64,000 nucleotides of DNA, taken from contig JAMCWM010000015.1 in NCBI GenBank assembly GCA_023481175.1, positions 1-64,000 on the forward strand. Reading direction: 5' to 3'. The first letter of the stretch is position 1. Each line of letters opens with the position of its first letter. The notes below the pieces were generated by a model. The model did not search any database. It worked only from the letters and a program-made list of their open reading frames with translations, and was not told where the DNA came from. This document shows positions 1 to 64,000 of this stretch, one piece after another. A program made the translations under genes and the position numbers. Source of the stretch: Nitrospirota bacterium (GTDB lineage Bacteria; Nitrospirota; Leptospirillia; Leptospirillales; Leptospirillaceae).

Positions 1-37
1 GCCCAAGGTCAACATCCCCGGCCCAGGAACCAGAACG

Positions 38-550
38 CTACTCCTGATCAGAGAGAAGGGGTGGCGAAAAATCCTCTCCGATCCGGGCGGGATCCTTGCG
101 AAAGCAGATGAGATGCAGCCTGTTGTAATGATCCGGCATCAAAAAATCCGGAATATATCCCAGGCCGAGAAAAAACCGGATGTTCTCTCCCAGAACGAGC
201 ATCGTGCAGACGGATATCTTATGGCAGGAGGAGGGCGCCAACCGCTCGATCGCTCCCATGAGGGCATGGCCGACTCCCTTTTTCCGGGACTCCTGACCCA
301 CGAAGAGCTTGCGGATCAGCCAGACTCCCTCCACCTCCCGTCCACGGATCCCTCCGAGAATCTTTCCATCCCCTCCCCGCGCCACCAGAATCCGTGTGGT
401 GGGAAATTCGGCACGACACTCTTCCGGGGTTTCCCGGGTCCAGACAGAGGTATCAAACAGGGTGGCATGGGTCCGGAAGGCCGATGCCTGAAGAGCCAGG
501 AATGCGGGAATATCCTGTTCCCTCAATGAAAGAATCTCGATTGTCTCCAT
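38..550 (-). CDS. GNAT-family N-acetyltransferase
   Basis: Predicted cytoplasmic acetyl-CoA-dependent N-acetyltransferase of 170 residues; the acceptor cannot be read from the sequence. The acetyl-CoA pyrophosphate loop is visible at residues 86-94 (QESRKKGVG, the family's Q/RxxGxG/A pattern) after a beta-strand 'VWLIRKLFV'. The closing 'NIRFFLGLGYIP' segment at 123-134 is typical of the fold's last strands. I start at the ATG at 550, which has GGAG five bases upstream, rather than at an earlier in-frame codon at 574 without such a site. It is divergent from the FAD oxidoreductase gene and has no partner in the window. The family is certain from motifs; the function is open. Confidence 0.8.
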   Translation of the reverse strand: METIEILSLREQDIPAFLALQASAFRTHATLFDTSVWTRETPEECRAEFPTTRILVARGGDGKILGGIRGREVEGVWLIRKLFVGQESRKKGVGHALMGAIERLAPSSCHKISVCTMLVLGENIRFFLGLGYIPDFLMPDHYNRLHLICFRKDPARIGEDFSPPLLSDQE

Positions 551-707
551 CCGATCTCCATTCAGAACTGACAACCCTCCCCTTGCAGGGACGGGGGTTT
601 CCGGGAGGCCCGATTCCAGTTTATCATTTCAGAAAGGACTCTCCCATTCCTTCGGCACAAGAAGATGTATCAAAGGAACGTGACCATAATGTCGGGGCGG
701 GGTTGCG

Positions 708-2162
708 ATGTATGACGAGGCCATAGTCGGAGGAGGGGTGGGCGGGATCCTGACGGGAGCCATGCTGGCCCATGGAGGACGTGCAGTCATCCTCTTCGAA
801 GCCATGGATTACCTGGGAGGATGCTCCGGAACCTTCAAGCGGGGAGGATTTGCCTACAATGCCGGGGCGACGACCCTTGTCGGCCTTTCCCCTGCCCTTC
901 CCTTGGGATTTCTGGCGCAGACGCTTGGCGTGACACTTTCCGTCAAGGCCATCGACCCCGCCCTCAGGGTCCACCTTCCCGACCGGGAGGTCCGTATGTT
1001 CCAAAACCGCTCCCGCCTGGTCGGGGAGCTCTCCCGGGCTTTCCCCCAAGACGACGTCGAAGGTCTCTGGAAGAGGATTTTCCGTGTCTCCGATTCCGCC
1101 TGGAGTGTCATGAGGGATCTCCCCCCCTTTCCTCCCCGAAGCGTCAAGGAGCTCCGGAGTGCCGCCCGGGCCCTCATGCACCTTGTTGCCCAAGGAGGCC
1201 CCGATGTCCTGCGCTCCGCCAAAACCGTTGTCTCCTCCCATGTGAAGACCCCTCCCTTTCGACACTTTCTCGACCAGCTTCTGCTGATCACCAACCAAGC
1301 CTTCTCCGATGAGGTCCCCTTTCTGGCAGGAGCCCTGGGCCTCTCCTACACGACCCTCGACAATTACAGCGCCCTGGGAGGAATGGGTGCCGCGGCCGAG
1401 GCTTTCGCCAGGAAAATCCCCGTCGTCATGAAGCAGACGCTCGTCCGGAAGATCGAAAGGAATGGTGGGACCTTTCGTCTTCATACCACACGGGGGAGCT
1501 TCGAAGCCCGAAGAGTCATCCTGAACCGGGATGTCTGGGGAGCCGCCTCTCTATTTGACGATCCCTCCCTGAAAACCCTCGAGACCAAGAGGCAGGTCCG
1601 CTACCGGGACCGGTGGGGGGCCGTAACACTCCATTTCATGGTTCGAAACGACTTTCCCGGAGACTTCGAGGCGCACCACCAGATCCACCATCCCCTCAAT
1701 CCTGAAACCGGAAGCCGCTCTTTTTTTCTCTCCCTCTCCGAGCCATCCGACGAACGGCTCTCTCCCGGGGGATTCCGGAGCGTCACGATCTCCACACACA
1801 CCGAACTCCCGCGTTGGGAGAATCTCTCTTTGGATGGTTACCGGGACAAGAAGGACCGCTTTCGCGACTTTGTCCTCTTGGCACTCTACCGGGCCATTCC
1901 CGAATTTCGCAACGCCGAAAAGGGGGCGATTTTGGTCGGAACACCCCGGACCTTTGCTCGCTATACCCGAAGAACCGGAGGCACTGTTGGCGGGATTCCC
2001 CTGCGTCTCAGACATTTTCCGCTCGGCTATCCCTCATCCCTCACTCCCCTTGAAAATGTCTACTTCGTCGGAGACAGCGTCTTTCCGGGACAGGGCTGGC
2101 CCGGAGTGGCCGTGGGAGCGATGGGCCTCGTCCGACGACTTGAACCGGATCTCCTGACCTGA
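708..2162 (+). CDS. FAD-dependent oxidoreductase, phytoene desaturase / carotenoid isomerase-like
   Basis: Flavoprotein of the CrtI/CrtISO/retinol-saturase superfamily, 484 residues. Residues 8-13 (GGGVGG) form the Rossmann FAD loop. Residues 38-44 (GGCSGTF) match the second conserved stretch of carotenoid isomerases and desaturases. The C-terminal 'YFVGDSVFPGQGWPGVAVG' is the FAD-closing motif. Family members isomerise, saturate or desaturate polyenes; carotenoid processing is plausible, but no other carotenoid gene is nearby, so the substrate is inference. Starts at ATG 708. It is followed after 35 bases by the ankyrin gene, so the two may share a transcript. The sequence looks intact. Confidence 0.75.
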   Translation: MYDEAIVGGGVGGILTGAMLAHGGRAVILFEAMDYLGGCSGTFKRGGFAYNAGATTLVGLSPALPLGFLAQTLGVTLSVKAIDPALRVHLPDREVRMFQNRSRLVGELSRAFPQDDVEGLWKRIFRVSDSAWSVMRDLPPFPPRSVKELRSAARALMHLVAQGGPDVLRSAKTVVSSHVKTPPFRHFLDQLLLITNQAFSDEVPFLAGALGLSYTTLDNYSALGGMGAAAEAFARKIPVVMKQTLVRKIERNGGTFRLHTTRGSFEARRVILNRDVWGAASLFDDPSLKTLETKRQVRYRDRWGAVTLHFMVRNDFPGDFEAHHQIHHPLNPETGSRSFFLSLSEPSDERLSPGGFRSVTISTHTELPRWENLSLDGYRDKKDRFRDFVLLALYRAIPEFRNAEKGAILVGTPRTFARYTRRTGGTVGGIPLRLRHFPLGYPSSLTPLENVYFVGDSVFPGQGWPGVAVGAMGLVRRLEPDLLT

Positions 2163-2197
2163 ACCTTGACCAGAGCCCCTTTCAAATGGAGCCTGAC

Positions 2198-2884
2198 ATG
2201 ACCAGACCCTATACTCTTCGTTTCAGACAAACCGGCAAGCTGATCCTTATGCTCCTTGGCCTTTCAATGGGGACAGGGCTCGCAACCGCCTATGGAGCCC
2301 CTACCCCCCAGGCCGATCAGTCTCTTCTGGATGCAGCCTCAGCCGGGAACCTTCCGCTGATCCGGCAAGCCCTCTCAAATGGCGCCGACATCAACGTCCG
2401 GACCCGTTTCGGCAACACACCGCTCATGTGGGCCGTCACTCAAGGGCATGCCGATGCCGTGCGCCTCCTGCTCTCTGATGGGGCCAATCCGGGATCCACA
2501 AACAAAACCGGCATGTCTCCTCTCATGGCCGCAACACTCACCGGCCAGGAAAAGATCGCCCGCCTGCTTCTTCAGGGCGGGGCCCCCGTCAACGCCCCTT
2601 CCCGGACAGGGATGACGCCCTTGATTCTGGCCGCAGGGCGCGACAGTCTTCCCATGACCCGACTTCTGATAAAACACGGAGCCAGGGTCAACCAGGCCGA
2701 CAGCGAGGGCCGCACCCCCCTCATGTGGGCGGCGCAAACGGGCGACAAGTCGCTGGTTCGACTCCTGCTAAAATCAGGGGCCGATCCGGCCAGAAAAGAT
2801 CGGGAGGGGCGGACGGCCGGAGATTTGGTTCGGGACACACACCCCCGAACGGCCGACTTGATTGATCACTGGAAGCAGCGCTAG
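2198..2884 (+). CDS. exported ankyrin-repeat protein
   Basis: About 228 residues with an N-terminal signal peptide (basic start, then 'LMLLGLSMGTGLATAYG', likely cleavage after YGA) and about five ankyrin repeats filling the rest. The repeats are marked by recurring 'G.TPLMWA' and 'RLLL..GA' phrases, as in 'GNTPLMWAVTQGH' and 'GRTPLMWAAQTGD'. Ankyrin repeats mediate protein binding; similar periplasmic ankyrin proteins are known, but the partner here is unknown. I prefer the ATG at 2198, with GGAG six bases upstream, over the ATG at 2186. The gene ends before a strong bidirectional hairpin. No enzymatic domain is visible. Confidence 0.75.
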   Translation: MTRPYTLRFRQTGKLILMLLGLSMGTGLATAYGAPTPQADQSLLDAASAGNLPLIRQALSNGADINVRTRFGNTPLMWAVTQGHADAVRLLLSDGANPGSTNKTGMSPLMAATLTGQEKIARLLLQGGAPVNAPSRTGMTPLILAAGRDSLPMTRLLIKHGARVNQADSEGRTPLMWAAQTGDKSLVRLLLKSGADPARKDREGRTAGDLVRDTHPRTADLIDHWKQR

Positions 2885-2906
2885 GAAGGGGCAAAAATGA
2901 GAATGA

Positions 2907-2945
2907 GGGACAAGGAACCGGTCGGTTCCTCGTCCCCCACCGTTT
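2907..2945. terminator. bidirectional terminator hairpin between convergent genes
   Basis: A 13-bp stem (GGGACAAGGAACC at 2907-2919 with GGTTCCTCGTCCC at 2924-2936, one G-T pair) sits between the ankyrin gene (+) and the chemoreceptor gene (-). A short T run follows on the plus strand (about 2942-2945). A TTTTT run follows on the minus strand (about 2893-2897). Confidence 0.7.
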
Positions 2946-2961
2946 TAGGGGATCTAGCCCC

Positions 2962-3906
2962 CTATATCGCTTTTTTCAGGGAGCTCACCAGGGACCGGAT
3001 CACACCCGTCACCTCTGTGAGGCCACCAAAGCTTCTGTTTGCATCGGAGGCAACGGTTTGGGTTTTTTCGATCAAGGTGCTGTTTTCCGAGGATTTTTTT
3101 GCGATATCCGTCATGGCCTGGGTGATGGCCTGGGTATTCTGCTGGATTTCCCGGGTGGCATCCTGCACGCGCTGGGCCAACTTCCGGACTTCGTCGGCCA
3201 CCACGGCAAATCCCCGGCCGTTTTCTCCGGCTCGGGCGGCTTCGATGGCCGCGTTCAAAGCCAGAAGATTTGTCTGGGAAGCAATGTCGCGAATGGTCCC
3301 GACGATCTTGTTAATCTCCATGGCCTGGCCTGAAAGACTTTCGATGGAGCTTTTGAAATGGGAATTTTTTTCCAGGACCTCAGCCATCTTGCCATTCACG
3401 CCGGTAATGGCCTGCTCCCCTTCCCGGATCTTCGACTCAAGCGTGGCCGTCACCTCGGCCAGTTTGGTTTCGGCCTCGACCTGGGTCGTGAGATTCCGGG
3501 CGTTCTTGACCACCTGGACCACTTTGCCGGACGCATCGGTCACCGGAGTATATTCCGCTTCGAGCCAGAGACTTTTGCCATTTCTGTCGACGCGCTCAAA
3601 AATCCCTTTGATGGGCGACCCATTTGCGAGTTGCCGCCAGAAGTTTTGATAGGCCCCGCTCTGGGCATACTCAGGCTTGCAAAAGATCCGATGGTGTTGC
3701 CCCTTCACCTGATCGAGGGTATAGCCCACGGCTTTCAGAAAATTGTCATTGGCATCAAGGATGACCCCTTCGGGGGTAAATTCTATAATCGCCGTGGTCC
3801 TGTTGATGGCGTCCCACAAGGTTTCAAGCTCCGAAAGTCTTTTGGAATCGGCTTCCTTCATGAACGGCTCTTGATTGGACGCTTTGTGTGGGGTGGCCAA
3901 ATTCAT
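2962..3906 (-). CDS. cytoplasmic methyl-accepting chemotaxis protein with PAS domain
   Basis: Soluble chemoreceptor of 314 residues. Residues about 30-140 form a PAS sensor domain ('[16 protein letters not shown]', '[15 protein letters not shown]'), a type that often binds haem, flavin or small ligands. The rest is an MCP signalling domain whose hairpin tip is visible around 210-245 ([33 protein letters not shown]). It signals through CheW/CheA to the flagellar motor. There is no membrane segment and no HAMP domain. The start ATG at 3906 has AGGA seven bases upstream. No che operon lies next to it; two further chemotaxis genes sit at 60.8-63.1 kb. It lacks a CheR-binding C-terminal pentapeptide. 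Confidence 0.9.
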
Positions 3907-4214
3907 GGATGATCCTTTCGCGCAAGAGTAAGCTTTACTGCGGTTATCAAAGCTTTATAGCCCGCTTATTCATTCTCATCGGTTGAAGCTTCAGCAACTT
4001 GACCCTTCCGGGACATCGAGCAGAATCTTTTCCATCTCGTTTTAATTGCAACAGCTTCATTATCCCCAGACGCTTCAAGGCGTGTCAATTAACGCCCTCA
4101 TTGCTTCAGGCTTAACTTTTCCAAGGTAGGAACGAAGGAAGCCCCTTTCAGCAACTCTCAGCATATTTCCCACAAATATTTCAAGAAAAACCAAAGCCTG
4201 ATTCCCGCTACCTG
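3907..4214. other. intergenic DNA, no gene recognised
   Basis: About 300 bases upstream of the chemoreceptor gene, more AT-rich than the neighbours. I see no ORF with family features and no RNA gene. The chemoreceptor promoter should lie at the left end (minus strand), but no convincing consensus could be picked out. The right end runs into the integrase remnant. Confidence 0.5.
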
Positions 4215-4321
4215 ATCGGGCTCACTTTTCACGATCTCCGGCATGAGGCCACAAGACGTTGCAGATGTTGAAGCGGTATACGCACCTGAAGGCGGCGGAC
4301 CTGGCGGAGCTGTTAAAGTGA
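4215..4321 (+). pseudogene. C-terminal remnant of a tyrosine recombinase (phage-type integrase)
   Basis: Two short pieces of an integrase tail are joined out of frame. From 4215 the frame reads LIGLTFHDLRHEATR, which carries the conserved HxLRH box. The next frame, from 4259, reads LQMLKRYTHLKAADLAELLK and stops at the TGA 4319-4321, which carries the family's catalytic-Tyr block (YTHL). The roughly 15-20 residues normally between the boxes (the GH.....M segment) are missing, so an internal deletion with a frameshift has inactivated it. No N-terminal part is recognisable upstream. It is evidence of a past integration event next to the tRNA-Arg gene. Confidence 0.7.
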
Positions 4322-4339
4322 CCATCTTCAAATCCACTC

Positions 4340-4370
4340 TTTACGGATAGTACCACATTCAGGTACTATC
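4340..4370 (+). promoter_or_regulatory. hicAB promoter with HicB-type operator palindrome
   Basis: A perfect inverted repeat, GATAGTACC (4346-4354), 7-base spacer, GGTACTATC (4362-4370), lies five bases before the hicA start. It fills the spacer and -10 of a candidate promoter, TTTACG (4340-4345), 18 bases, TACTAT (4364-4369). Binding of the HicB ribbon-helix-helix domain here would block RNA polymerase, the usual autoregulation of hicAB. Repeat: seen directly; role: inferred. Confidence 0.65.
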
Positions 4371-4375
4371 TTTTC

Positions 4376-4645
4376 GTGAATAGCAAACACCAAAAAACAC
4401 TTCTTCTTTTGTTTTCCCATCCGACAAGCGTAAATGTTGATTGGAACGATGTTGTTGGACTATTGGGTTCGCTCGGAGCTGTTATCGAGGAACGAAAAGG
4501 ATCAAGGGTTGGAGTTTTGCTAAACGGAAAAGCGGTCGTTTTTCACAGACCCCATCCCCGCCCCTCTATGGACAAAGGAGCCGTCGTCTCCATGAGAGAG
4601 TTTTTAATCCTTTGTGGAATCGCTCCAGAAGGAGGTTCGAAATGA
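4376..4645 (+). CDS. hicA: HicA-family toxin
   Basis: Toxin of a type II toxin-antitoxin pair, 89 residues. HicA proteins are small double-stranded-RNA-binding-fold mRNA interferases. The family layout is visible: 'LLGSLGAVIEERKGSRVGVLLNGKAVVFHRPHP' gives the beta-beta core with the catalytic-type His in FHRPHP, then a C-terminal helix with 'REFLILCGI'. It starts at GTG 4376 with no Shine-Dalgarno sequence, only five bases after the operator palindrome, so the mRNA may be leaderless. The stop overlaps the hicB start (ATGA at 4642-4645), so toxin and antitoxin are translationally coupled. It lies inside the eroded island. Confidence 0.85.
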   Translation: MNSKHQKTLLLLFSHPTSVNVDWNDVVGLLGSLGAVIEERKGSRVGVLLNGKAVVFHRPHPRPSMDKGAVVSMREFLILCGIAPEGGSK

Positions 4646-4983
4646 ACCTGATGGAATACAAGAACTATGTCGCCTTGATCGAATACGATCCCGATATCGA
4701 CATGTTTCATGGCAGAGTGATCAACGCGACTCCCAACACTTTTTATGGAAAGTCTGTCGATGACCTGAAAAAGGAATTCAAAACAACTATCGAAGATTAT
4801 CTTGAGTTTTGCAGAGAAAAAGGATTGGAGCCTTCCCGTCCTTACTCGGGAAAATTCAATCTCCGGATCTCTCCCGAACTTCACAGGAACATAGCGATCG
4901 AGGCGGCAAAATCCGGTAAAAGCCTTAACTCCTGGATTACGGAACATCTTGAGCAATCGATCCAGCACTTAGTGGAACATTGA
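4642..4983 (+). CDS. hicB: HicB-family antitoxin
   Basis: Antitoxin that neutralises HicA and represses the hicAB promoter, 113 residues. The N-terminal half is a degenerate RNase H-like HicB domain ('YVALIEYDPDIDMFHGRVINA', 'FKTTIEDYLEFCREKGLEPSRPYSGKFNLRISPELH'). The C-terminal half is a ribbon-helix-helix or Arc-type DNA-binding segment ('AIEAAKSGKSLNSWITEHLEQS'). The start ATG 4642 overlaps the hicA TGA and has GGAGG seven bases upstream. The gene appears intact, so the pair is probably functional although the surrounding island is decayed. Confidence 0.88.
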   Translation: MNLMEYKNYVALIEYDPDIDMFHGRVINATPNTFYGKSVDDLKKEFKTTIEDYLEFCREKGLEPSRPYSGKFNLRISPELHRNIAIEAAKSGKSLNSWITEHLEQSIQHLVEH

Positions 4984-5585
4984 CAGCATCCCCTCCTTAA
5001 AAAAGATAGCTCTTGGAGATTTGATACGTCTAACTACTAATGGATGCTTGTTGCCTTGTTTTTCGTCAGTCTGGTTTGGGGCTGATGGGTTACGATGCAA
5101 TCCGGCATGACCATAAAAAACACCCTCGATAGTTGCGTCAGGTCCGTCCCGACCTTCTTGGCCGCCTTGACCAGGAGTCGTCCGATCACCGACTTCGCCG
5201 TCTCTCCCGTCTTCGCCACGACGGCCTTAAACGCGATCACGTCCCGGATCGTCGGGTTGTAGGTTCGACTCCGGAGCTCCTCTATAGGATTTCACGCAAT
5301 CTACTCCCCCAGTTTCACGAAGATGACCCCTCGACTTCATCAAAACAGGCCCCCCCCCAATTTCAAATCGCTGCCCCCCAAAGGGGACCTTGATACGCAT
5401 TCCCTGAATCCTGTCTTTTAGAACAAGTTATTATGGTTAAAGGCTAAAACAATTCTCTTTCAATGGATTGACCTCTCCGACTGACCATATAGAGGTCTAA
5501 AAGAGGTCAAAAAAAAGCCACGAGAGGAAACGTATAAGATGGGGATTTTTGTCTTGTATGCTGCATATTTCAGGGGAGAAAGTGG
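4984..5585. other. unassigned DNA between hicB and tRNA-Arg
   Basis: About 600 bases without a gene I can name. On the minus strand an open frame runs from about 5280 down to 5037 ('RDVIAFKAVVAKTGETAKSV', 'GRLLVKAAKKVGTDLTQLSR'). It looks protein-like (Lys/Ala-rich helices) but has no match I recognise and no clear start, so it may be the tail of a broken mobile-element gene. At 5470-5508 the heptamer GACCTCT faces two direct copies of AGAGGTC (5491-5497, 5502-5508). Base composition shifts from GC-rich (5130-5400) to AT-rich (5400-5580). Confidence 0.35.
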
Positions 5586-5660
5586 CGCGCCTGGAGAGAT
5601 TTGAACTCCCGACACTCGGAACCGGAATCCGATGCTCTATCCGGACTGAGCTACAGGCGC
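5586..5660 (-). tRNA. tRNA-Arg, anticodon CCG
   Basis: A full cloverleaf can be drawn on the minus strand. The acceptor stem is GCGCCTG (5654-5660) with CAGGCGC (5587-5593). The D arm is GCTC/GAGC. The anticodon stem is TCGGA/TCCGA with loop TTCCGGT, giving anticodon CCG at 5623-5625. The T arm is GGGAG-TTCAAAT-CTCTC, and the discriminator is G. The 3' CCA is not encoded. Its 3' end faces the integrase remnant and HicAB, the arrangement expected when a tRNA gene has served as an attachment site. Confidence 0.95.
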
Positions 5661-5683
5661 ATTATGGGTGGAAACGAAATAAG

Positions 5684-5712
5684 AGGATAGACTATCAGGC
5701 CTAAGCCGTCAA
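5684..5712 (-). promoter_or_regulatory. promoter of tRNA-Arg
   Basis: On the minus strand TTGACG (5707-5712), 17 bases, TATCCT (5684-5689) stands 24 bases before the mature tRNA 5' end. Spacing and the -35 box are close to the sigma-70 consensus. It overlaps the tail region of the upstream DMT-type gene, so read-through is also possible. Confidence 0.55.
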
Positions 5713-5730
5713 GGGCTTCGGGCCTTGAAA

Positions 5731-6165
5731 TTACGGGATGAGGTCGGGTTTGGCCTTGTGCTCCTTGTCGGAAAGCGAGACCAACATTACCCCGATGCAG
5801 ACGAAAAGAATTCCCGTCCATCGCCCCGGCGGAATACCCTCTGAAAGAAATAAAAGGGCCGATATGGGGGTCAAAATATACCCGATGGAGGTCAACGGGA
5901 TGATGTAGGAGACGTCCGAGACCGACAGGAGCTCCATCAGCACCCCGAAATGAAGGGCTTCAAAAGCCGTACCGATCAGGACCTCGGGATTTTTCATGAT
6001 GGACAGGAGAAAGGAGAAGGAGGTCAACGAAGAAGTCGTGAAAACAGGAACCTGAGCCAGCCCCTTCTTGATCAGGACAAAGCCGACAGCCTCCGACAGG
6101 AGTCCGATCAGAAGGAGGATCCAGATTTTTTTCCGGGAAAAAGTCACTCCCTGGTTCCCGGGCAA
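5731..6165 (-). CDS. EamA/DMT-type small membrane transporter
   Basis: Inner-membrane protein of about 144 residues with four to five hydrophobic helices ('IWILLLIGLLSEAVGFVLI', 'LTSIGYILTPISALLFLSE', 'GILFVCIGVMLVSLS'). The 'SYIIPLTSIGYILTPISALLF' block and the final 'R.TGILFVCIGVMLV' helix resemble one EamA repeat of the drug/metabolite transporter superfamily, or an SMR protein. Half-size members work as dimers. The substrate is unknown. The start is uncertain: TTG 6165 opens the frame, but GTG 6147 is also possible. It ends near the tRNA-Arg promoter and lies 45 bases downstream of tatA, so the two are probably co-transcribed. Confidence 0.65.
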   Translation of the reverse strand: MPGNQGVTFSRKKIWILLLIGLLSEAVGFVLIKKGLAQVPVFTTSSLTSFSFLLSIMKNPEVLIGTAFEALHFGVLMELLSVSDVSYIIPLTSIGYILTPISALLFLSEGIPPGRWTGILFVCIGVMLVSLSDKEHKAKPDLIP

Positions 6166-6210
6166 GGTCCAGGGATCAAACGGTTCAACAGGAGAGGATT
6201 CAGGAAACGA

Positions 6211-6399
6211 TTACTTCTTCGACTCAAGCTTGTCCTCATGATCCGGCGTTTCGGAAGAGTCTTTCAGAGAACGTTTGAAATTCGAGATCGCCTTCCCCAT
6301 TCCCGATCCGATTTCCGGAAGCTTCTTGGCCCCGAACAGAAGCATAACGATCAGCAGAATGACGATCAGATGGATCGGTTCAAACAGTCCAGTCAACAT
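6211..6399 (-). CDS. tatA: twin-arginine translocase subunit TatA/E
   Basis: Pore-forming subunit of the Tat system, which exports folded proteins across the inner membrane. The protein has 62 residues: an N-terminal transmembrane helix (about 8-22), the hinge 'LLFGAKKLPEIGSGMGKAI' with the conserved FG and LPE(I/L)..G motifs, and a charged cytoplasmic tail. GGGGAGG lies eight bases before the ATG at 6399. tatC and tatB are not in this window. Length and motif order are typical; TatA and TatE cannot be separated by sequence alone. Confidence 0.93.
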   Translation of the reverse strand: MLTGLFEPIHLIVILLIVMLLFGAKKLPEIGSGMGKAISNFKRSLKDSSETPDHEDKLESKK

Positions 6400-6624
6400 G
6401 GTATATCCTCCCCATTGTTATTCCTTCTGAATCCAGTATACACCAACGGGGAAAGACTTTCTCCCGGCCATGAAGAAGGAATAGGCATGACTGGACCAAA
6501 TCCAGCGTCAACAGGTCTCTAACCGTTTCGGGTGTGCGGACATAAATGGAACCCCCAGGCCGGCGGAACGCGAGTCAAATATCATTTCAGCCCGCTTATG
6601 CATCCTGCCTGGAGATCCCTGCGG

Positions 6625-8070
6625 TCAGGGAACCAGTATGGCGAGCGACGTCTCGATATAGTGGACAAACGGAAGGGGAAAGACCCCCATGATGACCGTC
6701 ATCGCGGCCGTCAGGAAAAGGGCGATCTTTTCCATTCTGTTGGGGAGAAACTCCACCGTTTCCTCGGGGTCTTTCATGTACATCGCCATAACGACCCGGA
6801 TGTAATAGTAGGCTCCAACTGCGCTCAGAAGGACGCCGACGACCGCGAGCCACGTAAATCCGGCATGAACGGCGGCCATGAAGATATAGAACTTCGCCAG
6901 GAATCCTCCGAAGGGTGGAATTCCGGCCAGGGAGAACATGAAAATAAGCATGAGGAAGGCCGCCATCGGATTCTTCTTGTTCAGGCCGACAAAGTCCTGG
7001 ATCTCTTCGCCCTCCACTCCCTTGCGCCGAAGGATGAGAACGATCCCGAAGGCCCCCAGCGTCATGAAAAGGTAGACAAAGAGATAGAACATCAGGGCAA
7101 AGAGGCTTTCCCGGCTCGGATTGAGCAGACCGATCACGGCATATCCGGCATGGCCGATCGAAGAATAGGCAAGCATCCGTTTGATGTTTTTCTGGACGAG
7201 GGCCACGATGTTTCCGATCAGCATCGAAAGGATGGCGATCGTGATGATGAGCCAGGTCCAGTGGTCCTTGTTGGCGGAGAAAGCCACCCAAAAAACCCTG
7301 AGGAAGACGCCGAAGGCCGCGATCTTTCCGACCGAAGCCATGAACCCGGTCACCACGGTGGGCGCCCCTTCGTAAACGTCGGGAGTCCACATATGGAACG
7401 GAGCCGCCGAAACCTTGAAGGCGAAACCGACCATGGTGAGGATCATTCCTCCGATCACCATCGGCTTGAGCGCTCCGGGATTCTGGACGAAGGCGGCGAG
7501 CCCGCTGATCGTCTCGGTCCCCGAGGCCCCGTAGAGAAGGGAAATTCCATAAAGGAAGATGGCGGAGGCGAAGGCTCCCAGAAGAAAGTACTTGAAGGAG
7601 GCTTCGACCGACCGGTGAATCGTTCTCTTGAGTCCCACCAGGACATAAAGGCACAGGGACATCAGCTCGATCCCCAGGAACAGGGTGATCAGGTCGCCCG
7701 CAGAGACCATGATCATCATTCCGACGGCGGCAAAGAGAAGAAAGCCGTAGTACTCCCCGACATGAATCTCCTCTTTTTCAAGGTAGGGAAGAGAAAAGAG
7801 GATGGTGATGATCGTTCCGACATAGATCGCGATTTTGAAGAAGTTGGAGAAGGGATCGACGATGTAGAGTCCCTGGTAAAGGGGGAGACCTTTTCCATTG
7901 AGTCCGATCGTGGCGATCATCGCGAAAAACAGGGAGGCGATAGCGAAGAGCCCGAGCCAGGAACGCTTTTCCCTCGGGACGAAGGGCTCCATCAACAGAA
8001 GAAGGCTTCCGAGAACAGTCAGGTATATCTCTGGCATGGTTCCCATAATGTTTACCGGAGAAAAATTCAT
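6625..8070 (-). CDS. nuoN: NADH-quinone oxidoreductase subunit N
   Basis: Antiporter-like proton-pumping subunit of the complex I membrane arm, 481 residues and about 14 helices. The family core 'FKVSAAPFHMWTPDVYEGAP' with its pumping lysine, 'FLLGAFASAIFLYGISLLYG' and the Glu-bearing 'LFLGIELMSLCLYVL' helix are all present. ATG 8070 has AAGGAG eight bases upstream and is preferred over TTG 8076. It is the last gene of the nuo operon; no convincing rho-independent terminator follows before tatA. Length is normal for NuoN. Confidence 0.95.
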   Translation of the reverse strand: MNFSPVNIMGTMPEIYLTVLGSLLLLMEPFVPREKRSWLGLFAIASLFFAMIATIGLNGKGLPLYQGLYIVDPFSNFFKIAIYVGTIITILFSLPYLEKEEIHVGEYYGFLLFAAVGMMIMVSAGDLITLFLGIELMSLCLYVLVGLKRTIHRSVEASFKYFLLGAFASAIFLYGISLLYGASGTETISGLAAFVQNPGALKPMVIGGMILTMVGFAFKVSAAPFHMWTPDVYEGAPTVVTGFMASVGKIAAFGVFLRVFWVAFSANKDHWTWLIITIAILSMLIGNIVALVQKNIKRMLAYSSIGHAGYAVIGLLNPSRESLFALMFYLFVYLFMTLGAFGIVLILRRKGVEGEEIQDFVGLNKKNPMAAFLMLIFMFSLAGIPPFGGFLAKFYIFMAAVHAGFTWLAVVGVLLSAVGAYYYIRVVMAMYMKDPEETVEFLPNRMEKIALFLTAAMTVIMGVFPLPFVHYIETSLAILVP

Positions 8071-8136
8071 CAACAAAACTCCTTCATCAACTTGGTCTCC
8101 AAAATTCGATCCGGCATGGCATCAACCTGTCGGCGA

Positions 8137-9636
8137 CTAGTGCAACAGAGCCACCGGGGAGGGCTGAACCTGGCTGACCAGATGGGCCACGCTCTGGTGG
8201 AAGACAGACAGAACCGGGTTGGGAATCAGACCGATCACGATCACAAGAACAACAAGGGGAAGGAGAGCCCCCCACTCATAAGGCTTCAGGTCGGGCATGG
8301 CGTAACTCTTCGGTGTGTAGACGCCCCAGACAACCCTTGAGAGCATATAAAGGAGATACATGGCGGACAGGATCACGCCGGTTGTCGCAAGAGAGGAGAC
8401 GACGGCATGATTTCTGAAGGATCCGATCAGGACGAGAAATTCCCCTACGAAGGAGTTCGTTCCCGGAAGGGCCAGAGAGGAGAGGGCGAAGATGACCAGC
8501 AATGTGGAATAGACCGGCATCTGCTTTGCGATGCCTCCGTATTCGGAGAGAAGGCGGGAATGGGAGCGGTCATACAGGACTCCGATGCAAAGGAAGAGGG
8601 CTCCCGTGGTAATCCCATGGTTCAGCATCTGCATGAGAGCCCCTTCGATCCCCTGCGTATTGAAGACAAAGATGCCAAGCGTCACGACACCCATATGGCT
8701 GACAGAGGAGTAGGCGATCAGCTTTTTCATGTCTTCCTGGGCCAGGGCCATGAACGCTCCCCAGACAATGGCGATCACCGATAGCGCGAGCATGAAGGGC
8801 GTAAAGAAATGGGAGGCATCGGGAAACATGGGGAGAGAGAAGCGAAGAAACCCGTACGCTCCCATCTTGAGCATGATCGATGCGAGGATGACCGATCCGG
8901 CGGTCGGGGCTTCGACGTGGGCATCCGGCAACCAGGTATGGAAGGGAAACATCGGGATCTTGACGGCAAAGGCGGCAAACATCGCGGCGAAGGCCAGGAT
9001 CTGGAAGGTCATGCCATAGTGCTGCCCTGAAAGGCGGGTGATGTCGAAGGTATGTCCGCCCACGAAATAGAGGGCGATGATCGTGACCAGCAGCAGCAGG
9101 GACCCGGCCAAAGTATAGAGGAAGAACTTGATCGCCGCATAAATCCTGTTGGGTCCGCCCCATACTCCAATGATCAGATACATCGGGATCAGCATCGCTT
9201 CCCAGAAGACATAGAAGAGGACGAAGTCGGTCGCGCAGAAAACTCCGATCATCGCTCCTTCCAGAACGAGAAGGTTGATCATGAAAAGAGGGATTTGCTT
9301 CGATATTCCGACCCAGGAGGTGAGAACCGTCATCGGCATCAGGAGGGTCGTCATCAGGATGAGGACAAGGCTGATGCCATCGATCCCAAGGGCATAATGA
9401 ATATTGGCGAAGGGAATCCAGACATGGTTTTCGGTAAACTGCATCTGATAGAGATGCGGATCATGGCCGACCAGTAGCGATAGAGAGACGACAAATTCGA
9501 CGACGGTGATACCCAGGGCAGCCCATTTCACGATGCCGTCGGAATCGGGACGCCGATAGAAAGGAAGGATGAGCAGGGAGGCCACCACCGGAAAAAATAT
9601 CAGGAAGGTCAGGATCGGAACCGATAAAAAGGTCAT
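8137..9636 (-). CDS. nuoM: NADH-quinone oxidoreductase subunit M
   Basis: Second antiporter-like proton pump of complex I, 499 residues. The key Glu is in 'FVLFYVFWEAMLIPMYLIIGVWGG' (helix 5). The pumping-lysine region is 'VKIPMFPFHTWLPDAHVEAP', followed by the broken helix 'SVILASIMLKMGAYGF'. Starts at ATG 9636. It lies between nuoL and nuoN, separated by 106 and 66 bases. Everything expected of NuoM is visible and no frameshift was seen. Confidence 0.96.
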   Translation of the reverse strand: MTFLSVPILTFLIFFPVVASLLILPFYRRPDSDGIVKWAALGITVVEFVVSLSLLVGHDPHLYQMQFTENHVWIPFANIHYALGIDGISLVLILMTTLLMPMTVLTSWVGISKQIPLFMINLLVLEGAMIGVFCATDFVLFYVFWEAMLIPMYLIIGVWGGPNRIYAAIKFFLYTLAGSLLLLVTIIALYFVGGHTFDITRLSGQHYGMTFQILAFAAMFAAFAVKIPMFPFHTWLPDAHVEAPTAGSVILASIMLKMGAYGFLRFSLPMFPDASHFFTPFMLALSVIAIVWGAFMALAQEDMKKLIAYSSVSHMGVVTLGIFVFNTQGIEGALMQMLNHGITTGALFLCIGVLYDRSHSRLLSEYGGIAKQMPVYSTLLVIFALSSLALPGTNSFVGEFLVLIGSFRNHAVVSSLATTGVILSAMYLLYMLSRVVWGVYTPKSYAMPDLKPYEWGALLPLVVLVIVIGLIPNPVLSVFHQSVAHLVSQVQPSPVALLH

Positions 9637-9742
9637 TCTTTTTTGCCCTCTTGGTAAAAATGAATTCTTCCGGATGGCGGACTCGGATGCGATCCGACAT
9701 CATCGATAAAAAAGTCTGCAGCCGCTCCTTCGATCAGGAGCG

Positions 9743-11674
9743 TCACAACCTGTTGAAGACGAGATAAAAGGCCACCAGCCCGAAGACTCCGATGGCCATG
9801 ACCATGGCGTAATTCTGGAGCTGGCCTGTCTGATACCGTCGAAGACCAAGGCCCGAATTTCTGAAGAAGGCCGCGACCCCATTCACGATTCCATCGATGA
9901 CGCCCTTATCCAGCTCCTGCCAGAAAAGGCGGCCGATAAGAAAGGACGTCCGGACGAAGACAAGGTCGTAGAGTTCGTCGAAATACCATTTGAAAAGCGA
10001 TATCTTGTAGAAAAATGGGAATCCTTTGGCAAGAGTTGCCGGAATGGTGGAGGCCCGCCCATAAAAAGCCCACGCCACGAAGATACCAAAGACCCCGACA
10101 GCGATGGAAAGCCCTTTCAATGCGTCCTCCGAAAGGGATCCGGCTGCGGGATTTCCTTTGGGAAGAGGGAGTTCCTGGGCCAGATACTCGAGGACCCCGT
10201 AATGCTCCCCCGCCCATCCGGCAACGATCGCCGCAATGGAGAGAAGGACAAGAGGAATCGTCATCGTCAGGGGACTTTCATGAGGATGGACGGCATGGCC
10301 GCTTCCCTCTGAATGAAACCGCTCCTTCCCCCAGAAGACCAGGAAGAGAAGACGAAAGCTGTAAAAGGCTGTCAGGACGGCCGTCAGGACGCCGATGAGC
10401 CAGAGCATCTGGCCGAAGGGCCCCTGCTGGTAGGCTGTCACCAGGATAAGATCCTTGCTGTAATAACCCGCAAAGGGAGGAATCCCGGACAGGGCGAGGG
10501 ATCCGATCAGCATCGTGACGAAGGTGAGCCCCACATACTTCCTGAGTCCGCCCATCCGGAAGACATCCTGCTCGCCCGAAAGGGAGTGGATCACCGATCC
10601 CGCACCCAGGAAGAGGAGTGCCTTGAAGGCTCCGTGGGTCAGAAGGTGAAAGATGCCGGCGCCATATCCCCCCAGACCGCAGACCATGACCATGTACCCG
10701 AGCTGGCTCATCGTGGAATAGGCGATGATCTTCTTGATATCCGGCTGGGTCAGGGCGATCGTGGCCGCGACGATGGCGGTCAGCGCTCCGGTCCATGCCA
10801 CGACATGGAGGGCCATGGGGGCGGCATTGTAGAGAGGATTCATCCGGGCAATCATGAAGACGCCCGCCGTGACCATCGTGGCCGCATGGATCAGGGCCGA
10901 AATGGGGGTCGGACCCTCCATGGCATCCGGGAGCCATGGATGAAGAGGGATCTGCGCAGACTTACCCACCGCCCCGAGAAAGAGGAGGAGGGCGATGAGA
11001 TCCAGGACGGGAATGTTGACGGACCCATTGAAGGCCGAGGCGATGTTGACCGTCTGATGGAGGTGGGCGGAGACGGCCGGGAAGATATCGGCGAACCGGA
11101 CCGATCCAAAGACGGTGTAGGTCAGGAAGATTCCAAGAAGGAAGCCGAAATCCCCAACCCGGTTCATGATGAAAGCTTTGTTAGCCGCGAGCCATGACGG
11201 ACGGCGCTCGTACCAGTGGACGATCAGGAGGTAGGAGCAAAGACCGACGGCCTCCCAGAAAATGAACATCTCGACGAGATTGTCCGAAAGGACCAGCATG
11301 ATCATCGAAAATGTAAACAGGGAGATATAGGAGAAGAAGCGATCATACCCCGAGTCCCCGTGCATGTATCCCACCGTGTAAAGGTGGACGAGCATGGCGA
11401 CGGTTGTAACCATGAAGAGCATGATGGCGGCCAGATGGTCGTACTGGAGGGAGATTCCGATATCGAGATGTCCCGACCGGATCCAGTCATAAACGAAGGT
11501 AATCTGCGGAGGGTCGGTGAAACTTTTGAAGAACTCCATTGTGGCGATCGCCCATGATCCGATGACAAGGGGAAGGGCGATGTAATGGCCTTTCCCTTTG
11601 AAATACGGCCAGAAGATTCCGACGATCAGAAATCCGACCAGCGGAAGAAGAGGTATAAGCAGAATCGGCATCAT
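9743..11674 (-). CDS. nuoL: NADH-quinone oxidoreductase subunit L
   Basis: Largest antiporter-like subunit at the far end of the membrane arm, 643 residues. Conserved blocks include 'EMFIFWEAVGLCSYLLI' with the helix-5 Glu, 'GAVGKSAQIPLHPWLPDAME' and 'TPISALIHAATMVTAGVFMI'. The C-terminal extension contains the long amphipathic lateral helix (about residues 560-600, 'FPFFYKISLFKWYFDELYDL'), which clamps NuoM and NuoN. Starts at ATG 11674, 22 bases after nuoK. Length is typical. Confidence 0.96.
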   Translation of the reverse strand: MMPILLIPLLPLVGFLIVGIFWPYFKGKGHYIALPLVIGSWAIATMEFFKSFTDPPQITFVYDWIRSGHLDIGISLQYDHLAAIMLFMVTTVAMLVHLYTVGYMHGDSGYDRFFSYISLFTFSMIMLVLSDNLVEMFIFWEAVGLCSYLLIVHWYERRPSWLAANKAFIMNRVGDFGFLLGIFLTYTVFGSVRFADIFPAVSAHLHQTVNIASAFNGSVNIPVLDLIALLLFLGAVGKSAQIPLHPWLPDAMEGPTPISALIHAATMVTAGVFMIARMNPLYNAAPMALHVVAWTGALTAIVAATIALTQPDIKKIIAYSTMSQLGYMVMVCGLGGYGAGIFHLLTHGAFKALLFLGAGSVIHSLSGEQDVFRMGGLRKYVGLTFVTMLIGSLALSGIPPFAGYYSKDLILVTAYQQGPFGQMLWLIGVLTAVLTAFYSFRLLFLVFWGKERFHSEGSGHAVHPHESPLTMTIPLVLLSIAAIVAGWAGEHYGVLEYLAQELPLPKGNPAAGSLSEDALKGLSIAVGVFGIFVAWAFYGRASTIPATLAKGFPFFYKISLFKWYFDELYDLVFVRTSFLIGRLFWQELDKGVIDGIVNGVAAFFRNSGLGLRRYQTGQLQNYAMVMAIGVFGLVAFYLVFNRL

Positions 11675-11696
11675 GTAATAAAGCTCCCTCGGCAGA

Positions 11697-11999
11697 TCAG
11701 AGTTTCAGCAGGTTATAGTCGTCCATGTTCACGGATTCCTTCAGACGGAATAGGGAGATGATGATTCCCAGTCCGATGGCCACTTCCGCCGCGGCCACGG
11801 TGATCACGAAGAAGACAAAGATTTGTCCGTCGATCAGATGCAGATAGTCACTGAATGCGACGAAATTGATGTTGACGGCATTCAGCATGATCTCGATGCA
11901 AAGGAGAACCACGACGATGTTTCTTCGGATGAGAACGCCCACCAACCCGGTCACAAACATCAGGGCGCTGAGGGTGACATACCACGACAAAGGAACCAT
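11697..11999 (-). CDS. nuoK: NADH-quinone oxidoreductase subunit K
   Basis: Small three-helix subunit of the complex I proton channel, 100 residues. The second helix has the functional glutamate in 'LLCIEIMLNAVNINFVAFS', and the third has 'VITVAAAEVAIGLGIII' with its conserved Glu. The start ATG 11999 has GGAG a few bases upstream. It sits 33 bases after nuoJ. Family length and both acidic residues are intact. Confidence 0.95.
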   Translation of the reverse strand: MVPLSWYVTLSALMFVTGLVGVLIRRNIVVVLLCIEIMLNAVNINFVAFSDYLHLIDGQIFVFFVITVAAAEVAIGLGIIISLFRLKESVNMDDYNLLKL

Positions 12000-12032
12000 T
12001 GAATCTCCCTGCTAAACGTTTTCGTCCTTGCG

Positions 12033-12551
12033 TTATCCCTGGCTGACGCCCCCGCGTCCGCGAGCCATGACGATCGCTCCGACAAGAGCGATCAGCAACA
12101 CGACAGAGGCCACTTCGAAGGGAAAGAGATACTGGGTATAGAGAACCATCCCGATCGTTTCCGTATTCCCGAGGGTCGGCACACTGGGATGCGGGATGGC
12201 GGGAAGCTTGGGATAGAAATGGCTTTTGAGGACGAGATAGCCCATTTCTCCGGCAGCGAGCAAGGTCAGAATGATCGCCCAGGGGGTCTGACGCTGGAGG
12301 ATGGGACCCCGACCGTGGACGTTCAGGAGCATCACGACAAAAAGGTAGAGGACCAGGATGGCCCCCGCGTAGACGAGGAGCTGAACGCCGGCGAGGAAGG
12401 GGGCATCCAGAAGGATGAAGAGCCCTGCCACATGGACAAACATTCCAAGAAGGGCCATCGCGGAGTAGATGGCGATTCTCGAAACGACCACAAGAATGGC
12501 GCACACAAGGGCCATGCCGCCAAAATAGATAAACGGTAGCTGCTGAATCAA
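12033..12551 (-). CDS. nuoJ: NADH-quinone oxidoreductase subunit J
   Basis: Five-helix membrane subunit that rearranges during coupling, 172 residues. The family signature is the third helix with its pi-bulge region, 'GVQLLVYAGAILVLYLFVVMLLN'. The first helix runs to 'SRIAIYSAMALLGMFVHVAGL'. The frame opens with TTG 12551, supported by GGGAGG seven bases upstream. It begins four bases after the nuoI stop, so translation is likely coupled. Confidence 0.94.
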   Translation of the reverse strand: MIQQLPFIYFGGMALVCAILVVVSRIAIYSAMALLGMFVHVAGLFILLDAPFLAGVQLLVYAGAILVLYLFVVMLLNVHGRGPILQRQTPWAIILTLLAAGEMGYLVLKSHFYPKLPAIPHPSVPTLGNTETIGMVLYTQYLFPFEVASVVLLIALVGAIVMARGRGGVSQG

Positions 12552-12554
12552 CGT

Positions 12555-13103
12555 TCAACCTCCCAATGTAATCGGGGGAAAATGATAGCGTCCTTCGTCC
12601 TTGCCCGAATCTTCCGCATCCCACATGTTCCGAACCTTGAGATAGGCATCCGAGTCATTTCCCGATCTGTCCCCTAGCGCCAGCATCTGTTCCTTGGAAT
12701 AGATGAGCCCGTCTCTGGTAAAGGAAGAATGGGCAAATTCCTTCGTCATGGACAGGGCGTTGACAGGACAGGCCACCACGCAATATCCGCAAAAGACGCA
12801 CCGGGTGAAATCCAGAGTGTATTCCTTGGCGTACCGTCTGTCCGGCACCTCAGGGTGGATGTCGCTGACGACCCTGATCGCCTTGGCGGGACAGATGGCC
12901 TCGCAAAGATCGCATCCGACACATCTCTCGACCCCGTTGTCGTATCGGCGATGCACGATGAACCCACGGTACCCGTCTGCAAGGACCAGCTTCTCCTTGG
13001 GGTACTGGACCGTAATCTTTCGAAGAAACATGTGCCGGAAGGTCAGCTTGAGACCTTGTCCAATCTCACTAAAAAGAATCGTGTTCAGAAATTTTTTCAA
13101 CAT
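12555..13103 (-). CDS. nuoI: NADH-quinone oxidoreductase subunit I
   Basis: Peripheral-arm ferredoxin-like subunit carrying clusters N6a and N6b, 182 residues. Two 4Fe-4S motifs are seen: CVGCDLCEAICP and CVFCGYCVVACP. Before them is the amphipathic N-terminal part that docks on the membrane ('GLKLTFRHMF', 'VQYPKEKLVLADGYRG'). ATG 13103 follows a GGAG. Electrons pass from NuoG through NuoI to NuoB and quinone, or the opposite way in reverse electron transport. Confidence 0.96.
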   Translation of the reverse strand: MLKKFLNTILFSEIGQGLKLTFRHMFLRKITVQYPKEKLVLADGYRGFIVHRRYDNGVERCVGCDLCEAICPAKAIRVVSDIHPEVPDRRYAKEYTLDFTRCVFCGYCVVACPVNALSMTKEFAHSSFTRDGLIYSKEQMLALGDRSGNDSDAYLKVRNMWDAEDSGKDEGRYHFPPITLGG

Positions 13104-13163
13104 ATCCGACTCCTGCGTTCATACTTCACGTTCAGACAATCCTCCGAGCCATTCGAAACCCGC

Positions 13164-14177
13164 CTATCGCTCTAGAAAATAGGCGGCGATTCCCGTCACG
13201 ATGATGTTCGCAAAGGAAACAGGCAACATGATTTTCCAGCCGAATCGCATGAGCTGATCATAGCGCAGTCTCGGTAATGTTGCACGAATCCAGAAAAAGA
13301 AGAACAGGAAGAAATAGACCTTCAGAAGGAACCAGATGACGGGAGGAATGAATCCGAGGGACGGGAGGGGGGGATTCCATCCTCCGAGGAAGAGAATCGT
13401 CGCGACGGAGGAGACAATGATCATATTGGCGTATTCGGCAAGGTAGTACAGAGAAAAGCGCATGCCGGAGTATTCCGTGAAAAATCCCGCCACGAGTTCC
13501 GACTCGGCCTCCGGAAGGTCGAAAGGGGTCCGGTTTGTTTCGGCGATCCCTGAAATGAGGTAGATGACGAAGGCCACGATCTGGGGGAATATGTACCAGT
13601 GCCAGAACCCGCCCGACTGGGCATCCTCGATCTTGACGAGCGACATCGACCCCGAAAGGATCAGAACCCCGATCACCGACATTCCGGCGGTCAGTTCATA
13701 ACTGATGACCTGAGCCGCCGACCTGAGGGCGCCGAGGATCGAGTACTTGCTGTTCGAGGCCCATCCCCCGAGCAGAATGCCATAGGCCCCAATGGAAGAA
13801 AGGGCCAGAATGACAAGAATCCCCACATTGACATCCGCAATGTACGGATGGAGGGTCACCCCCTGGAATCCGAAGGAATCGTGGCCAAAGGGAATGACGG
13901 AAAAGGCGAGAATGGCCGGAACGAGCGAGATGACCGGAGCAATCCGGAAAATGGCCCGGTTTGCTTCGCTCGGAATGATGTCCTCCTTCGACAGGAGCTT
14001 GATTCCATCGGCGAGAGGCTGAAGAAGCCCCCATGGGCCGACCTCCATCGGTCCGAGACGGTCCTGCATGAATCCCAGGACCTTACGTTCAAGGTAAGTC
14101 AGATAGGCGATCATGGTCAGAACTACAAAAAGGACTCCCAGCATGACGACCAGGGCCCCGATCAGGTCGTTTATCAA
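13164..14177 (-). CDS. nuoH: NADH-quinone oxidoreductase subunit H
   Basis: Membrane subunit forming much of the quinone chamber, 337 residues with eight helices. The hallmark acidic loop 'ETNRTPFDLPEAESELVAGF' is present, along with 'LERKVLGFMQDRLGPMEVGP' and 'GLLQPLADGIKLLSKEDI'. I take the TTG at 14177, which has GAAAGGGTG just upstream and starts directly at the first helix. The frame stays open to 14249, but that extension is not protein-like. Separated from nuoG by about 130 bases with a small hairpin. Confidence 0.93.
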   Translation of the reverse strand: MINDLIGALVVMLGVLFVVLTMIAYLTYLERKVLGFMQDRLGPMEVGPWGLLQPLADGIKLLSKEDIIPSEANRAIFRIAPVISLVPAILAFSVIPFGHDSFGFQGVTLHPYIADVNVGILVILALSSIGAYGILLGGWASNSKYSILGALRSAAQVISYELTAGMSVIGVLILSGSMSLVKIEDAQSGGFWHWYIFPQIVAFVIYLISGIAETNRTPFDLPEAESELVAGFFTEYSGMRFSLYYLAEYANMIIVSSVATILFLGGWNPPLPSLGFIPPVIWFLLKVYFFLFFFFWIRATLPRLRYDQLMRFGWKIMLPVSFANIIVTGIAAYFLER

Positions 14178-14279
14178 AACCCACCCTTTCTCGTTGACAT
14201 CCGCATTATCGACGATTCCTTCAGCACAAATTGCCCCTTTCCGGACCAAAAAAATCCGGGCCTGCCTTTATTGCCGGGC

Positions 14280-14307
14280 GGGAAATCGGATTCCTGCGGG
14301 ATTTCCC
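14280..14307 (-). other. hairpin directly after the nuoG stop
   Basis: GGGAAATC (14280-14287) and GATTTCCC (14300-14307) form a perfect 8-bp stem touching the nuoG stop codon, within the 130-base gap before nuoH. No T run follows immediately, so full termination is unlikely. It could stabilise the upstream mRNA or lower downstream expression. Structure: seen; role: inference. Confidence 0.4.
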
Positions 14308-16935
14308 TTAAAGAACCGGCTCCAGTGTTACCGTGATGGACTGACCGGATGGAACACCCGAACGTGAGTTCCAGGAGAACCCTTTCCCGAACAGGGCCTG
14401 GATTCGTTCGTCGGCGAAATGGATCGGAAAATGAACTTCCCTGTCCGAAAGACCCGCGACCGGGTCGACCGGGAGGGAGGCCTCTCCATGTGCGGTCCGG
14501 ACTCTCACACAGGATCCTTTCTTGAGCTTTCTTTTCCGGGCCCATTGCCTGGGAACCCGGAGAAGCCCTTCACCCTCGATCGTCATCAGACTGGCATCCT
14601 GGATGGTGAAGGTCCCGGAATGATTGATCGACTTCGAAAGCTGCAACACGAAGGCGTCTTCCGGAACGGGAAGACGCGCGGCCGATTCGGACGAGGCGGA
14701 GGGGGCGGACTTCATCCATTCCCCGACCTTGGCGACAACACTCTCCCGATGGGCCTTGTGTGGAGGCTGGGTCTTTGTGATCGCCAAAAGGATCTCGCCG
14801 GTCCCGCCCTGGAAATGGCTGGCATTGCGCGTAGAGGGCGAGAGGTCCGGGAAAATCCGGAAGATTTCCCGGGTGATCGCTGAAAAGTCATCGAATGGGA
14901 GGGCGGCCCCCATATGGCGGGAAAGCTGAAAAATGATTTCCGCCTCGGGAAGGGAGTCTCCCCAATACGCCATGGAAGGAGCTATGGGCTGAACGAACCC
15001 TTCCGCGCTCACGACGTGTCCCCCGCGCTCGAACGCAGTGGCCGAAGGAAGGAGAAAATGGGCGAGGTCGGCAATGTCGCTTTGGCGGTGATCAATGACC
15101 ACCAAAAGCTCGAGCTTTGAGAGGGTCTCCCGGAGAAGGGCGGTATCCGGTATATATTCGAAGGGATTCTCACCCATTGTGATCAGGGCCTTGATCTTGC
15201 CGCTTTCGATTCCGGCCAGAATCTCCCTGATTCCCCCCCCGGAGGCTTCCAGTTGTGTTCCCCAATGGGTCTCCCATACCTTCCGGTTTTCCGCATTGGA
15301 GACCTCGAGAAGGCCGGGAAGCCACTCGCTGGATCCCCCCATCATCAGAACACCCATGTCATTTCCCAGCTCGGTGAGCGGGAAAAGGCCGGATCCCTCG
15401 GAGGCAAACCATCCTTTCTCGGAGAGCAGGCGAAGGAGCTCCTCCGAAGCCTCAAGGCCGGTGTCGGAGCCATGAAACCTCCGACCGGTCACAAAGACGA
15501 CCTTCTTTGCCGCTCCGAGATCGGCAATCAGACGCTCGATCCCTTCGAGAGAGGCTCCCATTGCCACAAAAGCATCCTTGGAAGCGATATCGAGAGTCCC
15601 CCCCGAAGCGAGGGACTTTCTCAGAAGGCGTAAAAAGTCGGCCTCCGCCCCTGGAAGAGTCCTGATCACCTCTTTGGCGCGCGTCGAAATGCTGACGTCG
15701 TGACCATGAACCAGGTAGAGATTCGCCTTGTTCTTCCTGACCGCCTTCTTGATGGCAAGGCCGGTGATGTTGGATTCGGCGGCGGGATCTCCCCCAAGGA
15801 CGACGATCACGTTGGCCGCTTCAATATCCTTGTGGTCGACGAGCGGCCTGAGGGATCCTGTCGCCTTGGCCAATGGTAGGGCCAGATTCATCAGCCCCCT
15901 CCTCGCCCCGGAATCGATAAAGTTCGAGCGAAGGGTCTGGCGAATGAATCGCTGAAACAGGAATGCGTCTTCGAGCGGGACACGGGAAGAGAGAAGGCCG
16001 GCCACACGACCGCTCCCGCCTGCGACGATCCCCCTCAGGCGGTCGGCAATCTTGGGCATGATCTCCTGCCATTTTCCTGGCACGAGCCGCTGCGCTTTCT
16101 TGAAGTAGACCTTGTCCAGCCGTTCCTTGTTCTGAACATAGTTGAATCCGAAACGTCCGACGACGCAGATCGATCCTTCGTTTGGACCCAAGCCCTCCTT
16201 CGAGGAAATCCGGACGATGGCTTCGCTCTCCGTGTCGACGAGCATTCGACACCCTGAGCCACAGGCCGTGCAGGTGGTCTCTGTCTTCTCCATCTGCCAG
16301 GGACGGAACTGGTACCGGACGAACCGATCGGTGATCGCCCCTGTCGGACACACCTCGAGGCAGTCGCCGCAGAATTCGCAATCCAGCTTCTTCCCGAGGG
16401 GAGGACCGATGATCGTGTCGAAGCCCCTGTTGATGAAGCCGATCGCATGCACGTCCTGAATTTCGTCGCAAATGCGGACGCACTTGCCACAGAGGATGCA
16501 GCGGTTTGAATTGAAGACGAGGACATCGCTTTTCAGATCTTCCGGTTCATCGTTTCGGTGAGACTCAAAGCGGGAATCGGAGGCCCCGTAAGAAAAGGAC
16601 ATGTTCTGGAGCGGACACTCGCCCCCGCAATCGCAGACGGGACAATCCAACGGGTGATGCAGGAGAAGGAGTTCGAGATTGGTCTTCCGGGCATCGTGAA
16701 CCTTGGCGGACTCCGTCAGAACCTTCATTCCGTCGGAAACGGCCGTGATGCATCCCATCACGGTCCGTTTCGAATCCTCAAGCTCCACCGCGCAAATACG
16801 GCAAGATCCGGCAGGATCCATTCGCGGATTGTAGCAAAAGGTCGGGATCGGAAATCCGGCCTTCTCAGCCGCGTGCAGGATGGTCGTTCCGGATTCGACC
16901 TCCACTTCCTTGCCATTGATCGTGACTTTTACCAT
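14308..16935 (-). CDS. nuoG: NADH-quinone oxidoreductase subunit G
   Basis: Large iron-sulfur subunit of the peripheral arm, 875 residues. The N-terminal 2Fe-2S ligands are C34, C45, C48 plus the following Cys. Next comes the His-type 4Fe-4S motif 'HPLDCPVCDCGGECPLQ'. Two ferredoxin motifs follow (CILCGKCVRICD and CEFCGDCLEVCP), then a molybdopterin-oxidoreductase-like module opening with CTACGSGC that normally carries cluster N7. The start is ATG 16935 (MVKVTINGKE), with GAGG upstream, 17 bases after the nuoF stop. The open frame extends further upstream to 17370, but only as a shadow of nuoF. The C-terminal half is divergent, as usual for NuoG. Confidence 0.95.
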   Translation of the reverse strand: MVKVTINGKEVEVESGTTILHAAEKAGFPIPTFCYNPRMDPAGSCRICAVELEDSKRTVMGCITAVSDGMKVLTESAKVHDARKTNLELLLLHHPLDCPVCDCGGECPLQNMSFSYGASDSRFESHRNDEPEDLKSDVLVFNSNRCILCGKCVRICDEIQDVHAIGFINRGFDTIIGPPLGKKLDCEFCGDCLEVCPTGAITDRFVRYQFRPWQMEKTETTCTACGSGCRMLVDTESEAIVRISSKEGLGPNEGSICVVGRFGFNYVQNKERLDKVYFKKAQRLVPGKWQEIMPKIADRLRGIVAGGSGRVAGLLSSRVPLEDAFLFQRFIRQTLRSNFIDSGARRGLMNLALPLAKATGSLRPLVDHKDIEAANVIVVLGGDPAAESNITGLAIKKAVRKNKANLYLVHGHDVSISTRAKEVIRTLPGAEADFLRLLRKSLASGGTLDIASKDAFVAMGASLEGIERLIADLGAAKKVVFVTGRRFHGSDTGLEASEELLRLLSEKGWFASEGSGLFPLTELGNDMGVLMMGGSSEWLPGLLEVSNAENRKVWETHWGTQLEASGGGIREILAGIESGKIKALITMGENPFEYIPDTALLRETLSKLELLVVIDHRQSDIADLAHFLLPSATAFERGGHVVSAEGFVQPIAPSMAYWGDSLPEAEIIFQLSRHMGAALPFDDFSAITREIFRIFPDLSPSTRNASHFQGGTGEILLAITKTQPPHKAHRESVVAKVGEWMKSAPSASSESAARLPVPEDAFVLQLSKSINHSGTFTIQDASLMTIEGEGLLRVPRQWARKRKLKKGSCVRVRTAHGEASLPVDPVAGLSDREVHFPIHFADERIQALFGKGFSWNSRSGVPSGQSITVTLEPVL

Positions 16936-16952
16936 AGAAGAAACCTCACCCA

Positions 16953-18806
16953 CTAAATGATCGCTCGAAACTTGCAGGCATCCACACAGGCTTTGCAGCG
17001 TATACAGGTTTCCAGATTGATGTGGGCGACCTCGCCCTTGTCCCATGTGACCGAACCCGTCGGACAGACCGGCTCGCAAAGCCCGCAGGTCGTACAGTCC
17101 TCCTCGATCACCACATATTTGATGAGATTGGCGCAGACCGTCCCCGGGCAATGCTTGTCCCGGATATGGGCCTCGAACTCTTCCCTGAAGTACCGGATCG
17201 TTGAAAGAACAGGGTTGGGCGCCGCAGCTCCAAGACCGCACAGGGAATTCGACTTGACATACATGGAAAGCCTGATCAGTTCGTCGAGGTCCCCTTCCTG
17301 CCCCTGTCCCTCGGTGATCCGCGTCAGAATGTCGAGCATGATTTTTGAGCCGACACGGCAGGGAGTGCACTCCCCGCAGGATTCATCCTGGGTGAACTTC
17401 AGGAAGAACTTTGCCGTGTCCACGATACAGGAGGCTTCATCCATGATGACGATTCCGCCAGACCCCATGATCGCCCCCGCCGCCACGACATTTTCAAAGT
17501 CCACGGGGGTATCGAGCCCTGAGGTGGGAATGCATCCGCCGGAAGGTCCACCGAGCTGGGCGGCCTTGAAGGGAATCTTCTTCTCCAGCATTCCTCCGCC
17601 GATATCGAAAACGATCGATCTGAGGGGGGTTCCGGCCGGTACTTCGATCAGGCCCGAATTCTTGATGGAGCCAGTGAGGGCGAAGGTCTTTGTGCCTTTC
17701 GTCTTTTCGGAGCCGTAGGATGCATACCAGTCTCCGCCACCCAGCAGGATATGCCCCACATTGCCGAGCGTCTCGACATTGTTGATGACAGTGGGTTTCC
17801 CCCAGACGCCTTTCTGGGCTGGAAAGGGTGGCTTGGGCCACGGCATGCCCCGCTCTCCCATGAGGGAGGCCAGGAGAGCCGTTTCCTCTCCGCAGACATA
17901 GGCTCCCGCCCCTTCCTTGATCGTGATATCGAAAGAGAAATCCGTTCCCAGGATGTTGTCCCCCAGGAAGTTGCGCTCCTTGGCATCGTCGATGGCCTTG
18001 CGCAGGCGCTTGATGGCCAGAGGATACTCCGCGCGACAGTAGATGTACCCTTTTTTGGAGTTCCCGATCGAATAGGCGGCCGCCAACATTCCCTCGAGCA
18101 CGCTGTGAGGATCGCCCTCCAGGATCGAACGATCCATGAAGGCGCCCGGATCCCCTTCGTCGGCATTGCAGACCACATACTTCTCATCGCCGGGAGACTG
18201 ACGTGTCAGCTTCCATTTGAGTCCGGTGGGAAATCCTCCCCCTCCCCGGCCCCGAATTCCTGACTTCGTCATCTCCTCGATGACCATCTCCGGCGTCATC
18301 GATGTCAGCATCTTGCGAAGAGCCTTGTATCCGTTCGTGGCGATATAATCCTCAATGCTGGAGGGGTCGATCAGCCCGCAGCGACTGGAGACGATCTTCA
18401 CCTGGCCCTTGAAAAAATTCGTATCGTGCATGAGCGGAAGACCTTCGTAGGGGGTATGGCCTGCGATGGGAATCTGACAGACGGCATACTTCTTCGCAAA
18501 ATCCCCCTTGACGAAATGGGCGTCAAAGATCTGGGGAATGATCAGGGCCTTTACGTTCCGATAAGAGACTCTGTATCTTCCGGGCATGGTGATGTCGACA
18601 AGGGGTTCGTTGTGGCACATCCCAATGCATCCGGTCGGCACGATCCGGGCTTCGAGTCCCCGCTTCTGAAGTTCCTTTTCAACGAGTTCCAGAATGGAGC
18701 GGGCCCCGGCCGCCAGGCCACAAGTCGCCATTCCGATATGAATCGTCGGAACGGACACTTCACGAAATAGCCCCGCCGCCATTTCCTCAACTGTTTCAGT
18801 CAACAT
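16953..18806 (-). CDS. nuoF: NADH-quinone oxidoreductase subunit F, HydB-type with extra Fe-S domains
   Basis: NADH- and FMN-binding subunit, 617 residues, well above the roughly 430-450 of simple NuoF. The order is as follows. Residues 1-110 are a thioredoxin-like ferredoxin domain with C29, C60 and C64; the usual first Cys position is Ile. Residues 186-199 are the FMN glycine loop (GRGGGGFPTGLKW). Cluster N3 has C477, C480, C483 and C523. The C-terminal two-cluster ferredoxin domain has C571/574/577/581 and C601/604/607/611. This layout is that of HydB and related bifurcating-type flavin subunits. ATG 18806 has GGAGAA upstream. Separated from nuoE by 136 bases. Confidence 0.95.
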   Translation of the reverse strand: MLTETVEEMAAGLFREVSVPTIHIGMATCGLAAGARSILELVEKELQKRGLEARIVPTGCIGMCHNEPLVDITMPGRYRVSYRNVKALIIPQIFDAHFVKGDFAKKYAVCQIPIAGHTPYEGLPLMHDTNFFKGQVKIVSSRCGLIDPSSIEDYIATNGYKALRKMLTSMTPEMVIEEMTKSGIRGRGGGGFPTGLKWKLTRQSPGDEKYVVCNADEGDPGAFMDRSILEGDPHSVLEGMLAAAYSIGNSKKGYIYCRAEYPLAIKRLRKAIDDAKERNFLGDNILGTDFSFDITIKEGAGAYVCGEETALLASLMGERGMPWPKPPFPAQKGVWGKPTVINNVETLGNVGHILLGGGDWYASYGSEKTKGTKTFALTGSIKNSGLIEVPAGTPLRSIVFDIGGGMLEKKIPFKAAQLGGPSGGCIPTSGLDTPVDFENVVAAGAIMGSGGIVIMDEASCIVDTAKFFLKFTQDESCGECTPCRVGSKIMLDILTRITEGQGQEGDLDELIRLSMYVKSNSLCGLGAAAPNPVLSTIRYFREEFEAHIRDKHCPGTVCANLIKYVVIEEDCTTCGLCEPVCPTGSVTWDKGEVAHINLETCIRCKACVDACKFRAII

Positions 18807-18942
18807 TGCTCATTCTCCTCATGCCTCGGGGGGACACGTCAGGAATTTTGGTCCCTTATCCCCCTGACAGCGTATATGGGTCAAACCATCTGCGCATCTC
18901 AAAACAAAAACAGCGGATGACAAGGAGAGATCTCCCCCCCCG

Positions 18943-19470
18943 TCATGACGCCGAAACGGGCTCCTCGTCGCTTCCGGAGCCTTCTTCCTGGAACTGGTTG
19001 ATCAGCTCCAGCATCTTGTCAGCCGAGAGCTTCCCGTAGGTGTTGCCATTCACCATGGCCATCGGGGCCAGGGCGCAGGAGCCGAGACAGGCGACCGGCT
19101 CAAGAGTGAACATCATGTCTTCCGTATTCTCACCGGCTTCGATATGGAGGTTTTCCTTGATCTTGTCGACCAGCAGGCCCGCCCCCCGAACATGACAGGC
19201 GGTTCCCACGCAGACCTTGAGGATGAATTTGCCCCGTGGCTCCTGGTAAAACTGGGAATAGAAGGTCAGAACCCCGAACATCTTGCTGTGGGGGATACCG
19301 AGATCCTCCCCTACCCGCTCGAGGACTTCGGCGGGAACATATCCGTACTTTTCCTGAATCGTCTGAAGGATCTGGACGACCGCACCTTCGCGGTTTCCAA
19401 ACTCTTCGCATATCTGGTCAATTTCTTCTTCGTTGATCACAATGGATGCGCCGTGTTCCGTATTAGCCAT
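18943..19470 (-). CDS. nuoE: NADH-quinone oxidoreductase subunit E
   Basis: Thioredoxin-fold 2Fe-2S (N1a) subunit that pairs with NuoF, 175 residues. The N-terminal helical bundle ('EEIDQICEEFGNREGAVVQ') and the core 'GVLTFYSQF' precede the cluster ligands in 'VCVGTACHVRGA' and 'EPVACLGSCALAPMAMVNG'. The start is ATG 19470, with GGAGAAGG upstream; the frame opens earlier, at 19554, but without a ribosome site. A complete four-Cys site here contrasts with the three-Cys thioredoxin domain in NuoF. Confidence 0.95.
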   Translation of the reverse strand: MANTEHGASIVINEEEIDQICEEFGNREGAVVQILQTIQEKYGYVPAEVLERVGEDLGIPHSKMFGVLTFYSQFYQEPRGKFILKVCVGTACHVRGAGLLVDKIKENLHIEAGENTEDMMFTLEPVACLGSCALAPMAMVNGNTYGKLSADKMLELINQFQEEGSGSDEEPVSAS

Positions 19471-19599
19471 CTTGCCTTCTCCCCGGACGAACCCTAGTTT
19501 GGAAGATTGTGACCCCGGTCCCGGGTTGTCCCGGACAGGGGACTTATCATGCAACCGGCTGTGCCGGCAATGATCCGTTATTCGCGTTCAGCGAACCGT

Positions 19600-20886
19600 C
19601 TATCGGTCGCACTCTCCCATGACGATATCGTAGGTCCCGAAAATCGTCACGATATCCGCAATCATGTATCCTCTTGCCATGAAGTCGAACGCCCCCATGT
19701 TCACAAATGACGGGGCACGAATCTTCATCCGGTAGGGCTTGCCGGATCCGTCACTGACGATATAGAAACCGAGCTCCCCCTTGGGGGTCTCCGTGCCGCA
19801 GTAGGTGTCCCCCGGTGGCGTCTTGAATCCTTCCACGACCAGGAGGAAGTGATGGATCAGGGTCTCCATGTTGTGCATGACCCGTCCCTTTGGCGGGAAG
19901 GAGACCTTGTGGTCATCGGTCATGAAGGGACCTGATGGCAGCTTGTCCAGACACTGCCGGATGATGCTTGCACTCTGGCGCATCTCTTCGATCCGTATCC
20001 AATACCGGTCGTAGATATCCCCGTTTTGCCCCAGGGGGACCGTCCAATCGACAAGGTCGTAGGCGCCATAGGGCTCATATTTCCGCAGGTCATAGTCCAC
20101 TCCCGACCCGCGAAGGGTTGGTCCCGAGAGGCCGAAGTTGATGGCATCCTCTCCGGTGATGACGGCGATGTGCTTTGTACGGGCCAGCCAGATCCTGTTG
20201 TGTTCGAGGAGGGTGTTGTACTCGAGAATGTGCGGCTCAAAGGTGTCGACGAATTTGTACAGGGCATCGATGACATCCTGTTCCAGATCCCCCTCGACCC
20301 CGCCGACGCGGTAGTAATTGGTGGTCAACCTCGCCCCGCACATTTTTTCGAAGAGGTCGAGAAGGACCTCCCGCTCCCGGAAGGTATAAAAGAAGACGCT
20401 CATTGCCCCGATGTCCAGGGCCTGCGTTCCGAGCCAGAACAGGTGGTTGACGATCCGCTGGACTTCCGCCACGATCGTCCGGATGAATTCCGCCCTTTCG
20501 GGAACCTTGAGCTGAAGGAGTTTTTCGACGGCCCTGACGAAGGCATAGTTGTTTGCCATCGCCGAGACGTAGTCCAGCCGGTCCGTGAGGGGAATGATCT
20601 GGTTGTAGGTCCTGTATTCGGCGATTTTCTCCGTGCCGCGATGGAGATATCCGAGATCGGGAACGGCCTTTTTGATCCTCTCCCCGTCAAGGTCGAGAAG
20701 AACGCGCAACACTCCGTGGGTGCTGGGATGCTGCGGACCCATGTTCAGGAGGAACTGGTCGGTTTTGATGGAGGAGTCGAGTCCGTTCAGAACCGCCTGC
20801 CTGAGAGTGGACAGGGTGATCTCCCGCCGCTCAAGCTCTTGCGTTTCCTGACTGCTCCGAACCCCCTCTTTTTCCATTGACTCCAA
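19600..20886 (-). CDS. nuoD: NADH-quinone oxidoreductase subunit D
   Basis: The 49-kDa subunit lining the quinone-binding cavity, homologous to the large subunit of NiFe hydrogenases, 428 residues. Seen: 'NMGPQHPSTHGVLRV' with the quinone-site His, 'LGYLHRGTEKIAEYRTYNQI' and the C-terminal 'GTYDIVMGECDR'. It is a separate gene, not fused to nuoC. TTG 20886 follows AAGGGG; the ATG at 20877, three codons inside, is an alternative start. All conserved catalytic positions I can check are intact. Confidence 0.95.
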   Translation of the reverse strand: MESMEKEGVRSSQETQELERREITLSTLRQAVLNGLDSSIKTDQFLLNMGPQHPSTHGVLRVLLDLDGERIKKAVPDLGYLHRGTEKIAEYRTYNQIIPLTDRLDYVSAMANNYAFVRAVEKLLQLKVPERAEFIRTIVAEVQRIVNHLFWLGTQALDIGAMSVFFYTFREREVLLDLFEKMCGARLTTNYYRVGGVEGDLEQDVIDALYKFVDTFEPHILEYNTLLEHNRIWLARTKHIAVITGEDAINFGLSGPTLRGSGVDYDLRKYEPYGAYDLVDWTVPLGQNGDIYDRYWIRIEEMRQSASIIRQCLDKLPSGPFMTDDHKVSFPPKGRVMHNMETLIHHFLLVVEGFKTPPGDTYCGTETPKGELGFYIVSDGSGKPYRMKIRAPSFVNMGAFDFMARGYMIADIVTIFGTYDIVMGECDR

Positions 20887-20943
20887 GAGCGACCCCTTTC
20901 CTCTATCCTGTCCAGACCCAGACGCAACTGAGATTATTCGGCG

Positions 20944-21471
20944 TTATTTTCTTCCCTCGGGGAGGGGCGGGAGGTTTTCGAAATACTTCGGAACGAACGA
21001 AAAGTCATCCCTCCAGCCTTTTCCGACCAGAGGAAAGTCCTTCCGAAGGGGGTATCCCTCGTCATAGTCGTCCGGCATGAGGATTCGCCTCAGATCCGGA
21101 TGGCCCCTGAACTGGATGCCCATCATGTCGTAAACTTCACGCTCCATAAACTCCGCTCCCCGCCAGATGGAGACGATGGAATCGACAACGGGATGGCTTT
21201 CGGGGACGCGAATCTTCACCATGATCCGGTGACGTCTCGGAATGGAATACAAAATGTAGACGACCTCGAATCGATCGGCATCCATCGGGTAGTCGACCGA
21301 AGTCACATCGACGATATAGTCGTAGCGGAACTCCTCATCGTCGTGCAGGGCCCGAAAGACATCGAGGGCCCCCGACTCCCGAAGGTAAACCGTCAAATCG
21401 CCCAAAGCTTCCCGAGAACCGGTCACAACGTCGGGAAATCTTCGGCGGAGGGATTCTGCCACTGGATGCAT
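20944..21471 (-). CDS. nuoC: NADH-quinone oxidoreductase subunit C
   Basis: The 30-kDa structural subunit of the peripheral arm, 175 residues. It has no cofactor and supports NuoD and NuoB. The family signature 'FMEREVYDMMGIQFRGHPDL' continues into 'RRILMPDDYDEGYPLRKDFP'. ATG 21471 is preceded by a purine-rich GAGAGAA. It lies 16 bases after nuoB and 57 bases before nuoD. Confidence 0.94.
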   Translation of the reverse strand: MHPVAESLRRRFPDVVTGSREALGDLTVYLRESGALDVFRALHDDEEFRYDYIVDVTSVDYPMDADRFEVVYILYSIPRRHRIMVKIRVPESHPVVDSIVSIWRGAEFMEREVYDMMGIQFRGHPDLRRILMPDDYDEGYPLRKDFPLVGKGWRDDFSFVPKYFENLPPLPEGRK

Positions 21472-21487
21472 GAAATTCTCTCCTTAC

Positions 21488-21985
21488 CTAATTCCGGAAG
21501 ACCGGCTTGTCCTGCATGATTTTCTCCTGAAGCTTGATGAGACCATCCAACAGGGCTTCAGGGCGGGGCGGACAACCGGGAACATAGACATCGACCGGGA
21601 TCAACCGGTCCACGCCCTGAACGACGCTGTAGCTGTCGTAGATGTTTCCGCTTGTGGCACAGGACCCCATTGCAATGACGTACCGAGGCTCCGGCATCTG
21701 ATCGTAGATCTTCCGGACGACGGGGGCCATCTTTCGGGTCAGGGTGCCCGCCACGATCATGAGGTCCGACTGACGGGGGGAGGCCCTAAAGACCCCGGCC
21801 CCGAATCGGTCGATGTCAAATCGCGACGCCACCGCGCCCATCATTTCAATGGCACAACAGGCAAGCCCGAAGGTCATCGGCCAGAGCGCCGACTTCCTGG
21901 ACCAGTTGACGATATCGTTGACGGCATCCTGCAACTTCATGGTGACAACGGAGAGCTCGCCGTCCTTGTGGTGGATCACTCCCAT
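21488..21985 (-). CDS. nuoB: NADH-quinone oxidoreductase subunit B
   Basis: Subunit carrying terminal cluster N2, which hands electrons to quinone, 165 residues. Ligands are seen in '[12 protein letters not shown]' (the tandem Cys-Cys pair), 'MGSCATSGN' and '[16 protein letters not shown]'. The start ATG 21985 overlaps the last codons of nuoA by ten bases. The open frame extends upstream to 22204 only as a shadow of nuoA. Length is normal for the short bacterial form. Confidence 0.95.
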
Positions 21986-22347
21986 TCGAGCGCCTCCTTT
22001 TTCCAGGCATACACATATCCGATGATCAGAATCACGAGAAAAATGAGCATTTCGACGAGCCCGAAAAGCCCAAGCCGCCGGAAGTCGACCGCCCACGGAT
22101 AGAGAAAAACGACTTCCACATCGAAGATGAGGAAGAGCATGGCGATGACGTAATATCTGATCGAGATTCTTTCCCGGGCATCGTTGATGGGAGGCACCCC
22201 GCACTCGTAAGGAGCGTCCTTGTCACGATAGGGATTGTTGGGACGAATCAGACGCCCCACCAGAAGTGAGACGGCCCCGAATCCGATCGCGATCAACAGG
22301 AAGATCAGGATCGGAATATAATGGTCGGGATGGGAAAGAGAAAACAT
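21976..22347 (-). CDS. nuoA: NADH-quinone oxidoreductase subunit A
   Basis: First gene of the complex I operon: a three-helix membrane subunit of 123 residues near the quinone tunnel. Family blocks '[41 protein letters not shown]' (split here by helix 2) and a third helix ending '[18 protein letters not shown]' are present. GGAGG lies eight bases before ATG 22347. The operon promoter is about 80-110 bases upstream. It overlaps nuoB by ten bases. Confidence 0.95.
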
Positions 22348-22426
22348 GAGTACCCTCCGGCTTTGCTTTTTCGGAGCCCTGAAAATCCTAGAGATTTAAT
22401 CTTTATCTGGATCGATTTGTCCTACC

Positions 22427-22455
22427 ATTCTATTTTTGAGTGTCCATTTTGTCAA
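22427..22455 (-). promoter_or_regulatory. sigma-70-type promoter of the nuo operon
   Basis: On the minus strand a perfect TTGACA (22450-22455) is followed after exactly 17 bases by TAGAAT (22427-22432). Transcription should start near 22420, giving a leader of about 73 bases before the nuoA ATG. This is the strongest promoter-like sequence I see in the window. No operator repeat stands out around it. Confidence 0.75.
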
Positions 22456-22912
22456 CTGAAAATTACAGGAAAATCCATCTGAACCGAACAAAACCTTCCC
22501 GATTCTCCTGACTTTCTACGACCGGGGCTCTCGCCAATAGAGAGCTCAAAGGAATCCTCCGGCGCCGCTGGAAGGATTGCTTCCGTCGGCGGGACTCAAT
22601 CGACCCGGTCTGGAGGGGCTCAGAGGTTTAAGATTTCAGGGAGAGACCAGGGAAGGTCGTGGGGGACGGGAGGGACAGAAGAAAGGACGTCTTTCATCGG
22701 CCGAAGCAACGGTTGGGGAAGGGAGGGTCAGCGGATCCTCCGCTCACTGAACTTCGGGAGAAGTGGAGGATCCCCAAAAGCCCGGGTTCAGAATGGCCCT
22801 GCGCACTAAGCTCCAAAGGGCTCCAACGGGCTCCGACGGCCCGGGGGAGCGGCACCCGATGCCCCGCGGGCACCGCTCTTTTCAGAGCCATCACTCCGAA
22901 ATCGGACAGCTC
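22456..22912. other. structured intergenic region between the nuo promoter and secA
   Basis: No credible gene is seen. Three hairpins stand out. At 22563-22591 a stem of CGCCG..GGAAG pairs with CTTCC..CGGCG around a 5-base loop. At 22733-22741 GGATCCTCC pairs with GGAGGATCC at 22765-22773. At 22847-22857 an 11-bp stem (two wobbles) pairs with 22868-22878 and is followed by TTTT on the plus strand. GGGCTCC repeats lie at about 22818-22838. None looks like a clean secA terminator. It might hold an unrecognised RNA or a decayed element. Confidence 0.4.
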
Positions 22913-25615
<2,703 letters not shown>

Positions 25616-25697
25616 GGGACAATCTCCTCTCAAAAAAACATGGATCCAAAACGTGCGAACAGGAAGAATCGACAGGATCCCTCAGGAAGGGACGGGC

Positions 25698-26558
25698 CTA
25701 TCGGCCGCCGGTCAGGAGACTCTCATCAAAATACTGGCGCGGATCGACCGGATGCCCGAACTCCCGGAGCTCGTAATGGAGATGGGGCGCGGTCGTCAGC
25801 CCCGTCAGGCCGATCGTTCCGATCTGGGAATTCCTGTCGACGGACTGGCCGAGGACGACATCGATCTGGTCGAGATGGGCGAACAGGGAGGACAGACCCA
25901 AGCCGTGGTAAACGACGACATAGTTGCCGTAATCGGGCGTCCGGTCGGTCAGGATGACCACTCCGCGCGCAGGAGGATGGACAGTGACCCCTTCTTCCTG
26001 GGCGATGTCGAGACCGGGATGAAACTCCTCTCCGTTTCCGATCGGGCCGGCCCTCTTCCCGAAGGTGGAGACAACCCATCCGGCGACCGGGGTTCCGAGA
26101 ACCCTGTCGGCCGCGTCATAACTCCAGGGAAGCGGTTCGGGACGGGCCGTGTCCCCGTCCATCGACTCTTTCTTTCCGTAGGGGGACGGCTTGTCTTTTT
26201 CGGGGGGAGCCTCCGCGGAGGGAGGATGGACATCCGGGGCGCCCTTGGCCACCATGTTCATGATCTGGACATCGAGATTGTTTACCTCGGAGAGCTGGGC
26301 CTCGATGGAGTCGAGCTCCTTCCGGTAATGCTCGAGGTGTTCCTTCTGGACGCGTGTCTCTTCCTGGATGCTCTGGAGCGCCATGAACTTCTTCGTCTCG
26401 TAACTGTAGAAAAGGATCAGGAAGAGGACCCCCGTGAAAAGAAGGGAGATCCCCCCCAGAAAAAGGTAGATCGACCATCGGGGGACGGTCCATTGCCGGG
26501 ACTTCTCGGTCACGCCAGGGAGAATTGTGATCGTAACCGTTTTCTTGAGACGTGACAC
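25698..26558 (-). CDS. M23-family (LytM-type) murein peptidase, membrane-anchored
   Basis: Predicted periplasmic peptidoglycan endopeptidase, or its catalytically competent relative, of 286 residues. It has a short cytoplasmic N-terminus, a transmembrane helix ('IYLFLGGISLLFTGVLFLIL'), a coiled-coil stretch ('ETRVQKEHLEHYRKELDSIEA') and a C-terminal LytM domain. Zinc ligands are visible in 'HPGLDIAQEEG' and the HxH of 'APHLHYELREFG'. I choose GTG 26558, one base after the cutA stop with AGGA upstream; the frame is open further, but inside cutA. All metal ligands are kept, so activity is likely. Confidence 0.85.
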   Translation of the reverse strand: MSRLKKTVTITILPGVTEKSRQWTVPRWSIYLFLGGISLLFTGVLFLILFYSYETKKFMALQSIQEETRVQKEHLEHYRKELDSIEAQLSEVNNLDVQIMNMVAKGAPDVHPPSAEAPPEKDKPSPYGKKESMDGDTARPEPLPWSYDAADRVLGTPVAGWVVSTFGKRAGPIGNGEEFHPGLDIAQEEGVTVHPPARGVVILTDRTPDYGNYVVVYHGLGLSSLFAHLDQIDVVLGQSVDRNSQIGTIGLTGLTTAPHLHYELREFGHPVDPRQYFDESLLTGGR

Positions 26559-26559
26559 C

Positions 26560-26892
26560 TTAATCCTTTCCCGGACGGCCCGAGCAGGTTTCCCTGACCC
26601 AGGAAAGATAGTCCGCGCTTCCATGGTCGACCGAAACAAAAAGGATTTCCGGAACCGAATAAGGATGCTCCCTCCGGATTTCCCGTTCAACCTCCGCACG
26701 ATTTTCCGGCACCGTCTTCAGGACAAGGGTCACCTCTTCCGCCGTCCGCACCTCTCCCTCCCAAAAAAAGACCGAGGTGCCCGGAGGGAGGATATGGCCG
26801 CAGGCGATCCGGTGCTCCCGGACGAGCCGGTCCACAAGAGCCCTCGCCCCCGAGGGGTCCGGGTGGGTCACGATGACCAGGTCGATCGTCAC
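26560..26892 (-). CDS. cutA: CutA1 divalent-cation tolerance protein
   Basis: Small trimeric ferredoxin-fold protein of 110 residues, linked in E. coli to copper and other divalent-metal tolerance; its exact biochemical role is unsettled. Family marks are 'RLVREHRIACGHILP', 'SVFFWEGEV', 'VLKTVPENRAEVEREIRREHPYSVPEI' and the final 'YLSWV'. GTG 26892 overlaps the stop of the upstream epimerase-like gene (GTGA). The M23 peptidase start lies one base past its stop, so translation is probably coupled through this part of the block. Confidence 0.88.
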   Translation of the reverse strand: MTIDLVIVTHPDPSGARALVDRLVREHRIACGHILPPGTSVFFWEGEVRTAEEVTLVLKTVPENRAEVEREIRREHPYSVPEILFVSVDHGSADYLSWVRETCSGRPGKD

Positions 26893-27830
26893 TGGATGGC
26901 CTTTCTGAAGAAATCCACCGTTCGGGCGATCCCCTCCTGAAAAGGGACCTCCATCGTCCAGTCCGTCTCGAGGGTCAGACGGTCGTGGCCCAGGGCCCTG
27001 ACCTCGGTCTCCGGAAACGGATTTGGCTGGTAGTGGACGGGATAAGTGGTTCCCAGCACTTTTCCCACAGACAGGAAGATGTCCCGGTCGCTCTGGAGGA
27101 TCCCGGAGCCGACATGAAAGAGACCCTCCTTCTCCTTGATGATCAGATGGAGGAGGGCCTCCACGGCGTCGTCGATGAAGATGTAGTCCCTCATCCGCCG
27201 CCCGTTCCCGGGAATCGCGGGAGGATTCTGGGAACTTTTCAGGAGAGTCTGCCGGATGGCGAGCCCGATCAGCCCCCCTTCCCCGACGGTGGTCTGCCCG
27301 GGACCGAAAACCGGAGCCAGACGTGCGATCAAGGTCTTCATGGGAAGAAGGCGGGAAAAGCTGTCGAGGTAGAACTCGCAGAGCGCATGAGAGGCCCCGT
27401 AGGGAGAGAGGGGACGGACCGGCATCAGCGGATCGAGGGGGCCTTCTTCGCCCCCTTCCGGAGGGGTCAGGACCTCTCCGGTCGAGACCAGGAGAACCCG
27501 GGGGACAGTCGTGGTCCGGCAGGCCCCAAGCGCCCCCAGAAAGCTTCCGACAGTCTTGGCCGAATCGGTGGCCGGATCCTCCCAGGAGGCCGCGACATCC
27601 TTTTGGCCGGCGAGATGAACATAGAGATCCGGCCGCACCTTATCAAAGATCCGGGCCAAAAAACGGGGCTGGTCGATGTCCCCTTTCGCGAGTTCGACCT
27701 CCTTGTCGCGAGAGCTCCGGAACCCCGTGGACAAATTGTCGGCCGCCGTCACCTTGTGGCCCATCGCGACAAGCGCCCGGCCCAGGGGGGCTCCGATAAA
27801 ACCTGCTCCCCCGCCTATAACGATCTTCAA
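26889..27830 (-). CDS. NAD-dependent epimerase/dehydratase-like protein (extended SDR)
   Basis: Nucleotide-sugar-type extended short-chain dehydrogenase, 313 residues. The NAD loop is 'GGGAGFIGAPL' at the N-terminus, and 'DKVRPDLYVHLAGQKDVAAS' and 'RMRDYIFIDDAVEALLHLI' match UDP-glucose 4-epimerase relatives. Oddly, the catalytic YxxxK is YGASH, so the active-site Lys is His. GTP/UDP-sugar substrates cannot be assigned. The start is TTG 27830, overlapping the tlyA stop (TTGA) with GGAAGGGG upstream. The missing Lys may mean altered chemistry or a non-catalytic role. Confidence 0.78.
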   Translation of the reverse strand: MKIVIGGGAGFIGAPLGRALVAMGHKVTAADNLSTGFRSSRDKEVELAKGDIDQPRFLARIFDKVRPDLYVHLAGQKDVAASWEDPATDSAKTVGSFLGALGACRTTTVPRVLLVSTGEVLTPPEGGEEGPLDPLMPVRPLSPYGASHALCEFYLDSFSRLLPMKTLIARLAPVFGPGQTTVGEGGLIGLAIRQTLLKSSQNPPAIPGNGRRMRDYIFIDDAVEALLHLIIKEKEGLFHVGSGILQSDRDIFLSVGKVLGTTYPVHYQPNPFPETEVRALGHDRLTLETDWTMEVPFQEGIARTVDFFRKAIQ

Positions 27831-28573
27831 GAGAGCCCCTTCCACCACGCAAGACAAAAATATTCCTGATTCCCCTTCTTCCGTCCCCTGATCCCGGAAG
27901 GACAGAGTCCTCCGGGAGTGGCCCCTTCACGGGCCAGATCGGCCACGAACCGTCGCAATAGCCCCTTGCGCACCCCCGGATCACGGACGACCCCCCCTTT
28001 TTCCACCTGGTCCGGAGAGGCCTCGAACTGGGGTTTCACAAGCCCCAGAAACCACCCGCCGCCCCGCAGGAGCGTGGCGACCTGGGCCAAGACCTGGCTC
28101 AAGGAAATGAAGGAAAGATCCGCCACGACCCCGTCGACGGGATCGGCGGGCATCCAGGCGCCCGGGAATCGGACATTGGCCGATTCGACCACGACCACAC
28201 GCGGATCGGCCCGGAGCCGGGCGTCGATCAGGCCGTGCCCCACGTCGACGGCCCTGACGGAAAGGGCCCCGCGCCGAAGAAGGCAGTCGGTAAACCCTCC
28301 CGTGGCGGCCCCCAGGTCGACGATCCTTTGTCCGGCCGGGGAAAGAGAGAAAAAGTCCAGCGCCCCTTCAAGCTTCAGGGCCCCACGGCCGGCGAAGCGC
28401 GCCTCCTTTTCCACCGGTTCATATTCGACCCTGTCGTACTCCGCCCGAATCGTCGGATCGGTCCGGACGAGGGCATTCACCCGAACCCTTCCTTCCCCGA
28501 TCAGCCGGGCCGCCTCCTCCCGGGAGGAGGCCCAGCCCTTGCGAAGGACGATGGCGTCGAGCCGTTCCTTCAA
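27827..28573 (-). CDS. tlyA: TlyA-family rRNA 2'-O-methyltransferase
   Basis: S-adenosylmethionine-dependent methyltransferase of 248 residues that modifies ribosomal RNA in known members (16S/23S cytidine 2'-O-methylation; formerly called hemolysin). The N-terminal S4 RNA-binding domain (about 3-60, 'RLDAIVLRKGWASSREEAARLI') is followed by the FtsJ-like fold. Catalytic K-D-K-E positions are seen in 'GALKLEGAL', 'VDGVVADLSFIS', 'LGLVKPQFEA' and the C-terminal 'GNQEYF'. ATG 28573 lies 19 bases after dxs. It overlaps the SDR gene. Confidence 0.92.
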   Translation of the reverse strand: MKERLDAIVLRKGWASSREEAARLIGEGRVRVNALVRTDPTIRAEYDRVEYEPVEKEARFAGRGALKLEGALDFFSLSPAGQRIVDLGAATGGFTDCLLRRGALSVRAVDVGHGLIDARLRADPRVVVVESANVRFPGAWMPADPVDGVVADLSFISLSQVLAQVATLLRGGGWFLGLVKPQFEASPDQVEKGGVVRDPGVRKGLLRRFVADLAREGATPGGLCPSGIRGRKKGNQEYFCLAWWKGLS

Positions 28574-28592
28574 TCCGTTCCCCCGACCTCCG

Positions 28593-30485
28593 TCAGCAAA
28601 CGGGAGACTGAAGGTTTTTTCGCACCAGCTCCACCAGGTGTTCGGGGGTCAACCCCACGGAGTCCCTGAGGATGCCGGGAGCCCCATGCTCCACATAGTG
28701 GTCGGGGATACCCGCAAGACGAACCCGAACCCGACCGGCTAGATCCTCCGCCGACAGAAATTCAAGAACGGCCGACCCAAGCCCTCCGAGGACCGTCCCC
28801 TCCTCGACGGTGACGAAGAGGGAGGTCGTGTGCGCCAGCTGGAGGAGGAGCGCCTTGTCGAGCGGCTTGGCAAAACGCATGTTGACGAGTCCGGCGTCGA
28901 CTCCCTCCCGGCGAAGGATTTCCGCCGCCTTCTGGGCGACCGGGACCATCGATCCGTAGGCCAGGAAGACGATGTCCCGCCCCTCCGAGAGAAGTTCGGC
29001 CTTTCCGATCGGAAGAAGCTCGAAGCCCGAGTCCAAAGGAACCCCCAGGGCCTCGCCTCTCGGATACCGGACTGCCACCGGACCGGGATGGTGGAGCGCC
29101 GTCCAGAGCATTTTACGGAGCTCGTTCTCGTCCTTCGGGGCCATGACCGTCATATTGGGGATATGGCGGAGGTAGGCGATGTCGAAGACGCCGTGGTGGG
29201 TCGGACCGTCCTCCCCCACGAGCCCTCCGCGATCCATCGCAAAGACCACCGGGAGATTCTGGAGACAGATGTCGTGGACGATCTGGTCATAGGCCCGCTG
29301 CAGGAAGGTCGAGTAGATGGCGACGACCGGACGGGCCCCCTGGGCCGCCATTCCTCCGGCCAGCGTCACGGCGTGCTGCTCCGCGATGCCCACGTCCACA
29401 AAACGCTCGGGATAGAGCTTGCCGAAATCGGTGAGCCCCGTTCCTTCCGGCATGGCCGCCGTGATGGCGAACAGCTCGGGAATCTCCCGGGCCATCTCGA
29501 TCATCGCCTGGCCGAAGATCTTTGTATAGGCAGGGTTCCCCCCGGCCTTCTTCTTGAAGGCCCCGGTCTCCGGATCGAAGGGGGGGACTCCGTGAAAGGC
29601 GATGGGACTCTTTTCGGCGGGAGGATACCCCTTCCCCTTGATTGTGCGGACATGGAGAAGAACGGCCCCCTCCCGATCTTTCAGGGCTCCGATCGTGTCG
29701 ATCAGGAGCGGCAGGTCGTGGCCGTCGATCGGCCCGATGTAGGAAAGCCCCATCTCCTCGAACCAGAGCCCCGGAGGCGAAATCATGCCCACGACCTGCC
29801 CATGGGCAGCCTTGGCAAACCGGGCCACCGAATCGCCGATGACGGGGATGTCCCGCAAGAGCGATCCGGTTTTTCGGCGCATCTGGTCGATGGCGGGGTC
29901 GGCGGAGAGGCGCGCCAGATAGGAGGAAAGGGCCCCCACGTTTTCCGAAATGGACAGATTGTTGTCGTTCAGGATGACCAAAAGGTTTTTCTTTCGGGCC
30001 CCGGCCTGGTTGAGGGCCTCCATCGCCATCCCGGCCGTCAGGGATCCGTCCCCAACGACGGCGATGACATGGTAGGAATCTCCCAGGAGATCCCGCGCCT
30101 CCGCCATTCCGAGGGCGGCCGAGACGGATGTTCCCGCGTGGCCCGCCGAGAAGGCGTCGTGGATGCTCTCCTCCCTCTTCGGGAAGCCGCACAGCCCGTT
30201 CCACTGGCGGATGGTCGGAAGGGACGAAAGACGCCCCGTCAGCATTTTGTGGGGATAGGCCTGATGACCAACATCCCAGACAATCCGGTCGCGGGACGTA
30301 TCGAAGATCCTGTGAAGGGCCAGGGTCAGCTCGACCACGCCCATCCCGCCACCGAAATGGCCTCCGATCCCGGACAGGACCCGCACCATCTCGTCCCTGA
30401 TTTCCTGGGCCAGGACGGGAAGCTTGTCCTCGGGAAGCGCCTTGACGTCCTCCGGTCCCTTGATGTTTTCGAGCAAAGATCCCAT
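28593..30485 (-). CDS. dxs: 1-deoxy-D-xylulose-5-phosphate synthase
   Basis: Thiamine-diphosphate enzyme that joins pyruvate and glyceraldehyde-3-phosphate in the first step of the MEP isoprenoid pathway, 630 residues. ThDP and Mg sites are in 'VGDGSLTAGMAMEALNQAG' and 'LNDNNLSISENVGALS'. The catalytic/activating block is 'DVGIAEQHAVTLAGGMA', and the transketolase-like C-terminal domain follows. The start ATG overlaps the ispA stop (TGATG at 30487-30483). ispA-dxs pairing supplies isoprenoid precursor and chain elongation from one transcript. Confidence 0.97.
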   Translation of the reverse strand: MGSLLENIKGPEDVKALPEDKLPVLAQEIRDEMVRVLSGIGGHFGGGMGVVELTLALHRIFDTSRDRIVWDVGHQAYPHKMLTGRLSSLPTIRQWNGLCGFPKREESIHDAFSAGHAGTSVSAALGMAEARDLLGDSYHVIAVVGDGSLTAGMAMEALNQAGARKKNLLVILNDNNLSISENVGALSSYLARLSADPAIDQMRRKTGSLLRDIPVIGDSVARFAKAAHGQVVGMISPPGLWFEEMGLSYIGPIDGHDLPLLIDTIGALKDREGAVLLHVRTIKGKGYPPAEKSPIAFHGVPPFDPETGAFKKKAGGNPAYTKIFGQAMIEMAREIPELFAITAAMPEGTGLTDFGKLYPERFVDVGIAEQHAVTLAGGMAAQGARPVVAIYSTFLQRAYDQIVHDICLQNLPVVFAMDRGGLVGEDGPTHHGVFDIAYLRHIPNMTVMAPKDENELRKMLWTALHHPGPVAVRYPRGEALGVPLDSGFELLPIGKAELLSEGRDIVFLAYGSMVPVAQKAAEILRREGVDAGLVNMRFAKPLDKALLLQLAHTTSLFVTVEEGTVLGGLGSAVLEFLSAEDLAGRVRVRLAGIPDHYVEHGAPGILRDSVGLTPEHLVELVRKNLQSPVC

Positions 30486-31378
30486 CAGTTCCTTCTTTCT
30501 ATGATATAGGAAGCAATCTCCCGAAGCGGCTCCCCCCTGTCGCCAAGAAGGGCCACCGAATCATGGGCTTCCCTGCATTTTTCCTCTGCCAAACTCCTGG
30601 CTTTCTTGACGCCGACAAGGCCAGGATAGGTATTTTTGTGCTTTCCGGCGTCTTTTCCGGTCGCCTTTCCCATCTCCTCGGCGGTGGATTCCACATCGAG
30701 AAGGTCGTCGGCGATCTGGAAGGCGATGCCGATCGCCTCCCCATAGCGGGTCAGATCCCGCAACTCCTTCTCCCCTGCACCCGCCAGGAGAGCGCCCACC
30801 CTGACTGAAGCCCGCAAAAGGGCTCCCGTCTTGTGGCTGTGAAGACTCTCGAGCTCGGGGAGGCTCAGGGACTTCCCTTCGGAGACGATATCCATAAATT
30901 GTCCCCCCACCATTCCGGCGATTCCCGAAGCCACGGAGAGTTCGTGGATCACCGGAAGCCTCCGGGAACCGGGCAGGATACTATCATACACAGGATCGGA
31001 AAGCAGGGTAAATGCATGGGTCAGAAGTGCATCCCCGGCGAGGATGGCGGCCGCCTCCCCGTAAACGACATGGTTCGTGGGCCGGCCGCGTCTCAGATCG
31101 TCGTTGTCCATGGCCGGAAGATCGTCGTGGACCAGGGAGTAGGTGTGGATCAGCTCGAGGGGAAGCACCAGCGGAACGAGAGGGTCCGATGGGACTCCAA
31201 GCGCCTCGATGGTCGCCAGGGCAAGGACCGGACGAATGCGCTTTCCTCCCGCCAGAAGGCTGTATCTTATCCCCTCGGCGAGACGGCCGTAGGCGCGACC
31301 CGTTTCCTCCCTGAAGAGAAGATCCAGGGCCTTGTCCACCCGCTCCTTCTGATGATTCAGATAATTCTTGATGTCCAA
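30485..31378 (-). CDS. ispA: polyprenyl (farnesyl) diphosphate synthase
   Basis: Short-chain trans-prenyl transferase of 297 residues that condenses IPP with DMAPP/GPP to make farnesyl diphosphate for quinones, undecaprenol and carotenoids. The first aspartate-rich motif is in 'SLVHDDLPAMDNDDLRRGRP', with the two extra residues of bacterial FPPS. The second is in 'IAFQIADDLLDVESTAEEMG', and 'GGKRIRPVL' is at the front. An aromatic Tyr before the first motif suggests a short (C15) product. TTG 31378 follows AAAGGA. Overlaps dxs by one base. Confidence 0.92.
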   Translation of the reverse strand: MDIKNYLNHQKERVDKALDLLFREETGRAYGRLAEGIRYSLLAGGKRIRPVLALATIEALGVPSDPLVPLVLPLELIHTYSLVHDDLPAMDNDDLRRGRPTNHVVYGEAAAILAGDALLTHAFTLLSDPVYDSILPGSRRLPVIHELSVASGIAGMVGGQFMDIVSEGKSLSLPELESLHSHKTGALLRASVRVGALLAGAGEKELRDLTRYGEAIGIAFQIADDLLDVESTAEEMGKATGKDAGKHKNTYPGLVGVKKARSLAEEKCREAHDSVALLGDRGEPLREIASYIIERRN

Positions 31379-31423
31379 AAGAGGTCCTTTCTCCTGATGT
31401 CCTCGACCCGCTTCTTCCCGCTC

Positions 31424-31699
31424 CTAGTCCGTCCGGAAAGGAATCTCCCGGACGCCTTCTCCGTCACCTTCCCGTCCCGATGAAAGGAGCGTGGTGACCT
31501 TGCGCTCCGCATCTTCCAGCATGGACTGGCACTCCGACGACAGCCGGACCCCTTCCTCGAAGAGGCGAAGGGATTCCTCCAGGGGACGGTCCCCCTGCTC
31601 CATCATCCGGACGATCTCCTCCAGCCGTTTCATCTTGTCCTCGAAGGAAAGGACGGGATCCTTTCCTGCTTCCGGCTGTTCCTTGCCTGCCTTTCCCAT
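31424..31699 (-). CDS. xseB: exodeoxyribonuclease VII small subunit
   Basis: Small helical subunit of exonuclease VII, 91 residues. Several copies bind XseA and control its single-strand DNA nuclease. The family core 'SFEDKMKRLEEIVRMMEQGDRPLEESLRLFEEGVRLS' (two helices) is clear. The start ATG 31699 shares its A with the xseA stop (TGATG). The frame is open further upstream, but that part is xseA sequence. Confidence 0.93.
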   Translation of the reverse strand: MGKAGKEQPEAGKDPVLSFEDKMKRLEEIVRMMEQGDRPLEESLRLFEEGVRLSSECQSMLEDAERKVTTLLSSGREGDGEGVREIPFRTD

Positions 31700-33234
31700 C
31701 AGAGATCCTCCCTCTCCTCGTTCCCGTCTTTCCGCTCCCCCAGCGGCCACACGGCGTCCACCTCAAGCTCCATCGCAAGGCCCCGGGAGCGCGCCCGAAG
31801 CCTTTCTCCCCGCACCGGGAGATTCTCCGCCGATGCCAGTCCCCGTCCCCCCTCCCTCTCCAGGATGAAGAACCCCCTCTCGAGCGGACGCTCGGGATCC
31901 GATTCCCGCAAAAGAACGGACAGCAGGGCCTGACGCTCCCGGGCCGCTCCGAGGGATCGGCGAATGCCGGAGACGAGGCCAAACCGTCGTCGGCTGATCT
32001 CAAGGCGCCTGGGTCCCGCTCCGATCAGATCCTCCCGGTAAAGCGGGCGGGAGCAAAGAGCATGGTCGAGATGGGCCTTTCCCAGGATCTCCCGGACAAT
32101 CCGGACCATGGTTTCGCGCTGACCTGCGACATTTCCCAGAAGCCCGGCCAGCCTCCGGTAGGGATGGATGACCCGCGATTTCAGGGAGGCGAGATCCCCG
32201 CTTCTTTTCGTCAAGCCGTCCCTGACCCTGACGGTCAGCCGGTCCTGGGCCCGGACAACACCGAGATGGGCGCGGGAGAGGCGCCGGGACAATGTCCCGG
32301 TCGCGATCCGGAAAGCCAGGAGACGCACGGACTCCCGTCCCTTGCGGCCGACGATCAGCTCGCCCAGCCTTTTGCGCGATCGATCGATGAGCCCGAGAAG
32401 GACGTGAGCGTCGAAAAACACCTTCTTGGCCGCCTCCGTCGGAGTCGCGACCCTCAGGTCGGCGACCAGGTCCGCCACGGTCACGTCCACTTCGTGCCCG
32501 ATCGCCGTCACCACCGGAACGGGCGAGGCCAGAATGGCCCGGGCCAGGTCCTCCCGGTTGTAGATCCAGAGATCTTCCGCCGATCCTCCCCCTCTTGCGA
32601 TCACGGCCAGATCGACTCCAGGCAGAGACCCGACCAGGGACAGGGCCCGGATGATCTCGGGAGCCGCCTCGGCCCCCTGCATGCGGGCGGGAACCACGAC
32701 GATGGGGACCAGGCGGTTCTGCTGATCGCCGATGCGGAGGAAGTCCCAGATCGCCGCGCCCTGGGGAGAGGTGATCAGGGCCACCTTCCGGGGCATGGGA
32801 GGAAGAGGGCGCTTTCGTTCCGGGCTGAGGAGCCCTTCCCGGGAGAGGATCTCCCGGACCCGCCGGAATTCGAGGTGAAACAGCCCCAGACCGGCCGGTT
32901 CCATCGTCTCGGCCACGATCTGGATGTCGCCGCGGGGTTCGTAGTAGGTGAGTCGCCCCCGAAGCACCACCTTCAGCCCGTCCACCGGAACGAAGGTGAG
33001 CGACCGGGAGGCGCCCCGGAACATGACGCCTCGCAGGCTGGAGGCCGAGTCCTTGAGGGTGAAGTAGTAATGGCCCGCCGGCTGTGAAAGCTTGACGTTC
33101 GAAAGCTCGCCCTCGACCACGAGAAGCCCGGGAAAGATTTGGTCAAGCCCCAGCCTGATCGTTCCCGCAAGCTCCGACACCGTATAGACGGTTACGCTCT
33201 TCGCAATCCCTCCGCCGCTCCCCTCCTCCTTCAA
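31699..33234 (-). CDS. xseA: exodeoxyribonuclease VII large subunit
   Basis: Catalytic subunit of exonuclease VII, which degrades single-stranded DNA in repair, 511 residues. The N-terminal OB-fold ('PGLLVVEGELSNVKLSQPAGHYYFTLKD') is followed by the nuclease core: 'PRKVALITSPQGAAIWDFL', 'VIARGGGSAEDLWIYN' and 'PVVTAIGHEVDVTVADLVADLRVATPT'. The start is probably TTG 33234, which overlaps the stop of the upstream gene (TTGA) and has GGAGGAGGG just before it. The frame is open to 33465 inside the neighbour. C-terminal helices for XseB binding are present. Confidence 0.93.
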   Translation of the reverse strand: MKEEGSGGGIAKSVTVYTVSELAGTIRLGLDQIFPGLLVVEGELSNVKLSQPAGHYYFTLKDSASSLRGVMFRGASRSLTFVPVDGLKVVLRGRLTYYEPRGDIQIVAETMEPAGLGLFHLEFRRVREILSREGLLSPERKRPLPPMPRKVALITSPQGAAIWDFLRIGDQQNRLVPIVVVPARMQGAEAAPEIIRALSLVGSLPGVDLAVIARGGGSAEDLWIYNREDLARAILASPVPVVTAIGHEVDVTVADLVADLRVATPTEAAKKVFFDAHVLLGLIDRSRKRLGELIVGRKGRESVRLLAFRIATGTLSRRLSRAHLGVVRAQDRLTVRVRDGLTKRSGDLASLKSRVIHPYRRLAGLLGNVAGQRETMVRIVREILGKAHLDHALCSRPLYREDLIGAGPRRLEISRRRFGLVSGIRRSLGAARERQALLSVLLRESDPERPLERGFFILEREGGRGLASAENLPVRGERLRARSRGLAMELEVDAVWPLGERKDGNEEREDL

Positions 33235-34085
33235 GACCCTCCTCCGTCGGTTTCGCGGAGAAGCGTCACCTCGACATCCCCCCTCCGGCCTCCCGGACGA
33301 TCCGGTCGGCCCACCGTCACCAGAAGCGCGCAGAAAAGGGTCTCTCCCTCCGCGACGCGGAACGGTCGCGGAACCATAGTCCGATACTTCGAAAGGGCGG
33401 AGGCGGGATCCGCCCCCACGATCGACCATCGGGGCCCCGTCATCCCCACGTCCCCCAGGAACCATGTCCCCCCTGGATAGCGGGTCAGGTCATTGGTCTG
33501 GACATGCGTATGGGTCCCGTAGAGAAGGTCCGCGCGCCCGTCCAAATGAAAGGCGAGGGCCTGCTTCTCTCCGGTCGCCTCCGCATGGATGTCGACGGCA
33601 ATGAAGTCAGGAGGGTCGGGGCTTTTTTCAAAATCCGAAAGAATCCGGTCGGAGGCGGCAAAGGGACAGTCGGAGGGGGCCATGAAGGTCCGGCCGATGA
33701 GATTGGCAAGCCCCACCCGGTACCCCGAGGGGAGGCGGAAGATCCGGTGGCCCGTCCCCGGGCAGGCGGCGGAAAAATTCTCGGGACGGAGAAGACGAAG
33801 GTCGGAGGAAAGAAGCGCTTCCGCTTCCTTCTGGTCGAAAAGATGGTTCCCGGATGTCACGGCCGTCACGCCGAGACGAAAGCACTCCTCCATCTTCGAG
33901 AGGGTCAGCCCACGTCCTCCGGCAAGATTCTCTCCATTGATGAAGATCCCGTCGAGGGGCGCTTCCCGTGAGAGGCGGGCGATTCCCCGGGCCAGCGCAC
34001 CCCTTCCAGGCTTTCCAAAGACATCCCCCACGAAAAGGAGTCGGACGGGAGGCCCCGGTTCCCAGGGGTCAGCGGGCATACTCAA
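33231..34085 (-). CDS. YmdB-family metallophosphoesterase
   Basis: Calcineurin-like phosphodiesterase of 284 residues, related to B. subtilis YmdB, a 2',3'-cyclic nucleotide phosphodiesterase that affects biofilm and motility choices. Metal ligands are seen in '[14 protein letters not shown]', '[10 protein letters not shown]', '[11 protein letters not shown]', '[13 protein letters not shown]' and '[12 protein letters not shown]'. It sits directly after rny and overlaps its end, the same order as rny-ymdB in Firmicutes and many other phyla. Overlaps xseA at its own stop. Confidence 0.9.
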
Positions 34086-35631
34086 CGATCCGGTTCTCTC
34101 GGATCACGGTCACCTTGATCTGTCCCGGATAGGTCAGTTCGTTCTCGATCTTCTGGGCAATCCCCCGGGTGATCTCGAGGAGATCCCCGTCGCTGACCTG
34201 ATCCTGGTTCACGATGATCCGGATCTCACGCCCTGCCTGGATCGCGTAGGACTTTTCCACGCCCTTGAAGGAATTCGCGATGGTCTCCAGCTTCTCGAGG
34301 CGCTTGACGTAGACGTCGATGCTTTCGCGGCGGGCGCCGGGCCGGGCGGCCGAGATGGCATCGGCGGCGGCGACCAGAACCGATTCGAGACAATTGGGCT
34401 CGATGTCCCCGTGATGGGACATGATGGCATTGATCACCTGAGAGGACTCCCCGTATTTTTTTGCCGCCTCTCCCCCGAGGGACGGGTGGGAGCCTTCCCC
34501 TTCGTGGGAGAGAGACTTCCCGATGTCGTGAAGAAGTCCGGCTCTCTTCGCGATCCGGGGGTCGAGTCCCAGATCGTGGGCCATCATCTGGCAGAGATAG
34601 GCCACCTCCCGCGCATGGACCAGATTGTTCTGGCCATAGCTGGTCCGGTACTTGAGCCGTCCCAGGAGCTTCAGGATTTCGGGATGGATATCGGTGATTC
34701 CCAGTTCGAAGGCCAGCTTCTCCGCCTCCTCCTTGAGGGAGATATCGAGGTCCTTACGGACCTTTTCCACGATTTCCTCGATGCGGGCGGGATGGATCCG
34801 CCCGTCGGAAAGCAGCTGTTCGAGAGCGAGGCGCGCCACTTCCCGGCGCAGGGGATCGAAGCCGGAGATGATGATGGCATCCGGAGTGTCGTCGATGATG
34901 AGATCGACCCCCGTCGCCGCCTGAAAGGCCCGGATGTTCCGGCCCTCCCGACCGATCACCCGTCCCTTGACATCGTCCGAGGGAATCGGGACGACCGACA
35001 CGCTGATCTCGGCGACATGCTCGTTGGCGTAGCGCTGAATGGCAAGGGTCATCGTCTCCCGGGCCTTCCTCACCGCCTGGTCCCTGACCTCCTGCTCCAG
35101 TTTCTGGGCGAGACGGGCGACCTCGGGCCGGATCGCGGCCTCGGCGTTCTTCATCAGACGCTCCCGAGCCTCTTCCACGGTCAGGGAGGCGATCTCCTCG
35201 AGGCGCTTCTGCTCGGACTCCATCATGGAACGGAGCTCTCCCTCCTTCTGACCGAGGGCCTGTTCCCGGACGGAAAGACTTTTGCGGTCCTTTTCAAGCC
35301 TGTCGCGGTTCTCGGAAAGCTGGCGTCGAAGCTGGTCGAGTTCGGCCTCCCGGCTCTTGAAGGTCTGCTCGGCCTCCTGGAGGGCGCCCTTTTTCCTGGA
35401 GAGATCCTCCTCCGTTTCGATCCGGATCCGGAGAGCCTCCTCGCGCGCCTGGATTCCGGCCTCCTTGATGGCGCTTTTCTTCTCCTCTTCGAGCCGCATC
35501 CGCTCCGTTCTGAGTCGTTCCTCCTCGAGGGAAAGCGCCCCGGATCGTTTCCTGGCGGCAACAACATATCCGGCCAGAGCCCCGCCGGACACGGCGAGAA
35601 CGGCCAGCAATGCCAAAAGTCCATATCCCAT
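34069..35631 (-). CDS. rny: ribonuclease Y
   Basis: Membrane-anchored endoribonuclease that starts mRNA decay, 520 residues, the usual length. The order is a transmembrane helix (about 3-22), a long coiled coil (30-190, rich in E/K/R), a KH domain with '[20 protein letters not shown]' (GxxG loop GREG) and an HD domain with '[14 protein letters not shown]'. The start ATG 35631 ([10 protein letters not shown]) begins at the helix; the open frame to 35709 is ignored. It is the first gene of the minus-strand block. Confidence 0.96.
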
Positions 35632-35788
35632 CGTCGCACCCCTTGTCGCAATTGGAAGAGCTCTTGCCGATCGCGGGACCGGCAGGAGGCGCTCCGCCAC
35701 ATACCACATTCAGAAAATAATGATCAGGATATTATACACGATTCCGCAAAAAAAACCCGACCTCCCCGGATCCCTTTTTCAGCGGCCG

Positions 35789-35811
35789 CCGAAGGGCGCA
35801 TGCCCCTTCGG
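35789..35811. terminator. hairpin downstream of rarA
   Basis: CCGAAGGG (35789-35796) and CCCTTCGG (35804-35811) form an 8-bp stem 37 bases beyond the rarA stop. The nearest minus-strand T run (T8) is about 40 bases further on, so it is not a textbook terminator. It probably separates rarA from the rny promoter region. Confidence 0.4.
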
Positions 35812-35847
35812 AATCCCCTTCCGTCAGTCTTCCTGGAGAGGCCGTCG

Positions 35848-37185
35848 TCAGGAGTTCCTCTCCTTCCGGATCCTGCGCACCGCTTCGAGCCTTTCACGGA
35901 GCTCCCGCTCCCGCCCACGCTCCTCCGGGACATAGTAGCGGCCAGGCTCCCCCCCCGGAAGATACTCCTGGAAAGAGATTCCGTCGGGCATGTCCGGAGG
36001 ATAGTCATAGGACAACGCCTCCTCGGAGGTGGTCAGGGCCAGTCCCCGCTTCGTGGTCCGGTCCCTCAGGTGAACGGGAACGGGGGGGGCGAAGCCGGCC
36101 CTCACATCGGCCAGAGCCCGGTCAATGCCGCGGTAGGCCGATACGCTCTTGGGAGAAAGGGCCAGGTACAGGGTCGTGAGGGCCAGGGGAATCCGCCCTT
36201 CCGGAAGTCCGACCTGGCTGACGGCGGTATAGCAGGAAACCGCCTGGGTCAGGGCCTGGGGATCAGCGAGCCCCACGTCCTCCGAGGCCAGAATGACGAG
36301 GCGGCGGGCGATGTAGAGGGGATCCTCCCCCCCCTCGATCATTCTCGCGAGCCAGTGGAGCGCAGCGTCGGGTTCGTAGTTCCGAACGCTTTTGATGAAG
36401 GCGGAGATGATGTCGTAGTGCGTGTCCTTGTCTCCATAATACTGGCCGGCGCTCTGGAGAATCGAGAGGACCTCCCGGGATCCGACCCGGACGGTGTCCC
36501 CGCCCTTCGCCTCCCCGGCGGCCAGAACGGCCCCCTCGAGGGTCGACAGAAGGCGACGCCCATCTCCGCCTGCAAAGCGGACGAGAAGCGAGCGGGCCTC
36601 CCTGTCGACCTCCAGTGCCATGCGTCCTTCCCGGGAGAGGCAGGCAATTCCGCGATCCAGAATGATCGCGAGGGAGGACTCGTCCAGGGGCTGAAAGGGA
36701 AAGAGGAGCAGGCGTGAGGCGAGGGGAGGAATCAGCGCCGCATAGGGAGTGGCGTTCGACAGTCCCAGAAGGATGATCTGCCCCGATTCGACGCCGTCGA
36801 GGAGGACCTCCTGCTGACTTTTGGACCAGGTATGGATCTCATCGACCACCACCACGTGACGGCCCCCTGCGATCTTTCGCTCCTCCCCCCGGGACAGCTC
36901 CTTCCGGAGCTCCGAGACACCCGCCGTCGTGGCGTTGAGCGTGGAGAAGGAGTGGTCGGGGAGAAGGGCCGGAAGGAGGCGGACAAACCCGCTCTTGCCC
37001 GTTCCCGGAGGTCCGAAAAGAACCATGGAGGGCCACGTTCCCCGATCCAGGAAGCCTCTCAGGACGCCTTCCTTCCCGAAAAGCGCCTCCTGCCCGACCA
37101 TGTCATCGATGGAAGAAGGACGGAGCCGATAGGGAAGTGGCGCACCTCCATGGCCCTTCTCGAAGAGGGATCGGGAGCTTTTCAT
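35848..37185 (-). CDS. rarA: replication-associated recombination protein A (RarA/MgsA)
   Basis: AAA+ ATPase that acts at stalled replication forks, 445 residues, related to clamp loaders. Walker A is GPPGTGKS (58-65), Walker B is 'VVVDEIHTWSKSQQE', and sensor 1 lies in 'LLGLSNATPYAALIPPLASR'. The C-terminal tetramerisation region has 'DKDTHYDIISAFIKSVRNYEPDAALHWLARMIEGGEDP'. ATG 37185 follows GGAG. It lies about 70 bases downstream of the 6S RNA gene. Confidence 0.95.
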   Translation of the reverse strand: MKSSRSLFEKGHGGAPLPYRLRPSSIDDMVGQEALFGKEGVLRGFLDRGTWPSMVLFGPPGTGKSGFVRLLPALLPDHSFSTLNATTAGVSELRKELSRGEERKIAGGRHVVVVDEIHTWSKSQQEVLLDGVESGQIILLGLSNATPYAALIPPLASRLLLFPFQPLDESSLAIILDRGIACLSREGRMALEVDREARSLLVRFAGGDGRRLLSTLEGAVLAAGEAKGGDTVRVGSREVLSILQSAGQYYGDKDTHYDIISAFIKSVRNYEPDAALHWLARMIEGGEDPLYIARRLVILASEDVGLADPQALTQAVSCYTAVSQVGLPEGRIPLALTTLYLALSPKSVSAYRGIDRALADVRAGFAPPVPVHLRDRTTKRGLALTTSEEALSYDYPPDMPDGISFQEYLPGGEPGRYYVPEERGRERELRERLEAVRRIRKERNS

Positions 37186-37254
37186 GGGGGACTCTCCGGA
37201 AGGAAGGAACGAATGACTCTGAACGGGGACAAAATAAGATGAAAATCCTTGATT

Positions 37255-37446
37255 GGAGGGACCCGAAGTGCCGTGCCGATCGCCATTTGAGATACCCTGT
37301 GACTAAAGATGGGCGTTCGAGACCGCTTAGGCTTCCGCCTTCCGGAGGAAGACGGCCTGCACACTGCCAGCCTGCTTGCGCCTTTTCCCAAATGTTTGTA
37401 GGTATCAAACTTGACCGGACCTCGAACACCCCAGGCCACCTTGCTT
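37255..37446 (-). ncRNA. ssrS: 6S RNA
   Basis: RNA of about 185 nt that mimics an open promoter and sequesters sigma-70 RNA polymerase. The closing stem pairs GGCCTGGGGTG (37437-37427) with CACTTCGGGTC (ends near 37260), 11 pairs including wobbles, close to the conserved 'CCTGAGGTGTTCG ... CGGCACCTCGG' ends of 6S RNAs. The mid-sequence 'GGAAGCCTAAG', after a GC-rich apical hairpin, is the conserved GAAGCCTTA/AAG element. It lies 17 bases after zapA on the same strand, the classic zapA-ssrS order. An alternative internal stem, GGGTGTTCGAG with CTCGAACGCCC, could form on product-RNA release. Confidence 0.8.
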
Positions 37447-37455
37447 ACCCAATAG

Positions 37456-37483
37456 ATTATTCCTTCGCAGAATCTTTTTGCAA
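37456..37483 (-). promoter_or_regulatory. candidate promoter of the 6S RNA
   Basis: On the minus strand TTGCAA (37478-37483), 16 bases, AATAAT (37456-37461) overlaps the end of zapA and would start transcription near 37448, just before the 6S closing stem. Both boxes are imperfect. Processing from the zapA transcript is an alternative. Confidence 0.45.
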
Positions 37484-37792
37484 GGGGGCGGGCCCGGAAA
37501 TTTCGGAAGCCCATCGCCGCCAGTTCTCAAGCTCCGAAAAGAGGCTCTGGCGCTCTTCCCGGGACTGTTCGATGGCATAGACCTTCTCGATCGCCACCAG
37601 GAGGACCAGTGACAGATAGTTCTGGTCGGGGAGCGCTCCGGGCTGTGCGGCGAGCCGGCTCCGAAGATCGGTGTCGAGCGAGCGGGCCGCCGATTCCATC
37701 CTTTTCCGGTCAAAATGTCCGCGCACCTCGAGAATCGAATTGAGGACCTTGACCTGAATGTGCTCACTTTTTTTCGGAGGCGGCTGGTTCAT
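37457..37792 (-). CDS. zapA: cell division protein ZapA
   Basis: FtsZ-ring cross-linking protein of 111 residues. The N-terminal globular part 'VKVLNSILEVRGHFDRKRMESAARSLDTDL' matches the ZapA pattern, and the following 'DQNYLSLVLLVAIEKVYAIEQ' is the start of its long dimerising helix. Identification is by pattern plus context: a coiled-coil gene just upstream and 6S RNA just downstream, as in many Proteobacteria. The start ATG 37792 overlaps the end of the upstream gene by 29 bases. The C-terminal tail beyond the helix is short and poorly conserved. Confidence 0.75.
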   Translation of the reverse strand: MNQPPPKKSEHIQVKVLNSILEVRGHFDRKRMESAARSLDTDLRSRLAAQPGALPDQNYLSLVLLVAIEKVYAIEQSREERQSLFSELENWRRWASEISGPAPLQKDSAKE

Positions 37793-38063
37793 TGAGATTT
37801 CCCGAGATGGACTGTAGACGCGTTTCGAGGGTCCGGAGGATGGCGCGTAGCTGCTCCCGCTCCTTGTTGAGAAGGGACAGGGACCGCTTCGCGGAGAGGA
37901 GCTCCCTGTTCAGCCTCCGGAGTTCCTGGCGAAGGGCCTCCGTCTCCATCCGCTCTTCCTGAAGAGCTTCCGAAATGTCGGAAAGCCTCCGGTCGACACG
38001 ATCCCGAAGCTGGGCATCGAAGGGGTTTCCGACCGAGAGCCCCGGAATTTTGTTGGAGCTCAC
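37764..38063 (-). CDS. ZapB-like coiled-coil protein
   Basis: A 99-residue protein that is nearly all coiled coil from residue 20 to 90 ('RVDRRLSDISEALQEERMET', 'LRRLNRELLSAKRSLSLLNKEREQLRAIL'). The heptads are rich in Leu and Arg/Glu, with no membrane segment. Small coiled-coil proteins upstream of zapA are often ZapB-type division factors that join ZapA to the nucleoid; the position suggests the same here, but sequence alone does not prove it. It overlaps the transglycosylase stop (ATGA at 38063-38060). Confidence 0.6.
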   Translation of the reverse strand: MSSNKIPGLSVGNPFDAQLRDRVDRRLSDISEALQEERMETEALRQELRRLNRELLSAKRSLSLLNKEREQLRAILRTLETRLQSISGNLNEPAASEKK

Positions 38064-40153
38064 CGGGGGCTCCCCTTGGTGCCTCCCAGATGTTTTTCCA
38101 GGTAGGCGTAATTCCAGAGCACCTCCCGGACATAACGCCGTGTCTCCTGGTAGGGGATCGCCTCGGTAAAGAAATCCCAGTCGACCCCGGCCAGCGTCTT
38201 CCAGGACATGACGGCGTGAAGGCCGGCATTGTATCCGGCGATGGCGCGCTCGGGGTGGCCGGGAACCGCGTCAATGAGACGCTTCAGATAAAATCCTCCG
38301 ATCAGGCTGTTCAGGTCGGGATGGCGGACCATTCCGAGGTTTCGCCCGAGGCTTTTCCGAAGGGATCCATCGTTCTTCTCGGCGACGGCCAAGGCGGTTC
38401 TGGGCATGAGCTGCATGACTCCCAGGGCGCCGTCGACGGACAGGGACCGCTCCCGGAACCGGCTCTCCTGCCGCGCAATGGAGAGCGCCCAGAGCGTCGG
38501 AACCCCGGACTCCCGAAATCCCTTCAGGATCGCCGCCGACATCCATTCTCCGGTCGGAAGGCGCATCGCCGTTCCATGGGCCGGAAAGATCCGGTCGACA
38601 AGAAGGAGACGCTCCCGGGAAGAGACGGAAAGGTCCAGGCTTCCATAGCGCTCGAGCTGCTCCCGGTCCAGTCCCGGATCCCGGCTCAGGCGCTCGAGCA
38701 CCAGGGCCGGACCGAAGAGACCCATCTGAAAAAGCTCTTCCATCGCCTTTCGCAAGGCTTTGGGAGGGCGAGGGTCACGGGTCGGATGATGGGGCTTGAG
38801 ATGAAAGGGACCGCAATCCCCCCGGCAGGCGATGGCGCTCCAGAGAGGATAGGGGGAAGCGGATTCCTGGCGGATCACACGACGATAGAGAGAGCGGGCC
38901 TTCCCCGGATGGCCCGTCCTCTCCTCCAGGCGCGCCATGAAGTAAAGAAGGCGCTGCGAAAGGGGGGACGCTCCGTCCGAGTGCGCCCCCATCCAGTCCG
39001 AAAGTCGCCCCCAGGTCGCGAGGGCTTGCTCGTCCTCTCCGCGCATCGCCTGATCGAGCCCCCACAGCCAGACCGATTCCTGGACCTTGCCGCTCCTCCA
39101 TTGCGCCTCGGGAAATTGCCAGAGGCGAGGAAGGGAGGGAAGGGGGCGCACCAGATCCTGGCGCAGGGCGAGCACGACAAGGGAAGGGAGGAATCGGGCG
39201 CCGGGATAGGCTGCGAACAGTCCGTTCAGGCAGTCGGCTCCACGCGAAAAATCGCCGGAGAGAAGGATGCGGCACCGGAGCATCGCGAGATCCGAGCGGA
39301 GACGGACCGGGGAAGACGCCGAAAGCGCCTGGTCGATCAAAGCTCTGGCCTTCCGGGCATGTCCGAGGAGAGCCATCGCCCGGGCCTCCAGGTAAAGGGC
39401 CCTGTCCCGATAGGGGAAGGGCGGGGACGTCCGGAGATAGGCCTTCGTTTCGCGAAGCACCAGATCGTTGGCCCCCATGCGCTGAAGGTACACCCACCGC
39501 GGGAGGAGCAGGCTCCCATCCACCCGCCCCGGGCCGAGGGCTCCGATCGCGAGGGCGCTTTCCGGGCTCAGGGGATGGTCGGAGACCAGCTGGTCGAGAA
39601 GGAGCGTCTGCTCTTCCCCTGATACCTCCATGGCCTGACGGAAGAGATCCCGGGCCCGGCCGTCTCCCCTTTCCGGACGGGAGGACGGGGAAAACAGACC
39701 GTTTTCCCGGCTCGCGACGAGGAGGGAGAGCCGCTTCCTTTCCTGGGGCCCCACCCCCTCCGAGTGGGCAAGGTGCCAGAGCAGAAGGGGAGCGAGGTCG
39801 GGAAAGGCCGAAAGGGCCGGGGAGAGTCCCTTCCCGGTGAGCGGAACGTCCGGAGAGCGGAACCAGGCTTTCAGGAAGGTCGCCCGCCGATCGAGGGGCG
39901 AGGGAAGGTCTTCCGGACGCAGCTTTTCCCAGAGGGTCTTCCGTCGCCAGCCCCTCTCAGAGGATCCCCAGAGGGACGGAAACGGGGGCTCCCGCAGAAG
40001 AAGGAGCAGGGTGGTCCGATAACGGTCGAGGGCGCGGAGCGAGGATTGGGCGGGGGGCTCCGCCCCCCACGACAAGGCCGGAAGAAGCACCGCCAGAAGG
40101 ACGGGCAGGAGATACCGCCCTCTTCGGAAAGAAAGAATTTTACTGAATGACAT
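38060..40153 (-). CDS. soluble lytic murein transglycosylase (Slt70-type)
   Basis: Periplasmic enzyme of 697 residues that cleaves peptidoglycan glycan strands, leaving 1,6-anhydro-muropeptides. A signal peptide ends near 'LLAVLLPALSWGA'. A long helical superhelix (U/L domains, about 40-530) precedes the SLT domain. Catalytic Glu563 lies in 'RQESRFRERSLSVDGALGVMQLMP', and 'AIAGYNAGLHAV' and 'IPYQETRRYVREVL' complete the goose-lysozyme-like fold. I start at ATG 40153; a GTG at 40162 is also in frame. It overlaps the end of the TonB-like gene. Confidence 0.9.
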   Translation of the reverse strand: MSFSKILSFRRGRYLLPVLLAVLLPALSWGAEPPAQSSLRALDRYRTTLLLLLREPPFPSLWGSSERGWRRKTLWEKLRPEDLPSPLDRRATFLKAWFRSPDVPLTGKGLSPALSAFPDLAPLLLWHLAHSEGVGPQERKRLSLLVASRENGLFSPSSRPERGDGRARDLFRQAMEVSGEEQTLLLDQLVSDHPLSPESALAIGALGPGRVDGSLLLPRWVYLQRMGANDLVLRETKAYLRTSPPFPYRDRALYLEARAMALLGHARKARALIDQALSASSPVRLRSDLAMLRCRILLSGDFSRGADCLNGLFAAYPGARFLPSLVVLALRQDLVRPLPSLPRLWQFPEAQWRSGKVQESVWLWGLDQAMRGEDEQALATWGRLSDWMGAHSDGASPLSQRLLYFMARLEERTGHPGKARSLYRRVIRQESASPYPLWSAIACRGDCGPFHLKPHHPTRDPRPPKALRKAMEELFQMGLFGPALVLERLSRDPGLDREQLERYGSLDLSVSSRERLLLVDRIFPAHGTAMRLPTGEWMSAAILKGFRESGVPTLWALSIARQESRFRERSLSVDGALGVMQLMPRTALAVAEKNDGSLRKSLGRNLGMVRHPDLNSLIGGFYLKRLIDAVPGHPERAIAGYNAGLHAVMSWKTLAGVDWDFFTEAIPYQETRRYVREVLWNYAYLEKHLGGTKGSPR

Positions 40154-41204
40154 GAAATCCACCGTTATAATAGATGAAGGCCCAGGTCAACGTCAGACTC
40201 CTCTTGTGAAACGAGGCCGGAAGCGGAATGTAGGGGGCGGCGACCCGGACGATCCGAAGAGACTCCTCGTCGAGGGCCCGGCTCCCGGAGCTTTGGGTGA
40301 GGGCGATGTGGGCCAGCGTTCCGTCGGCATTGATGGTGAAGGTGACCAGGGCGCGTCCGGTGGTTCCGCGGGCCGCGGCGTCGGGAGGATATTCCCCGAT
40401 CGTCTCGAAGCGCTCCTGGATCCGCCGGATATAGCTCGAATAGGTCTCGTCCTCGAGGTTGGCCGCGATCCGGTCAAGCTCCGACCGCTGATCGCTGTAG
40501 GCCGGAGCGATATCCTTAGACAGGTCGAGATGACGCGTCAGGGGGTTCCCGAGAGACTCCTGGGCCAGGATCTTCTGGATCTGCTCCTTGGTCAGGGGCT
40601 GCCGGACGACAGGCTTGTGGGGGGGGGTCTTGGTTTCCTCGCGGGCCGCCTCCTTCATGTCCGGCTTCGGGGTTTCCCGGCCTTTTTCCGTCTTTGACTT
40701 GTTCGGCTTCTCGTGGCGAAGGGACTTGTGAACCTGACGGAATCCGGGAGTGTTGTCGGCCTTGGGCGCCTCTCTCGGCGCCTCGGTCCGCGCCAGGACA
40801 TCCGGAGGCAGGGGGGTTCGGGGAGCCGACTTCGGCACGGGACGGTTATGGACGGTCCGGTGCTCGACCCCCTTCGGCTTTCCGTTGATGGAGAAGCCCT
40901 TCGGAAGAAGGGGAGCCGAGGACTGCGGCCTGAGGGGAACCTTGGACGGATCGACCAGATCGATGAAGACCGGCTTCTTCTCCTGGGCCAGCTTCTTCTG
41001 GGCAAGGGGCGAAAGGGCCTTCGGCTTGGCCGCGATAAGGTTTTCGATGGACTGGTGGAAGGCCGGGTCCTTCAGAAAAAGGGTCAGGACTGCGGCATGG
41101 ACCAGGAAGGAAACGAGAATGAACCAGCGGAAAGCCCACTGATCCCCTTCCCGGCTTTCCCCGGACAATCCGTATCCTTCCTGATAGGATGGCGTGAGGG
41201 CCAT
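40140..41204 (-). CDS. TonB-family energy transducer
   Basis: Inner-membrane-anchored periplasmic protein of 354 residues. It has a single transmembrane helix at 27-44, a long Pro/Lys-rich linker (50-240), and a C-terminal TonB domain at about 255-354 ('ERFETIGEYPPDAAARGTTGRALVTFTINADGTL', 'SGSRALDEESLRIVRVAAPYIPLP'). Such proteins carry proton-motive energy to outer-membrane receptors, or span to TolA-like partners. No exbB, exbD or receptor is adjacent. It is divergent from ksgA and overlaps the transglycosylase start by 14 bases. Confidence 0.82.
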   Translation of the reverse strand: MALTPSYQEGYGLSGESREGDQWAFRWFILVSFLVHAAVLTLFLKDPAFHQSIENLIAAKPKALSPLAQKKLAQEKKPVFIDLVDPSKVPLRPQSSAPLLPKGFSINGKPKGVEHRTVHNRPVPKSAPRTPLPPDVLARTEAPREAPKADNTPGFRQVHKSLRHEKPNKSKTEKGRETPKPDMKEAAREETKTPPHKPVVRQPLTKEQIQKILAQESLGNPLTRHLDLSKDIAPAYSDQRSELDRIAANLEDETYSSYIRRIQERFETIGEYPPDAAARGTTGRALVTFTINADGTLAHIALTQSSGSRALDEESLRIVRVAAPYIPLPASFHKRSLTLTWAFIYYNGGFHVIQ

Positions 41205-41317
41205 AACGGGAACACTCCACGAAGCGGCTCACCGTCCGGCCTCTGGCGGAGGTTCCGGCACGTGGCGGAAATCTTTTAGCGTCTCTGTCAATAATCGGCG
41301 AGGATTTATTTTACCCT

Positions 41318-42172
41318 ATGGTCCTTCATAATGGAAATCAAGAGAGGCTTCCGCTTCCCGCCAAACATCTCGGACAGCATTTTCTGACGGACCCGGGAAT
41401 CGCGCGAAAGATCGTGGGAGCCCTGGACCCGGCCCTTCTGGAAGAGCTTCCCGTCCTCGAGATCGGCCCCGGGCGAATGATCCTGACCCGGATTCTGGCC
41501 GAGAGGGCCCGCCACCTGATCCTGGTCGAAAAGGACACCCGGCTTCTGCCGACGCTCCGGGACCAGCTCTCCTTTCTGGGCCCGCGCCTCGAGATCCGGC
41601 ACGCCGATGCCCTGGAGGACCCCTTCGATCTCCGGGAGGATCCCTATCTCCTGGTCTCGAACCTTCCCTACAACATTTCGGTTCCTCTTTTCATGAAGAT
41701 CATCTCCGCCCCTTCTCCTCCTCTCCAGGCGGTCCTGATGTTCCAGAAAGAGGTCGGAGAACGGATCGTCGCGGAGCCGGGAGGAAAAGCCTACGGATCC
41801 CTCTCCGTCGCCACGGCCCTTCTCTCGGAGGCGGACCCTCTCTTCAACATCCGTCCGGGGTCCTTTTTCCCTCCCCCGAAGGTCCATTCGATGGTCCTCA
41901 CCTTCCGGCCCCGCCCGTCGCGACTCGACCCCGCCGTTCCCGGGGCGATCCACCTGGCGCGATGCGCCTTCACCTACCGGAGAAAAACGCTCCGGAACGC
42001 CTTCGGAAATTCCCTGACGACTCCCCTTCGTGAAGCGGTCGAAACTGTTTTTTCCGGAAATCCTTCTCTGGCGGCCCTGAGGGCCGAGGCGATTCCCCCC
42101 GAAGGCTGGCTCGATCTCTCCCGGACCCTTCGTGCGCACAACCCCGGAATTTTTGATACGATAATCAAATGA
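41318..42172 (+). CDS. rsmA: 16S rRNA dimethyladenosine transferase KsgA/RsmA
   Basis: Universal methyltransferase that dimethylates A1518 and A1519 of 16S rRNA late in small-subunit assembly, 284 residues. Motifs: LGQHFL (18-23), the SAM-binding 'VLEIGPG' (46-52), and NLPY (115-118) of the adenine-methyltransferase active site. The C-terminal helical head has 'FTYRRKTLRNAFG'. Starts at ATG 41318; no strong Shine-Dalgarno sequence is seen. It is followed after 22 bases by RNase J. Confidence 0.95.
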   Translation: MVLHNGNQERLPLPAKHLGQHFLTDPGIARKIVGALDPALLEELPVLEIGPGRMILTRILAERARHLILVEKDTRLLPTLRDQLSFLGPRLEIRHADALEDPFDLREDPYLLVSNLPYNISVPLFMKIISAPSPPLQAVLMFQKEVGERIVAEPGGKAYGSLSVATALLSEADPLFNIRPGSFFPPPKVHSMVLTFRPRPSRLDPAVPGAIHLARCAFTYRRKTLRNAFGNSLTTPLREAVETVFSGNPSLAALRAEAIPPEGWLDLSRTLRAHNPGIFDTIIK

Positions 42173-42194
42173 ACATTTTTCACAGGAGGATCTT

Positions 42195-43886
42195 TTGACC
42201 GACCACACCGCCGCCCCGCCCCCTTCCCTCCCCTCTCTCCGCATCATTCCCCTCGGAGGAATCGGAGAGGTCGGCATGAACATGACCGTCTACGAGACCG
42301 AAGGCCGCATCATCGTCGTCGACTGCGGCGTCCTGTTTCCCGAAGACGACCTTCTCGGAATCGACCTGATCATTCCCGACTTCGCCTTCCTGACCGAGAA
42401 CCGGGAGAGGATCCTGGGCCTTTTTCTGACCCATGGCCATGAAGACCACATCGGCGCCGTCCCCTACTTTCTCCGGGAGTTCGACGTTCCCGTCCTTGGA
42501 ACCCCCCTGACGCTCGGCCTTCTCGAGTCGAAGCTCCGGCAGACCCGCAAGGCCGACGACATGCCGAAGCTGATTCCCCTGACCCCGCGCCAGGAATATA
42601 CGATGGGCCCCTTCAGCGTCGAGCCCATCCGGATCACGCACTCGATCGCCGACGGCGTGGCCTTCGCCATCCGGACCCCTGCCGGCACCGTGCTCCATAC
42701 CGGCGACTTCAAGATCGACCTCACGCCCATCGACGACCTCCACTTCGATCTCCACCGCTTCTGCGCCCTCGGGGAGGAAGGCATCCTCGCCCTTCTTTCC
42801 GATAGCACGAATTCCGAAAAGGAAGGCCTATCCCTTTCGGAGAAGCTCGTGGGGGAAAATCTCGACCGTTTCATCCAGAATGCTCCCGGCCGGGTCATCG
42901 TCTCGACGTTTTCCTCGAACATCCACCGGCTGCAGCAGGTGGCGGACGTCTCCCTGCGCCATGGACGGAACATCGTCTTCACGGGACGCTCCATGGAAAA
43001 CAACTACCGGGTGGCCACCGAACTGGGCCACCTCCACATCCCCTCCGACCGGGTCGTCAAGGTCGAGGCGGCCTCCTCCTATCCTCCGGAAAAGATCACC
43101 ATCCTGACCACCGGAAGCCAGGGAGAGGCCATGAGCGGCCTGTTCCGGATGGCGGTGAACGACCACAAGCATATCGCCATCGGTCCCGGAGACACCGTCC
43201 TCCTCTCCTCGCGGGTCATCCCCGGCAACGAACGGGCCATCGACCGCATCATCAATCTTCTTCTCCGGAAGGGCGCGACCGTCCATTATCGGGCCATCTC
43301 GGACATCCACGTCTCGGGCCACGCCAGCATGGAGGACCAGAAGCTCATGATCCGGATGCTCCGCCCGCGCCACTTCGTGCCCATCCACGGAGAGTTCCGG
43401 CATCTCTCCGCCCATGCCAGAACGGCCCGCAAGATGGGAGTCCCCGACGAACGCATCCATGTGATCGAAAACGGGGATGTGCTTGAACTCGACCCTCTTT
43501 CCGGCCGCCTTCTCGAGCGGGTCCGCACCGGACGGACCCTGATCGACGGCAAGAGCGTGGGCGACATCGGGGAGGGGGTCATCCGGGACCGGAAGCGCCT
43601 GGCCTCGGACGGGATGGTGATGGTCATCCTGGGGCTCTCCCGGCAGGACGGGCAGGTGCTGATCGGTCCCGAGGTCTTCTCCCGGGGCGTCTCCCCTTCC
43701 GAGCGGTCCCAGGAGATGGACGGATTGATCCGCTCCCAGGTTCTCGTGGCCCTCGACGGAGCCGAGCCCGAAATCCGCAGCGAGATGCCGGCCCTCAAAA
43801 CCCGGATCCACAATCACCTTCGCAGGTATTTCAAGAAACAGTTCGACAGGGATCCGATGATTCTTCCTGTCATACTCGAGACCTGA
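42195..43886 (+). CDS. rnj: ribonuclease J
   Basis: Metallo-beta-lactamase/beta-CASP RNase of 563 residues with 5'-to-3' exo- and endonuclease activity on mRNA and rRNA precursors. The zinc motif HGHEDH (80-85 with flanking His80, His82, Asp84, His85) is intact. The beta-CASP domain has 'IVSTFSSNIHRLQQV' and 'HVSGHASMEDQKLMI', and the C-terminal domain carries 'FVPIHGEFRHL'. It starts at TTG 42195 behind AGGAGGA. With rny at 34 kb the window holds both RNases of a Bacillus-type degradation pathway. Confidence 0.95.
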   Translation: MTDHTAAPPPSLPSLRIIPLGGIGEVGMNMTVYETEGRIIVVDCGVLFPEDDLLGIDLIIPDFAFLTENRERILGLFLTHGHEDHIGAVPYFLREFDVPVLGTPLTLGLLESKLRQTRKADDMPKLIPLTPRQEYTMGPFSVEPIRITHSIADGVAFAIRTPAGTVLHTGDFKIDLTPIDDLHFDLHRFCALGEEGILALLSDSTNSEKEGLSLSEKLVGENLDRFIQNAPGRVIVSTFSSNIHRLQQVADVSLRHGRNIVFTGRSMENNYRVATELGHLHIPSDRVVKVEAASSYPPEKITILTTGSQGEAMSGLFRMAVNDHKHIAIGPGDTVLLSSRVIPGNERAIDRIINLLLRKGATVHYRAISDIHVSGHASMEDQKLMIRMLRPRHFVPIHGEFRHLSAHARTARKMGVPDERIHVIENGDVLELDPLSGRLLERVRTGRTLIDGKSVGDIGEGVIRDRKRLASDGMVMVILGLSRQDGQVLIGPEVFSRGVSPSERSQEMDGLIRSQVLVALDGAEPEIRSEMPALKTRIHNHLRRYFKKQFDRDPMILPVILET

Positions 43887-43887
43887 C

Positions 43888-46071
43888 GTGAGCCTTCCGG
43901 ACTCTCCCTCCCGGGAGCCCCGTCCTTCAGCCACGATGGCGAGGCTGGCTCTTCCTCTTTTCGAAGGGGCGCTGGCCCTTTTCGTCGAAGGGGCCCTCGT
44001 CACGCTTCATCCCGACGATCCTTCTCTTTTCACGGGTTCGACCGAGCCCCGCGCGGCGAACCTGTTCGGGCTCGCCGGCGCTACGACGGCCGACCTTCTC
44101 TACTCCTTCATCGGCCTTCCGGCCCTCGTCCTGCCCCTCCTCCTGGTTCTGCACGCGGCCTCACGACTTCGGGGGCGGAAAGCCTCCTTCGCGACCCTTG
44201 CCGGAGCCTCTTTTCTGGTGGCCGGACTCTCTCCCCTTCTGGCCGCCCTCCGGAGCCGCCCCCTTCCGGCCCCCTACCCGCCGGGAGGGCTCTTCGGAAC
44301 GGTCCTTCTCCGGGACTTCCTCCCTCTCCTGAACAGGGCGGGAGTCCTCCTCCTCTTCGGGACTCTCACCCTGGGGGGCCTTCTGCTCCTCCTCTCGGAG
44401 CTTCCGGTCCGCCCCCTCCCGAAGATGGGGGATCTCCTGGATTCTTGCCGCCGCCTTCTCTCCCGGAAACGACCGGAGGAGATTCCTTCGCCGGAGCTCA
44501 CGGATTCGGCACCGGGACCCGGGCCTCTCCCCGCAGTCCCGCACGTGCCGGAGCCCCTCCCCGACCCCCCCGCCGTCATTCCGCGTCCGTCTCCGGTTCT
44601 GCCGCCCAAGAAATCACCGGTCCTTCTTGAAGTCCCCCCCGACTCCCGGACCCCGCCGACCTCTCTTCTCAATCCGCCGGGAGGGGAGACTCCGGATACG
44701 GACGCCTTCATCGCGGAGACCCAGAAGACGCTGGCCGAGTTCTTCCGCATCTACCAGGTGGCGGGCCGGATGGCCGGCTCCCAGACCGGTCCCGTCATCA
44801 CCCTCTTCGAATTCGCTCCCTCTCCGGGACTCAAGGTCAACCGGGTCACGGGGCTGGCGAGCGAGCTGGCCCTGACCCTCAAGGTTCCCCAGGTCCGGAT
44901 CCAGGTCCCGGTTCCGGACAAGTCCACCATCGGAATCGAGGTTCCGAACCCGCGCCGCGCCCCGGTCTCCTTCCGGGAGATCTACGAGAGCCTTTCCTTT
45001 CGGGCCATTCCTTCCCCCCTGGCCCTGGCGATCGGAAAAACCGTGGCCGGAGAGCCCTATGCCTCCGACCTCGCCCGGATGCCCCACCTGCTGGTCGCCG
45101 GAGCGACGGGAACCGGGAAGTCGGTCTGCCTGAACGGGATCATCGCGAGCCTTCTCATGAAAAACGGCCCCGAGGACGTCCGTCTTCTCATGATCGATCC
45201 CAAGCGCCTCGAGATGGCCCCCTACGAGGGGATTCCCCATCTTCTGGGCCCCGTCGTGACCGAACCGGGCCTCGCGGTGGTCCGCCTCCGGGCCCTCGTG
45301 GGGGAGATGCTCCGGAGATACGACCTCATGAAGGACGAGGGGGTCAAGAACATCACGGAATTCCGGAAGGCGGTCCCTCCCGAAAAGGCCTTCCCCTATA
45401 TCGTGGTGGTCATCGACGAACTGGCCGACCTGATGCTGTCCCAAAAAAAGGAGGTCGAACCTCCGATCATCCGCCTGGCCCAGATGGCCCGGGCCGCCGG
45501 CATCCATCTCGTCCTGGCCACCCAGCGCCCCTCCGCCCAGGTGGTGACCGGCCTCATCAAGACCAACATCCCCACGAAGATCGCCTTCCAGGTTTCGAGC
45601 CAGATCGACTCCCGGGTCATCCTCGACACGGGGGGCGCCGAGTTCCTACTGGGAGCGGGAGACATGCTGATCAAGCCCCCCGGCTCGGATGTCGTCAGGA
45701 GGCTTCACGGATCCTACATTTCCGAAGACGAGGTCCACCGGATCGTCGAGTTCTGGCGCCGGATGCCCCCGCCCGCCCCGCTTCCGGAGGAGGCGCAGAT
45801 CCTGTCGGGAAGCTCCGGGAAGGAATCCGAGTCCGATCCATTGGGCTCCGGGGAGAACGACCCCGAGGAGGAGGGCCTCTACCAGGAGGCCCTGTCGGTG
45901 GTGGTGCGGCAGAAAAAAGCCTCGACCTCATTGATCCAGCGACATCTTCGCATCGGATACAACCGGGCGGCGCGCCTGATCGACCGGATGGAATCGGAGG
46001 GGGTCATCGGCCCTTCCGACGGCACGAGCCGGCCACGCCCCCTACTGAAAGGATTCGAGCACCATGACTGA
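43888..46071 (+). CDS. ftsK: DNA translocase FtsK/SpoIIIE family
   Basis: Septum-anchored DNA pump that clears chromosome ends before division and activates XerCD at dif, 727 residues. Several N-terminal membrane helices (about 15-170) are followed by a Pro-rich linker (180-270) and then the motor. Walker A 'GATGTGKSVCLNG' is near residue 405 and Walker B is in 'YIVVVIDELADLML'. The C-terminal gamma winged helix that reads KOPS is 'KASTSLIQRHLRIGYNRAARLIDRMESEGVI'. GTG 43888 starts two bases after the rnj stop. The linker is short for the family. Confidence 0.95.
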   Translation: MSLPDSPSREPRPSATMARLALPLFEGALALFVEGALVTLHPDDPSLFTGSTEPRAANLFGLAGATTADLLYSFIGLPALVLPLLLVLHAASRLRGRKASFATLAGASFLVAGLSPLLAALRSRPLPAPYPPGGLFGTVLLRDFLPLLNRAGVLLLFGTLTLGGLLLLLSELPVRPLPKMGDLLDSCRRLLSRKRPEEIPSPELTDSAPGPGPLPAVPHVPEPLPDPPAVIPRPSPVLPPKKSPVLLEVPPDSRTPPTSLLNPPGGETPDTDAFIAETQKTLAEFFRIYQVAGRMAGSQTGPVITLFEFAPSPGLKVNRVTGLASELALTLKVPQVRIQVPVPDKSTIGIEVPNPRRAPVSFREIYESLSFRAIPSPLALAIGKTVAGEPYASDLARMPHLLVAGATGTGKSVCLNGIIASLLMKNGPEDVRLLMIDPKRLEMAPYEGIPHLLGPVVTEPGLAVVRLRALVGEMLRRYDLMKDEGVKNITEFRKAVPPEKAFPYIVVVIDELADLMLSQKKEVEPPIIRLAQMARAAGIHLVLATQRPSAQVVTGLIKTNIPTKIAFQVSSQIDSRVILDTGGAEFLLGAGDMLIKPPGSDVVRRLHGSYISEDEVHRIVEFWRRMPPPAPLPEEAQILSGSSGKESESDPLGSGENDPEEEGLYQEALSVVVRQKKASTSLIQRHLRIGYNRAARLIDRMESEGVIGPSDGTSRPRPLLKGFEHHD

Positions 46072-46786
46072 TTCGGGATTTTTCCCTGGGACCCTCCGAA
46101 GGGTTGGAGGCCGTTTCTTTCTTCTTCTCTCCGCCCTTCTTCTGTTCGTCCTTCTTCCCGCGCCCGACCGGGCCCGGGGAGCCTCGGAGAAGCCAGGAGA
46201 GGGGGAACTCGGCCTTCTGATCAAGAACGTCAAGGCCGGAGCCGGCTTTACAAGCGACTTCGTCCAGACGCTCGGGGCGCCCGGAACCTCCGGCAACCGC
46301 TCGGAAGGCGTCCTCGTCTACCGCTCTCCGGGGCTGATGATCCTCCACTATTCGGACCCTCCCGGCCAATGGCTCAAGCTCGACGGAAACCGGATGGCGC
46401 TCTATGTTCCCCAGAACCGGCAGGTGCTTCTCAAGACGATCCGGAAGCACCGGATCCCCGAGACCCCCGCCATTCTCCTGGCCTCCATCCCCGAGATATC
46501 GAAATGGTTCTTCGTCCGTCCGGAAGGCACCGGATCCGAGAAGGAGGGGGACAGGATTTCCATTGTCCTCATCCCCCGCCACCCCGATCCGCACCTCGCC
46601 CAGGCCCGGCTGACGCTCCTTAAGGGCAAAGGGGTCCTGACCGACCTTCTCTTCATGGAGCAGAACGGAACCCACCTCGGCATCCGGCTCCGGAAGTTCA
46701 GGGTGCTCTCCCACGTTCCCGCGCAAGACCTGACCGTGACCGTTCCCAAGGGGACGACCGCGGCCGAAGTTCCGGGGGCCTTCTGA
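46064..46786 (+). CDS. lolA: outer-membrane lipoprotein carrier LolA-like
   Basis: Periplasmic chaperone of 240 residues that carries lipoproteins from LolCDE to the outer membrane. A signal peptide with 'FFLLLSALLLFVLLPAPDRARG' is followed by the half-barrel. 'GFTSDFVQTLGAPGTSGNRSEGVLVYRSPGLMILHYSDPPGQWLKLDGNRMALYVPQNRQV' (split by strands) has the typical LolA flow from 'Q' and 'G.l.y..Pg..rw.Y..P' to 'l..dg......P...qv'. The ftsK-lolA pairing is common in bacteria and supports the call. It overlaps ftsK by eight bases and uvrA by one. Confidence 0.82.
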   Translation: MTDSGFFPGTLRRVGGRFFLLLSALLLFVLLPAPDRARGASEKPGEGELGLLIKNVKAGAGFTSDFVQTLGAPGTSGNRSEGVLVYRSPGLMILHYSDPPGQWLKLDGNRMALYVPQNRQVLLKTIRKHRIPETPAILLASIPEISKWFFVRPEGTGSEKEGDRISIVLIPRHPDPHLAQARLTLLKGKGVLTDLLFMEQNGTHLGIRLRKFRVLSHVPAQDLTVTVPKGTTAAEVPGAF

Positions 46787-49656
46787 TGCCCCTGTCCGGC
46801 CGCTCCCCGCAGTCGTCCCTGGAGGTCATCGCCCTCAAGGGCGTTCGCCAGCACAATCTCAAGAATTTCGACCTCGAGATTCCGAGAAACCGGCTGGTGG
46901 TCATCACCGGCCTCTCCGGCTCGGGCAAGAGCTCGCTCGCCTTCGACACGCTCTACGCCGAGGGACAGCGACGCTACGTCGAATCCCTTTCGGCCTATGT
47001 CCGCCAGTTCCTGGAGATGATGGACAAGCCCGACGTCGATTCCATCGAAGGGCTTTCGCCGGCGATCGCCATCGACCAGAAGGTCACCTCCCGGAACCCC
47101 CGCTCCACGGTGGGCACCGTAACCGAGATCCACGACTACCTGAGACTCCTCTTCGCCCGGACCGGCCATCCCCACTGTCCGGTCTGCGGACGCCCCGTCA
47201 CGGCCCAGACCATCTCCCAGATGGTCGACCAGATCCAGTCCCTTCCCGAAGGGACACGCTACATGATCCTGGCGCCGACCGTCTCCGGACGAAAGGGGGA
47301 GGCCCGAAAGGAGCTCGCCCGGATCGCCCGGGAAGGGTACACCCGGGTCCGTCTCGACGGCCGCATCTATGATCTGGAAGAGGTCCCCGAGATCGACAAG
47401 AAAAAAGCCCACAGCCTCGAGATCGTGGTCGACCGGCTCTCCGTCCGGGCCGACAACGCACAGCGCCTGGCGGACAGCCTCGCCACGGGGCTTAGGGAGG
47501 GACAGGGGCGGGTGATTCTCCATCTTCCCGAAAAGCCGGGAGAGCCCGGCGTCTCCCTCGACCAGATCCTCTCCGAGACCGAGGCCTGCACGGTCTGCAA
47601 CATCAGCCTTCCGGAGCTCGCCCCCAAACTCTTCAGCTTCAACTCCCCCTATGGGGCCTGTCCCGAATGTCTGGGCATCGGGGTTCTCATGGAGGTCGAC
47701 CCCGCCCTCCTGATCCCCCACCCCGACCTTTCCCTCGCGGAAGGGGGGATCCGGATCCTGGAGAGCCGGAACATGACCGCGGTCCGGACCCGGCTCCTGC
47801 GCTTCATGGAGGAACGGGGGGTGAAGCCGGTGACGCCCTTCTCCAAGATGGATCCGGCCTTTCTGGAGGAGATGCTTCACGGAACCTCGGCCCATCCCCG
47901 AACGGAGCTGTCCGGAAAGCCGTCGGGCCGGGGAGGCTTCGAGGGTCTGGTTTCGATCCTGGGCTCCCTTCACAAGAGTACCCAGATCGGCGCCTGGGCA
48001 AGGGGGGAACTCGAGTCGGTGCTCTCCGAAAAACCCTGCCCCTCCTGCCAGGGGGCCCGTCTCAAGCGGGAGAGCCTCGCCGTGACGGTGGGCGGCATGA
48101 ACATCCACGAACTCTCCTCGCTCTCCGTCCACGACGGCCTTCAGTTTTTCGAGCGCCTGACCCTCACGGAAAAGGAGGAGCAGATCTCCCGGAAGATCCT
48201 CCGGGAGATCCGTGGGCGCCTGTCCTTCCTGGCCGAGGTGGGGGTCGACTACCTGACGCTCTCCCGGTCGGCCCAGACCCTGTCGGGAGGGGAGTCCCAG
48301 AGGATCCGGCTCGCCACCCAGATCGGAGCGGGGCTCACGGGGGTCCTGTACATCCTCGACGAACCTTCGATCGGCCTCCATCCGCGGGACAACAAGAAGC
48401 TCCTCGACACGCTGTTCCACCTTCGGGATCTCGGGAACTCCGTCGTGGTGGTCGAGCATGACGAGGAAACCATCTCCCTGGCCGACCACATCATCGACAT
48501 GGGTCCCGGGGCCGGACGTCTGGGCGGGGAGATCCTGGCCCAGGGGACCCCGGCCGAGATCATGGCCAATCCCCGGTCGATCACGGGAGCCTATCTCTCC
48601 GGGGCCCAGTCGATCGTCCGCAAATCCCCCCCGAGAACCCCCAAGGGCGTCCTCACCCTGGTCGGAGCGACCGAACACAACCTCAAGGGAATCGACGTCT
48701 CCTTTCCCCTGGGACTTCTCACCGTCGTGACCGGTGTCTCCGGATCGGGAAAAAGCACCCTCGTCCTGGACGTCCTCTACAACAGGCTCGCCCGCCTTTT
48801 CTACGGAAGCCGGGAGCGACCGGGCCAATGCAAGGAGATCCGGGGGGTGGACCGGATCGACAAGGTGGTCCACATCGATCAGTCCCCCATCGGACGGACC
48901 CCCCGCTCAAACCCCGCCACCTACACCGGCCTCTTCACGCCGGTCCGGGAGCTCTATTCCCAGGTGCCGGAATCGCGGGCCCGGGGATACGATCCGGGAC
49001 GCTTCAGCTTCAACGTGAAGGGGGGGCGCTGCGAAGCCTGCCAGGGGGACGGGGTCATCAAGATCGAGATGCATTTTCTGCCCGATGTCTATGTGGTGTG
49101 CGACCTCTGCCGGGGAGCCCGCTACAACCGGGAAACCCTCGAAATCCACTACCGCGGACGCTCGATCGCCGACATTCTCGAAATGACGGTCGACGACGCC
49201 CACGACTTCTTCGGGGCCGTTCCGTCCATCGCGGGAAAACTCGACACCCTTCGCGAGGTCGGACTGGGGTATATCCACCTGGGTCAGTCGGCGACGACCC
49301 TGTCCGGCGGAGAGGCCCAACGCGTGAAGCTGTCACGGGAGCTCGCCAGACGTGCGACCGGCAACACCCTCTACATTCTGGACGAGCCGACCACCGGCCT
49401 TCACTTCGCGGACATCCAGAAGCTCCTCGACACCCTCGACGCCCTCGTCTCGACGGGCAACACCGTCGTCGTCATCGAGCACAACATCGACATCATCGCC
49501 AATGCCGACCACCTGATCGATCTCGGCCCCGAAGGGGGTGAGCGCGGAGGGCGCCTCGTCGTCACGGGAACTCCCGAAGAGGTCATGCGTCATGAAGCCT
49601 CCTACACCGGCCAGGCGCTCCGGGAACATGCGGCGCGAAGGGATGCCAAGAAATGA
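46786..49656 (+). CDS. uvrA: excinuclease ABC subunit A
   Basis: DNA-damage sensor of nucleotide excision repair, 956 residues, the usual length. There are two ABC ATPase modules. The first has Walker A 'GLSGSGKSS' (42-50), a zinc module with 'CPVCGRPV' and 'CTVCN..CPEC', and signature 'LSGGESQRIRLATQIG'. The second has 'GVSGSGKSTLVLDVLYN', the zinc finger 'CEACQGDG..CDLCRG' and 'LSGGEAQRVKLSREL'. ATG 46786 shares its A with the lolA stop (TGATG). All nucleotide motifs are intact. Confidence 0.98.
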   Translation: MPLSGRSPQSSLEVIALKGVRQHNLKNFDLEIPRNRLVVITGLSGSGKSSLAFDTLYAEGQRRYVESLSAYVRQFLEMMDKPDVDSIEGLSPAIAIDQKVTSRNPRSTVGTVTEIHDYLRLLFARTGHPHCPVCGRPVTAQTISQMVDQIQSLPEGTRYMILAPTVSGRKGEARKELARIAREGYTRVRLDGRIYDLEEVPEIDKKKAHSLEIVVDRLSVRADNAQRLADSLATGLREGQGRVILHLPEKPGEPGVSLDQILSETEACTVCNISLPELAPKLFSFNSPYGACPECLGIGVLMEVDPALLIPHPDLSLAEGGIRILESRNMTAVRTRLLRFMEERGVKPVTPFSKMDPAFLEEMLHGTSAHPRTELSGKPSGRGGFEGLVSILGSLHKSTQIGAWARGELESVLSEKPCPSCQGARLKRESLAVTVGGMNIHELSSLSVHDGLQFFERLTLTEKEEQISRKILREIRGRLSFLAEVGVDYLTLSRSAQTLSGGESQRIRLATQIGAGLTGVLYILDEPSIGLHPRDNKKLLDTLFHLRDLGNSVVVVEHDEETISLADHIIDMGPGAGRLGGEILAQGTPAEIMANPRSITGAYLSGAQSIVRKSPPRTPKGVLTLVGATEHNLKGIDVSFPLGLLTVVTGVSGSGKSTLVLDVLYNRLARLFYGSRERPGQCKEIRGVDRIDKVVHIDQSPIGRTPRSNPATYTGLFTPVRELYSQVPESRARGYDPGRFSFNVKGGRCEACQGDGVIKIEMHFLPDVYVVCDLCRGARYNRETLEIHYRGRSIADILEMTVDDAHDFFGAVPSIAGKLDTLREVGLGYIHLGQSATTLSGGEAQRVKLSRELARRATGNTLYILDEPTTGLHFADIQKLLDTLDALVSTGNTVVVIEHNIDIIANADHLIDLGPEGGERGGRLVVTGTPEEVMRHEASYTGQALREHAARRDAKK

Positions 49657-50561
49657 GTTCCTCCTCCGGACCAGCCTTCCTCCTGGGGACCCCGATCCGG
49701 ATTCTTTCGGCTGCGCTGGCGGTCAACATGGCCCTCTCCGGCCTGAAGATCGTCTGGGGCCATCGCATCCACTCGGTGGGCATGCTGGCAGACGGCTACC
49801 ACTCCCTTCTCGACTCCCTCTCCGACCTTCTCTGCCTCCTGGGCTCCTTCGCCGCCCAGCGCCCCCCGGATGCAGACCACCCTTACGGACACTCGAAGTA
49901 CGAACCCCTGACCCAGGCGGCGGTCGGACTGATTCTCTTCTTCACGGGCTACGAAGTCCTCTCGCACAGCTACGACCAGTTCAGCTCCCACCGGAGCCCC
50001 ATCGTGGGCTTCTCCTCCGTTCTGGTGATGGGGGCCTCGATCGCCCTTCAGACGCTGCTCTATTACGGAGAAAAGCGGGTGGCCCGGGAGACGGGGGATG
50101 CGATCGTCGCCGCCGACGCCACGCACATCCGCTCCGATCTCATGGCCTCCGGCTCCGTCCTGATCGGCCTCTTTCTCTCTTCCCTGGGGATCGGATACGC
50201 CGATCCGGTGATCGGGGTCCTGATCGCCGTCCTGATCGGCCAGGCCGGCTTCCATCTCCTGAAGGAAGGGGCCAAGGTCCTCTCGGACCACTCCCCCTTG
50301 CCTCCCGAGGAGATTGCCGCGCTCGTCCGCGAAACCCCCGGCGTGGTGGACTGCCACAACATACGGGCGCGCGGCTCCCAAAATCGTATTACAATGGATC
50401 TGAACGTCCATGTGCCGAGGAACATGACCGTTCTTTCCGCCCACGAGATCGCCCACCGCATCGAGTCGCGCATCCGGGAGCATTTCCCGGCGGTGGTCGA
50501 AGTCGTCGTCCATATCGAACCCGATCAGGAGGAATCCCATGACAGCGCCGTCTCCCATTGA
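49653..50561 (+). CDS. cation diffusion facilitator (CDF) metal efflux transporter
   Basis: Inner-membrane proton-coupled exporter for Zn2+, Fe2+, Co2+ or similar ions, 302 residues with six helices and a C-terminal metal-sensing domain. Site residues are visible in 'GMLADGYHSLLDSLSDL' (HxxxD type) and 'ADATHIRSDLMASGSVL' (HxxxD). 'HPYGHSKYEPL' marks the loop site. The C-terminal domain has 'VDCHNIRARGSQNRITMDLNVHVPRNMT'. The metal cannot be assigned. It overlaps uvrA (ATGA) and pdxA (23 bases). Confidence 0.9.
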   Translation: MSSSSGPAFLLGTPIRILSAALAVNMALSGLKIVWGHRIHSVGMLADGYHSLLDSLSDLLCLLGSFAAQRPPDADHPYGHSKYEPLTQAAVGLILFFTGYEVLSHSYDQFSSHRSPIVGFSSVLVMGASIALQTLLYYGEKRVARETGDAIVAADATHIRSDLMASGSVLIGLFLSSLGIGYADPVIGVLIAVLIGQAGFHLLKEGAKVLSDHSPLPPEEIAALVRETPGVVDCHNIRARGSQNRITMDLNVHVPRNMTVLSAHEIAHRIESRIREHFPAVVEVVVHIEPDQEESHDSAVSH

Positions 50562-51582
50562 CACCTTCAATCCCCGCGCCCCCTTCGCCATCACCATGGG
50601 GGATCCGGCCGGAATCGGCCCAGAGATCATCGTGAAAGGATGGACGCACAAGGACATCTCCGGCATGAGAAAGCTCGTGATCGGAGACAGCGACCTGATC
50701 ACGGAGACGGCCCGGCGCTATGCCCCGGAGCTCCTTGTCCAGACCATCCGGGACCCGGCTGAAGTTCCGAACGACCCCTCGATCCTCTCCGTTCTGCCTC
50801 CTCCCGACTCCTCCGGCCTCGAACCGGTCCAGCCGGGTCAGCCATCGGTGGCCTCCGGACGATGGGCCTACGCCTGCGTCAAGACGGCGGTCGACCTCGC
50901 CATGGAACGGCGGATCGCGGCCATGACCACCGCTCCGCTGACGAAGGTCGCACTCCGGTCGGCCGGATACAACTATCCCGGCCACACCGAACTCATCGCC
51001 GCCCTCACGAACACGCCGCGGGTCGGGATGATGCTGGTCGGAGGACCGCTGCGGGTGATTCTCGTCACGATCCACATCGCGCTCCGTGAGGTTCCCTCCC
51101 GCCTCTCCATCGAACGGGAGGTCGAGACCATCCGCCTTGCGGGGGAAGCGCTGAGACTCCTGGGGGTCTCCGAGACGAAGATCGCCGTGGCCGCCTTGAA
51201 CCCCCATGCCGGAGAAGCCTCCCTCTTCGGGGACGAGGAGGAGAAGATCATCTTCCCGGCCGTCATGGAGGCCCGTTCCGAGGGTCTCGACGTCGAAGGG
51301 CCCCTGCCGGCCGACACCCTCTTTCACAAGGCCTCACGGGGCGACTACGCCATCGTGGTGGCCCAGTACCATGACCAGGGTCTGATTCCCCTCAAGCTTC
51401 TGGGGTTCGGGAAGGCGGTCAACGTCACGATCGGCCTCCCCATCCTCCGGACCTCCGTCGACCACGGAACGGCCTACAATATCGTCGGCAAGGGGCTTGC
51501 CCAGCCCGGAAGCCTTGTCGAGGCAGTCCGTCTCGCCCGTTCCATCGTCGAACGCCATGGCCGCGAGACCCCGGGCGCATGA
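50539..51582 (+). CDS. pdxA: 4-hydroxythreonine-4-phosphate dehydrogenase
   Basis: NAD-dependent enzyme of the DXP-dependent vitamin B6 pathway, 347 residues. It oxidises 4-phosphohydroxy-L-threonine; the product feeds PdxJ together with deoxyxylulose phosphate made by Dxs (encoded at 28.6-30.5 kb). Signatures are 'MGDPAGIGPEIIVK', 'ALNPHAGEASLFGDEE' and 'YHDQGLIPLKLLGFGKAVNVT' with the metal His. It ends with 'TSVDHGTAYNIVGKGLA'. ATG 50539 has AGGAGG upstream and lies inside the CDF gene end. Confidence 0.95.
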   Translation: MTAPSPIDTFNPRAPFAITMGDPAGIGPEIIVKGWTHKDISGMRKLVIGDSDLITETARRYAPELLVQTIRDPAEVPNDPSILSVLPPPDSSGLEPVQPGQPSVASGRWAYACVKTAVDLAMERRIAAMTTAPLTKVALRSAGYNYPGHTELIAALTNTPRVGMMLVGGPLRVILVTIHIALREVPSRLSIEREVETIRLAGEALRLLGVSETKIAVAALNPHAGEASLFGDEEEKIIFPAVMEARSEGLDVEGPLPADTLFHKASRGDYAIVVAQYHDQGLIPLKLLGFGKAVNVTIGLPILRTSVDHGTAYNIVGKGLAQPGSLVEAVRLARSIVERHGRETPGA

Positions 51583-51619
51583 CCCGGAAGAGTTCCCGAT
51601 CCTTTCCGTCGACAGGCCA

Positions 51620-51642
51620 GGATCTCCCCCAGCGGGGGATCC
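51620..51642 (+). terminator. hairpin after pdxA
   Basis: GGATC-T-CCCCC pairs with GGGGGATCC (one bulged T) around a 3-base loop, 38 bases past the pdxA stop. No T run follows, so termination may be weak or Rho-assisted. Confidence 0.4.
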
Positions 51643-51786
51643 CCCTCCAAAAAACTATTTTCCCTATAGGCATAAGTGTTTAAAAGCAGCCCACGCCTCC
51701 CGCTAAACTTTTCAGGATTTCTTCCGATGAGTCCCATTGTTAGAACCGTTGATCGTGTCCAAAAATTTTTCTCCAAGGAGATTGCC

Positions 51787-52446
51787 ATGAAAAACAGATC
51801 AACCCTCCTTCGGGTCCCGGCCCGATGGAAGGCGGGGCTCCTTGCCCTGGCCCTCCTGGTGGCCGGACTCGCTGCCCCCGCAAAGAGCTACGCCGTGACC
51901 TCGGGTCCGGGCGTCTGGGATCTCATGATCTTCGGAAACTACGACTTGGTCTCGCCCAACACCGGAAATGCATACTCCTCCATTCCGGCTCCGCTCACTT
52001 CCCCGACATGGGCGAACACGATGCAGAACGGCTACGGGGCCGGCATCGGAACCGCCTACTGGTTCAACGACGTCCTGGCTCTGCGGGTGATGGCCCAGGG
52101 GAACTTCTATCAATTGAAGAGCCCTGCGACCGGATCGATGGAGTCGGCCCCCCTGACCGGCGGCCTCGAGGCGAAGCTCTACGGGGGACCGGACTACTAC
52201 CTCTATGCCGTCGTCGACGCCGGCGCCGCCTACGAGCTCGACCTCCCGAACAACACCTCCCCGACCCTCTCCGGCAAGGGCTCGACCAGCGCCTGGTCCG
52301 CCTATGGGGACGTGGGGCTCGGGGTCAACATCGACTGGGTCTTCGTCGAGGTGAAGCTCGCCTATCTGCCGGACTCCATCCCTCATTCCACAACCAGCCA
52401 GAACGCCCTCTGGTATATCCCGGTCACGGCCGGATTCAATTTCTGA
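51787..52446 (+). CDS. outer-membrane beta-barrel protein, unassigned
   Basis: Exported protein of 219 residues. The signal peptide 'LLALALLVAGLAAPAKSYA' is followed by alternating strands rich in Tyr, Trp and Gly ('YGAGIGTAYWFNDVLALRVMA', 'AYGDVGLGVNIDWVFVEVKLAY'). It ends with aromatic-terminated strands 'IPVTAGFNF', the C-terminal Phe typical of barrels inserted by BamA. I recognise no specific family; a small porin or OmpW/OmpA-like barrel is likely. The start is ATG 51787 with AAGGAG upstream; the frame opens earlier, at 51676. Flanked by hairpins on both sides, so probably monocistronic. Confidence 0.7.
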   Translation: MKNRSTLLRVPARWKAGLLALALLVAGLAAPAKSYAVTSGPGVWDLMIFGNYDLVSPNTGNAYSSIPAPLTSPTWANTMQNGYGAGIGTAYWFNDVLALRVMAQGNFYQLKSPATGSMESAPLTGGLEAKLYGGPDYYLYAVVDAGAAYELDLPNNTSPTLSGKGSTSAWSAYGDVGLGVNIDWVFVEVKLAYLPDSIPHSTTSQNALWYIPVTAGFNF

Positions 52447-52460
52447 GATCCTTGCCATTT

Positions 52461-52487
52461 CCGGAGGGGCCATTGCCGCCCCTCCGG
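52461..52487 (+). terminator. terminator hairpin after the outer-membrane protein gene
   Basis: A perfect 10-bp stem, CCGGAGGGGC (52461-52470) with GCCCCTCCGG (52478-52487) and a 7-base loop, starts 14 bases after the stop codon. The tail is only mildly T-rich. Confidence 0.65.
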
Positions 52488-52697
52488 CATCCTTCCTCGG
52501 CAAGGGAAGCGGAACGATCCGGAGGCCCCATTTTTTACCACCGCATCATGAAGACAGTTGATCGATCGACGGAAGACCCCGTCCGAAACAAGGTCGAACG
52601 GTCGGTCAAACCGATGCCTCTTGCGAATCCCGCCGGGCTCTGATAGCTTAGAGAGAGCCGTGTGAATTACCCTGTCCACCACTTTCAAGGAGTTTCA

Positions 52698-53015
52698 ATG
52701 AAAAAACTGGGATCCGTTGTCGGTTCTCTTGCTGCACTCATCTTTTCCTTTTCTCTTGTAGCCGCCCCGGTGTCCTTTGCCGCAGATGCCTCCGCTCCGG
52801 CCGCCGCCACCGCGCCTGCCGCGACACCGGCAGCTCCGGCCAAGCACAAGGCGCACAAGAAGATGCACCACAAGCGCCACTGGAGACACCATCGCTGCAA
52901 CCACCACTCCAAGTACTACAAGCGCCATCACCGCTGCTACCCGCATCACAAGAAGCATCATCACATGAAGCACCACATGAAGAAGCACCACAAGAAACAC
53001 CACGCGGCGAACTAA
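52698..53015 (+). CDS. small exported histidine/lysine-rich protein
   Basis: A 105-residue protein with a clear signal peptide (to about 'LVAAPVSFAA'), an Ala/Pro-rich stretch (28-50) and a C-terminal half made almost only of His, Lys, Arg and Tyr. I count 22 His in the last 57 residues, often as HH or HHH, plus two Cys. Such tracts bind Ni2+, Zn2+, Cu2+ or Fe ions, or counter acid; a periplasmic metal buffer is an inference. ATG 52698 has AAGGAG upstream. It is followed by a strong terminator and is a single-gene unit. I know no named family. Confidence 0.75.
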   Translation: MKKLGSVVGSLAALIFSFSLVAAPVSFAADASAPAAATAPAATPAAPAKHKAHKKMHHKRHWRHHRCNHHSKYYKRHHRCYPHHKKHHHMKHHMKKHHKKHHAAN

Positions 53016-53050
53016 AAAAAAAGCCGGAGTCGAAAGACTCCGGCCTTTTC
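53014..53050. terminator. strong bidirectional terminator
   Basis: GCCGGAGTC (53023-53031), loop GAAA, GACTCCGGC (53036-53044), then CTTTTCT on the plus strand and a preceding run of nine A that serves as a T run on the minus strand. It ends both the His-rich gene and the efflux-rnhA operon transcribed towards it. Confidence 0.9.
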
Positions 53051-53119
53051 TGATTTCAGGGTTTTCCCGCTCCACACGTCACACCGCTATTTTCTCTCTC
53101 CCGCCCACAACCGACAGAC

Positions 53120-53557
53120 CTACTTGACCCTCCCGGGGATCGCCGCCCTCGCCAACGCGTCCACCCGCTCGTTCTCCACATGACCGTCATGGCCGCGGAC
53201 CCACTTCCAGACGACCTCATGGCTCTGGGAGAGCCGGTCGAGTTCCCTCCAGAGATCCTCGTTCTTGACGGGGGACCCGGACGCGGTGCGGAAGCCATTT
53301 TTCTTCCAGCCCTTGATCCAGGTGGTCATTCCGTTTTTGACGTACTGACTGTCGGTATGGACCGTCACCCGGCACGGTTTTTTCAGGGCTCTCAGTCCCG
53401 AAATGACCGCCAGCAGCTCCATCCGGTTGTTGGTGGTGGCGGGCTCTCCCCCGGAGAGTTCGCGCTCCGTCCCGCGACACGAGAGAAGGGCCCCCCATCC
53501 CCCGGGACCGGGATTGCCGGAACAGGCGCCGTCCGTATAGAGATCCACCTCGTCCAT
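53120..53557 (-). CDS. rnhA: ribonuclease HI
   Basis: Endonuclease that degrades RNA in RNA-DNA hybrids (primers, R-loops), 145 residues. The four catalytic acids are visible in '[19 protein letters not shown]' (Asp), '[13 protein letters not shown]' (Glu), 'VHTDSQYV' (Asp) and '[11 protein letters not shown]' (Asp). 'GHVENE' is the family's metal-site loop. The ATG overlaps the stop of the TolC-like gene (TGATG at 53557). It is the last gene of the TetR-led operon, which is an unusual place for rnhA. Confidence 0.95.
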
Positions 53558-54924
53558 CAGGGCGTGTCGGCCGGAGACAGGGTTCCAAGGGCGTAATGGT
53601 AGGCGACCAGGGAGGAAAGAAGGTCGAAGCGGGCCGAGTCGACATTGACGCGGGCCCGTCTGAGGGCCGTCTCGGCATCGACCACATCCACCGAATGGGC
53701 CGTTCCCACGCGATAGGCCGCCTCGATCAGACGGTCGTTTTCTTCGGCATTGTCCAGAGCGGTCCGGGTTTCGCGCAGCCGTTCCCGGGCTTCCCGGACA
53801 TCCTCGGCCGCATCCCGGACCCCCGCCATGAGGCGGACTTCGTCGTCTTCCTTCAGGTGCATCGACTGTCTCAGGTTGGCCCGCGCCTCATGGATCTGGT
53901 GCGTGACGAGCCCCCCCTCGAAGATCGGAACATTCAGCAATCCTCCCACGTTGAAGGTGGAAAACGGCGTGGTCGGAAGGCCGAAGAAGGAAATCGAAAT
54001 CTGGGCCAGATAGTACTGGGCCGAGCCGGTGATGGTCGGATAGTTCTGCTCCTTCGAAGCATCGAGGCTCGCTTTGCGGCTTCGGACCGTTTCGGCATCG
54101 GCCAGGAGATCGGGGTGTTTCGGAAGATATTTGGAGATATCCGCTTCCGGGTTAACGCGGGACGAGACGGATTCCCCCGCCGGATCGGAGGCGACGAAGG
54201 GTTTTTTGTGGCGGAATCCGATCGCCCGCCCAAGGTCCACCTGGGCCTTTCTGAGACCGGTCACCTCATGGATCAGGTCGAGCCTGGCCGACTCATAGTT
54301 GACCTTGGCCTGGGTGACGTCGAGGCGGAGCCCTACCCCGGCCGCGACCCGCGCCCGGGCTTCGTCGAGATGGGATCCGGCGTCGATCAGGCTCTGGCGA
54401 GCCGACAGAACCCGATGCTGGGCCTTCAGAAGGTTGAAGTAGGCCACCTCGACATCGCGGATGACTCCCTGGACGCTCCGAAGTTTTTCGGCCTGCACCG
54501 ACTTGAGCTGATGGCGGCTTTGACGAACCTGGGAGTGGACCCGTCCGAAGTCCAGCACGGTCTGGGTGAGTCCGACTGTCAGGAGGTTATAGTTGGCGTA
54601 CTGGTATCCCGGAATCAAAAAGAATCCGAAAATGCTGTTTCCGATCGTGTCCGAATAGGAGGCGGAGAGGTTGGGAAGATAGCCGGACTTGGACTCGCCG
54701 ATCCGCTCGCGCGACGCCTTGACCTGATCTGAAAAGGCCTTGAGCGATGGGCGTCTCTGAAGGGCCTCCGAAACGGCCTCCTTGAGGGAAATGGCCTCGC
54801 CCGAGGACTCTGAGGGGATGGAGACGGGAAGGTTCCCGTCCGGGGAGTCCGCCAGGGCCGGCAGGGCGAAGGAAAGCGCCCCCCAGAGAGCGCCCGTTGC
54901 CAGCATGATCCGTTGATATCTCAC
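53557..54924 (-). CDS. TolC-family outer-membrane efflux protein
   Basis: Outer-membrane channel of a tripartite efflux pump, 455 residues. A signal peptide ending near 'LSFALPALA' precedes two OEP repeats. Each is rich in Ala/Arg/Gln helices that build the periplasmic tunnel ('[21 protein letters not shown]', '[24 protein letters not shown]', '[24 protein letters not shown]'). It overlaps the upstream EmrB-like gene by ATGA. The set EmrA, EmrB, TolC is complete in this operon. Confidence 0.9.
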
Positions 54925-56510
54925 TCGATTCCTCCATGAACCACATCAGGTTGCGCTTTGCCCCCCCGGTGGGACAGCCTTTTCATCAGGAGAATCATGG
55001 GAATTCCCAGAAGGGCCATCAGACCGGCGGCGATGAATGTTTCGTTGTATCCGGAGATGGCCGCCTGGCTCATCGCCGAATTCGTGACCATGGCTCCGAC
55101 CCGGGCCGGAACATCGGCGGCATTTCCGTGCATGGCGGACTGGGTGAAGAAATCCGCCACGCGCTGGTAAAAATAGGAGTGGTGCGTCACATCCGACTGG
55201 TAGCGCGCGTAGTAGTCCGCCTTCTGATGGTCCAGGAAATTTCCCAGGACGGCCACTCCCAGGGCGCCTCCGATCTGGAGCATGTTGCTCTGGAGACTTG
55301 AGGCGAGGCCGATGAAGCGGGGCTCGACCAACGTCTGGGGGATGGAGGAGAGAAGGGCGTTCAGCATCCCCATCGAAAGCCCGAAAACCAGCTGGGCGAT
55401 GATGATCTGGCTCATTTTCGGGACATTCGTGAGGAAGGCGAAGAGAAACTGGGAAAAGGCCAGCATCAGGAATCCGCTGACCAGGAGGAGTCGCTTGAAG
55501 GTGTCCGATCCCTTCGCCGACAGGCTTCCCAGGATCGGCATCGCCACACCGGCCATGAGGGAGGACGGAAGAAGGACCAGGCCGGCGTCCGTGGCCGTGA
55601 AGGCGTTGAAGGTCTGGACAAAAAGAGGCAGGAGGAACATCCGTCCGAAGAGGCCGACCGCCCGGAAAAAATTGGCGATCATGATAAGGGAGAAGTCCAG
55701 ATCGCGGAAGATGGAGAGGTCGATCAGGGGATGCCGGACGGCGAAGGCGGTCATGATGTAGGTCCAGAAGGCGATGGCGGCGACGATCCAGCATTCGTAA
55801 ACGAAAAAGGCGGTCCATCCCCACCGCTCCCCCTCGGTCAGCCCCACGAGAAGAAAGGAGAGGGCCGTTCCCAGGGAAATGAAGCCCGCGTAGTCGAAAG
55901 GGACGAGGATGTGTTCCCGGTCCTTCTTGAGAACGAGGACGGTGAAGAAGAAGCTCAGGAAGCCGAAGGGGACGTTGATGAAGAAGACGTCCCTCCAGTT
56001 GAAGTTGTCGACCAGCCATCCCCCCAGGATCGGCCCGATCGTGGGGGCCAGGACGACGACGATCCCGAAGAACCCGAAGGCCTTGGGTCGCTCGGCGGGG
56101 GGAAAGGCCTCGGTGATGATGGTGAAGCCCAGCGGCATCATGATTCCTCCTCCCACCGCCTGGAGGATCCGGAAGACGATCATCACGTTCAGGTTGGGGG
56201 AGATGCCGGCAAAGAACGAGGAGATCACGAAGAGGAAGATCGAGCCCAGATAGAGATTCTTGATCCCGAAGACCGTGCGCGTCCAGGCGCTGGCCAGCGT
56301 GGCGACGGCGAAGGCCATGGAATAGGCGGTGATGACCCAGCGCACCTCGTCCTGGTTGGTGTCGAGGCTCCCCATCATGTAGGGAAGCGCCACATTGACG
56401 ATCGTCGTGTCGAGGACCGGGAGGAAGAGGGAGAGCATCACCACCGCAAGCGCCCACCAGCGATAATGGGGTGACTCTCCGAAGAGGCTTCCGTCGTCCC
56501 CCTTCACCAT
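54921..56510 (-). CDS. EmrB/QacA-family (DHA2) drug:proton antiporter
   Basis: Inner-membrane MFS pump with 14 predicted helices, 529 residues. DHA2 signatures are seen in 'LDTTIVNVALPYMMGSLD' (motif D1-like), 'WVITAYSMAFAVATL' and the motif C region 'GIVVVLAPTIGPILGGWLVDNFNWRDVFFINVP'. It closely resembles EmrB, which pumps hydrophobic compounds through EmrA and TolC. ATG 56510 has AAGGA upstream and overlaps the EmrA gene by seven bases. Substrates are unknown; organic acids or uncouplers are common for the family. Confidence 0.93.
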   Translation of the reverse strand: MVKGDDGSLFGESPHYRWWALAVVMLSLFLPVLDTTIVNVALPYMMGSLDTNQDEVRWVITAYSMAFAVATLASAWTRTVFGIKNLYLGSIFLFVISSFFAGISPNLNVMIVFRILQAVGGGIMMPLGFTIITEAFPPAERPKAFGFFGIVVVLAPTIGPILGGWLVDNFNWRDVFFINVPFGFLSFFFTVLVLKKDREHILVPFDYAGFISLGTALSFLLVGLTEGERWGWTAFFVYECWIVAAIAFWTYIMTAFAVRHPLIDLSIFRDLDFSLIMIANFFRAVGLFGRMFLLPLFVQTFNAFTATDAGLVLLPSSLMAGVAMPILGSLSAKGSDTFKRLLLVSGFLMLAFSQFLFAFLTNVPKMSQIIIAQLVFGLSMGMLNALLSSIPQTLVEPRFIGLASSLQSNMLQIGGALGVAVLGNFLDHQKADYYARYQSDVTHHSYFYQRVADFFTQSAMHGNAADVPARVGAMVTNSAMSQAAISGYNETFIAAGLMALLGIPMILLMKRLSHRGGKAQPDVVHGGIE

Positions 56511-57463
56511 GGGGATCCTTCCTTGATGTGGATCCGGATTTCGGTCGAGAGCCCCGGTCTCAGGACCACATCCTTCCCGTCATCGATCGTGATCCGGACA
56601 GGAACGCGCTGGGTGACCTTCACGAAGGTGCCCGAGGCGTTCTCGGGGGGGAGGAGGGAGATGGCCGCGGCCGAGGTCGGGAGAATCTGGTAGACATGGC
56701 CATGAAATTTCCGGCCCGGGTAGGCGTCGATCGTGATGTCCACCTTCTGTCCGGTCCGGACCTGGCCCATGCGCGTCTCCTTGACCTTGGCCGTCACCCA
56801 GGTATCCTTCGTATCGACCAGAGAGACCACCGCCTGTCCGCGGGAGACCACCTGGCCGACCTGGGCGATGCGCTCCGCCACCTGGCCGTCCAGGGGAGAG
56901 TGGATCGTATAGTTCAGCGGGTGGGACTCGGTGGTTTCCAGGGCCGTCCGGTTCACGAACTCGAGCTTTTTCATCTCCGTGAGCTGGGCCTTGAGGTCCT
57001 CATAGGCGGTCCGGAGATGGTCGAGATCGGAGACGGTGATGAACCCGCCTTTTCTGAGGGCCTCCCCCCGATCGAGGTCCCGTTTCGCATTGGCCAGCCT
57101 GACCTCAAGCGATCCCTCTTCCGCCCGGGTCCGGGCGAGATCCCCGAAGGCCGAGACATTCCGCTGGCCGATCGTCTGGAGGGCGGAGAATCCGGTGGTG
57201 TCGATCCTGGCCAGAAGATCCCCCTTGTGGACGGGATCGCCGATGTTGAGCGGGAGCGTCATGACCCGGCCCCGGGTGTTGGCGGAGACGATCACGATAT
57301 TGCCGTCGACCATCGCATCTTCCGTGGACACGTAGTAGGCGTTGTAGCGAAGGTAGAGCAGGATCACGACGAGGGTGACGAAAAGGCCGACCCCACCGAT
57401 GATGAATCCCTTCCGCTTTCGGGACGCGGGAACCGGCGGAACGGGCGGGGGGGATCCGCTCAT
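56504..57463 (-). CDS. EmrA/HlyD-family periplasmic adaptor
   Basis: Membrane-fusion protein that joins the EmrB-like pump to the TolC-like channel, 319 residues. An N-terminal transmembrane helix ('GVGLFVTLVVILLYLRY') is followed by the lipoyl half-motif ('ISANTRGRVMTLPLNIGDPVHKGDLLARID'-like flow), a coiled-coil hairpin of about 80 residues and the second half-motif ('SPLDGQVAERIAQVGQVVSRG'). The beta-barrel and membrane-proximal part end with 'GLSTEIRIHI'. Its ATG overlaps the cytochrome stop (ATGA). Confidence 0.92.
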   Translation of the reverse strand: MSGSPPPVPPVPASRKRKGFIIGGVGLFVTLVVILLYLRYNAYYVSTEDAMVDGNIVIVSANTRGRVMTLPLNIGDPVHKGDLLARIDTTGFSALQTIGQRNVSAFGDLARTRAEEGSLEVRLANAKRDLDRGEALRKGGFITVSDLDHLRTAYEDLKAQLTEMKKLEFVNRTALETTESHPLNYTIHSPLDGQVAERIAQVGQVVSRGQAVVSLVDTKDTWVTAKVKETRMGQVRTGQKVDITIDAYPGRKFHGHVYQILPTSAAAISLLPPENASGTFVKVTQRVPVRITIDDGKDVVLRPGLSTEIRIHIKEGSPW

Positions 57464-58068
57464 TCTCCTCCTCCGGTTTCAAGTGACTCCTTCTTGTAGG
57501 CTGGCGGGATGGGGTGGGCGATCTCGGAGAGGGCCCGGTGGTAATCGAATCCCCGGAAGGTCGGGGAGGAGGGGTTGTGGCAGGTCTTGCAGGTCGACTC
57601 GTCAGGCTTGCGATTCAACCCGGCCAGTGCCGATTTCCGGGGGCTGATCATCACGGAAAAATGGGCGTAATCCTCCCCTGGCCCATGGCAGGACTCGCAC
57701 TGGACGCCGTCGGTCATCCGGAAGGTTGAAAGAATCTCCGGAAGGGGCTTCCCGTAGCCGGTCACATGGCAGGACAGGCAGCGGCCATCCTTCGTCGGAT
57801 CGGCGACATGGAGCCGTTCCGCGATCGCACGGGCTTCGGGGGAGGAAAGATCGCGGTAGGCGCGGGCATGGGGGCTTGCGGCCCAGACGAAGAACTGGCG
57901 ACCGATCCGCTGGGACGAGTGACAGATCTCGCAGGTTTCAACTCCGACATACCGGTGCAGTATCGAATCGGCCTGGGCATGAACGGATTCAAGAAGAGCC
58001 CCGGCTCCTCCTGCCAGCAGAAGCATCACCGCCACGACTGCCTGTCTCACTCTCTTCATCCTGGTCAT
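57460..58068 (-). CDS. exported tetrahaem c-type cytochrome
   Basis: Periplasmic multihaem protein of 202 residues. A signal peptide ending near 'SVHAQA' precedes four CxxCH haem sites: CEICH (46-50), CLSCH (97-101), CESCH (124-128) and CKTCH (160-164). The spacing and 'VQCESCHGPGEDYAHF' resemble the cytochrome c554 / NrfB-like group. It would take or give electrons in the periplasm; the partner is unknown. ATG 58068 follows AAGGA. Its place between the regulator and the efflux genes, with ATGA coupling to emrA, is unusual and implies a joint role or shared stress signal. Confidence 0.88.
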   Translation of the reverse strand: MTRMKRVRQAVVAVMLLLAGGAGALLESVHAQADSILHRYVGVETCEICHSSQRIGRQFFVWAASPHARAYRDLSSPEARAIAERLHVADPTKDGRCLSCHVTGYGKPLPEILSTFRMTDGVQCESCHGPGEDYAHFSVMISPRKSALAGLNRKPDESTCKTCHNPSSPTFRGFDYHRALSEIAHPIPPAYKKESLETGGGE

Positions 58069-58101
58069 CCATTCCTTGACTTGAATAGTGTGGGTTAGCG
58101 T

Positions 58102-58794
58102 TCAGATCCGATGCATTCCGGTGAGGCCGGACATGAAGTGGTCCACCAGCGTCCCGAGGAACAGCTCCCTGTCCAGGGATCTCACCCGATGGCCCTGCAG
58201 GAGGTCCTGAAAAAGAAACACGGAGACGATCGGCCCCAGAAAGAAGGCGTCCTTCATGGCCGGACTCCGGTCCTCCGCTCCGGACGCCTCCAGGTATCGC
58301 TCGAGGATCCGCGAAAAACGGTTCATCGAAAGCTCCATGACCAGCCGGGGGAACAGTGGCTCGGCGCCGTCATCGAGAAGACGGTACTCGCTCAGGAGAA
58401 TCCTCAAGACGTCCCGGTGTCGCTCCAACCCTTCGAAGGTCGCCCGACCGAGGTCCCGGAGAAATTCCCGGAAACTCCCGCTGTCCGGAGGGGTCTTGGC
58501 GAAGACAGGCTCCCAGCGGGCATAGCACTGCTGGGCCGGCGAGGAGTCCCGGCTGAATTTTTCCAGGATGATTTCCTGGAGCAGGGCTTTTTTGCTGGGG
58601 AAATAATGGTAGATGAGACCTTCGGTGATACCGGCCTTGCGGGCGATCTTCCGGTTGGTGGTCTGGAAGTACCCTTCGTCGGCGAAGCAGGACAGCGCCG
58701 CGTCGAGAATCTCGCGCTTCCTCTGGATGCACCGGTCTGACGTCTCGTCCTGTTCCCGAACCCCGGGGGGGTGAATATCGGTCTCCCTGGCCAA
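58102..58794 (-). CDS. TetR-family transcriptional repressor
   Basis: One-component regulator of 230 residues. The N-terminal helix-turn-helix 'GYFQTTNRKIARKAGITEGLIYHYFPSKKALL' (about 45-77) is textbook TetR; the C-terminal helical ligand domain is divergent. TTG 58794 has AGGAG upstream. It leads the operon tetR, cytochrome, emrA, emrB, tolC, rnhA and lies just behind a promoter whose start site is covered by a palindrome, so autorepression released by a pump substrate is the likely mode. Confidence 0.93.
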   Translation of the reverse strand: MARETDIHPPGVREQDETSDRCIQRKREILDAALSCFADEGYFQTTNRKIARKAGITEGLIYHYFPSKKALLQEIILEKFSRDSSPAQQCYARWEPVFAKTPPDSGSFREFLRDLGRATFEGLERHRDVLRILLSEYRLLDDGAEPLFPRLVMELSMNRFSRILERYLEASGAEDRSPAMKDAFFLGPIVSVFLFQDLLQGHRVRSLDRELFLGTLVDHFMSGLTGMHRI

Positions 58795-58810
58795 GCGACT
58801 CTCCTGCTTA

Positions 58811-58828
58811 ATTGATTAACCAATCAAT
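58811..58828. promoter_or_regulatory. TetR operator palindrome
   Basis: A perfect inverted repeat, ATTGATT (58811-58817), AACC, AATCAAT (58822-58828), sits 17 bases before the tetR start and covers the predicted transcription start. Length and symmetry suit a TetR dimer. Binding is inferred. Confidence 0.65.
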
Positions 58829-58834
58829 AAGGGA

Positions 58835-58863
58835 AGTATACGAAGGAGAACCTCCGGCGTCAA
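58835..58863 (-). promoter_or_regulatory. promoter of the tetR-efflux operon
   Basis: Minus-strand TTGACG (58858-58863), exactly 17 bases, TATACT (58835-58840). The -10 box ends six bases before the operator palindrome, an arrangement that lets a bound repressor block initiation. Confidence 0.7.
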
Positions 58864-58901
58864 GGGAATCCGCCGTCGTTTTCTTCGATGCCGATGACTT
58901 T

Positions 58902-58909
58902 GCTATACT
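58902..58909 (+). promoter_or_regulatory. extended -10 promoter for the DUF692 gene
   Basis: GCTATACT with a preceding T gives TGCTATACT (58901-58909), an extended -10 element 64 bases before the putative start codon. The -35 region (58881-58886) is weak, as is common with extended -10 promoters. Confidence 0.45.
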
Positions 58910-58972
58910 GAATCGGGTTCCTGCACATTCTCTCCTCAGGAGAGGGACAAATCCATACCGGGAAACGACCGA

Positions 58973-60340
58973 TTGAGACCCATTCTTCCGCCTCTCCCCT
59001 TTCCAGAGCCCCATACAGGAAGCTGCACCCTGGCCCCCCGTCCGAGGGTGGGTCTTTCCACCGATCTTTACTCCCCTCCTCTCGAGGATCTTCTGGACGT
59101 TCTGTCGAGCGGTCCCGCCCCTGAATATCTCGAGCTCTTCCGGGGAAGAACCTCCGATCTGGCGGAGGCCCGACGGAGAATTCCCGCCGGGATCCCCCTG
59201 ACCTACCACGGAGACTGCCTCTGGTACACGCAGGCCGAATTTCCCTTCGATCCGGCCTACCGGGAGGAGATGCAGCGGGCCAGAGCCCACTTGGAGGCCC
59301 TGGACTCCCCCTGGATGATCCACGAATGTGCCCAGAAGACGATGGAAGGATACGCCTTCGGGCTGTATGCCCCTCCCCTGCTCACGCGGGAAGGCGCCCT
59401 GGCGGCGCGGAGGGGAGCCCTCCACCTCCAGGAGAACCTTGGGGGACGTCTTCTGCTCGTCGAGACGCCCCCCTTTCCCCCTCATCCCACCGGCCCCATG
59501 GACCTTGGGGAGTTTTTCCACCTTCTGACCTGCGACACCCCCCTCGGGGTCGGACTCGATCTCGGCCACTGCCTCACCTATCTCATGGTGGCGGGACGCC
59601 CGGCCACGCCCTCTTCTCTCGTGGAGTGGCTTAGGAGCTCCTTTCCCTTGGGCCGGGTGGTCGAAATCCATGTGGGAGGGTTGACCACACGGAATTTTTC
59701 CACCCTTCAGGCTCTCGTCGACGACCATGCCGAAACCGTCCCGGATCTGCTGTTCGACTGCCTCGAGTCGGTCCTTCGGGAGCTGCCGCTTCCGTCCCTG
59801 GCGGGAATCGCCCTGGAGGTCGACAACAAGGCGCTTGGCACGATCGCACGGGAATTCGCCCGGTTCCATGAAATCGTCCTCCGGGAGGCCCGTCCGGGAG
59901 GACGACCTCTTCCGCCTCCTTCCTTGGCCCCTCCGGTCGCTCTCACCCCGGAGGTCGAGGCGCGCCTGCGAAGCGGGTACCGCGCCCTGGGGCTCTCCCT
60001 GTCGGGATCCTCGGACTCCCCTTACGCCCGATCCCTGTACGGGGACGAGATCTGGTCCTTCGGAGGCGCCATGTCGGCGATCATTCCCGAAACCCTCGCC
60101 CTGCTCGAACAGAGGGGAATCGACGCCCGTTCGTCCTTCGTCTCCTATTTCAACACCCATCCGAGAAGTCTCCTGAAACCCATGGATTTTCTCGAAATCA
60201 AGCTTCTTCGCGTCTCGGAATGGATCGAGACCCTTTGCAGCAAGAGTGGTCCGTCCTTCGCTCCCGTCCGGGCGGCCGCAGAAAAAGAGGTCCGGCTTCT
60301 TCTGGACGCCCAAACCCAATACAATGGAGACCCCCTATGA
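58973..60340 (+). CDS. DUF692 / MNIO (MbnB-like) iron enzyme with C-terminal extension
   Basis: Predicted multinuclear non-haem iron oxidative enzyme with a TIM-barrel, 455 residues; simple members have about 280-300. Relatives modify Cys or Asp in ribosomal peptides, for example MbnB in methanobactin. Candidate metal ligands are H79 (TYHGD), H117/E118, E164, D196 and H199 (GLDLGHC), H233 (EIHVGG), D251/H252 (VDDHAETV) and E282 (LEVDNKA). Residues about 310-455 form an extra domain I cannot name ('YGDEIWSFGGAMSAIIPE', 'YFNTHPRSLLKPMDFLEI'), perhaps a fused partner protein. The TTG start is uncertain. The stop overlaps the lipoprotein start (ATGA). Confidence 0.72.
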   Translation: MRPILPPLPFPEPHTGSCTLAPRPRVGLSTDLYSPPLEDLLDVLSSGPAPEYLELFRGRTSDLAEARRRIPAGIPLTYHGDCLWYTQAEFPFDPAYREEMQRARAHLEALDSPWMIHECAQKTMEGYAFGLYAPPLLTREGALAARRGALHLQENLGGRLLLVETPPFPPHPTGPMDLGEFFHLLTCDTPLGVGLDLGHCLTYLMVAGRPATPSSLVEWLRSSFPLGRVVEIHVGGLTTRNFSTLQALVDDHAETVPDLLFDCLESVLRELPLPSLAGIALEVDNKALGTIAREFARFHEIVLREARPGGRPLPPPSLAPPVALTPEVEARLRSGYRALGLSLSGSSDSPYARSLYGDEIWSFGGAMSAIIPETLALLEQRGIDARSSFVSYFNTHPRSLLKPMDFLEIKLLRVSEWIETLCSKSGPSFAPVRAAAEKEVRLLLDAQTQYNGDPL

Positions 60341-60738
60341 GACGATCCCGCGCCCTTCTCTTTTACTCGATCATCCTCGCTCTTCCCTTTTTCCTCGGGG
60401 CCTGCCGCCACCCCCAGACCGGGCTCCCGTCCCTCGAAGGCTCGACGGCCAGCTTCCAGGGACGCGTGCTCTGGAACGGGAAGCCGATCGGAAAGGCCAC
60501 CCTTTTCCTGCGCCCCCTCTCCCGACCATCCGCCCGGGAAATCGAACTGATGACCCGGATCGACGGACGCTTCGAGGCGACCCTTCCTCCGGGGCGCTAC
60601 CGCCTCCGCACCTCCCCCACGACCATGTGCCCCGTCAGGGGGGTGATCACCCTTTCGCCGGGCGTCAACCGATACCGGCTCGTGGTCCACGCCCTTTCCT
60701 TTCTGACCTGCCGGCCGGGAGAAATCCGGAAGCTCTGA
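60337..60738 (+). CDS. small lipoprotein with carboxypeptidase-regulatory-like domain
   Basis: A 133-residue exported protein with lipobox LGAC (lipidated C23) and a single beta-sandwich domain of the CarboxypepD_reg type ('FQGRVLWNGKPIGKATLFLRP', 'TRIDGRFEATLPPGRYRLR'). Two further cysteines, C98 and C125, lie near the C-terminus. It is translationally coupled to the DUF692 gene (ATGA overlap), so it may be its substrate or partner; this is inference. Sandwich lipoproteins often bind other envelope proteins. No RiPP-like leader is visible. Confidence 0.7.
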   Translation: MRRSRALLFYSIILALPFFLGACRHPQTGLPSLEGSTASFQGRVLWNGKPIGKATLFLRPLSRPSAREIELMTRIDGRFEATLPPGRYRLRTSPTTMCPVRGVITLSPGVNRYRLVVHALSFLTCRPGEIRKL

Positions 60739-60855
60739 CCCGGATCGCCACTCAAGAGATCATTTTTCTTTACCGAAAAGTAAGGGCGGGACCCGAGGAG
60801 GGAACCGTCAGCGTGCTCCAGACCCAAGGAGACAACCTACAGGAGGAATTTTCTG

Positions 60856-61959
60856 ATGGGACTTTTCGGACGTCCGTCCGCCCAGCCAGGCCGAACCGGC
60901 GACCAGACGAACCCTTCCCCGGAGAGGATCCGCGAAACGGAAGAGCTCGCAGCCCGCGCCCGGAGGGCCGAGGAGACGGCCAGCGCCGCACGCCTCGAGG
61001 CTGAAAACACGAAAAAGATGATGGAATTCACCCGGTCGGTCCTCACCCACGTCAAGGACTTCGGAGAGTCGATCTTCACCGTTCGGAACTCTCTCGTCTC
61101 GCTTTCGGAAACCATGAGCCGGGAGCGGAGTGCCATGGACGAGACGGACCGGATGGCCATCCAGGCCGCGGGGACCGTCGACAGCATCTCGAGCAATATG
61201 GAAAAGATGTCGAGCGCCTCCCAAACCGCGGCCCGTGAGGTGGAGGGGCTCTCGGAACGAGCCGGCCAGATCGGAGCGATCGTGAACGCCATCCGGGAGA
61301 TTGCGGACCAGACGAACCTTCTGGCCTTGAACGCCGCCATCGAATCCGCCCGGGCGGGGGAGCAGGGACGGGGGTTCGCCGTCGTCGCCGACGAAGTCAG
61401 GAAGCTTGCCAGCCGGACTTCGGCCGCCACCCAGGAGATCTCGTCCATCGTCAATGCGATCCAGGGGGCGACCCAGTCGGCCAAGGTCGCCATGATGGCC
61501 CTCTCCGAACAGTCTTCGGCCCTCTTCTCGGCCGGAACCGGCGCCTCCCGGAGCATGCAGGACATGGTGGCGCAGTTCAAGAAGATGGAGGGCTCCATCG
61601 AGGGGTCGGCCCTCAAGGGATTTCTCGAGGTCGTCAAGATGGATCACCTGGTCTACAAGTTCGAGGTCTACCAGGTCCTCTTCGGACTTTCCGACAAGAA
61701 GGCGGAGTCCTTTTCGAGCCACCGGACCTGTCGCCTGGGGAAATGGTACTACGAGGGAGAGGGGCGCAAGCTCTCGGACAGGCCGCCGTTTCGGGATCTG
61801 GAGCGGCCACACGAGGAGGTTCACCGCTCCGGACAGGAGGCGGTGGCGAGGTTCGTCGAAAACCGGTTCGAGGAGGCCCTCGCGGCGCTCAAGGTCATGG
61901 ACAGGGCGAGCCAGGAGGTTCTCGAACAGCTTGAGCGGCTGGGCGCAGGGGGAACATAG
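60856..61959 (+). CDS. cytoplasmic chemoreceptor with CZB zinc-binding domain
   Basis: Soluble MCP of 367 residues without membrane segments. Residues 20-60 are a coiled coil, and 60-250 are the MCP signalling region with its tip at about 150-185 ([35 protein letters not shown]). Residues 255-335 are a CZB domain with all four zinc ligands: H264, C292 ([12 protein letters not shown]), H319 and H323. CZB domains sense zinc, pH or oxidants such as HOCl via the reactive Cys. AGGAGG lies ten bases before ATG 60856. It is followed by the CheZ-like gene, so signal input and phosphatase are adjacent. Confidence 0.9.
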
Positions 61960-62056
61960 GCCCTTTGCCCGGCCGGGTCGATTCTCGTCCGGAGGCTTTC
62001 CCCTTTTTCCCAATTATGCTACCTTAGGCCCATTGCGAGTCACGACCTATTCAAGG

Positions 62057-63061
62057 ATGTCAGGGATTAACGGCCAGACAAAGACAGAAAAGAAGATTCC
62101 GATGCAGATCATGACCTTTCCCCTCTCCCGGGAAGTGGACCTCGGCATCCGGATGACCGAGATCAGGCGGATCGAAACTCTCAGGGAAAACAGCGACCCG
62201 GGTGAGGCGCGACTGTTTTTTCCCCACGACTGGTTCGACCTGCCCCGTCCCGACAAGTTGACCGGACTCAAGGGAATCTTTCTCTCGTCATACCGCGAGG
62301 CCCTGATCGCCGTCCCGAGGATCGGCCGCATCCTCCGCCTCGCAGACCCAAGCCTTTCGGGGACCCTCCACGCGGACCATTCCTTCCTTTCGAAACACAA
62401 AACCGTCGAAGGGCCCGAGTTCTGGGTGCTGGACATTCCCCTCCTTCGCAATCAGTTTTCCGGGGAGGGACCGGCCGTCCCGGCTCCGGACAGGCAGACG
62501 GGAGAAGCCTCGGAACTTTTCCAGCAGATGGGGCAGACCGCCCGGGACATCCAACGCGTCCTTTCCCTGTCGTCCTCCATGGTCGACTCGCTCAAATTCA
62601 TGGAGGGAAAGCTCCCGGAGACCTCCCAGGGTCTGGGCGTCATCAGCCAGATGACGGAGGATGCGGCCCACAAGCTCATGAACATTCTGGAGAGCCTCCT
62701 GGAGGATCACAACCAGATCCGGGCCATTGCCCAGTCGAAGGACGGACCCTCCCCCGACCGGATCGCCGGGATTCTCGACGAAGCCGACGAGAGGATCATG
62801 CACGGCTTCGAGGCCATGGCCTTTCAGGACCTTGTCGGACAGAACATCAAACTGATCGGAAGCCATCTGAAGGAGCTCGAGTCCCGACTGGTGCGGATCC
62901 TCATCGAGACCTCCCCCGAAGCGCACCGGAGCAGCGATGAATCCGGGACCTCGTCTTCCGCGGCGACTCCCCCTTCGACCCCGACCCTCAAGGGCGTGGG
63001 AGCCCATGGAGACATCGACCAGAACACCGTCGACCAGCTCCTGTCGGAATTCGGATTTTAG
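62057..63061 (+). CDS. CheZ-like phosphatase with N-terminal CheW-like domain
   Basis: Predicted CheY-P phosphatase, 334 residues against about 214 for E. coli CheZ. The C-terminal part has the CheZ helical hairpin with active-site D258 and Q262 (AFQDLVGQNIK). After a Ser/Thr/Pro linker comes the CheY-binding tail 'DQNTVDQLLSEFGF' (321-334). Residues about 16-135 look like a degenerate CheW-type domain ('MTFPLSREVDLGIRMTEIRRIE', split here by strands; 'EALIAVPRIGRILRLADP'; 'EFWVLDIPLL'), which could dock it to receptor arrays; this is inference. Starts ATG 62057 or 62102, both with weak ribosome sites. Confidence 0.72.
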   Translation: MSGINGQTKTEKKIPMQIMTFPLSREVDLGIRMTEIRRIETLRENSDPGEARLFFPHDWFDLPRPDKLTGLKGIFLSSYREALIAVPRIGRILRLADPSLSGTLHADHSFLSKHKTVEGPEFWVLDIPLLRNQFSGEGPAVPAPDRQTGEASELFQQMGQTARDIQRVLSLSSSMVDSLKFMEGKLPETSQGLGVISQMTEDAAHKLMNILESLLEDHNQIRAIAQSKDGPSPDRIAGILDEADERIMHGFEAMAFQDLVGQNIKLIGSHLKELESRLVRILIETSPEAHRSSDESGTSSSAATPPSTPTLKGVGAHGDIDQNTVDQLLSEFGF

Positions 63062-63078
63062 CAGGAAGGACCCCTCCG

Positions 63079-63735
63079 TTGCGGTCCCTCACGGACAAGC
63101 AGAAATCTGTCCTCGACTTCATCGAAGGTGAAATTCGGATCAGGCGACAACCCCCGACCATCAAGGAGATCGCCCGGCACATCGGATCAGAAAACACGCG
63201 TTCCGGCCTCACCCATCTCGAGGCATTGATCCGTAAAGGCTTCCTGGAAAGGAGTCCGGGTCAGGCCCGCTCCATCAGACTGACGGGGGCGGCCTTGGCC
63301 CTCTATCACGAATCCGCGGAGGACGACCGGGAAATTCCCTACTTTACCGCCCGTCCATCGGCCGAAGGGACGCCCTCCTTTCTCCCCGCTCCCTCCCCCC
63401 TTTTCGACCGTCCCCCCGACTTTGCCCTGGAGGTGGGACCGGGGAGATCCCTTCCGGAGGCGGATATCCGGGAAGGGGACATTCTTTTCGCCCAGAAAAA
63501 CCCGGGACGGGACCGGGAAGAGATCGTCGTCGTCAGGGACCGGGAGTCGGGGGAACTTCTTCCCGGCCGTCTCCTCCGCCGAAAGGACCGATTTCTCCTT
63601 CGAACCCCCTCCCAGGGATCTCCGGAGCAGGACCTTCGAAAGCCGGACCTTTCCTCCCTGATCCAGGGACGGGTGGTCGCCCTGTTCCGGACCCTGCGGG
63701 TCCTCGACAAATCGTCAGAAACAACGGAGTCGTGA
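63079..63735 (+). CDS. LexA-like repressor lacking key autocleavage residues
   Basis: Homologue of SOS repressor LexA, 218 residues. The winged helix (1-68, 'LTDKQKSVLDFIEGEIRIRRQPPTIKEIARHIG') is well kept. In the S24-type C-terminal domain, Ser124 aligns with the LexA nucleophile. The general-base Lys position (TVKRL in LexA) is G163 (LPGRL), and the Ala-Gly cleavage site is replaced by SAEG (94-97). Self-cleavage is therefore doubtful, so it may be a constitutive or otherwise controlled regulator. TTG 63079 follows GGAAGGA. It lies two bases before the next gene. Confidence 0.75.
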   Translation: MRSLTDKQKSVLDFIEGEIRIRRQPPTIKEIARHIGSENTRSGLTHLEALIRKGFLERSPGQARSIRLTGAALALYHESAEDDREIPYFTARPSAEGTPSFLPAPSPLFDRPPDFALEVGPGRSLPEADIREGDILFAQKNPGRDREEIVVVRDRESGELLPGRLLRRKDRFLLRTPSQGSPEQDLRKPDLSSLIQGRVVALFRTLRVLDKSSETTES

Positions 63736-63736
63736 C

Positions 63737-64000
63737 ATGGAATCGCCCGGAACTCGAAGAAGGCCGACGGACCAGGATGAGGGAGAGGGGCGGGACACCT
63801 ACCTTCCCGGAGTCTGCAACATCGACAGGAAGGGTCGTTGGATCCGCGGAGGCGGCGCGTTTCTGGGCCTGGTCTTCGTCGTCATCTACAACGAGCAGTG
63901 GAAGGCCGTTTTCACGCATCCGGTCCTCTATGCCGCGGGAATGGTCCTCCTTGCGACGGGAACGGCCCTTTCCCTGATCCAGGCGATGGCTTCCTTTTGC
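63737..64000 (+). CDS. membrane protein, 3' end outside the window
   Basis: Partial gene; 88 codons are visible without a stop. A charged N-terminus with 'YLPGVCNIDRKGRWIRGG' is followed by two hydrophobic helices ('GAFLGLVFVVIY' and 'VLYAAGMVLLATGTALSLI') and then 'QAMASFC'. The GVCNIxxxE/K start followed by short helices resembles small uncharacterised bacterial membrane proteins of unknown function. ATG 63737 begins one base after the lexA-like stop, so the two are probably co-transcribed. No function is proposed. Confidence 0.6.
   Translation, partial: MESPGTRRRPTDQDEGEGRDTYLPGVCNIDRKGRWIRGGGAFLGLVFVVIYNEQWKAVFTHPVLYAAGMVLLATGTALSLIQAMASFC

Follow-up and report, generated by a model that had tools for sequence, protein, structure and literature searches.

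Gene organization of the locus

The window, that is, the whole 64,000-nt stretch of Leptospirillaceae DNA analysed here, carries an enzyme gene of the MNIO (DUF692) type that runs directly into a lipoprotein gene, and ORF calling confirmed both genes of 58973-60738 at the coordinates given by the first-pass annotation. The features discussed below are as follows.

58973-60340, + strand: long MNIO (DUF692) enzyme of 455 aa, TTG start (from ORF, Pfam, fold model and alignment)
60337-60738, + strand: lipoprotein of 133 aa with a transthyretin-like (CarboxypepD_reg) domain, ATG start; lipobox Cys23, invariant C98 and C125
58901-58909, + strand: candidate extended -10 (TGCTATACT) of the MNIO-lipoprotein operon, from the upstream regions of five related loci compared by eye
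58812-58827, no strand assigned: conserved palindrome TTGATTAACCAATCAA between the TetR and MNIO genes, from upstream sequence comparison
52698-53015, + strand: exported small protein, rich in His and with two Cys (CNHHSKYYKRHHRCYP), a further candidate for the substrate; its gene adjoins the MNIO gene in a sister genus

The stop codon of the MNIO gene and the start codon of the lipoprotein gene share 4 nt (ATGA). The TTG start at 58973 is uncertain: the predicted model shows residues 1-19 as disordered, and alignment with the most divergent homologues begins only at approximately residue 20. The operon appears to have its own promoter, with TGCTATACT as a candidate that was read by eye and whose occurrence was not counted by a scan. 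The palindrome TTGATTAACCAATCAA is the probable operator of the divergent TetR-cytochrome-HlyD-MFS-TolC operon, and is not clearly that of the MNIO operon. This efflux operon occurs in the window's genus only, and is not found beside the MNIO gene in sister genera or Nitrospira. Thus, because the efflux neighbours are genus-specific and probably have their own operator, a metal-efflux link of the enzyme was rejected, which counts against the metal-stress system suggested at first. On the other flank, 60856-63061 encodes a chemoreceptor with a zinc-binding CZB domain and then a CheZ-like protein, and the CheZ-like gene remains near the MNIO gene throughout the Leptospirillaceae.

Identity of the enzyme and its predicted metal sites

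The Pfam family PF05114 (MbnB_TglH_ChrH) covers residues 68-286 of the 455-aa protein with 24.9 bits (cut-off 25), and was matched by all 19 diverse aligned relatives (best E 2.7e-16; members above the cut-off were not tallied). PF05114 was not found elsewhere in the window's own genome, in a whole-genome family scan that returned no match. The AlphaFold2 model, computed from 14 aligned relatives (pLDDT 84, pTM 0.86), comprises a TIM barrel at residues ∼20–305 and a mostly helical C-terminal domain at residues ∼326–451. When the full model was compared with the PDB by Foldseek, the nine best matches were MbnB, TglH and the DUF692 structure 3bww, with a best E of 3e-12 and TM-scores up to 0.81 (by target length); the MNIO-type TIM-barrel fold is present, with 7fc0, 8hi7, 7dz9, 7tcw and 3bww as best matches, and epimerases and endonuclease IV are among the weaker ones. 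The NCBIfam equivalog cut-offs were not reached (ApyH, 37.5 of 400 bits; BufB, 22.1 of 310 bits). Hence, from the PF05114 matches of the relatives and the modelled fold, we regard as settled that the protein is a divergent MNIO/DUF692 enzyme, as the first-pass annotation had it, although no curated subfamily fits.

We aligned 41 sequences from the Leptospirillaceae, the Nitrospiraceae and a third family, and found H79, E164, D196, H199, H233, D250, H252, E282 and D284 to be invariant. The ligands listed previously (H79, E164, D196, H199, H233, H252 and E282) were therefore all invariant, and the list needs to be extended by H117 and D250, which it omitted. Position 117 is His in 39 of the 41 sequences and Gln in two (L090 and L091, both from family f18), whereas E118 and C119 do not vary. 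If residues are assigned to iron sites 1 and 2 by analogy with MbnB, as we assume here, the ligand set (H, H, E, D, H, E) consists of H79, H117, E164, D196, H233 and E282. E164 and E282 were equated with the MNIO glutamates by motif (LIEN and IEWD), because the MAFFT alignment has shifted or gapped columns at these positions. The usual SEH motif of MNIOs is changed to HEC in the long protein; the ungapped distance to the downstream proline motif is 18 residues both in BufB and here, which places H117 on the SEH histidine, and MAFFT puts E118, not H117, opposite this histidine. Thus, given the MAFFT pairing and the Gln in two sequences, the second ligand of site 1 (H117) is not certain. In HvfB, the site-3 residues are N175, D242 and H244 (PMC13419390). 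The Asp and His are retained as D250 and H252, and the Asn is replaced by His (H199) in all 41 long proteins, compared with Asn in all 18 BufB proteins fetched for comparison; one long Streptomyces MNIO likewise has His at this position.

A conserved C-terminal extension

The extension comprises approximately residues 306–455 (∼145 residues), with helices predicted from ∼326 to 451, and gave a pLDDT of 81 when folded alone. All complete copies, from Leptospirillum to Nitrospira, have it, and G364, G365, D405, K410 and E439 are invariant in the 41 aligned rows. Given its presence in all of these copies and its invariant residues, the extension is, on the sequence comparison, functional and not read-through; the ∼145 extra residues remarked on earlier are real and conserved, with five invariant positions.

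Searches for its relatives were negative. Pfam and PHROGs searches of the extension gave no match, a PDB sequence search with the extension profile gave noise only, and serpin matches from a single-sequence search were dismissed as noise. Foldseek of the extension against the PDB returned nothing significant (best E 1.6), and the MNIO partner TglI was in this list at E 7.0 with a TMq of 0.40, the highest TM-score of the list. In hhalign, comparison with 18 DUF2063 partners gave a collinear full-domain register at P = 0.1, which put DUF2063 at rank 11 of the 44 templates compared, and an equally good score was reached by 13 of 150 shuffles; a relationship to DUF2063 is thus not claimed, since the score equals that of unrelated families and shuffles. 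Residues 306–455 could be placed in the DUF2063 / PME partner domain neither by sequence nor by fold, and the RiPP-partner domain that the first-pass annotation envisaged in residues 300–455 found nothing significant in its favour in the Foldseek search or the DUF2063 profile comparison. The absence of a separate partner that its proposal implies was borne out, in that a search of 21 Leptospirillaceae genomes matched no DUF2063 gene. This absence helps the idea that the extension is a fused MNIO partner domain, which we consider a plausible hypothesis.

Distribution and inheritance of the long form

Two of the searched families, labelled f1 and f10, are taken here to be Leptospirillaceae and Nitrospiraceae, respectively. 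The Leptospirillaceae are acid-mine iron oxidisers, and relatives such as Nitrospira nitrify. The long MNIO gene was found, essentially in single copy, in 21 of 21 Leptospirillaceae genomes searched and in ∼171 Nitrospiraceae genomes, where its presence is near universal, not proven to be universal (a handful of matches are fragments, and the 58 non-matching genomes of this search were not itemised). A third family had the gene in 18 genomes, and the other Nitrospirota families sampled had no long MNIO gene apart from isolated matches in two small families. The protein tree follows the host families, which fits vertical inheritance. Because the gene is essentially single copy, near universal, in no RiPP-type cluster and follows host families, it looks like a core gene of the lineage.

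No gene neighbour of the MNIO gene is common to the families: it is accompanied by dus, maf and an exported two-Cys protein in Nitrospiraceae, by the glutamate-synthase genes gltBD in family f18, and by T2SS/CheZ genes in Leptospirillaceae. The exported protein downstream of MNIO-dus-maf in Nitrospiraceae (L053:11450-12097 and 12 other loci) is strongly conserved, has two invariant Cys and no Pfam family, and is a candidate client there. A literature search returned no full text joining DUF692 with Nitrospira.

Candidate clients in the Leptospirillaceae

Besides the Cys of its lipobox (LGAC), the coupled lipoprotein has exactly two others, C98 and C125 (contexts TTMCPVRG and SFLTCRPG), both invariant in 11 homologues, in agreement with the two-Cys lipoprotein described at first. 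In the nine loci measured, which come from three genera, the MNIO stop and lipoprotein start overlap by 1–8 nt. Of the 21 Leptospirillaceae genomes, 19 have the lipoprotein, and in the other two (G010 and G014) the contig stops inside or just past the MNIO gene. It adjoins the MNIO gene in four of five genera and lies elsewhere in the genome in genus g3, so that the synteny asked about earlier holds within the family, as does the operon. Other genera have a two-repeat lipoprotein with one Cys pair per repeat; that of g3 (L156:3897-4736) is beside a cytochrome b561-like gene, away from the MNIO gene. Among Nitrospiraceae, no detectable copy was found in any of five genomes searched, all of which have the MNIO gene. 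The functional link between enzyme and lipoprotein thus appears real within the Leptospirillaceae. Because the lipoprotein is undetected in these five Nitrospiraceae and relocated in g3, the pairing is not obligatory, and serving the lipoprotein cannot have been the enzyme's original function. The lipoprotein may be what the MNIO edits, and C98 and C125 could simply form a disulfide.

A short Cys-containing protein, which the first-pass annotation had not seen in the neighbourhood, is encoded at 52698-53015. This small exported His-rich protein has two Cys in an invariant core, CNHH[ST][KR]Y...HHxCYP, and occurs in one copy in 20 of 21 Leptospirillaceae genomes, being absent from G017, which has the enzyme. 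In 18 genomes its gene is on the same contig and strand as the MNIO gene, 0.3–7.5 kb upstream of it: ∼0.3 kb in g3, where the two are directly adjacent, ∼2 kb in g2 and g4, and 6–7.5 kb in the window's genus. A strong terminator follows the gene at 53023-53044, and the same is seen in g3; with its own terminator, the gene is predicted to be outside the MNIO operon and not co-transcribed with it. The CNHH motif was not found in the Nitrospiraceae searched, and apparent homologues from Nitrospirales were rejected, the four inspected matches being low-complexity or signal-peptide matches without the motif. The protein is possibly a metal-binding one.

Proposed role of the enzyme

We infer that the protein binds iron and is active, and that it would be a multinuclear iron oxidase/oxygenase of the MbnB/TglH/BufB superfamily. 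The C-terminal helical domain would replace the separate partner, by keeping the substrate chain in place above the iron cluster and adjusting this cluster, and an exported protein, while still a cytoplasmic precursor, would be oxidised at a residue (probably Cys) before secretion. Such an enzyme would be a vertically inherited core function of Leptospirillaceae and Nitrospiraceae and not part of a secondary-metabolite cluster, and in Leptospirillaceae the translationally coupled two-Cys lipoprotein would be the best single candidate client. We put forward this self-contained core MNIO, with its own domain as partner and an exported-protein precursor as substrate, tentatively, as a reading whose chance of being correct falls somewhat short of even.

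The near universality of the enzyme in Nitrospiraceae without the lipoprotein, the lack of an MNIO neighbour common to the families and the unlinked lipoprotein of g3 would all be expected if the same enzyme served an unlinked protein that Nitrospiraceae and Leptospirillaceae both have, and the operon had simply acquired the lipoprotein; this is somewhat unlikely in our judgement, as the overlapping gene coupling is kept in three genera with different flanks. The His-rich protein (CNHHSKYYKRHHRCYP) would, as client, yield a bufferin-like metal-binding product. Its two invariant Cys and apparent Sec signal resemble bufferin precursors, which are Sec-exported with two Cys (PMC12452194), and its occurrence in nearly every Leptospirillaceae genome, mostly upstream of the enzyme and adjacent to it in g3, is in favour of this role. 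Nevertheless its own strong terminator, its absence from G017 despite the enzyme and the lack of its motif in the Nitrospiraceae searched make it an improbable client.

A departure from peptide chemistry was also weighed, in which the protein would have a small molecule or a nucleic acid as its substrate, as other metal TIM barrels do (endonuclease IV and the sugar epimerases). Its housekeeping-like distribution without a RiPP cluster, the change of the site-3 Asn to His and the weaker PDB matches to these enzymes are consistent with such a role. However, the best MNIO structure is better by approximately five orders of magnitude in E-value, and the full MNIO ligand set and the fused domain are retained, so that we consider this unlikely. 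To return to the self-contained MNIO, the wider proposal that a core enzyme with a fused substrate-presenting domain and a His-containing third metal site oxidises an exported protein, and so serves basic physiology in iron-/nitrite-oxidising Nitrospirota and not a RiPP cluster, is doubtful when taken as a whole. Among the MNIOs, the protein is a long variant without a partner that belongs to the core of its lineage and is coupled to a lipoprotein in one family. A single-copy, partner-less long form across iron-/nitrite-oxidising Nitrospirota suggests that MNIO chemistry has a part in basic cell physiology as well. As a single chain, it also provides a system in which to study substrate holding by MNIOs and their use of the third metal site.

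Comparison with known MNIO systems

MNIOs have been known mainly from patchy peptide-product clusters and mostly depend on a separate partner. The long protein has the TIM-barrel fold and iron-ligand pattern in common with MbnB, TglH and BufB-HvfB (PF05114); unlike these, it has a fused 145-residue domain, His for Asn at site 3 and HEC for SEH, lacks a partner gene and precursor cluster, and is distributed as a core gene. Bufferin cluster genes (DUF2282 precursor, DUF2063 partner and DoxX) were absent among the MNIO neighbours scanned. It resembles MovX, an MNIO that works without a partner and bears an additional winged-helix domain (PMC12452194), in being an apparently self-contained MNIO plus an extra domain, but here the extra domain is mostly helical and matches no known domain by sequence, the host lineage is another one, and no methanobactin-like precursor was found.

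A further likeness is to the DAG-RiPPs DybA/DybH and NedABC, where an MNIO gene goes with a lipoprotein gene, as the MNIO-linked lipobox (LGAC) does here. DybA and NedA are lipoproteins shown to be MNIO-modified, and lipoprotein precursors can be MNIO substrates before export (PMC12636315); action of an MNIO on a lipoprotein, which had been thought new, is therefore already published. Compared with the DAG-RiPPs, the present lipoprotein has a transthyretin-like domain in which the two Cys are spaced, and the core motifs CPACGMG, EGKCG and CxxxxC are absent from it. The DUF692 protein WP_327348927.1 of a Streptomyces plasmid (L103) is also long (533 aa) and shares the LDIGH motif; C-terminal homology with the extension was rejected, no similarity being detectable. 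On that Streptomyces europaeiscabiei plasmid (L103:1-6693), the long DUF692 gene is beside genes for YcaO, an MBL-fold protein, a 51-aa ORF, an acyl-protein synthase and an acyl-CoA reductase, a set that looks like an undescribed RiPP-type cluster. Thus MNIO action on a lipoprotein (PMC12636315) and a partner-free MNIO with an added domain, MovX (PMC12452194), were already known, and the new features here are the setting as a core gene, the His at site 3 and a fused domain that matches no known one.
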